Shown piece by piece: positions 1 through 21,187 of a stretch of 21,187 nucleotides of DNA. Position 1 is the first letter of the stretch. Each line of letters begins with the position of its first letter. The stretch is from a virus. The translations under genes were made by a program, and so were the position numbers. A model generated the notes under the pieces. The model saw only the letters and a list, made by a program, of their open reading frames with translations. It made no database searches and was not told the origin of the DNA. Location: the IMG/VR virus record IMGVR_UViG_3300025889_001129, positions 1 to 21,187 of that record, one strand, 5' to 3'.

Positions 1-98
1 ATCCTTTTGCGACGGAAAGTGTATATGGGCCATTTAATACATTTGAAGAGGCTTCAGATAGAGAAGATGAAATAAATCACGAAGCAGGAGTATATTAA
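1..98 (+). CDS. C-terminal end of an unidentified protein (partial)
   Basis: Reading frame 3 is open from the left edge to a TAA at 96-98 and gives 31 residues ending EAGVY. The visible tail is acidic (TFEEASDREDEINHE). The start lies outside the window, so the product cannot be identified. It runs in the same direction as the small genes that follow, 10 nt upstream of the next ATG. Confidence 0.55.
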   Translation, partial: PFATESVYGPFNTFEEASDREDEINHEAGVY

Positions 99-108
99 AA
101 AGAAAGAT

Positions 109-201
109 ATGAAAAGATTAACAACACCAGACGCATTAATGCTCCTAGTAGCAGTTTCAGTGATTGGAATGACCTTTTATTTATTTTATAACTTACTTTA
201 A
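109..201 (+). CDS. 30-residue single-pass membrane peptide
   Basis: ATG at 109, TAA at 199-201, giving MKRLTTPDALMLLVAVSVIG followed by a second hydrophobic stretch ending FYNLL. Residues 10-30 are almost entirely hydrophobic after a KR at positions 2-3, which fits one membrane helix with the N-terminus inside. The next gene starts 1 nt after its stop (ATG at 203), so the two are probably translated together. An A-rich stretch with GAAAG precedes the start. No family is recognised; the call rests on the hydrophobic pattern and tight packing with its neighbours. Confidence 0.55.
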   Translation: MKRLTTPDALMLLVAVSVIGMTFYLFYNLL

Positions 202-202
202 T

Positions 203-394
203 ATGACAGATATGAAGAAGATATATTACCACGTGGTAATGAAGGCAAGCGGTTATGTAATTGTGGAGAGTGAACATAGAGATTGTTCTGAGGTTCCTTT
301 CTCAGTTAATAGTTATGTTAAGCGTGAACGCGCGCAGGCAAACATCAGTGATCCTACTAGTCGCTACTATGGTCAAGTTAAAAAGTTTTGGTAA
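203..394 (+). CDS. Unknown small protein, 63 residues
   Basis: Begins MTDMKKIYYHVVMKASGYVI and ends in a basic/aromatic tail (YYGQVKKFW). A second methionine at residue 4 is an alternative start. The N-terminal part alternates hydrophobic and polar residues (YYHVVMKASGYVIVES), consistent with two beta strands. It starts 1 nt after the stop of the 30-residue membrane peptide and is followed directly by the first promoter cassette. No known family is recognised. An overlapping frame from 261 is read as a shadow because it runs through the downstream promoter. Confidence 0.55.
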   Translation: MTDMKKIYYHVVMKASGYVIVESEHRDCSEVPFSVNSYVKRERAQANISDPTSRYYGQVKKFW

Positions 395-411
395 AAAAGT
401 TGTGAAAAGAT

Positions 412-441
412 TAGGATCCGAACAAAATTATCCTTATATTT
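412..441 (+). promoter_or_regulatory. Promoter cassette 1 (TAG-N20-TATATTT)
   Basis: A -33-like TAG (412-414, in GATTAGGATCC) is separated by exactly 20 bp from TATATTT (435-441), followed by AAGTATTAATTTAAAAAGA. The ATG of the next gene is 26 nt after the -7 element. The -33/-7 layout matches Bacteroidota primary promoters. Confidence 0.7.
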
Positions 442-466
442 AAGTATTAATTTAAAAAGAGAGAAA

Positions 467-778
467 ATGGCAAAATTATCAAACAAATCAGCAAGTGGTA
501 CCAGCTTCCACGGACACAAAGTAACGGCAACGCCGAATCAATTAATCGAAGCATTAGGGGAACCTCAGTTCGGATCCAATGATGGACGAGGCAAAACCAA
601 TTTCGATTGGGTGTGTGAAACACAAGACGGCAAGGTATTTACGGTATATGATTGGAAACAATACGAGCGCTTGGATATGGATTCATATTACTCATTCCAT
701 ATTGGAGCGCATTCCGGATCGGTTGCGGCCCGAGCTTTATCTGAAATTCACAGTAAATTTTTCTTAAATAAAGTTTAA
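467..778 (+). CDS. Small phage protein with an FDW...DGKVFTVYDWK core, 103 residues
   Basis: The protein has a conserved-looking centre at residues 46-66 (TNFDWVCETQDG then KVFTVYDWKQYER), preceded by TATPNQLIEALGEPQFGSNDGRGK. I have the impression that similar short proteins occur in other phages, but I cannot attach a function. It is soluble, without signal peptide or membrane segment. It has its own promoter cassette 26 nt upstream, so it is probably a stand-alone transcription unit. The start is well supported because it is the first ATG after the promoter leader. Confidence 0.75.
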   Translation: MAKLSNKSASGTSFHGHKVTATPNQLIEALGEPQFGSNDGRGKTNFDWVCETQDGKVFTVYDWKQYERLDMDSYYSFHIGAHSGSVAARALSEIHSKFFLNKV

Positions 779-785
779 AAAAGAT

Positions 786-815
786 TAGGATCCTAACGTT
801 ATTATTCTTATATTT
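786..815 (+). promoter_or_regulatory. Promoter cassette 2 (TAG-N20-TATATTT)
   Basis: TAG at 786-788 lies inside the 12-bp palindrome TTAGGATCCTAA (785-796); 20 bp later comes TATATTT (809-815) with the shared AAGTATTAATTTAAAAAGA downstream. It drives the gene at 843. Confidence 0.7.
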
Positions 816-842
816 AAGTATTAATTTAAAAAGATAAAAGTT

Positions 843-1067
843 ATGACAGTAGCAGATTTGATAGAGGAATTAAAGTGGATGCCCGAGGGTGCGGAAGTAA
901 GATTTGCATCTCAACCCAATTGGCCTTTTGAGTATAGCATTGACGATGTTGTAAGTGTCGAAATAGAAAATAGACGCACTGGCGAAGCTGAGGAAGTTGT
1001 GTATTTAGCAGAAGGTCGCCAACTAGGTTACTTGCCGAGTGAGGCAAAGAATGAATTAATGTGGTAA
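843..1067 (+). CDS. Small phage protein with a QPNWPFEYSI motif, 74 residues
   Basis: Begins MTVADLIEELKWMPEGAEVR and contains FASQPNWPFEYSIDDVV at about residues 26-42. This arrangement, an N-terminal helix MTVxDLIEELxxMPxxAEVR followed by xQPNWPFEYSI, is one I recognise as a widespread small phage/bacterial protein of unknown function. It has its own promoter and its own terminator (1077-1115), so it is a complete single-gene unit. The minus-strand frame covering the same bases is a shadow. Confidence 0.8.
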   Translation: MTVADLIEELKWMPEGAEVRFASQPNWPFEYSIDDVVSVEIENRRTGEAEEVVYLAEGRQLGYLPSEAKNELMW

Positions 1068-1076
1068 AAAAAGTTT

Positions 1077-1115
1077 AAAAAAGCAGCGGGAATATTTGGT
1101 TCGCGTTGCTTTTTT
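1077..1115 (+). terminator. Rho-independent terminator
   Basis: Stem arms 1077-1092 and 1100-1115 (one G-U pair, one mismatch) close a 7-nt loop and end in TTTTTT. It follows the stop at 1067. The -33 element of the next promoter (1096-1098) falls in its loop, so terminator and promoter overlap. Confidence 0.75.
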
Positions 1116-1125
1116 GCTTATATTT
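1096..1125 (+). promoter_or_regulatory. Promoter cassette 3 (TTG-N20-TATATTT)
   Basis: TTG 1096-1098, 20 bp, TATATTT 1119-1125, then the common AAGTATTAATTTAAAAAGA leader. It overlaps the terminator of the preceding gene and drives the gene at 1151. Confidence 0.65.
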
Positions 1126-1150
1126 AAGTATTAATTTAAAAAGAGAGATT

Positions 1151-1393
1151 ATGACAAAGTACACATTTGAGTTAGACAAGTATGCGAGTAAAATTGAAAT
1201 GCATGAGTTTGACGACATTGCGCAGATATTTGTTAATGACAAATTAATTGCCGAGTATAAATTTGGAGGAGCAGGATGCTCGTTTATATATGAGGCAGAT
1301 TCCAGAAAATTAATTGACACCCTAGTTGGAGTATTGTATGATCGGGCATCTGTTTCTGTTGAGGAAGATGTGCAGGAAGGATTCCTGAGCTAA
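1151..1393 (+). CDS. Unknown acidic protein, 80 residues
   Basis: The open frame extends upstream to an ATG at 1106, but that start lies inside the terminator/promoter. The ATG at 1151, 26 nt after the -7 element like its neighbours, is chosen. The protein begins MTKYTFELDKYASKIEMHEF and has a beta-rich pattern (AQIFVNDKLIAEYKFGG) and an acidic C-terminus (SVEEDVQEG). No family is recognised. A promoter cassette lies on each side, so it is probably expressed alone. Confidence 0.7.
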   Translation: MTKYTFELDKYASKIEMHEFDDIAQIFVNDKLIAEYKFGGAGCSFIYEADSRKLIDTLVGVLYDRASVSVEEDVQEGFLS

Positions 1394-1424
1394 AAAAAAA
1401 GTTTAAAAAAAGTTGCAAAAAGAT

Positions 1425-1454
1425 TAGGATCCTATCAGAATAACCCTTATATTT
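1425..1454 (+). promoter_or_regulatory. Promoter cassette 4 (TAG-N20-TATATTT)
   Basis: TAG 1425-1427 in GATTAGGATCCTA, 20 bp, TATATTT 1448-1454. Drives 1479-1682 and probably 1688-2203, which follows 5 nt later. Confidence 0.7.
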
Positions 1455-1478
1455 AAGTATTAATTAAAAAGAAAGGTT

Positions 1479-1682
1479 ATGAAATTATTTTTAAAATTAG
1501 GAGCAAAAATTGATGAGTGTAAAAGGCACGTATTTAATCAAGGTTATAGTTATGATGAGGCACATAATTATGTTAAGTTAGTTTTTGAGGAAACTGGTTT
1601 GAAATTTGGTGTGTTTGATTATGTAGAAAAAGAAGAAATAGAAAAGGCAATTAAATATTTAAATAATAATATACTAAAATAA
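1479..1682 (+). CDS. Unknown lysine- and glutamate-rich protein, 67 residues
   Basis: Begins MKLFLKLGAKIDECKRHVF. It appears mostly helical, with a charged C-terminal helix (VEKEEIEKAIKYLNNN). It lies 25 nt downstream of a promoter cassette and 5 nt upstream of the SPFH-tail-like membrane protein, so the two are very likely one transcript. Codons are strongly AT-rich. No family is recognised. Confidence 0.65.
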   Translation: MKLFLKLGAKIDECKRHVFNQGYSYDEAHNYVKLVFEETGLKFGVFDYVEKEEIEKAIKYLNNNILK

Positions 1683-1687
1683 GAGTT

Positions 1688-2203
1688 ATGACAAAGCAAG
1701 AATTAAGAGACTTAGTAGAGAGTACCGATGCGAGAAGTTTGACAAAACTAATTGAAAAGGGACAGCTGTATGATGCGGATATCCAGAGTTTAAAAAAGAA
1801 AGGCAACAAAACTAGAATATTTGCAGTCACCATTATTGCCGCAGTCTTATTACTAATACTCGGCTTGATGATCGGATTACCTAGGTACAATGTGTATAGT
1901 AGCGAAATGCGAGGTAAAGCAGAATTTGTGAGAGCTGAGCAGAACCGTAGGATCCAAATAGAAGAAGCAAAAGCTAATGTCGAGTCGGCACTACTAGATG
2001 CTGAGGCAGATAGTGTTCGAGCCGTAGGTCAGATGAATGCAGAAATAATCCGGGCAGAAGGAATGGCACAGGCAATGGATATCGAAAATGGTAAACTAAC
2101 CGATTCATATATCAAATACCTGTGGGTTCGTAATATTGACAAAGGAGACAAGATTTATATACCAACAGAATCTGGTATGCCATTGTTAGAAGCTAGAAAT
2201 TAA
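1688..2203 (+). CDS. Membrane protein resembling the anchor and tail of SPFH/prohibitin proteins
   Basis: The protein has 171 residues: a charged N-terminal 42 residues (ELRDLVESTDARSLTKLIEK), one strong transmembrane helix at about 44-64, then a long charged helix (about 72-130) rich in Ala, Glu and Arg (AEFVRAEQNRR, IEEAKANVESALLDAEADS, IIRAEGMAQAM). It ends YIKYLWVRNI, IYIPTESGMPLLEA. The pattern AEGxAxA followed by LWxxN and IYxPTxxGxPLLEA is typical of the C-terminal end of SPFH/band-7 proteins. The globular SPFH head domain, normally between the anchor and this tail, is absent. It probably sits in the inner membrane with the helix available for oligomerisation; a role such as superinfection exclusion is only a guess. 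Confidence 0.6.
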   Translation: MTKQELRDLVESTDARSLTKLIEKGQLYDADIQSLKKKGNKTRIFAVTIIAAVLLLILGLMIGLPRYNVYSSEMRGKAEFVRAEQNRRIQIEEAKANVESALLDAEADSVRAVGQMNAEIIRAEGMAQAMDIENGKLTDSYIKYLWVRNIDKGDKIYIPTESGMPLLEARN

Positions 2204-2211
2204 TTTAAAAA

Positions 2212-2277
2212 AAAAGTTAACAAAAAGGTTGTTTAATTGAATCAAAATGCTTATATTTAAGTATTAATTTAAAAAGA
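2212..2277 (+). repeat. 66-bp perfect direct repeat, copy 1 (contains promoter 5)
   Basis: Identical base for base to 2578-2643. Both copies hold a complete promoter cassette and they bracket the gene at 2286-2579, so recombination between them would excise that gene with one promoter. Confidence 0.9.
2229..2258 (+). promoter_or_regulatory. Promoter cassette 5 (TTG-N20-TATATTT)
   Basis: TTG 2229-2231 in AAAAAGGTTGTTTAATTG, 20 bp, TATATTT 2252-2258. Drives the gene at 2286. Confidence 0.75.
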
Positions 2278-2285
2278 TAAAGGTT

Positions 2286-2579
2286 ATGTTAAAAGAATTT
2301 AAAAAATCGGAGTTTCTAAAAGAAGTAAAATCTAAATATGGTTCTATTTCTAAATTGAAAAAATACCTCAAAGAAACTGCTGAATATGAGTATGGATGTG
2401 AAACCAGCGAAACTAAAATATATGGTTGTAAAGTTCTTTATACTTCAAATCCTAATTGTTTCGCTAGTTATTTGATAACAATACCTATGGTTGGTATGAA
2501 TGACCAATTGGGTTTAGATAGTTCATCTATTACTAAAGCAGGACATCAAAGAGGTTGTAGTGGTTATTATTTAAAATAA
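2286..2579 (+). CDS. Unknown protein, 97 residues, flanked by identical promoter repeats
   Basis: Begins MLKEFKKSEFLKEVKSKYG. It has a lysine-rich helical N-terminal third and a C-terminal half with four cysteines (YGCETS, YGCKVLY, NPNCFASY, RGCSGYY) that could form disulfides or bind metal, though the spacing is irregular. No family is recognised. It lies between two perfect 66-bp copies of the promoter cassette, which makes it a movable unit. Codon use is more AT-rich than the sigma and ATPase genes nearby (AAA, GAA, TTA, TAT). Confidence 0.65.
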   Translation: MLKEFKKSEFLKEVKSKYGSISKLKKYLKETAEYEYGCETSETKIYGCKVLYTSNPNCFASYLITIPMVGMNDQLGLDSSSITKAGHQRGCSGYYLK

Positions 2580-2643
2580 AAGTTAACAAAAAGGTTGTTT
2601 AATTGAATCAAAATGCTTATATTTAAGTATTAATTTAAAAAGA
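2578..2643 (+). repeat. 66-bp perfect direct repeat, copy 2 (contains promoter 6)
   Basis: Second copy of 2212-2277, 366 bp downstream and identical over 66 bp. Confidence 0.9.
2595..2624 (+). promoter_or_regulatory. Promoter cassette 6 (TTG-N20-TATATTT)
   Basis: TTG 2595-2597, 20 bp, TATATTT 2618-2624. Drives 2650-2841 and possibly the sigma factor gene beyond it, because no cassette of this type lies between them. Confidence 0.75.
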
Positions 2644-2649
2644 GAGAAA

Positions 2650-2841
2650 ATGGCAAAAGGAAAAAGAAATTCAGGATTTTACAAGCAAGAAGGAGTAATG
2701 GGTCAAGCATTGGCAACGGCAAAGCGTTCAGCTAGCACAACCGACGCAGTGCACCAAGCAATTGCAAACGGCAAAAAGAAAAAGAAGCCTCAGACAGAAA
2801 AGGTAGCAATGTCATTCAATTTTCTAATCAATGGCAAGTAG
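2650..2841 (+). CDS. Small basic protein, 63 residues
   Basis: Begins MAKGKRNSGFYKQEGVMGQA and contains a run of five lysines (GKKKKKPQ) in its second half. The high lysine content suggests nucleic-acid or RNA polymerase contact, but nothing identifies a family. It is followed by a hairpin (2851-2881) and then, 88 nt after the stop, by the sigma-70-like gene, with which it may be co-transcribed from promoter 6. Confidence 0.6.
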   Translation: MAKGKRNSGFYKQEGVMGQALATAKRSASTTDAVHQAIANGKKKKKPQTEKVAMSFNFLINGK

Positions 2842-2843
2842 CA

Positions 2844-2881
2844 GGATCCGGGCAGCAGCATTCCAGGCAATGCTGTTAGCC
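2844..2881 (+). terminator. GGATCCGG-CAGCAGCA hairpin, possible weak terminator or attenuator
   Basis: Arms 2851-2862 and 2869-2881 pair over 12 bp with one bulged A and one G-U. The stem is followed by TTTCG rather than a long U tract. The 5' part (GGATCCGGGCAGCAGCA) recurs almost exactly at 5315-5330 after the AAA ATPase gene. Confidence 0.5.
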
Positions 2882-2929
2882 TTTCGTATAGGGTATATAG
2901 TTAGCAATTAAAACAATTAAAAGAGTTAT

Positions 2930-3670
2930 ATGGGAAAGAATATATTTGTTACAAAGGGTGCTATTAACAGCACGGCAGACAGCACTAAGGCATATATGCG
3001 AGACATCAAGCGTGTCAAAATGATCGACCGAGATCGGGAGAAAGAATTGTCAGCTCGTATCAAAGATGGAGATCGTGCCGCATTGAATGAGTTGGTATCT
3101 GCCAATCTGAGATTCGTAGCACAGGTAGCTCGTAGCTATCAGGGAATGGGTGTAGCAATGGAAGACCTTATTGGGTTTGGTAACATTGGATTGTTCGAAG
3201 CCGCTACCAGATTCGATGCGTCCCGGAATATTAAATTTATCAGCTTCGCAGTATGGTATATCCGAGCAGAGATCCAGAAAGCACTGAATGATTTGAGTCG
3301 CACAGTTAGGATCCCTTCTCACCGTACCCGCAGTGAAGAATACGGAGAGGTTAGTACCGATGTGCAAATTAATGATGAAGACAATTCCGAAACCTATGGA
3401 TCCAGATATCTGCAAGCTGAGGACTCAATCGGTGAATTTGAAAGAAGTCAGTTCCAGCAAGAGCTAGCCGATCTATTAGATCAGATTAATCCTAAGCAGG
3501 CACAGGCGTTGGTGCTTCACTATGGTATAGGACAAGAGTATCCGATGTGTATGGATACCATTGCAGACAGAATGGGTATCACAGGAGAGCGAGCCAGACA
3601 GCTTGTTCGTGCCGGGGAGAAGTCATTACGTGGTATAGCCGGATCAGAAAGTTTGTTGCAATATGCTTAA
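2930..3670 (+). CDS. Phage-encoded sigma-70 family RNA polymerase sigma factor
   Basis: The protein has 246 residues. About 20-50 match sigma region 1.2 (YMRDIKRVKMIDRDREKEL), and 55-130 match region 2 (LVSANLRFVAQVARSYQ, EDLIGFGNIGLFEAATRFD, IKFISFAVWYIRAEIQKAL, SRTVRIPSH). That covers core binding, -10 recognition and melting. About 178-236 match region 4, with a helix-turn-helix at 208-234 (MDTIADRMGITGERARQLV). Region 3 is replaced by an acidic linker (about 131-175), and region 1.1 is missing, so it is shorter than host RpoD. It resembles Bacteroidota primary sigma factors and should direct host RNA polymerase to phage promoters. Its own gene lacks the CTTATATTTAAG cassette seen upstream of most neighbours, so it may be read from promoter 6 or from an unrecognised promoter. 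Confidence 0.9.
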   Translation: MGKNIFVTKGAINSTADSTKAYMRDIKRVKMIDRDREKELSARIKDGDRAALNELVSANLRFVAQVARSYQGMGVAMEDLIGFGNIGLFEAATRFDASRNIKFISFAVWYIRAEIQKALNDLSRTVRIPSHRTRSEEYGEVSTDVQINDEDNSETYGSRYLQAEDSIGEFERSQFQQELADLLDQINPKQAQALVLHYGIGQEYPMCMDTIADRMGITGERARQLVRAGEKSLRGIAGSESLLQYA

Positions 3671-3688
3671 ACTTTTCTTGCAAAAAGG

Positions 3689-3718
3689 TTGTTAGAATGA
3701 AATATTATTCTTATATTT
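3689..3718 (+). promoter_or_regulatory. Promoter cassette 7 (TTG-N20-TATATTT)
   Basis: TTG 3689-3691, 20 bp, TATATTT 3712-3718. Drives the gene at 3745. Confidence 0.75.
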
Positions 3719-3744
3719 AAGTATTAATTTAAAAAATAAAAGAT

Positions 3745-3939
3745 ATGACAACTTACGAAAAAGTATGTGCAGGAATGTATTTAGAAAAGTATTCAAAAGA
3801 CGGCAATCTTATAAGAACCGCAGAACAATTTGGAGGATCCGGCAATTGGGTTGTACACGTATTTAGCGGTCTGAATATCGGCGGAGAATACAATGAAGAT
3901 GAATTTAAACAAATCCGGAAATTTTTTAAAAAAGATTAG
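3745..3939 (+). CDS. Unknown small protein, 64 residues
   Basis: Begins MTTYEKVCAGMYLEKYSKDG. Glycine- and aromatic-rich strands (FGGSGNWVVHVFSGLNIGGEY) are followed by a lysine-rich end (IRKFFKKD). The pattern suggests a small beta sheet with a C-terminal helix. It is flanked by promoter cassettes on both sides, the next one beginning inside its stop region (TAG at 3937-3939). No family is recognised. Confidence 0.65.
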   Translation: MTTYEKVCAGMYLEKYSKDGNLIRTAEQFGGSGNWVVHVFSGLNIGGEYNEDEFKQIRKFFKKD

Positions 3940-3966
3940 GATCCTAATAAAAAAATGCTTATATTT
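3937..3966 (+). promoter_or_regulatory. Promoter cassette 8 (TAG-N20-TATATTT)
   Basis: TAG 3937-3939 is also the stop codon of the preceding gene and lies in the palindrome TTAGGATCCTAA (3936-3947); 20 bp later is TATATTT 3960-3966. Drives the gene at 3990. Confidence 0.7.
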
Positions 3967-3989
3967 AAGTATAATTAAAAATTAAGGTT

Positions 3990-4274
3990 ATGAAGAGAGA
4001 AGAAATGTTATTAGAGTTATTGTTAGAGCGAATCCAGGAAATCGAAGACCTAGTGCATCAAGCACACCAAGCAGGAGTTGAAAATATACGATTAACTCGT
4101 TTAGGTATCTTGCTAGCAGGTATGCTGCATATGTTTGAGAATGGATCCGAAAAGGATATATCCGATGCGGTAGCCAAAGTGGTTATACGAAATATCGATT
4201 CTGGCAATGAGGCAGCAGCTGGTAATGCGGTAAAGGATTTGATTTCAGGTATTAACGGAGTTAACTTGAATTAA
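3990..4274 (+). CDS. Unknown helical protein, 94 residues
   Basis: Begins MKREEMLLELLLERIQEIED. Residues 1-30 form a strongly amphipathic helix with leucines at heptad-like spacing, followed by another helix (TRLGILLAGMLHMFENG) and an alanine-rich C-terminus (NEAAAGNAVKDLI). This suggests an all-helical oligomerising or adaptor protein. It sits directly upstream of the AAA ATPase gene but has a separate promoter; a partnership with the ATPase is possible but unsupported. No family is recognised. Confidence 0.65.
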   Translation: MKREEMLLELLLERIQEIEDLVHQAHQAGVENIRLTRLGILLAGMLHMFENGSEKDISDAVAKVVIRNIDSGNEAAAGNAVKDLISGINGVNLN

Positions 4275-4292
4275 AAAAAGTTACCAAAAAGG

Positions 4293-4322
4293 TTGTTTAA
4301 TTGGGAGAAAATGCTTATATTT
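4293..4322 (+). promoter_or_regulatory. Promoter cassette 9 (TTG-N20-TATATTT)
   Basis: TTG 4293-4295, 20 bp, TATATTT 4316-4322, ATG 26 nt downstream. Drives the AAA ATPase gene. Confidence 0.75.
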
Positions 4323-4347
4323 AAGTATAATTAAAAAATAGAGAGAT

Positions 4348-5295
4348 ATGAGAAATGTATTTGAGCCTGTAAAGGTTAATGGTAAGTTAGTAGCAAAGTG
4401 TATTGAGACTGGTAGCATTGCACCGGCGGATAAAATCAGAGATGTGCAGATCCGCAATGCATTCAAAAATAGCGAAGTGTTGGCAGTGGATCCAGAGTCA
4501 GGTCGAGTAACCAGATTGTCGGCTAGCATCTTCGGCAAGCAGACAAGCAGTGAGCCAACCAAAATGAATTTCTTGCAGGTTGTGACAAAAAGAGATCCAC
4601 AGGTAATGTTCAGCAATTTAGAGCGTCTTACTAAAATGGTAGCACGCGGAATCCAGCCAAGCTTATTAGTTACCGGAGGTCCTGGATTAGGTAAGACATA
4701 CCTAGTAAAGCAGACATTGACAGAATCCGGATTGCGCGAAAGTTATGACTTTGTGCATTTCAAAGGACGTAGCACAGCAGCCGGGATGTTTATCACATTG
4801 TACCAGAACAGCGACAAGGTTATAGTGTTTGACGATTGTGATAGCATATTCAAAGACGCAGATGCAGTTAACATGTTGAAGGCAGCATTAGACAGTTATG
4901 ACACTCGCAAAATCAGTTACCTGACAAGCAAGCCGCTTAAAGATGAGATGGGCGATCCAATTCCAACCTCATTCGAGTTTACCGGTAAAGTGATATTCAT
5001 TTCAAATATATCTCAGTCAGCAATGGATGAGGCAATCAAGTCTCGTAGCTTCGTGTCTGACATCTCAATGAACACCGAGCAAATGTTTACTCGCATTGAG
5101 CAGCTAATGACAAAAATGGAGCCGGGTATTCCAGAGCAAGCAAAAGAGTCCGCTTTACAGATAATGAAGCGCCTCAACACAAAATACTCCGGAGTGGAGA
5201 TCAACCTGCGCAGCTTCATCAAAGCTTCCCGCATCTGTGCAATGGGCTTTGACAATCCTGAGGCAATGGTAGCAGAGCAGATTATAGTATCGTAA
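4348..5295 (+). CDS. AAA-family ATPase
   Basis: The protein has 315 residues. Walker A is GGPGLGKT (110-117) and Walker B is VIVFDDCD (158-165). A sensor-1-like Asn is at 220 (VIFISN), and an SRS at 232-234 provides a candidate arginine finger. The first 85 residues form a separate N-terminal domain, and the last 70 a helical lid (GVEINLRSFIKASRICAMGF). This is the single-domain AAA layout seen in many large phages. The substrate is not evident: replication loading, proteolysis or remodelling all remain possible. It is a single-gene unit with its own promoter and a stable hairpin downstream (5315-5344). The minus-strand frame over its 3' end is a shadow. Confidence 0.85.
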   Translation: MRNVFEPVKVNGKLVAKCIETGSIAPADKIRDVQIRNAFKNSEVLAVDPESGRVTRLSASIFGKQTSSEPTKMNFLQVVTKRDPQVMFSNLERLTKMVARGIQPSLLVTGGPGLGKTYLVKQTLTESGLRESYDFVHFKGRSTAAGMFITLYQNSDKVIVFDDCDSIFKDADAVNMLKAALDSYDTRKISYLTSKPLKDEMGDPIPTSFEFTGKVIFISNISQSAMDEAIKSRSFVSDISMNTEQMFTRIEQLMTKMEPGIPEQAKESALQIMKRLNTKYSGVEINLRSFIKASRICAMGFDNPEAMVAEQIIVS

Positions 5296-5314
5296 ACATA
5301 TCTCTCAACATAGT

Positions 5315-5344
5315 GGATCCGGCAGCAGCAATGTTGTCGGATTC
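5315..5344 (+). terminator. 13-bp RNA hairpin with GCAA tetraloop after the ATPase gene
   Basis: Arms 5315-5327 and 5332-5344 pair without a mismatch (three G-U pairs) around a GNRA-type GCAA loop (5328-5331). No U tract follows, so it may act as a 3' end stabiliser or processing site rather than a classical terminator. The 5' arm GGATCCGGCAGCAGCA resembles 2844-2860. Confidence 0.6.
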
Positions 5345-5371
5345 GCACTGTAAAAAAAGTTAACAAAAGAT

Positions 5372-5401
5372 TAGGATTATTGAAAGAAAATCCTTATATT
5401 T
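5372..5401 (+). promoter_or_regulatory. Promoter cassette 10 (TAG-N20-TATATTT)
   Basis: TAG 5372-5374 (in GATTAGGATTATTG, a variant without the full GGATCC), 20 bp, TATATTT 5395-5401. Drives the gene at 5431; this is the last cassette with the AAGTATTAA extension. Confidence 0.7.
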
Positions 5402-5430
5402 AAGTATTAATAATTAAAAGAGATAGAGTT

Positions 5431-5670
5431 ATGAAAAAAGTAAATGTTAAAGAGTTAGGAAGCAAGTTTATGATCTTCGGTAACAAAGGCAATGTGTGGA
5501 GCGACACGGCTCATGCTTATAAACTAGGAACCGGCAACCTATGCGGTACTCCAGCATTAAGCACCAACCATGCTAAAATAGCCGGCATTGAAGAAGTAGG
5601 ATGTGCAAAATGCTTAGCAGCATTAGACATGTTCTCGACAATAACTTTTTCAATGTTTAATCGAAATTAG
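5431..5670 (+). CDS. Small phage protein with a likely Cys/His metal site, 79 residues
   Basis: Begins MKKVNVKELGSKFMIFGNKG. A histidine (AHAYKL), a CG (NLCGTP) and a CAKC (VGCAKCLAAL) give the order H-x(n)-C-x(n)-C-x2-C. This layout is seen in small phage zinc-binding proteins. The fold is probably a beta hairpin plus a short helix after the CxxC. No enzymatic residues are apparent, and the function is unknown. It has its own promoter and lies 49 nt upstream of the last gene of this block. Confidence 0.65.
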   Translation: MKKVNVKELGSKFMIFGNKGNVWSDTAHAYKLGTGNLCGTPALSTNHAKIAGIEEVGCAKCLAALDMFSTITFSMFNRN

Positions 5671-5719
5671 ATAATAGCATATAACATCGACAATATATAA
5701 ACCAACAAAAAAGAGAGAC

Positions 5720-5941
5720 ATGACAAAGAAACAAATCACAGAAACCATTCAGCAATTAGAAGCTGCAGCTTGGAGAGAGATGCATGAGCGCAACCGTATC
5801 TGCGGCCGTGATCATGTATTAGCATTAACTGCCAGAACCCGTTGGACGACCATACATGAGATGATGGCTGAATTGCAAATAACACCAGACAGCACTCTGC
5901 CAGACAACCAGGCAGTATTCCGAATGCGGCATCAGAGTTGA
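5720..5941 (+). CDS. Unknown helical protein, 73 residues
   Basis: Begins MTKKQITETIQQLEAAAWRE. A long charged helix (ETIQQLEAAAWREMHERNR) is followed by LTARTRWTTIHEMMAELQ, suggesting a helical hairpin. A GAGAGA stretch precedes the start, but there is no recognisable promoter cassette, so it is probably read together with 5431-5670. It is the last gene before the G-rich boundary and is followed by a strong terminator (5964-5988). Confidence 0.6.
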   Translation: MTKKQITETIQQLEAAAWREMHERNRICGRDHVLALTARTRWTTIHEMMAELQITPDSTLPDNQAVFRMRHQS

Positions 5942-5963
5942 CATATATAACATGCAGGTGCGA

Positions 5964-5988
5964 GGGGGGCTTAATAGCCCCCTTTTTT
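5964..5988 (+). terminator. Strong rho-independent terminator
   Basis: GGGGGCT (5965-5971) pairs with AGCCCCC (5976-5982), followed by TTTTTT (5983-5988). It lies 22 nt after the last gene of the left block. Confidence 0.85.
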
Positions 5989-6025
5989 ACTGAGCGGGGA
6001 GGGGGTAGCATATAGGGCCAAAACA

Positions 6026-6063
6026 GGGGAGGGGGAGGGGGTTAAATAGGGGGGTGGGGAGGG
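6026..6063 (+). other. G-quadruplex-forming G-run cluster
   Basis: Runs of 4, 5, 5, 6, 4 and 3 guanines (6026-6029, 6031-6035, 6037-6041, 6049-6054, 6056-6059, 6061-6063) are separated by loops of 1-7 nt. This meets the usual G4 pattern of four or more runs of at least three G with short loops. It is exceptional in this AT-rich sequence. Confidence 0.75.
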
Positions 6064-6190
6064 TTTCATTAACACCCCCGTATATAGGTGGTGATATTGG
6101 GTGGTTATATCTATTTTTCTAGCACGGGTAAGATTTTTGCTATATAGGTGCTCTTTATTAGAATATACAATGTATATAATAGTATAATAC

Positions 6191-6240
6191 CATTCTATAT
6201 CACCTTAACCCATTCTATCACATTCTGTCACATCCATTCT
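6191..6240. repeat. Four CATTCT repeats
   Basis: CATTCT occurs at 6191, 6211, 6221 and 6235, mostly within (C)CATTCTATCAC-like units spaced 20, 10 and 14 bp. They lie just upstream of the first leader-tagged gene and could be protein-binding sites. Confidence 0.45.
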
Positions 6241-6249
6241 CGCAAAAGG

Positions 6250-6263
6250 CATATTTATTAATA
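6250..6263 (+). promoter_or_regulatory. Late-type AT motif at the start of the kinase-like gene
   Basis: ATATTTATTAATAT directly abuts the ATG at 6265. If it is a -10 element the message would be leaderless, so the real promoter may lie slightly upstream. Confidence 0.35.
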
Positions 6264-6264
6264 T

Positions 6265-7032
6265 ATGATACGATTACGAGATTTAATAACGGAAACCACG
6301 CATGCGGAGGTATATGACTATCTGCGGCAACACATCGATCGCATTGCGGCCGAGCATGCAGAAACACCAGCACGCAAGCTAGGTTCAGGATATTGGGGTG
6401 AAGCTTGGCTGATGCAGTCAGGGCGTGTTCTCAAATTCACAGCGGACCCTAATGAAGTGGCTTTGGCTGCTAGAACGTCACGTAGACCAGCGTCTCCACA
6501 CTTAATAGGAGTATATTCGGTTCGGCCGATCACCGGGATTCCTTTAAAGGATCCAAACACCTTGTATGATGATCCCGCAGAGTGGCAATCGGGACGTTAC
6601 GGAGCTCGTGGATATTATGTGATTCATCAGGATGGTATTACTCCTTTAAGTGAATATGGCGTCACACTCGAATTCGCATACAATTCTTTATACACTGCGA
6701 TATTCAGTGGCGGATGGACCACAGAGCGCCTGTTGCAGCGTATCGAGCGAATGAATTATTCGAATCGGGACGCGGAGCTGTTGCAACGCATCGTGTCCCA
6801 AGCTGACGGTATACGACGTGATATACGCAGATTCGGAGTTAACTTCACCGAAGCTCATTCAGGCAATGTGGGATTCAATGCATCAGGTAACTTTGTGATT
6901 TATGACATGCAAGCCATGCAGGGAGCCCCAGGAGTAAAACCAAGCAATTTAGGTAAGCCGATCAACATGCAGCAAATTGCGCCTGTGTACACCACAGACG
7001 GAATCGATACACCAGATGATCCCAACATGTAA
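6265..7032 (+). CDS. Leader-tagged protein-kinase-like enzyme, probably head-packaged
   Basis: The protein has 255 residues. Residues 1-10 are MIRLRDLITE, a T4 capsid-targeting-like leader with an (I/L)xE cleavage motif after E10. The rest looks like the kinase/aminoglycoside-phosphotransferase fold. A glycine loop is at 40-45 (GSGYWG), a VAIK-type Lys at 57 (RVLKF) and a candidate helix-C Glu at 64. A hinge follows (GYYVIHQDGITPL). The catalytic-loop-like segment is EAHSGNVGF (196-204), with the metal-binding Asn at 201, and a DFG-type Asp is at 214 (VIYDMQ). The usual catalytic Asp is replaced by Glu196, so activity could be altered. By analogy with T4 Alt, a packaged enzyme injected with the DNA, it could modify host proteins early; this is inference. 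GC content is higher than in the surrounding genes. Confidence 0.65.
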   Translation: MIRLRDLITETTHAEVYDYLRQHIDRIAAEHAETPARKLGSGYWGEAWLMQSGRVLKFTADPNEVALAARTSRRPASPHLIGVYSVRPITGIPLKDPNTLYDDPAEWQSGRYGARGYYVIHQDGITPLSEYGVTLEFAYNSLYTAIFSGGWTTERLLQRIERMNYSNRDAELLQRIVSQADGIRRDIRRFGVNFTEAHSGNVGFNASGNFVIYDMQAMQGAPGVKPSNLGKPINMQQIAPVYTTDGIDTPDDPNM

Positions 7033-7045
7033 ACACTGCGAGGTT

Positions 7046-7059
7046 ATATTTATATTAAA
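7046..7059 (+). promoter_or_regulatory. Late-type promoter motif ATATTTATATTAAA
   Basis: Sits 22 nt before the ATG at 7082 in the intergenic gap. No TTG or TAG lies 20 bp upstream, unlike the cassette promoters. Confidence 0.5.
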
Positions 7060-7081
7060 CCATTATTAAAACACATACAAC

Positions 7082-7420
7082 ATGAAAAACATTTTAACAG
7101 AAAACATGCGCAGGTTTGGTACCAAGAATTTGCGTGAACAAACCGAAGACGTGACACGTGTAGGTGTGTCAGAGATCAAGAATGCAAAGATTGATGGTAA
7201 CACCATGACATTCAAAGCTGGCGATCTAGATGAAGACACCTTCCTCGATCTCTCTGACATGGTTCATCCCGACACTCAAATTCAATTGAAAAATATTAAA
7301 CACAACCCTGCTACACCAACCACCGCAGAAAGATACACTGTATCTAGTATCAATGATATAGTTGCAGATTTTGACTACGATCTTGCGAAGGAAAGACTTT
7401 TATTCTACTTCAATCAATAA
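7082..7420 (+). CDS. Leader-tagged protein of unknown function (ENMxRFxxKNLxE class), 112 residues
   Basis: The N-terminus reads MKNILTENMRRFGTKNLREQ. The block N-(I/L)-L-x-E-N-M-x-R-F-x-x-K-N-L-x-E is shared with the minus-strand protein at 14742-15266, whose remainder is unrelated. Two possible prohead-protease sites follow the (I/L)xE pattern (after E7 and after E19). The rest is acidic and beta-rich (IDGNTMTFKAGDLDEDTFLDL) with no recognised fold. It lies between two other leader-tagged genes, 18 nt upstream of the next, with a late-type motif in front. I infer it is carried in the head. Confidence 0.65.
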   Translation: MKNILTENMRRFGTKNLREQTEDVTRVGVSEIKNAKIDGNTMTFKAGDLDEDTFLDLSDMVHPDTQIQLKNIKHNPATPTTAERYTVSSINDIVADFDYDLAKERLLFYFNQ

Positions 7421-7438
7421 ACCAAATTAATAAACAAC

Positions 7439-7765
7439 ATGATACGATTAAAAAACATTATCACGGAGACGTCACTAAGCGATGACGACTTGCTAGACAT
7501 CATATTAACATACACCAAAGACCCCGAAGATGCAGAGGCTGCCCTTGCAAGCTATCGAGAAACAGGAGATTTCGGTGACGCGGCAATTAGCTCTAACGTG
7601 CAGCGTGACCCTCGATTCCGAGCTGAGTCTGAGACCGGTGGCGCTGGTGCACGACTCGCCGCTGCTGTGATAGAGCGCGCGCGCCGAGCTATGCGCAGCA
7701 TGAGTGATGCTGAGGTTGCTGAGTTTCGTGAGCACATCGCCCAAGCATTCGACATGAAGTTGTAG
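7439..7765 (+). CDS. Leader-tagged protein of unknown function, 108 residues
   Basis: Starts MIRLKNIITETSLSDDDLLD. Residues 1-10 fit the shared leader, with a cleavage-type ITE at 8-10. The mature part is helical and charged, with alanine-, arginine- and glutamate-rich stretches (ARLAAAVIERARRAMRSMS). A motif DPEDAEAALASYRETGDFGDAA resembles no enzyme site I know. The local sequence contains GCGCGCGCC and is much more GC-rich than the window average, hinting at recent acquisition. It follows the previous tagged gene after 18 nt, and two 27-bp repeats lie just after its stop. Confidence 0.6.
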   Translation: MIRLKNIITETSLSDDDLLDIILTYTKDPEDAEAALASYRETGDFGDAAISSNVQRDPRFRAESETGGAGARLAAAVIERARRAMRSMSDAEVAEFREHIAQAFDMKL

Positions 7766-7769
7766 TGCC

Positions 7770-7796
7770 GACGTGCTGCTGGTATAGTCCTGGAAG
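7770..7796 (+). repeat. 27-bp direct repeat, copy 1
   Basis: A 27-bp unit beginning GACGTGCTGCTGG and ending TCCTGGAAG, repeated exactly at 7805-7831. It lies 5 nt after the stop of the preceding gene. No tRNA-like fold or simple hairpin is evident within one unit. Confidence 0.85.
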
Positions 7797-7804
7797 TGTG
7801 ACCT

Positions 7805-7831
7805 GACGTGCTGCTGGTATAGTCCTGGAAG
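7805..7831 (+). repeat. 27-bp direct repeat, copy 2
   Basis: Exact copy of 7770-7796 at a 35-bp period. A short hairpin (GGACGT ... ACGTTC, 7831-7846, one G-U) begins at its last base. Confidence 0.85.
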
Positions 7832-7855
7832 GACGTACTAACGTTCTACCGCACT

Positions 7856-7871
7856 ACATATTTATATTAAA
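7856..7871 (+). promoter_or_regulatory. Late-type promoter motif ACATATTTATATTAAA
   Basis: Full 16-bp form of the one-part motif, identical to that at 16393-16408. Drives the membrane protein gene at about 7882/7920. Confidence 0.5.
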
Positions 7872-7919
7872 GCAATCTGTCATGGGGTAATAACTGAGTT
7901 TCGATTAAAATTAGCAGCG

Positions 7920-8339
7920 GTGGCACTTGCTGTGTTAACACCGTTGTTAATGATACTGTGTTATGGCCCGTTACCTTCCATTTCAAAATATTGGGAAACT
8001 GAGTGGCAACCGCTGTTCATACTTTCCAATGCAGTAACCAGCTATTTCTTTTTCACACTACCTAAATGGAAACTTCCGGCGGTATTCCTGATGCTGCTAA
8101 CTGCATTTTCCGTGCAGGAATACCAATACATCCACAATCTGTTTGCAATTGCCTTCTTTTTGAGTTCGTACTGGGTATTGTGGTATTCTAAACGTTATCC
8201 GGTGTTTTTACTGCAGTATGGAGTTGGTATTATTGTTATGCCTTTTAGTTTTTTATGGGGAGAAGTGATTTCTATCAGTGCATTGAGCTTGTATCATTTA
8301 ACCGTATTAATTCGATTGCAACAGCTAACTAATCGATGA
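7920..8339 (+). CDS. Multi-pass membrane protein, start uncertain
   Basis: From the GTG at 7920 the protein has 139 residues with about four to five hydrophobic segments: VLTPLLMILCYG, LFILSNAVTSYFFFTL, AVFLMLLTAF, NLFAIAFFLSSYWVLWY, and YGVGIIVMPFSFLW with ISALSLYHLTVLI. The frame stays open upstream and reads VITEFRLKLAAVALAV before the GTG. An ATG at 7882 sits one frame away, separated by a GGGG run; one extra G would give MGVITEFRLKLAAV as an ordinary start with a basic residue pair before the first helix. The gene lies among leader-tagged genes but lacks that leader. A holin-like or membrane-exclusion role is possible, but no family is recognised. Confidence 0.6.
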   Translation: MALAVLTPLLMILCYGPLPSISKYWETEWQPLFILSNAVTSYFFFTLPKWKLPAVFLMLLTAFSVQEYQYIHNLFAIAFFLSSYWVLWYSKRYPVFLLQYGVGIIVMPFSFLWGEVISISALSLYHLTVLIRLQQLTNR

Positions 8340-8344
8340 CTCGT

Positions 8345-8358
8345 ACATATTTATATAT
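8345..8358 (+). promoter_or_regulatory. Late-type promoter motif ACATATTTATATAT
   Basis: Variant of the one-part motif, 13 nt before the ATG at 8372 and overlapping no coding sequence if 8372 is the start. Confidence 0.45.
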
Positions 8359-8371
8359 AAAAAAGATTATC

Positions 8372-8920
8372 ATGATTAAACTTAAAAACATGTTAACAGA
8401 AGAAGGTATTATAGAAAAACTACCAAAAGACATTCAATCTGCAATCAATCGATTGCGGACAAAATGGGGTGTTATAATTACTGATCGTCACATCGAAAAA
8501 GAATTCGATCAAGAAGGAGGTACTAGACCAGATAATGGTAGTGTAGATCCAATTGCCGAGAAACAAATACTCAAATTAATAGCAGCAGTTAAACAAAAAT
8601 TTCCATTAATCAAAAACCAACCAGGTATCATATCTAGCTACCGTAGTTACATGGCCCAGGCAGATAATTTTGGACGTAAAGTCAATTCCGGCCGGTCTAT
8701 CGATAATGTACAATCGGCAAATACAATACCTGGATTTTCACAACATCATACCGGTAAAGCTTTCGATATATTCAGTGTAAAATCTGCGTTTTGGAATAAA
8801 CACAAAGATGTAGCAGACTATATCAAAGAAATTGCACCAAAATATGGTTTCGATGTTACATATAAAACACAAGGAACATTAAGAATAGCTGAGCCATGGC
8901 ATTTATATTATACTAATTAG
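8372..8920 (+). CDS. Leader-tagged M15-family peptidase (D-Ala-D-Ala carboxypeptidase-like)
   Basis: The start at 8372 is chosen because it gives the shared leader (MIKLKNMLTE) and lies after a late-type motif; the longer frame from 8336 would run through that motif. The protein has 182 residues. The M15 zinc site is complete: SQHHTGKAFD at 123-132 (Ser123, His125, Asp132) and EPWH at 174-177 (Glu174, His177). SSYRS (88-92) is the usual upstream Arg motif. Such enzymes cut peptide cross-links or stem peptides of peptidoglycan in the periplasm. No signal peptide is visible; the leader suggests packaging in the head, while an endolysin role is an alternative. The neighbouring multi-pass membrane protein is just upstream. 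Confidence 0.8.
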   Translation: MIKLKNMLTEEGIIEKLPKDIQSAINRLRTKWGVIITDRHIEKEFDQEGGTRPDNGSVDPIAEKQILKLIAAVKQKFPLIKNQPGIISSYRSYMAQADNFGRKVNSGRSIDNVQSANTIPGFSQHHTGKAFDIFSVKSAFWNKHKDVADYIKEIAPKYGFDVTYKTQGTLRIAEPWHLYYTN

Positions 8921-8931
8921 CAGTGACACAC

Positions 8932-9234
8932 ATGATACGATTACGAGACATATTGACAGAAACGGCACATGAAAATGTGGTTGATTTGGTTCGTGATAAT
9001 TTTGAAACCATACTAGGTAACTACGAAGAATGGTTAGAAGGACAGTTGGATGACTTGGTAGATAATGAAGACATAACTGAGTGGAATCGTTATGACACTT
9101 TAATGAGTATGCGAGACAATTCAGATAGTCCGGAAGAATTTATAGGATATTTAAAGTATCGACACAAAATGTTTGATACCGCACAATTATATCAGTTTAT
9201 TGAACGTTACCTAGATTACCAGAATATTGCATGA
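8932..9234 (+). CDS. Leader-tagged acidic protein of unknown function, 100 residues
   Basis: The ATG at 8932 is preferred over a GTG at 8923 because it starts the leader MIRLRDILTETAHEN exactly. The first 30 residues match those of the kinase-like protein at 6265 (T-x-H-x-x-V-x-D-x-x-R after the leader), and the first 17 bases of the two genes are identical, which points to duplication of a leader segment. The rest is acidic and helical (WLEGQLDDLVDNEDITEW, QLYQFIERYLDYQ). No fold is recognised. It overlaps the next gene by 4 nt (ATGA), so the two are translationally coupled. Confidence 0.65.
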   Translation: MIRLRDILTETAHENVVDLVRDNFETILGNYEEWLEGQLDDLVDNEDITEWNRYDTLMSMRDNSDSPEEFIGYLKYRHKMFDTAQLYQFIERYLDYQNIA

Positions 9235-9389
9235 TTAGTTTACGGGACATATTATCTGAAAAGAAGATAACTAAAAAATCTGATTTTGATAGAGCCGAAT
9301 ATTATAAAGAATATATCAAGCAGCTTGTGCCAGAAACATTTAAAGTTGAAATGAAGGATAGTGAAATAACTATTAAAATTAAAAATTAA
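9231..9389 (+). CDS. Leader-tagged small protein, 52 residues
   Basis: ATG at 9231 overlaps the previous stop (ATGA); TAA at 9387-9389. It begins MISLRDILSEKKITKKSDFD, the same leader form with LSE at 8-10. The rest is lysine-rich with a C-terminal amphipathic strand (EMKDSEITIKIKN). It is the last member of the leader-tagged run and is followed by two hairpins, the second a strong terminator. Cleavage after E10 would leave 42 residues. Confidence 0.65.
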   Translation: MISLRDILSEKKITKKSDFDRAEYYKEYIKQLVPETFKVEMKDSEITIKIKN

Positions 9390-9393
9390 ACGC

Positions 9394-9413
9394 ACGTCTG
9401 CTACCTTAGACGT
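9394..9413 (+). other. Short hairpin before the terminator
   Basis: ACGTCT (9394-9399) and AGACGT (9408-9413) form a 6-bp stem with an 8-nt loop just after the stop at 9389. It could help define the 3' end. Confidence 0.45.
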
Positions 9414-9424
9414 TTAGTTGCAAG

Positions 9425-9452
9425 ACCCGGGGTATTTCACCCGGGTTTTTTT
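9425..9452 (+). terminator. Strong rho-independent terminator
   Basis: ACCCGGG (9425-9431) pairs with CCCGGGT (9440-9446) around an 8-nt loop, followed by TTTTTT. It ends the leader-tagged operon. Confidence 0.9.
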
Positions 9453-9460
9453 ATGCACAT

Positions 9461-9474
9461 ATATTTATATTAAA
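9461..9474 (+). promoter_or_regulatory. Late-type promoter motif ATATTTATATTAAA
   Basis: Exact motif 14 nt before the ATG at 9489, immediately after the terminator, so a promoter is needed here for the next operon. No -33 element at the 20-bp distance. Confidence 0.6.
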
Positions 9475-9488
9475 TAAACGTAATAATC

Positions 9489-9851
9489 ATGATAGAAAAA
9501 TTTATTTCCACTCTGTTTGCAAGCCGGACTCAGGCACATATATATCATTTGCAAACAAAATCTTATGCAGAGCATATGGCATTGCAAGAATATTATGAAG
9601 GCATCGTAGATATGATAGATGCAATTGTCGAAGCATATCAAGGTAAGCATGGAATTATTAAAAACTATACTGCTCCTGCTAAATTTGAGAATTATGGAGA
9701 CAAGAACGTTGTTAATTATTTTAAAGGATTAGCAATGTTTGCTGAAAAGGCATATGATAAATTACCAGAAGATTCATATTTACAAAATCTATATGACGGA
9801 GTAATTGAGTTAATTTATTCTACAGTATATAAATTGGAAAATTTAAAATGA
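9489..9851 (+). CDS. Helical phage protein, DUF5856/Dps-ferritin-like
   Basis: The protein has 120 residues and begins MIEKFISTLFASRTQAHIYH. The pattern of a first helix with HIYHLQTKSYAEHMALQEYY, then EGIVDMIDAIVEAYQG, and a last helix NLYDGVIELIYSTVYKL resembles small ferritin-like or Dps-like bundles; I recall related phage proteins classed as DUF5856. Conserved His and Glu residues (H17, H20, H28) could be metal ligands, but without structure this is uncertain. It is first in a tight operon, overlapping the next gene by 4 nt. Confidence 0.55.
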   Translation: MIEKFISTLFASRTQAHIYHLQTKSYAEHMALQEYYEGIVDMIDAIVEAYQGKHGIIKNYTAPAKFENYGDKNVVNYFKGLAMFAEKAYDKLPEDSYLQNLYDGVIELIYSTVYKLENLK

Positions 9852-10420
9852 TAAAATTATTAGATTTAACGAATCCAAAGCATCAAAAAATTGTTGCTGA
9901 AGAAATTGCTAGAGCAAAACGTATTCTTAAAGAAGCTGCGTCAGATCGGTTTTTACAATCAGCTGCAAGAAACTTGGCTGCTCAAATGCAAGGCAAAGCT
10001 GCTAGCGAAACAACTCTAATGAATCGTTTAAACAGAATGCCATTAGCTAATAGACTTACAAAATCAGATTTAGATAAAATTGTTGGTTATGCAATGAAAG
10101 AAATGGGATTGGATGTTGCTGCGGCTGCTGGAGAACTAGATTATGCTAAGATAGTTAAATGGATAGAAGGCAATCAATCCATGTTATCTGGATATGAGTA
10201 TGAATCTAGTGGCGTTGCTAAAAATGTAGATGAGATCATTAAATGGGTTCGTTCTGGTCGTGCTTCTCAATCATATCTTAAAGGATTAATTGATGACATG
10301 GACAAATTGGAAGGCGTTGCTATTGACGATGCTCAATTTTATAAAGAAGCAGAAACACCAGGATTAGGAAATATTAGTGCAAGAACTAATCCTAGAGATA
10401 TGGGATATAGTTTAGATTAA
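9848..10420 (+). CDS. Unknown structural candidate, 190 residues
   Basis: Starts at the ATGA overlap with the preceding gene. The N-terminus is MIKLLDLTNPKHQKIVAEEI, followed by RAKRILKEAASDRF; the LKE before AAS matches the (I/L)xE prohead-cleavage pattern, so it may be a processed head component. The middle is alanine-rich and helical (SAARNLAAQMQGKAASETTLMN style segments), and the C-terminus is acidic and glycine-containing (EAETPGLGNISARTN). No fold is recognised. The next gene follows 10 nt after its stop. Confidence 0.6.
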   Translation: MIKLLDLTNPKHQKIVAEEIARAKRILKEAASDRFLQSAARNLAAQMQGKAASETTLMNRLNRMPLANRLTKSDLDKIVGYAMKEMGLDVAAAAGELDYAKIVKWIEGNQSMLSGYEYESSGVAKNVDEIIKWVRSGRASQSYLKGLIDDMDKLEGVAIDDAQFYKEAETPGLGNISARTNPRDMGYSLD

Positions 10421-10430
10421 AATTGTATAT

Positions 10431-10640
10431 ATGAAACTTATACAAATTACCGATGAAGATGGATACCAATACATGGTAAACACTGATCATATTGTGTATC
10501 TTTGTAATAACAATAACACAACCACAGTTAAACTAAGTAGCGGATTAGAAATTTCAACATATCAACCATATATTGCATTAGCAGAACGAATTGCAGCAAC
10601 ACAAATAAGTTTAGAACGAGATAAAATTTTAAAAGATTAA
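10431..10640 (+). CDS. Small beta-rich protein, 69 residues
   Basis: Begins MKLIQITDEDGYQYMVNTDH. Strands IVYLCNNNN, TTTVKLSSGLEIST and a C-terminal helix (YIALAERIAATQISLERDK) resemble the small FlbD-like fold, in which strands of the form xKLxxxDGxxxxVNxDxIxxI precede a helix. This is a weak structural impression only. It sits in the operon between a structural candidate and the Hc1-like gene, 1 nt from the latter. Confidence 0.6.
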   Translation: MKLIQITDEDGYQYMVNTDHIVYLCNNNNTTTVKLSSGLEISTYQPYIALAERIAATQISLERDKILKD

Positions 10641-10641
10641 T

Positions 10642-10827
10642 ATGGATTCACAGGAATTATATGAGCAAATGAAACAGTTATGGGAAACGTTTGAAGAAAA
10701 CCATACTCGTTTTTACACTAAACAAGTAAAAGCAGCAGGAAGTCGAGCTAGAAAATCTATATTAGAATTAAAGAAGCTTTCTAGCAATTATCGTACTGCG
10801 TGTTTAAATGAAGCAAAAGAAATATGA
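10642..10827 (+). CDS. Histone H1-like protein (Hc1 family), 61 residues
   Basis: Begins MDSQELYEQMKQLWETFEEN and contains FYTKQVKAAGSRARKSILEL followed by KKLSSNYR. The order helix, then F(Y)xKxxKAAGxRxRKxxxELKxLxxxxR, is the pattern of the short Hc1-type histone H1-like proteins common in Bacteroidota. Such proteins bind and condense DNA. A phage copy could coat phage DNA, replace the host protein, or be packaged. It overlaps the next gene by 4 nt (ATGA), which carries a leader-like N-terminus. Confidence 0.7.
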   Translation: MDSQELYEQMKQLWETFEENHTRFYTKQVKAAGSRARKSILELKKLSSNYRTACLNEAKEI

Positions 10828-11783
10828 AACAGCTGTTTGAAGAAATATTGAATGAAATTTTAGCAGAGCAAGGTGCTGAATCTGCAGATACAGAAATTAC
10901 TGGGAAAGAATCGGTATATACTCCAGAGCAACAAAAGTTTCTAGCAAACTTTGCAAAGAATCAAAATGACTCATTGGGTATATTGTATTCATTATCTCCC
11001 GCAGGTATACAAGAATTCATTAATCGAAGTGGTGCTATCTATAATCTTTCTACCGATGTTCTAACACAACTGTTAAAATCTCGTGTTGTTTCAATTGTAC
11101 CATATACTGGTTACAGCAGAAATACAGATTATACTATAAAATGCAATGTTCCGTTAGAATCATTAGCTGGATTTAGCACTGAAGATGATAAAGAATCTGA
11201 GGAAGGCGGTGATGCTGGCGGAGGAGATATGGGAGGCGGCAGTGATTTTACCGGTGGTGGTGGAATGACTACTGCAGATTTAGATACTGGCGGAGATATG
11301 GGAGCAGATACCGGCGGTGAAGCACCTGAAGCAGGAGCAGAAGAGCCAGTAGGAGCCGAGGTACCAGAAGAAGGAGCTGAACTTCCGGAAGAAGGACCAG
11401 AAGAATCATTCCGTAAAGATGGAGATTTATTGTTCGAAACAGAAGACCTAGTTCATTCTAAGTATACATATCCACAAATATTGCGCGAAACTGCTAAAAT
11501 TGCTGAAAAATTGATAACAGAGCAACGAGTCAATGAAACGTTTTCTAGTCGGGTAGCAAAATCCAGAGTATTGAATCGACTACCAGCTGGATATCTGAAT
11601 TTGTTAGAGCGAATTATTAAAAATTTAAGTGGTAAAATACATAACACACTTGAAAAAGAACATCTAGTAGCAGATATACTTGATAATTTAGCTCATAACT
11701 TTGGATTGACACCGAATCAAATATTAAAGTCTTATACATTTTATAAAAATCAAAACAGATTAAAGAATTTAATCAAAAAATAG
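10824..11783 (+). CDS. Acidic, glycine-rich structural or scaffold-like protein, 319 residues
   Basis: The N-terminus is MKQLFEEILNEILAEQGAES, in which ILAE at 12-15 fits the (I/L)xE prohead-protease site and resembles a capsid-targeting leader. After a globular part (about 30-120, SLGILYSLSPAGIQEFINR) comes a disordered segment (about 125-190) made of Gly, Asp, Glu, Pro and Ala. A helical C-terminal domain follows (about 195-319, LLERIIKNLSGKIHNTLEKE, ILDNLAHNFGLTPNQILKS). The middle is typical of flexible phage linkers. A head-core, scaffold or neck role is possible; no family is recognised. It is the last gene of the operon that starts at 9489. Confidence 0.6.
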   Translation: MKQLFEEILNEILAEQGAESADTEITGKESVYTPEQQKFLANFAKNQNDSLGILYSLSPAGIQEFINRSGAIYNLSTDVLTQLLKSRVVSIVPYTGYSRNTDYTIKCNVPLESLAGFSTEDDKESEEGGDAGGGDMGGGSDFTGGGGMTTADLDTGGDMGADTGGEAPEAGAEEPVGAEVPEEGAELPEEGPEESFRKDGDLLFETEDLVHSKYTYPQILRETAKIAEKLITEQRVNETFSSRVAKSRVLNRLPAGYLNLLERIIKNLSGKIHNTLEKEHLVADILDNLAHNFGLTPNQILKSYTFYKNQNRLKNLIKK

Positions 11784-11790
11784 TTACAAC

Positions 11791-11806
11791 ATTGGAAAGT
11801 TCCAAT
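11791..11806. terminator. Small inverted repeat ATTGGAA/TTCCAAT
   Basis: Arms 11791-11797 and 11800-11806, 8 nt after the stop at 11783, followed by TAATTT. It is a weak terminator candidate and also covers the -33 element of the next promoter. Confidence 0.4.
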
Positions 11807-11821
11807 TAATTTCATATATTA
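11792..11821 (+). promoter_or_regulatory. Promoter (TTG-N20-TATATTA)
   Basis: TTG 11792-11794, exactly 20 bp, TATATTA 11815-11821; ATG 30 nt downstream. Same geometry as the cassette promoters but without the AAGTATTAA extension. Confidence 0.55.
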
Positions 11822-11851
11822 TCTATAGAAACTAAATAAATTTAACAAGTT

Positions 11852-12061
11852 ATGGCTTATTATGTAGCAAAAGTACAATTAATCGATGAGATTGATACGC
11901 CGAAAGGTGTAAAACAAAAAAAGGTAACTGAATCTTACCTAGTAGAAGCATTGTCAGTAACCGAAGCAGAAGCAAAGGTAGTTAAAGACTTTGCAGGTTA
12001 TACGTTTGACTTCGAAGTAAAAGGAGTTACTCAAAGTAAAATCATTAAAATCATCGGATAA
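11852..12061 (+). CDS. DUF4494-like protein, 69 residues
   Basis: Begins MAYYVAKVQLIDEIDTPKGV and contains KKVTESYLVEALSVTEAEAK with a late GYTFDFEVKGVTQSKI. The order VKKVTExYLVxALSxTEAEAK is the signature of DUF4494, a family found mainly in Bacteroidota and their phages, and it supports the host assignment. The function is unknown; it is a small alpha/beta domain of normal family length. It overlaps the next ATG by one base (TAATG), so translation is coupled. Confidence 0.75.
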   Translation: MAYYVAKVQLIDEIDTPKGVKQKKVTESYLVEALSVTEAEAKVVKDFAGYTFDFEVKGVTQSKIIKIIG

Positions 12062-12333
12062 TGGCATACAAAGAAGGAAACGCAGTTATTGTAAACAACG
12101 AAGGCAAAAATGAAGTTGGAGTTGTTATTAAAAAATTCATTGTTAGTAAAAACACATTCTACGATGTCCTGTTAGAATCCAGGTCATGTGTAACCTGTGT
12201 GAATACTGCTAGATCTAATCGAATTTTTATCGATCGCACTTTGACTAAAACTTTGGTAGACTCCGGTGAAATCGAATGCACGGTGCCGTATGCCGAATTA
12301 GCAGAAACTGATCAATTGCCGTATACTAGGTAA
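12061..12333 (+). CDS. Unknown beta-rich protein, 90 residues
   Basis: Begins MAYKEGNAVIVNNEGKNEVG. The opening KEGNAVIVNNEGKNEVGVVIKKF resembles the five-stranded KOW/SH3-like barrels of small phage proteins, followed by YDVLLESRSCVTCVNTARSN with a CVTC pair. The C-terminus is acidic (ECTVPYAELAETDQL). No family is certain. It is coupled to the DUF4494-like gene by a TAATG overlap and shares its promoter. Confidence 0.65.
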   Translation: MAYKEGNAVIVNNEGKNEVGVVIKKFIVSKNTFYDVLLESRSCVTCVNTARSNRIFIDRTLTKTLVDSGEIECTVPYAELAETDQLPYTR

Positions 12334-12422
12334 TACCGAACGTATACAACTACCTAACTTAACCACCTTATAAGTTATTAGAAACAAATAAACAAACGAA
12401 TACGAATATAAACAATACAAAT

Positions 12423-12800
12423 ATGAACAGTGTAAATCAACCATGGGCAGTTTCCGACAAGTATCGTGCACGATATGGAGAAGTATGGGCAAATATTGAT
12501 TTTGAATTTAATTCAGTTTCAGAAAAGTTATTTCATGATAGTCCTATGAGTACAATTGTAGGTCGACTAATAGTTGCCAATGTCTGTGAGGACATGAGCA
12601 TGAATGATCTAGGTATCACACAGGCCGCGTTAAAGAATCTGATTAATGAATCTGCATTTGCTTCAGGTAATACCTGCGAAGTTAGAATTAAATCAAAATA
12701 CGTGATGTTAAACAGAACGGAGGCAAATCGTTTATTTGAAACGATTGAAGATGCAACCACAACAATCACTAGGAAGTACCAATTAGGATTATATTTATAA
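12423..12800 (+). CDS. Unknown protein, 125 residues
   Basis: Begins MNSVNQPWAVSDKYRARYGE and appears to be alpha/beta with IVGRLIVANVCEDMSMNDLG in the middle and a long C-terminal helix (MLNRTEANRLFETIEDATTT). No catalytic motif is visible and no family is recognised. The 89-nt gap before it is AT-rich without a promoter of either type that I can identify. The last codons overlap an ATATTTATAATAAA motif placed before the next gene. Confidence 0.65.
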   Translation: MNSVNQPWAVSDKYRARYGEVWANIDFEFNSVSEKLFHDSPMSTIVGRLIVANVCEDMSMNDLGITQAALKNLINESAFASGNTCEVRIKSKYVMLNRTEANRLFETIEDATTTITRKYQLGLYL

Positions 12801-12804
12801 TAAA
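12791..12804 (+). promoter_or_regulatory. Late-type motif ATATTTATAATAAA
   Basis: One mismatch from the consensus; it overlaps the last codons of the upstream gene and ends 6 nt before the ATG at 12811. It may be a coincidence in AT-rich sequence. Confidence 0.3.
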
Positions 12805-12810
12805 TGATAT

Positions 12811-12972
12811 ATGAAAACATATGGATTTTTTTCAATTGCAGATTCTAGCAAAGAAATTATAGCAAAATGCAAAGTAAACACCGTCATGGATGCAATTAAA
12901 CATTTTGCAAGAATAAAAAATTTATCCGCAGAAGAATTTGTAAAACTTTATATTGTAACAAATGAAGTCTAA
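12811..12972 (+). CDS. Small unknown protein, 53 residues
   Basis: ATG at 12811, TAA at 12970-12972. The sequence starts MKTYGFFSIADSSKEIIAKC and continues with DAIKHFARIKNLSAEEFVKL. The pattern of a short strand, then DAIxxFAxIKxLxxEEFxxLYxV, is common among small phage proteins that adopt a beta-alpha fold. The function is unknown. It overlaps the start of the next gene (ATG at 12962) by 11 nt, indicating coupled translation or a later start at 12977 for that gene. Confidence 0.6.
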   Translation: MKTYGFFSIADSSKEIIAKCKVNTVMDAIKHFARIKNLSAEEFVKLYIVTNEV

Positions 12973-13465
12973 TACGATGCAAAACATATTTCAACATATC
13001 AAGATGACCAAAGCTGAGTATCAAGTTATGTTGCAATATTCACCGGCTGAGAAATTTCAATATCTAACTGATATATTTCAATCACATCAGGATCTGTCAA
13101 AATCATTGGAGACAGAAGACTTTTCTAAGACTCTGGGAGATTTCTTTGATGAATTGACAAAAGGAATGGATTCGGATGATCCAACGGAAGATGATGATGA
13201 CGATGATGAAAGTTATTACGAAGTCAATTCAGAAGATATTCCAGATTCTAAGAATCGAGTAGACATTCTTATTGATGATGATTATGTGCTTGTTGAGTCT
13301 GACAGTTTAAAGGCTTTGAAGCACATTGTGAATAATTTTTTCGATAATGGTTATATTTTACATCGGGACACAGAAACCGAGAAAATGTTTCGAAAAGACA
13401 AATTAACACGATACCTGCGAGTTTATAGTATCATAGGCATCAACCCAGTTATATGTCCAAATTAA
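12962..13465 (+). CDS. Unknown acidic protein, 167 residues
   Basis: Begins MKSNTMQNIFQHIKMTKAEY; the Met at residue 6 (12977) is an alternative start avoiding the overlap with the upstream gene. A helical N-terminal part is followed by an acidic run (about 70-85: DSDDPTEDDDDDDE), then a small alpha/beta C-terminal domain (RVDILIDDDYVLVESDSLKA, IVNNFFDNGYILHRD). The Asp run suggests a flexible or DNA-mimicking linker. No family is recognised. It is followed 1 nt later by the next gene. Confidence 0.6.
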   Translation: MKSNTMQNIFQHIKMTKAEYQVMLQYSPAEKFQYLTDIFQSHQDLSKSLETEDFSKTLGDFFDELTKGMDSDDPTEDDDDDDESYYEVNSEDIPDSKNRVDILIDDDYVLVESDSLKALKHIVNNFFDNGYILHRDTETEKMFRKDKLTRYLRVYSIIGINPVICPN

Positions 13466-13466
13466 T

Positions 13467-14027
13467 ATGGCAAAGAAAAGAAAACAAGACGTACCAAAAT
13501 ACATACAGGCAAAATTCAAGAAAGAACAGTATAAGCCCGGAGACTATGTTTGTATGACGTGGTTAGGTGGATTGAAATTCGGCCAGATAATAGAAACCGA
13601 TAAAAAGAATGAACATGTTCGTTACAAAATTAAAAGCTATAATACGTTTTATACGTGTGGCATTCAGATTGGAGAGTACCGATCAGAAAACACAGATTAC
13701 GGAATCCTCCTTGCCGATGAAACTGAACGAAGAGGAGCAGCAGCAATACGATCAAAAGCTACGGGTAGAGAATTACATGAAATCGACAGAAGGGCAACTA
13801 GTAGCATACCACCTAAAACAACAAGCGCTGGACAATCTGCTAATAACTCTAACAACGCAAATGCAACTAGCAGAAGCCGAAAAACTACAAAGTCAAAAAA
13901 TGCTGTTAAGCATAGCTCTACAAATGACAGTAAGACAAAATCGAAACCTGCTAGAAGCAAAAAGACCGAATTAGATAAAGAGGTGCAGAAGCAACGAGAC
14001 TTTTTGAATGGTTTTATAAAAAAATAG
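13467..14027 (+). CDS. KOW/SH3-like N-domain with long Ser/Thr/Lys-rich tail, 186 residues
   Basis: Residues 1-85 look like a small beta barrel (YKPGDYVCMTWLGGLKFGQI, KNEHVRYKIKSYNTFYTCGI). From about residue 95 to 165 the protein is a low-complexity tail of Ser, Thr, Asn, Lys and Ala, ending with a short helix (KTELDKEVQKQRDFLNGF). The tail is basic and presumably disordered; nucleic-acid binding is possible. The same DNA (13717-13974) is open in the +1-shifted frame and encodes a plausible coiled-coil protein there, so the low complexity of this tail may be constrained by a second gene. It follows 1 nt after the previous stop. Confidence 0.65.
   Translation: MAKKRKQDVPKYIQAKFKKEQYKPGDYVCMTWLGGLKFGQIIETDKKNEHVRYKIKSYNTFYTCGIQIGEYRSENTDYGILLADETERRGAAAIRSKATGRELHEIDRRATSSIPPKTTSAGQSANNSNNANATSRSRKTTKSKNAVKHSSTNDSKTKSKPARSKKTELDKEVQKQRDFLNGFIKK
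13717..13974 (+). CDS. Candidate overprinted coiled-coil gene (85 residues) inside 13467-14027
   Basis: In the frame shifted relative to the host gene, ATG at 13717 opens MKLNEEEQQQYDQKLRVENY and continues with EGQLVAYHLKQQALDNLL and QMQLAEAEKLQSQKMLLSI to a TAG at 13972-13974. The composition (Leu, Gln, Glu, Lys in heptad-like spacing) is that of a real coiled-coil protein, and the form resembles small Bacteroidota-phage coiled-coil proteins. Against it: leucines use mainly CTA/CTG rather than the local TTA, and the pattern could arise from a repetitive tail in the other frame. The frame stays open from 13609 upstream. Either both frames are used or this is a chance open frame. Confidence 0.35.
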   Translation: MKLNEEEQQQYDQKLRVENYMKSTEGQLVAYHLKQQALDNLLITLTTQMQLAEAEKLQSQKMLLSIALQMTVRQNRNLLEAKRPN

Positions 14028-14037
14028 CTCTAATAAT

Positions 14038-14067
14038 TTGGACTTCTGAAAAATTATACTTATATTA
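14038..14067 (+). promoter_or_regulatory. Promoter (TTG-N20-TATATTA)
   Basis: TTG 14038-14040, 20 bp, TATATTA 14061-14067; ATG 40 nt downstream. Drives the secreted-protein gene. Confidence 0.6.
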
Positions 14068-14107
14068 ATAGTGTAATTAAATAGTTAACCAATTAAAATT
14101 TAGAGCA

Positions 14108-14662
14108 ATGAAAAAGTTATTAGTAGTATTAGCAGTAGCAGTGAGTGGGTTTGTTGTAGGGCAACGTATCGAGATGTCAACTACTTATATTGGATTCTTC
14201 GAAGCATTTAATGAAGAATTTGACATAAAAAATACATGGAGATTCTATGATAATTCGGATACCAATTCATTCAACATGCCGGCGTTGATGTTTATCGAAC
14301 CAGAAGACAGCCTAGATTATCTCGAAATTGTTGACTTCGATAAAAAGTATTTTTACCGCCAATTCCGCCGCGAAGATGGAACGTTATTTCAGAAACGAGT
14401 ACCAATGCTTAAAATTCACCAAGATGGAGATATTAAATCGTGTTTGGTCGAATTATCAGATAAAGATGGAATTTCAATGCCCATGATTATTTCAATTCGA
14501 ATGAATGAGTTAAAGAAATTAAATGAATATTCTGGTCAAAATTGCATCATGTTTATTACACAACATAAAGGTGGCGGAGTTGAAGGTAAGATTTACAATG
14601 TTCCGTGTTTCAAAACAATCAATGCAGAAACTGGCTATGGTAATTTATCGGTGAAGTTTTAA
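14108..14662 (+). CDS. Secreted protein of unknown function, 184 residues
   Basis: MKKLLVVLAVAVSGFVVGQR is a typical signal peptide with a basic start, a hydrophobic core and a probable cleavage near VVG-Q at 18-19. The mature part is beta-rich (IEMSTTYIGFFEAFNEEFD, SLDYLEIVDFDKKYFYRQFR). Cysteines (about 115, 145 and 169) could pair in the periplasm. It is a single-gene unit with a promoter upstream and a bidirectional terminator downstream, where it meets the only minus-strand gene. Possible role in the host envelope; no family recognised. Confidence 0.7.
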   Translation: MKKLLVVLAVAVSGFVVGQRIEMSTTYIGFFEAFNEEFDIKNTWRFYDNSDTNSFNMPALMFIEPEDSLDYLEIVDFDKKYFYRQFRREDGTLFQKRVPMLKIHQDGDIKSCLVELSDKDGISMPMIISIRMNELKKLNEYSGQNCIMFITQHKGGGVEGKIYNVPCFKTINAETGYGNLSVKF

Positions 14663-14699
14663 TTTAATTAATTAAGTTATATATTATATATATACAGTA

Positions 14700-14724
14700 A
14701 AATTGCCCCCATTGGGGGCAATTT
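14700..14724. terminator. Bidirectional terminator
   Basis: AAATTGCCCCC (14700-14710) pairs perfectly with GGGGGCAATTT (14714-14724) around a 3-nt loop. It lies between two convergent genes, with A and T tracts on the outer sides, so it can stop transcription from both. Confidence 0.85.
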
Positions 14725-14741
14725 ATTGGTTTATAAAAAAA

Positions 14742-15266
14742 TTATAATGTATTTTGAATTTTTTGAATTTCTGGTACGTTTTTATATGTATTTGGATCCT
14801 GAAGTGCATTAATCATAGCCGGTTGATTATTTTGTTGTCCGTCAATTTCGAATGTTGCGTTTTTTAAATCGGTGTGTTGCGGCCACAAACGTATTTCATC
14901 TTTATATATTATTAATCCTATTTTAGCTAAGTCAGTGTTTTTATTGCTGGCAGGTTGATATGTAGTTAATTGAAGGGTAACATATGGCTGTCCATTTTTA
15001 GATTTACCCAACATTTTTTCTTGCAATCTCCATGTATCCTTTGTATTGGTATTAGGATTTGTAACTAATAACTCACCAGTTGCGAACCCCGGGATTGTTA
15101 TATTTGTTAGTGGGAACTTTTTATTATGTTTAATATCCATAGCTTCGATATCATCCTGTTCCGTAATAATCTCAGCCAATTTCACAATTTTACGCTTAGT
15201 AGTTTCGGAAAGGTTTTTAGCTTTGAATCTTAGCATGTTTTCTGCTAGAAGGTTTTTCTTTTTCAT
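14742..15266 (-). CDS. Leader-tagged protein on the minus strand (ENMxRFxxKNLxE class), 174 residues
   Basis: The N-terminus KKKNLLAENMLRFKAKNLSE matches the start of the protein at 7082-7420 (N-L-L-x-E-N-M-x-R-F-x-x-K-N-L-x-E). Several (I/L)xE sites could be cut by a prohead protease (LLAE, NLSE, IITE). The remainder is unlike the other protein: a beta-rich middle (FPLTNITIPGFATGELLVTN) and an Asn/Gln-rich end (EIDGQQNNQPAMINALQDPN). It is the only gene on the minus strand in the window, has a late-type motif in its own orientation (15292-15305), and ends at the shared terminator. Function unknown; I infer packaging in the head. Confidence 0.7.
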   Translation of the reverse strand: MKKKNLLAENMLRFKAKNLSETTKRKIVKLAEIITEQDDIEAMDIKHNKKFPLTNITIPGFATGELLVTNPNTNTKDTWRLQEKMLGKSKNGQPYVTLQLTTYQPASNKNTDLAKIGLIIYKDEIRLWPQHTDLKNATFEIDGQQNNQPAMINALQDPNTYKNVPEIQKIQNTL

Positions 15267-15291
15267 ATAGTTTCTATTATTTAGTAATCTA

Positions 15292-15305
15292 TTTTATATA
15301 AATAT
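15292..15305 (-). promoter_or_regulatory. Late-type promoter motif ATATTTATATAAAA on the minus strand
   Basis: Read on the minus strand, the motif lies 25 nt before the ATG at 15266. Its correct orientation for the only minus-strand gene supports the idea that the motif is a promoter and not just AT-rich background. Confidence 0.5.
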
Positions 15306-15330
15306 ATACGAATTAAAAAAACCGTAGTAT

Positions 15331-15360
15331 TAGGATATTCGAAAAATTTTTCTTATATTA
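15331..15360 (+). promoter_or_regulatory. Promoter (TAG-N20-TATATTA)
   Basis: TAG 15331-15333 in TTAGGATATTCG, 20 bp, TATATTA 15354-15360; ATG 13 nt downstream. Drives the UV endonuclease gene. Confidence 0.6.
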
Positions 15361-15373
15361 ATAAAAAAATACT

Positions 15374-16393
15374 ATGATTAGATTTGGTTATTGTTGTATC
15401 AATATGACGCTCGGCAAGCAAGATATCCGTACGGGTCGCACCATGATTGAGCGAAAATTTAAGCAAGGCGGTATGCAGTTAGCGTCTGATATATCTCTTA
15501 AGAATGCAAAAGATTTACTTCCTATACTGCAATGGAATGAGCGTAACGGCATTCGATTGTTTCGTATAGGTTCTGAAATATTCCCTCGTTGGAATCATTA
15601 CGTGTTAGAAGACCTACCAGACATCGAAGAGATCAAGCATCATCTCCGAGCAGCAGGTGACTTCGCTCGAGCACATGGCCATCGACTAACTACGCATCCA
15701 GGTCCATTTCACATACTAGGTTCGCCTAAACGTGACGTTGTTACTAACAGTATCATTGGCTTAGAACGACACAGTGAAATGTTTGACCTTATGGGTTATG
15801 AGCCTAGTTTTGACAATCTTATCAATATACATATCGGCGCAGCATATGGCGACAAAGAGTCTACTATTTCTAGATGGTTAGCTAACTATGCAATGCTATC
15901 TGATGAACTTCAAGCTAGGTTAGTGCTGGAGAATGACGACAAGGCTTCGTTATACTCAGTTCGAGATCTGTATGAGATGGTGCATGTACATACCGATATT
16001 CCAATCACGTTTGACTATTGGCATCACACTTTCAATACCGGCGATTTGTCCGAGCGAGAAGCATTCTTTATGGCACGAGAGACTTGGGAAAAGCATGGCG
16101 TTACTCAGTGCACTCATTACTCTGAGTCTCGTAGACGCGAGAAGCAACTTCTTATCGAGCGAATGTTTGAACACCATGGTATCAGCATGGACAATATAGA
16201 TCAATGGCCTACCTTCCACAAAGAATACAAGGCATTCACCAAGATCAAAGAGCAGGCGCATTCTGACTATATTGTCGACTTGCCGAATACATACGGTGTT
16301 GCAGATTTAGATATCGAAGTAGAAGCCAAGGCAAAAGAGCAGACATTGCAGCAGGCAGGTATTGAATGTTGTCAGCAGCAAATACTAGTGTAA
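15374..16393 (+). CDS. uvsE: UV damage endonuclease (UvsE/UvdE family)
   Basis: The protein has 339 residues and cuts 5' to UV photoproducts, starting alternative excision repair in the cytoplasm. Family motifs appear in order: IRFGYCCINMTL at the start, then KNAKDLLPILQWNERNGIRL with FRIGSEIFPRW, LTTHPGPFHILGSP, DNLINIHIGAAYGDK, RLVLENDDK, and ITFDYWHHTFN; His, Glu and Asp in these motifs are the expected metal ligands of the TIM barrel. The last 40 residues (KAKEQTLQQAGIECC) form an extra tail. It has its own promoter and is a single-gene unit. For a T4-type phage, which usually uses DenV for this task, it is a functional replacement. Confidence 0.88.
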   Translation: MIRFGYCCINMTLGKQDIRTGRTMIERKFKQGGMQLASDISLKNAKDLLPILQWNERNGIRLFRIGSEIFPRWNHYVLEDLPDIEEIKHHLRAAGDFARAHGHRLTTHPGPFHILGSPKRDVVTNSIIGLERHSEMFDLMGYEPSFDNLINIHIGAAYGDKESTISRWLANYAMLSDELQARLVLENDDKASLYSVRDLYEMVHVHTDIPITFDYWHHTFNTGDLSEREAFFMARETWEKHGVTQCTHYSESRRREKQLLIERMFEHHGISMDNIDQWPTFHKEYKAFTKIKEQAHSDYIVDLPNTYGVADLDIEVEAKAKEQTLQQAGIECCQQQILV

Positions 16394-16408
16394 CATATTT
16401 ATATTAAA
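16393..16408 (+). promoter_or_regulatory. Late-type promoter motif ACATATTTATATTAAA
   Basis: Identical to 7856-7871, 30 nt before the ATG at 16439 and starting at the last base of the UV endonuclease stop codon. No TTG/TAG at the 20-bp position. Confidence 0.5.
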
Positions 16409-16438
16409 TAATAATATAGTAATAAAAACAAAAAAAAA

Positions 16439-16987
16439 ATGAAAACATTAGTTTTAAAAATTAAAAGTTTATTAGAACGAGTTAAAATCTTGTTTAGTAA
16501 AAAATCAACATGGATTCTATTAGCAGTGTCCGCAGTAATAATACATTTAGTTGCTCCTAACAATAGTGTGGGTGACTGGAGAAAAGGTAGTTCAGCTTCA
16601 TTACAAGCTACAATATCAATTGATCAAGCTGCTTTTAGGAATAGTAATCTAGATGATTCGATCCTTGTACAAAAAAGTTCTGATTATGAACAGTGCATTA
16701 AAGATGTAGTTATTAATCCTACTTGGTGTACACCTAGTCATGATGTGATAGCTACATGTAGCACAACATCAAGTGGAATTTGTTGGGCAGGAGAAAATTC
16801 AAACTTTGAACTTAAGTTTCATAATGGTGATGGTACATATGTAGGTTATATCAAGTTTCATGAACCATATGCAACTCATTTCGAAGTTAAAGACATTCAA
16901 TCTTACAATGGGTATCTTGTATCTTGCAAAACAATAAGTACAGCAGATAGACATTCTAACTTTGAAGTAACTATATCAGTATATTAA
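16439..16987 (+). CDS. Membrane-anchored protein with extracytoplasmic domain, 182 residues
   Basis: Begins MKTLVLKIKSLLERVKILFS. A lysine-rich cytoplasmic N-terminus (1-24) precedes one transmembrane helix at about 25-40 (WILLAVSAVIIHLVA), after which the chain should be outside. The domain after the membrane holds five cysteines (YEQCIKD, PTWCTPS, IATCSTT, SGICWAG, LVSCKTI) suggesting disulfides, and beta-rich repeats near the end (NFELKFHNGDGTYVGYIKFH, NFEVTISVY). No family is recognised. It is followed by two genes with short spacing. Confidence 0.65.
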   Translation: MKTLVLKIKSLLERVKILFSKKSTWILLAVSAVIIHLVAPNNSVGDWRKGSSASLQATISIDQAAFRNSNLDDSILVQKSSDYEQCIKDVVINPTWCTPSHDVIATCSTTSSGICWAGENSNFELKFHNGDGTYVGYIKFHEPYATHFEVKDIQSYNGYLVSCKTISTADRHSNFEVTISVY

Positions 16988-17003
16988 TAAAAACAAATAA
17001 ATT

Positions 17004-17183
17004 ATGGCGTATTACAGATACAAAGCAAAAGTTACAGATGACCTCACAGAGGCTCATGAAATTGTAAGAAATGTCGGCAAAATGCTTTCAGAAGGCAAAA
17101 TCGACAAAACATCTACGTTGGACAATCTAGGACGAGCTCTTAAAAAAATAGAGTCAGCAAAGTACTACGTCGACCGAGAGTAG
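17004..17183 (+). CDS. Small unknown protein, 59 residues
   Basis: ATG at 17004, TAG at 17181-17183. It begins MAYYRYKAKVTDDLTEAHEI and has a long charged helix (AHEIVRNVGKMLSEGKIDK, LGRALKKIESAKYY). It lies 16 nt after the previous gene and 4 nt before the next, within an apparent operon. No family is recognised. Confidence 0.65.
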   Translation: MAYYRYKAKVTDDLTEAHEIVRNVGKMLSEGKIDKTSTLDNLGRALKKIESAKYYVDRE

Positions 17184-17187
17184 ACAA

Positions 17188-18159
17188 ATGAAACGTATGT
17201 TACCTTATGTAATGTTGTTGTCAGCATTATCATTGGCAGCTACCGCAGCTTATTACAGTATATTCGGTTTAAGCAAATTATTTTCATCACAGGCATCTGC
17301 CGTTATTTTTATGGCTTCTATACTGGAAGCTTCTAAATTAGTTACAGCATCTTATTTGCATCGACATTGGAGTTCGATAAAATGGCTTGCTAAAACTTAT
17401 TTAACGACAGCAATGATTATATTGATGGCAATAACATCATTAGGTATATACGGATTTCTAGTTTCTTCTTATCAGCAAACTGCTTATAAAATGTCCGCAG
17501 TAGAAAGTGAAATATCAGTTTTAGACCTTAAAAAACAGCGATATGAAACGAATTTAGGGGCTATACAAGCAGAAAAAGAATCTTTGAATATCAATATATC
17601 AGAATTAACTAAAGGCTTGGCAAACAACGTTATTAGCTATGTAGACGGAGAAGGTAATCGAATAACCACTACTTCATCTGCTACCAGAAAGGTGTTGCAA
17701 GGTCAATTGGATTCTCAATTAGCAAGACGTGAAAAATTATCTGACATGGAGATTAGTATAGCCGATTCGGTTAGTTCAATCGAAATGCAAATATTAAACA
17801 CTCAGTTAGACAATGAAGTTGCAGCAGAGTTAGGACCATTAACATATGTTTCTGGAATAACTGGAGCTTCAATGGATATGGTAGTTAATTGGTTTATATT
17901 GTTATTCATTATAGTGTTTGATCCGTTAGCAGTAATATTATTAGTATCTGCTAATCGATTATTAGAAACTAAAAGCAATCAGGATTCTGTGCCGGTAGCA
18001 GAAGATGAGGAAGATTCATTAACTGAGGAGTGTGAAGCCAAGAGGGTTGAAGCCCCGACTCAGGAATCTTCCATTCCGGTGCCAGAGAAGCCAAAAGATG
18101 CTTCATTTAAACCACATTCATTACACAATGTGTGGAGATCAGCAAAACGTAAAAAATAA
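17188..18159 (+). CDS. Multi-pass membrane protein with coiled-coil domain, 323 residues
   Basis: Three hydrophobic segments lie at the N-terminus (about 5-25, 33-55 and 70-95) and one near 230-255 (VVNWFILLFIIVFDPLAVIL). Between them, about 100-225, is a long charged helix (VESEISVLDLKKQRYETNLG, IQAEKESLNINISELTKGL). The C-terminus is acidic, then proline-rich and finally basic (SLHNVWRSAKRKK). I recall similar proteins (coiled-coil with four membrane helices and a SILEASKLVTASYLHR motif) in marine T4-like phages. The function is unknown. Confidence 0.7.
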   Translation: MKRMLPYVMLLSALSLAATAAYYSIFGLSKLFSSQASAVIFMASILEASKLVTASYLHRHWSSIKWLAKTYLTTAMIILMAITSLGIYGFLVSSYQQTAYKMSAVESEISVLDLKKQRYETNLGAIQAEKESLNINISELTKGLANNVISYVDGEGNRITTTSSATRKVLQGQLDSQLARREKLSDMEISIADSVSSIEMQILNTQLDNEVAAELGPLTYVSGITGASMDMVVNWFILLFIIVFDPLAVILLVSANRLLETKSNQDSVPVAEDEEDSLTEECEAKRVEAPTQESSIPVPEKPKDASFKPHSLHNVWRSAKRKK

Positions 18160-18163
18160 ATAA

Positions 18164-18331
18164 ATGGCAAAAAAGAGTTTTCAGAAAAAGGGTAGCGGTT
18201 CATTTCATTCTTTAAATTGTAAATACTGCGGAACCCAAGTAAATCGTTGTGATATCAATTCGGTTAAAGTTACATGTTCTAAATGTGTACATCAGCTTGT
18301 AGAAGGTAACCGATTGGAAGAACGAAAATAA
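18164..18331 (+). CDS. Small zinc-ribbon protein, 55 residues
   Basis: ATG at 18164, TAA at 18329-18331. It begins MAKKSFQKKGSGSFHSLNCK. Two CxxC pairs (CKYC at 19-22 and CSKC at 38-41) with 15 residues between make a typical zinc ribbon. The N-terminal tail (KKSFQKKGSG) is basic. Such small proteins often bind nucleic acid or RNA polymerase. It lies 4 nt after the preceding stop, and the promoter for the HD-domain gene overlaps its end. Confidence 0.7.
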   Translation: MAKKSFQKKGSGSFHSLNCKYCGTQVNRCDINSVKVTCSKCVHQLVEGNRLEERK

Positions 18332-18343
18332 TTACTTATATTA
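18314..18343 (+). promoter_or_regulatory. Promoter (TTG-N20-TATATTA)
   Basis: TTG 18314-18316 lies in the end of the zinc-ribbon gene; 20 bp later TATATTA 18337-18343. ATG 15 nt downstream. Drives the HD-domain gene and probably the gp55-like gene. Confidence 0.6.
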
Positions 18344-18358
18344 TAATTAAAAAAAGTT

Positions 18359-19129
18359 ATGTTAGAAGCAGAAAAAATAAAGTCTAACTGGGAAGAATAT
18401 CGTTCCCGGGTCAACAATTTATTTCCTACTCGTGCAACACAGTTGAATCGGTTGTATGATGATTTAGAAGATCGCATGGTAATGATGCCAGCATCAAGCA
18501 TTGCACATTTTCATAATGCATTTGCCGGAGGTTATGTAGACCACGTGTTACGAGTTATGGATTGCACAACCAAGTTGTATGAAGCTTGGCAGGAAATGGG
18601 TTCGGATATGTCTGGTTATACTCGAGAAGAAATGATGTTTGCGGCAATGCATCATGACCTAGGTAAAGTAGGATTTCCGGGTGATGGTAATGAGGTGTAT
18701 CAGATAGAAACATCGGATTGGCATCGCAAGAACATGGGTCGAATGTACAAACACAATGAAAACATTCCTTTCACAATGGTACCAGATCTTTCTATTTGGT
18801 TGTTGCAGGAATATGATGTTAAAATGTCATGGACTGAGTATCAAGCTATAAAAATTCATGATGGTATGTATGACGATGCAAATAAACCTTATTTCGTAGC
18901 AAGAAGTGCACAGGCTAAATTGAAAACTAATTTACCGGTGTTATTGCATCACGGAGATCATATGGCGGCTCAAATTGAATTTGAAAGATGGAGAAACAAT
19001 CAGAGTCCGAAAGCAGTTGCTCCTAAATCTAAGGAAACTAAGAGTAATGCAATTAAAAACTTAGCAGAAAATAATCCGGATATTGGTAAATCTATTTCTG
19101 ATATTTTCGGCTCATTTAACCAAGATTAA
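18359..19129 (+). CDS. HD-domain metal-dependent phosphohydrolase
   Basis: The protein has 256 residues. HD-family metal ligands appear in order: GGYVDHVLR (His62), HHDLGK (His98, His99, Asp100), KIHDG (His167, Asp168) and HHGDHMA (His197, His198, Asp200). These enzymes hydrolyse phosphate esters, often nucleotides, in the cytoplasm; the substrate is not evident. The last 50 residues (about 205-256) are a low-complexity Lys/Asn tail. Related HD proteins occur in other large T4-like phages, so this may be a conserved accessory gene. The next gene starts 2 nt after its stop. Confidence 0.85.
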   Translation: MLEAEKIKSNWEEYRSRVNNLFPTRATQLNRLYDDLEDRMVMMPASSIAHFHNAFAGGYVDHVLRVMDCTTKLYEAWQEMGSDMSGYTREEMMFAAMHHDLGKVGFPGDGNEVYQIETSDWHRKNMGRMYKHNENIPFTMVPDLSIWLLQEYDVKMSWTEYQAIKIHDGMYDDANKPYFVARSAQAKLKTNLPVLLHHGDHMAAQIEFERWRNNQSPKAVAPKSKETKSNAIKNLAENNPDIGKSISDIFGSFNQD

Positions 19130-19131
19130 TC

Positions 19132-19428
19132 ATGATTATATTAGCAATACTATGTGTTATACTGGCAGGGGTTGCTGGATATTTTATATATCGAGCTTAT
19201 GTATTAGCCGGGTTATTAGCAGATCAATTAGACTATACAGATGAAGTAGAACAGCTTTCTGAATACATGTATCGAATGATTGATGAAGCACATCGCAACA
19301 TGAAACGAATTGATCGTTTAGGCGCATTTGAAAAAGAAGATGAAGCAGGAACAACGTTTCAGTTATTAAAAGAAGTAATAGACAATTTAAACGAAGAATT
19401 CAATGGGACGCAAGAGGAAGAAAAGTAA
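19132..19428 (+). CDS. Small single-pass membrane protein, 98 residues
   Basis: MIILAILCVILAGVAGYFIY is a single hydrophobic helix at the start, followed by a helical, acidic part (ADQLDYTDEVEQLSEYMYRM, IDEAHRNMKRIDRLGAFEKE) and a Glu-rich tail. It probably is anchored at the inner membrane with the charged part in the cytoplasm. It overlaps the start of the gp55-like gene by 26 nt, which indicates tight co-expression. A similar small protein upstream of gp55 is seen in related phages, to my recollection; the function is unknown. Confidence 0.65.
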   Translation: MIILAILCVILAGVAGYFIYRAYVLAGLLADQLDYTDEVEQLSEYMYRMIDEAHRNMKRIDRLGAFEKEDEAGTTFQLLKEVIDNLNEEFNGTQEEEK

Positions 19429-20113
19429 TAATTATTTTACATCAATCACGCAAGCAGCAATAGTTGCATACAATCAACTAGAAGACCGTCCTGTGTTAAA
19501 AGAACGTGTTTATCGCAGATTCATTTTTCCGGCATTCATGAAAATGGCAGAAAATTTAATCAACAAGATGAAACCAGCATACATCGATTCTTCATTTTTA
19601 GATTTACAATCAGACCTTGTTACATATCTTACTGCTCGTCTAGATAAATTTAATCCTGAATCCGGTAAAGCTTATTCATATTATACCAGAACTTCTTGGA
19701 ATTATTTAATTGCTGAAAATTCAAAAGGTTACAAGCAATTAAAACAAAAAACAGAAGAGTTTGATATGGATGAAGAAAGAAACATTATCACAGAAATGGA
19801 TAATGATGAAATGCGAGACAACCTTCGAGTGTTTATGGATGAGTTTGTGGAATATTGTTATCGTAATCTGAATTATATATTTAGTTCTTCGTTGGATATA
19901 CATGTAGCAGATTCCGTGTTACACTTTTTTGAAAATCGTGAAAACATTGAAGAATACAATAAAAAGTCATTGTATATTTTAATACGAGAACGAGCCAAGC
20001 TCGAACCGGCACAAACCACATACATTACCAGAGTAATGAAAACCATCAAACGTTTATACGAAGATAAATTTACCGAGTATCAACAATCAGAGTTCATGAA
20101 ATTGCCTTTTTGA
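19403..20113 (+). CDS. 55: Late-transcription sigma factor (T4 gp55-like)
   Basis: The protein has 236 residues. The start MGRKRKKSNNYFTSITQAAI and the body FIFPAFMKMAENLINKMKPA, DLQSDLVTYLTARLDKFNPE, SGKAYSYYTRTSWNYLIAEN, KGYKQLKQ fit the gp55 family of phage sigma factors, which have only the core-binding/-10-recognition (region 2) part and no region 4. In T4 this protein directs host RNA polymerase to one-part late promoters, together with the sliding clamp and gp33. It starts inside the preceding gene (26-nt overlap) and is followed by late structural genes. The one-part AT motif described for several late genes is its likely target. Confidence 0.85.
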   Translation: MGRKRKKSNNYFTSITQAAIVAYNQLEDRPVLKERVYRRFIFPAFMKMAENLINKMKPAYIDSSFLDLQSDLVTYLTARLDKFNPESGKAYSYYTRTSWNYLIAENSKGYKQLKQKTEEFDMDEERNIITEMDNDEMRDNLRVFMDEFVEYCYRNLNYIFSSSLDIHVADSVLHFFENRENIEEYNKKSLYILIRERAKLEPAQTTYITRVMKTIKRLYEDKFTEYQQSEFMKLPF

Positions 20114-20127
20114 TATTTATTATTAAA
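20113..20127 (+). promoter_or_regulatory. Late-type motif ATATTTATTATTAAA
   Basis: Variant with one inserted base, beginning in the stop of the gp55-like gene and ending 7 nt before the ATG at 20135. Tentative. Confidence 0.3.
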
Positions 20128-20134
20128 AGGTGTT

Positions 20135-20575
20135 ATGGATAAAGACGATAAACTATTCAAGGATACTTCTTTCTCGGATCTCATGTCCGATATTTATCAC
20201 AATTCCAAAAAGAAAGATCGCCAGATCAATCAGATGATAGCACAGTTGCAGCCTTTAATTAAGAATGCATCTGATGCTACTATCATCGTTCCACTTATCA
20301 AAGAATATCTGGATATATCCGTGAAAAATGATGATCATTTAATCAAATTAGCGGCTATAACACAAAGATACATTTCTACCAAACAAACTATTTCTGGAGC
20401 TGACGGCTTAATGAGCGACGAAGAAAAGAAACAACTTCTTTCAATTGCTGAACAAAATTATGTTTCGGAACTAGAAGATGAAATTGAAGAGATAAAACGT
20501 AAAGAAGATGCAGAGAAAGATGTACATGATCGGGCAGATGAAATAAAAAATAAGATATCAAAAACTGATGAATAA
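20135..20575 (+). CDS. Conserved helical phage protein, 146 residues, possible small terminase or baseplate accessory
   Basis: Starts MDKDDKLFKDTSFSDLMSDI. It is all-helical (NQMIAQLQPLIKNASDATII, VPLIKEYLDISVKNDDHLIK) with a long charged C-terminal helix (EDEIEEIKRKEDAEKD). I recall similar proteins next to gp55 in marine T4-like phages, usually without a function. The central LIKEYLDISVKNDDHLIKL pattern is faintly like the helical core of the small terminase gp16, but the evidence is thin. It overlaps the following baseplate gene by 8 nt. Confidence 0.6.
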   Translation: MDKDDKLFKDTSFSDLMSDIYHNSKKKDRQINQMIAQLQPLIKNASDATIIVPLIKEYLDISVKNDDHLIKLAAITQRYISTKQTISGADGLMSDEEKKQLLSIAEQNYVSELEDEIEEIKRKEDAEKDVHDRADEIKNKISKTDE

Positions 20576-21187
20576 TACGAATATACATTTTTATTGGGCA
20601 GAAGTTACTGGTACAGAAAATACATATACGTATGATAACTCTGATAGTGAAGATTCTAATAATGAATATTTGTATACCATACAAGCTCAACGATATGATA
20701 CAGATGTTAAGTCAGAGCCAATTTCAGCAAAACCATATAATTTAAACAATTTAATTGTTCCAGTTAAAGGAGAACATGTAATCGTATTCCGAGCAATTGC
20801 TCCCAGAAATTCCGAAAGATTTGATCGTACCACACAATGGTATTATCTACCGGCTATAGGAATCAATAGTAATATAAATCAAAATGCATTTCCAGGTTTA
20901 TCTGTTACTAACAATGCAGATACTACCATTCAACAAACAATATCTCCTACGCAGATATATAAAGGCGATAATGTAGTATCCGGTCGTTTTGGTAATACTA
21001 TACGATTAGGATCTACTCCTGATAAAACTCAAACGTATTATAAATCATCTCCATGGAGTGGTGTAACAAATGATCCGATTATTGTTATATCAAATTCAAA
21101 AAGTAATTTTGTTAATAATGAATTAAATACTAATAATATTAACAATGATTATTCTTCCTTATATTTAACTAGCACACAAAATATCAA
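20568..21187 (+). CDS. Baseplate hub/spike-like structural protein (partial, start present)
   Basis: ATG at 20568 overlaps the previous stop by 8 nt; the frame stays open to the right edge (206 residues). It begins MNNTNIHFYWAEVTGTENTY. The middle has LNNLIVPVKGEHVIVFRAIA followed by TTQWYYLPAIGINSNINQNA, the OB-fold-like pattern of gp5-type hub proteins. Later VVSGRFGNTIRLGSTPDK and WSGVTNDPIIVISN match the GRFGNxIRxGS and DPIIxI motifs of baseplate spike proteins in marine T4-like phages. The Asn/Ser-rich segment near the right edge is probably a linker. Whether a lysozyme domain follows lies outside the window. Confidence 0.65.
   Translation, partial: MNNTNIHFYWAEVTGTENTYTYDNSDSEDSNNEYLYTIQAQRYDTDVKSEPISAKPYNLNNLIVPVKGEHVIVFRAIAPRNSERFDRTTQWYYLPAIGINSNINQNAFPGLSVTNNADTTIQQTISPTQIYKGDNVVSGRFGNTIRLGSTPDKTQTYYKSSPWSGVTNDPIIVISNSKSNFVNNELNTNNINNDYSSLYLTSTQNI

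What the first reader, a model, noticed from the sequence alone, without database searches (positions are those of the whole stretch)
6265..9389. A shared N-terminal leader on unrelated proteins: a candidate set of head-packaged, injected effectors
Five proteins in this stretch begin with near-identical 10-residue leaders: MIRLRDLITE (6265), MIRLKNIITE (7439), MIKLKNMLTE (8372), MIRLRDILTE (8932), MISLRDILSE (9231). After the leader the proteins are mostly unrelated: a kinase-like fold, an M15 peptidase and small unknowns. Seen directly: the leaders and the (I/L)xE ending. Established: in T4, internal proteins and Alt carry an N-terminal capsid-targeting sequence cut by the gp21 prohead protease after such a site. 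Inference: this run encodes a cassette set of proteins packaged in the head and delivered with the DNA.
Basis: partly seen in the sequence, partly recalled or inferred. Interest (0 to 1): 0.88.

Follow-up and report, generated by a model that had tools for sequence, protein, structure and literature searches.

The report
Phage cargo with shared address labels
This T4-like phage, and many uncultured relatives, put the same 10-residue start sequence (and on some genes also the same end sequence) onto many unrelated proteins, most likely to load them into the virus head so that they can enter the next host cell with the DNA.

Summary
Five genes at 6265-9389 start with a 10-residue leader ending in (I/L)(T/S)E, which chance does not explain. 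Two more window genes (7082, 14742-) carry a longer form. Relatives from IMG/VR show the same leader on about 33 unrelated cargo clusters: kinase-fold, ADP-ribosyltransferase-like, peptidase, lysozyme and unknown proteins. It also occurs on a conserved gene inside the prohead operon, between the gp21 protease and scaffold/gp23. It resembles the 10-residue propeptides that T4 gp21 removes (gp24 MAKINELLRE, IPII/III MKTYQEFIAE). The nearest relative (74 kb) encodes gp21, as do 21 of 25 large related records searched. In that relative the same syntenic locus holds different cargo behind the same leader. All 30 whose 5' end is present also carry the leader, and its synonymous sites vary freely. 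Best reading: T4-type capsid-targeting leaders, expanded into a cargo system with swappable genes and often two constant ends. Head packaging and cleavage are inferred strongly but indirectly; injection is inferred; the tag's role is unknown. New variant of a known kind.

The parts
6265..7032 (+). Gene for a 255-aa kinase-like protein with leader MIRLRDLITE (6265-6294) and C-terminal tag
   Evidence: GxGxxGxA, VLKFT, EAHSGNVG and YDM-type motifs kept in 3 homologs, with leader and tag
6991..7029 (+). C-terminal tag TTDGIDTPDDPNM (stop at 7030-7032)
   Evidence: 33 distinct tagged ORFs; all 30 with 5' end present carry the leader
6251..6260 (+). late-promoter-like ATATTTATTA upstream of 6265
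   Evidence: motif enriched upstream of leader genes (15/28 vs 71/446, p 1.2e-5)
7082..7420 (+). 112-aa protein with extended leader MKNILTENMRRFGTKNLRE (7082-7138)
   Evidence: 40 distinct proteins with this extended leader class; hybrids such as MIRLKNILAENMLRFGPKNLSE link it to the short leader
7046..7055 (+). late-promoter-like ATATTTATAT upstream of 7082
7439..7765 (+). 108-aa unknown protein with leader MIRLKNIITE (7439-7468)
   Evidence: no homolog in the syntenic locus of G001
8372..8920 (+). 182-aa VanY/M15 peptidase with leader MIKLKNMLTE (8372-8401)
   Evidence: PF02557 E 1.1e-17; homologous M15 domains in other phages carry other leaders or N-terminal domains
8347..8356 (+). late-promoter-like ATATTTATAT upstream of 8372
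8932..9234 (+). 100-aa unknown protein with leader MIRLRDILTE (8932-8961); a modular domain also found fused to other cargo
   Evidence: 92% identical ortholog in G001; related domain in L158 and L239 with the tag
9231..9389 (+). 52-aa unknown protein with leader MISLRDILSE (9231-9260)
   Evidence: 53% identical ortholog in G001
9425..9452 (+). intrinsic-terminator-like hairpin and T run that ends the leader-gene run
   Evidence: -26.7 kcal/mol for 9390-9460, z -5.0
9489..9851 (+). DUF5856 gene directly after the leader run; in relatives it follows a leader gene in the gp21-gp23 prohead operon
   Evidence: PF19174 6.8e-23; (L193)
14742..15266 (-). 174-aa protein with long leader MKKKNLLAENMLRFKAKNLSETTKRKIVKLAEIITE (15159-15266)
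   Evidence: replaced in G001 by other leader genes at the same place

Best explanation
The leader is a T4-type capsid-targeting propeptide. During late infection each leader protein would be drawn by its N-terminal 10 residues into the prohead core. The gp21-type protease would cut after the (I/L)xE glutamate, and the mature protein would stay in the head with the DNA. The enzymatic members (kinase-fold, ART-like, peptidase) would then most likely enter the next host with the genome. The genes form swappable cassettes: a late-promoter-like start and constant leader at the 5' end, variable cargo, and on a subset a constant C-terminal tag that may be a second loading, ejection or stability signal. 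Shown here: the leader and tag, their conservation, the cargo exchange, the protease in relatives and the leader gene in the prohead operon. Inferred: packaging, cleavage, injection and the tag's role.
For: Leader at ORF starts far above chance and never at internal Met; a DNA scan of IMG/VR for the leader gave 83 hits, all opening an ORF. 142 leader proteins fall into 33 cargo clusters after trimming. gp21 present in 21 of 25 large related records. Leader gene between gp21 and scaffold/gp23 in L193, with gp20, gp21, gp23 confirmed by Pfam. T4 gp24 starts MAKINELLRE and IPII/III start MKTYQEFIAE; the first 10 residues of gp24 are removed by the prohead protease (PMC9958956), and a 10-residue CTS packages foreign proteins in T4 (PMC10229621). 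gp21 and gp23 of these phages carry like sites (NTLNE, LLTE, LVKE, IVSE). Cargo swap at a syntenic locus. Same M15 cargo with different leaders that contain (I/L)xE in other phages. ART-PolyVal hit on a leader+tag protein; kinase fold for a leader family whose residues 1-9 are unstructured in the model. Late-like motif enriched upstream.
Against: No proteomic, cleavage or injection data. The window is a fragment without its own gp21 gene. Ten residues are too few to prove homology with T4. Some leader proteins are lysozymes or a conserved prohead-operon gene, which need not be injected effectors. A few leaders have the glutamate at residue 9 instead of 10. The structure model of 6265 itself is poor (pLDDT 46), so its kinase assignment rests on motifs and on a related family.
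Confidence: 0.74

Rival explanations
1. The leader marks prohead core (scaffold-associated) proteins whose job is in assembly; they stay inside or are degraded and are not delivered to the host.
For: One leader family is a conserved gene in the gp21-gp23 operon; T4 gp67/68/22 also carry such sites.
Against: Most cargo is hypervariable, partly enzymatic and not conserved between close relatives, unlike core proteins.
Confidence: 0.13
2. The leader docks proteins to another virion part (tail or baseplate) or to a phage chaperone, and the (I/L)xE ending is incidental.
For: Some leader genes lie among tail-region genes (G001 33157); some cargo is murein hydrolases, which often sit in tails.
Against: The ending is kept while the residue before E varies freely; the longer leaders hold several such sites in series, as gp22 does; match to T4 gp24 and IP propeptides.
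Confidence: 0.07
3. The constant ends are DNA-level features only: recombination hotspots or translation-start sequences carried with moving cassettes, with no function in the protein.
For: Leader DNA is strongly similar between genes (ATGATACGATTA); the fusion in L158 has its junction in the tag region.
Against: Tag codons vary at synonymous sites while residues stay fixed; leaders appear in several classes with different sequence and the same kind of ending.
Confidence: 0.04

Closest known systems
T4 internal proteins IPI, IPII, IPIII and Alt with their capsid-targeting sequence
   Same: Short N-terminal leader shared by unrelated small proteins, ending in IxE in IPI-III; gp21 protease in the phage; variable cargo; one packaged T4 protein (Alt) is an ART
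   Different: Here about 5-10 leader genes per genome on at least 33 cargo clusters, leader sequence MIRLKxLLxE, extended multi-site leaders, and a shared C-terminal tag that, as far as I know, T4 lacks
T4 gp24 vertex protein propeptide (MAKINELLRE)
   Same: Closest in sequence: M, basic residue 3, aliphatic 4, acidic 6, LL 7-8, basic 9, E 10; removed by the prohead protease
   Different: gp24 is a shell protein, not variable cargo
Polyvalent proteins of phages and conjugative elements (PMC5512222)
   Same: Overlapping cargo repertoire (ART-PolyVal, peptidases, murein-directed enzymes), predicted to be packaged and injected
   Different: There many domains sit in one large polypeptide; here mostly one domain per gene, each with its own leader
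Giant-phage (SPN3US, phiKZ) head propeptides and ejection proteins (PMC5694885)
   Same: Ejection proteins carry N-terminal propeptides cut after xxE by a related protease, sometimes at several sites
   Different: Long propeptides (often over 100 residues), AxE motif, no 10-residue leader shared over many cargos reported there

Membership tests
T4-type capsid-targeting-sequence internal proteins | Short N-terminal leader shared by otherwise unrelated proteins | tested here: met
   33 cargo clusters; 23 of 468 ORF starts vs 0.004 expected
T4-type capsid-targeting-sequence internal proteins | Leader ends in a prohead-protease site (I/L)xE | tested here: met
   same type of site in gp21 and gp23 of the relatives
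T4-type capsid-targeting-sequence internal proteins | Phage encodes a gp21-type (S77) prohead protease | tested here: inconclusive
   Not in the 21-kb fragment, which lacks the head module; present in nearest relative G001 (E 9e-35) and in 21 of 25 large related records
T4-type capsid-targeting-sequence internal proteins | Late expression | tested here: inconclusive
   Late-like ATATTTATWW upstream of 15/28 leader genes vs 71/446 others, early-like motif absent; promoters not verified
T4-type capsid-targeting-sequence internal proteins | Leader homologous to a T4 CTS or propeptide | tested here: inconclusive
   Position-by-position similarity to gp24 MAKINELLRE, but ten residues cannot establish descent
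T4-type capsid-targeting-sequence internal proteins | Protein present in the head, leader cut off by gp21 | not testable with these tools
   needs virion mass spectrometry
T4-type capsid-targeting-sequence internal proteins | Protein ejected into the host | not testable with these tools
   needs an infection assay
Polyvalent proteins | Many domains of disparate activity in one polypeptide | tested here: not met
   Mostly one domain per leader protein; only a few two-domain fusions such as L158 and L166
Polyvalent proteins | Shared domain repertoire (ART-PolyVal and others) | tested here: inconclusive
   L175 ART-PolyVal 28.8 bits, just below cut-off 31.2; other ART- and ParB-like calls are by eye only
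VanY/M15 peptidases (window 8372) | PF02557 domain above cut-off | tested here: met
   64.4 bits vs cut-off 25

The most novel reading that the evidence does not exclude
These phages use a two-ended protein address system: an N-terminal leader that loads cargo into the prohead and is cut off, and a C-terminal GIDTPGDPNM tag that stays on the mature protein and acts as a second signal (binding the core or DNA, exit through the portal and tail, or timing inside the host). Constant ends around variable effectors would make this a plug-in delivery platform for exchanging host-takeover enzymes.
Probability: 0.35. Interest if true: 0.87.

Novelty: new variant of a known kind. Interest (0 to 1): 0.74.

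Why it matters
If right, a leader search can list candidate virion-packaged proteins of a large group of uncultured T4-like phages, most of unknown function, from sequence alone. It would extend the T4 internal-protein principle from three small proteins plus Alt to dozens of protein types, including kinase-fold proteins, and it offers new packaging leaders and a C-terminal tag with an unknown and testable job.

Tried and rejected
Homologs of 6265 in GenBank phages and IMG/VR: none found. AF2 of 6265 with three sequences: pLDDT 46, not used; the 181-aa leader-kinase family was folded instead. Sequence search of the PDB for both kinase families: nothing significant. hhalign between the two kinase families aligned leader and glycine-loop region only (probability 76, E 2e-5), partly because of the leader itself. 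Papers: no hit for the tag or long-leader letters, no virion proteome of a relative found. Tag pattern in 84,980 GTDB genomes: none. A conserved 3' hairpin after cassettes was considered; strong in one flank (z -2.8), weak in others, and different between subgroups, so no claim. Signal peptide or membrane anchor: the leader has no hydrophobic run of the needed length (by inspection).

Full report
Observation. The five leaders are at the stated places. They end in ITE, ITE, LTE, LTE and LSE at residue 10. Two starts lie inside longer mechanical ORFs: for 8372 the upstream ATG (8336) reads through a promoter-like ATATTTATATATA, and for 8932 the 92%-identical ortholog in relative G001 starts at MIRLRDILTE. 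The pattern is at 4 of 44 ORF starts in the window (8372 is missed because the list gives its longer ORF) and at 0 of 146 internal Met. In the window and three related genomes it is at 23 of 468 ORF starts against 0.004 expected. So the leaders are not chance.

More leader genes. The window holds two genes with a longer leader, 7082 (MKNILTENMRRFGTKNLRE) and 14742- (MKKKNLLAENMLRFKAKNLSE...LAEIITE). Forty distinct proteins in fetched loci share this form, and hybrids such as MIRLKNILAENMLRFGPKNLSE show that it is the short leader with an extension. It often has two or three (I/L)xE sites in series.

Relatives. The window is an IMG/VR fragment. Its nearest large relative, G001 (74 kb), is syntenic. 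Most non-leader genes compared are 53-93% identical; 7082, 7439, 8372 and 14742- have no homolog there. In their place G001 has other leader genes: MRLTSLITE, MIKLKRILTE, MISLKHIIE, MILLKQILNE at the main locus and MIRLKHLLIE, MIRLADILKE, MIRLKRILE at the second. The leader stays and the cargo changes. The 6265-8000 stretch is also richer in GC (0.45-0.50, apart from 7001-7500) than most of the window, which fits recent acquisition.

Link to the prohead. G001 encodes gp21 (Peptidase_S77, E 9e-35) and gp23. Of 25 large related records, 21 have gp21. A DNA scan for the leader gave 83 hits, all opening an ORF. The commonest leader protein (37 entries) lies in the prohead operon: in L193 the order is gp20, further genes, a 97-aa gene, gp21, an 84-aa gene, the MIRLKDLLKE gene, DUF5856, a 62-aa gene, scaffold candidate, gp23, with gp20, gp21, DUF5856 and gp23 confirmed by Pfam. 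The window has the same neighbour: DUF5856 (9489) follows its leader run.

T4 comparison. From the T4 record, gp24 starts MAKINELLRE|S, IPII and IPIII MKTYQEFIAE|A, IPI MKTFKEFTSTTTPVSTITE|A, and gp23 has FLTE65|A. gp24 loses its first ten residues to the prohead protease (PMC9958956), gp23 has a 65-residue propeptide (PMC5694885), and a ten-residue CTS packages foreign proteins and is cut off (PMC10229621). In these phages gp21 begins MSKQLIQDFITFNPLNTLNE|S or MNNPLLINVTPFKGLLTE|S and gp23 has LVKE|A, LVKE|S or IVSE|A near residue 57 (cut sites inferred).

The C-terminal tag. Several leader proteins that differ in between end alike: TTDGIDTPDDPNM (window 6265), DASGIDTPGDPNM, DWSGIDTPADPDM. 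A scan of IMG/VR and a search of all fetched loci gave 33 distinct tagged ORFs. Of these, 28 have an ATG leader, one has the leader with a GTG start (L170), and one has the leader in another frame just upstream (L176); the other three run off their contig. The residues GIDTP are fixed, but Gly uses 3 codons, Ile 3, Thr 4 and Pro 4, so the peptide is what is conserved. The tag pattern is absent from 84,980 GTDB genomes. In the genomes read in full, GIDTP at a C-terminus occurs only on leader proteins. In L158 a DGHHRL (ParB-like, by eye) cargo is joined to an 8932-like domain at KYDAS, the residues that normally precede the tag; this looks like cassette fusion.

Cargo. 142 leader proteins (some seen twice) form 33 clusters. 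Pfam finds VanY/M15, phage lysozyme, LysM and cupin, and ART-PolyVal just under its cut-off. A 181-aa leader family gives a kinase-fold model (pLDDT 78; residues 1-9 below 50) whose PDB matches are APH(2''), CK2, PRPK, RIO1 and similar kinases; the best E-value is 7e-4 and TM-scores on the query are 0.34-0.48, so the fold call is moderate. Window 6265 has matching motifs but its own model is poor. Homologous M15 domains in other phages carry other starts that contain (I/L)xE, for example MGHIKNFTEFINE and MENLINEEIIRVKELMGILNE, or lie in larger proteins.

Expression. The late-like ATATTTATWW is found upstream of 15 of 28 leader genes and 71 of 446 others (p 1.2e-5); the early-like TTATATTTAA is never upstream of a leader gene (the absence alone is not significant, p 0.13).

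Mechanism. Most likely the leader takes each protein into the prohead core, gp21 cuts after the glutamate, and the mature protein is packaged and, for the enzymes, delivered with the DNA. The first part rests on strong indirect evidence, the second on analogy with T4 Alt and IPI and on the cargo types. The tag's role is open.

Known or new. This works like T4 capsid targeting. Membership features that sequence can test are met or inconclusive; the experimental ones are untested. New are the scale, the cargo range, the multi-site leaders and the C-terminal tag. Closest cultured relatives by gp23: Flavobacterium phage immuto (54%), Microcystis phage Mel-JY01 (53%), Rhodothermus phage RM378 (47%, partial); a Bacteroidota host is likely but not shown.

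Noticed in passing
L158 (239-aa tagged ORF): Two cargo domains fused at KYDAS, the residues that precede the tag; looks like a footprint of cassette recombination.
   Followed up: partly
window 5960-6075: Very G-rich intergenic stretch (GGGGAGGGGG repeated) exactly between the early-type genes and the leader-gene run.
   Followed up: no
window 7770-7839: Two tandem copies of a 35-nt repeat (GACGTGCTGCTGGTATAGTCCTGGAAG...) after 7439; a related GTCCTGGAAGGAC hairpin follows a tagged gene in G001 (L024 5515-5527).
   Followed up: partly
window 7920-8339: Small membrane-protein-like ORF inside the leader run, 71% identical in G001, without leader; possible lysis or membrane partner of the neighbouring M15 gene.
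   Followed up: no
window 9489-9851; L193 3149-3517: DUF5856 gene lies next to leader genes both here and in the prohead operon of relatives; a role in head assembly would be worth testing.
   Followed up: partly
G001 66800-74400 (L125) and window left part: Nearly every early-region gene of G001 has its own TTATATTTAAGTATAATTAAAAAGATAGAG-like element upstream, a likely early promoter.
   Followed up: partly
NC_055915.1 (Flavobacterium phage immuto): A cultured phage with its own repeated leaders: MENFDLKKFLVENKLTxNSKLLxE type on four proteins and MKKQILSEQFxRMQxLAGIITE on two.
   Followed up: partly
window 1688-2203, 4348-5295, 15374-16393: Other genes: protease-like (phrog_11227), AAA ATPase (phrog_1250, also clamp-loader-like), endonuclease (phrog_8420).
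   Followed up: no
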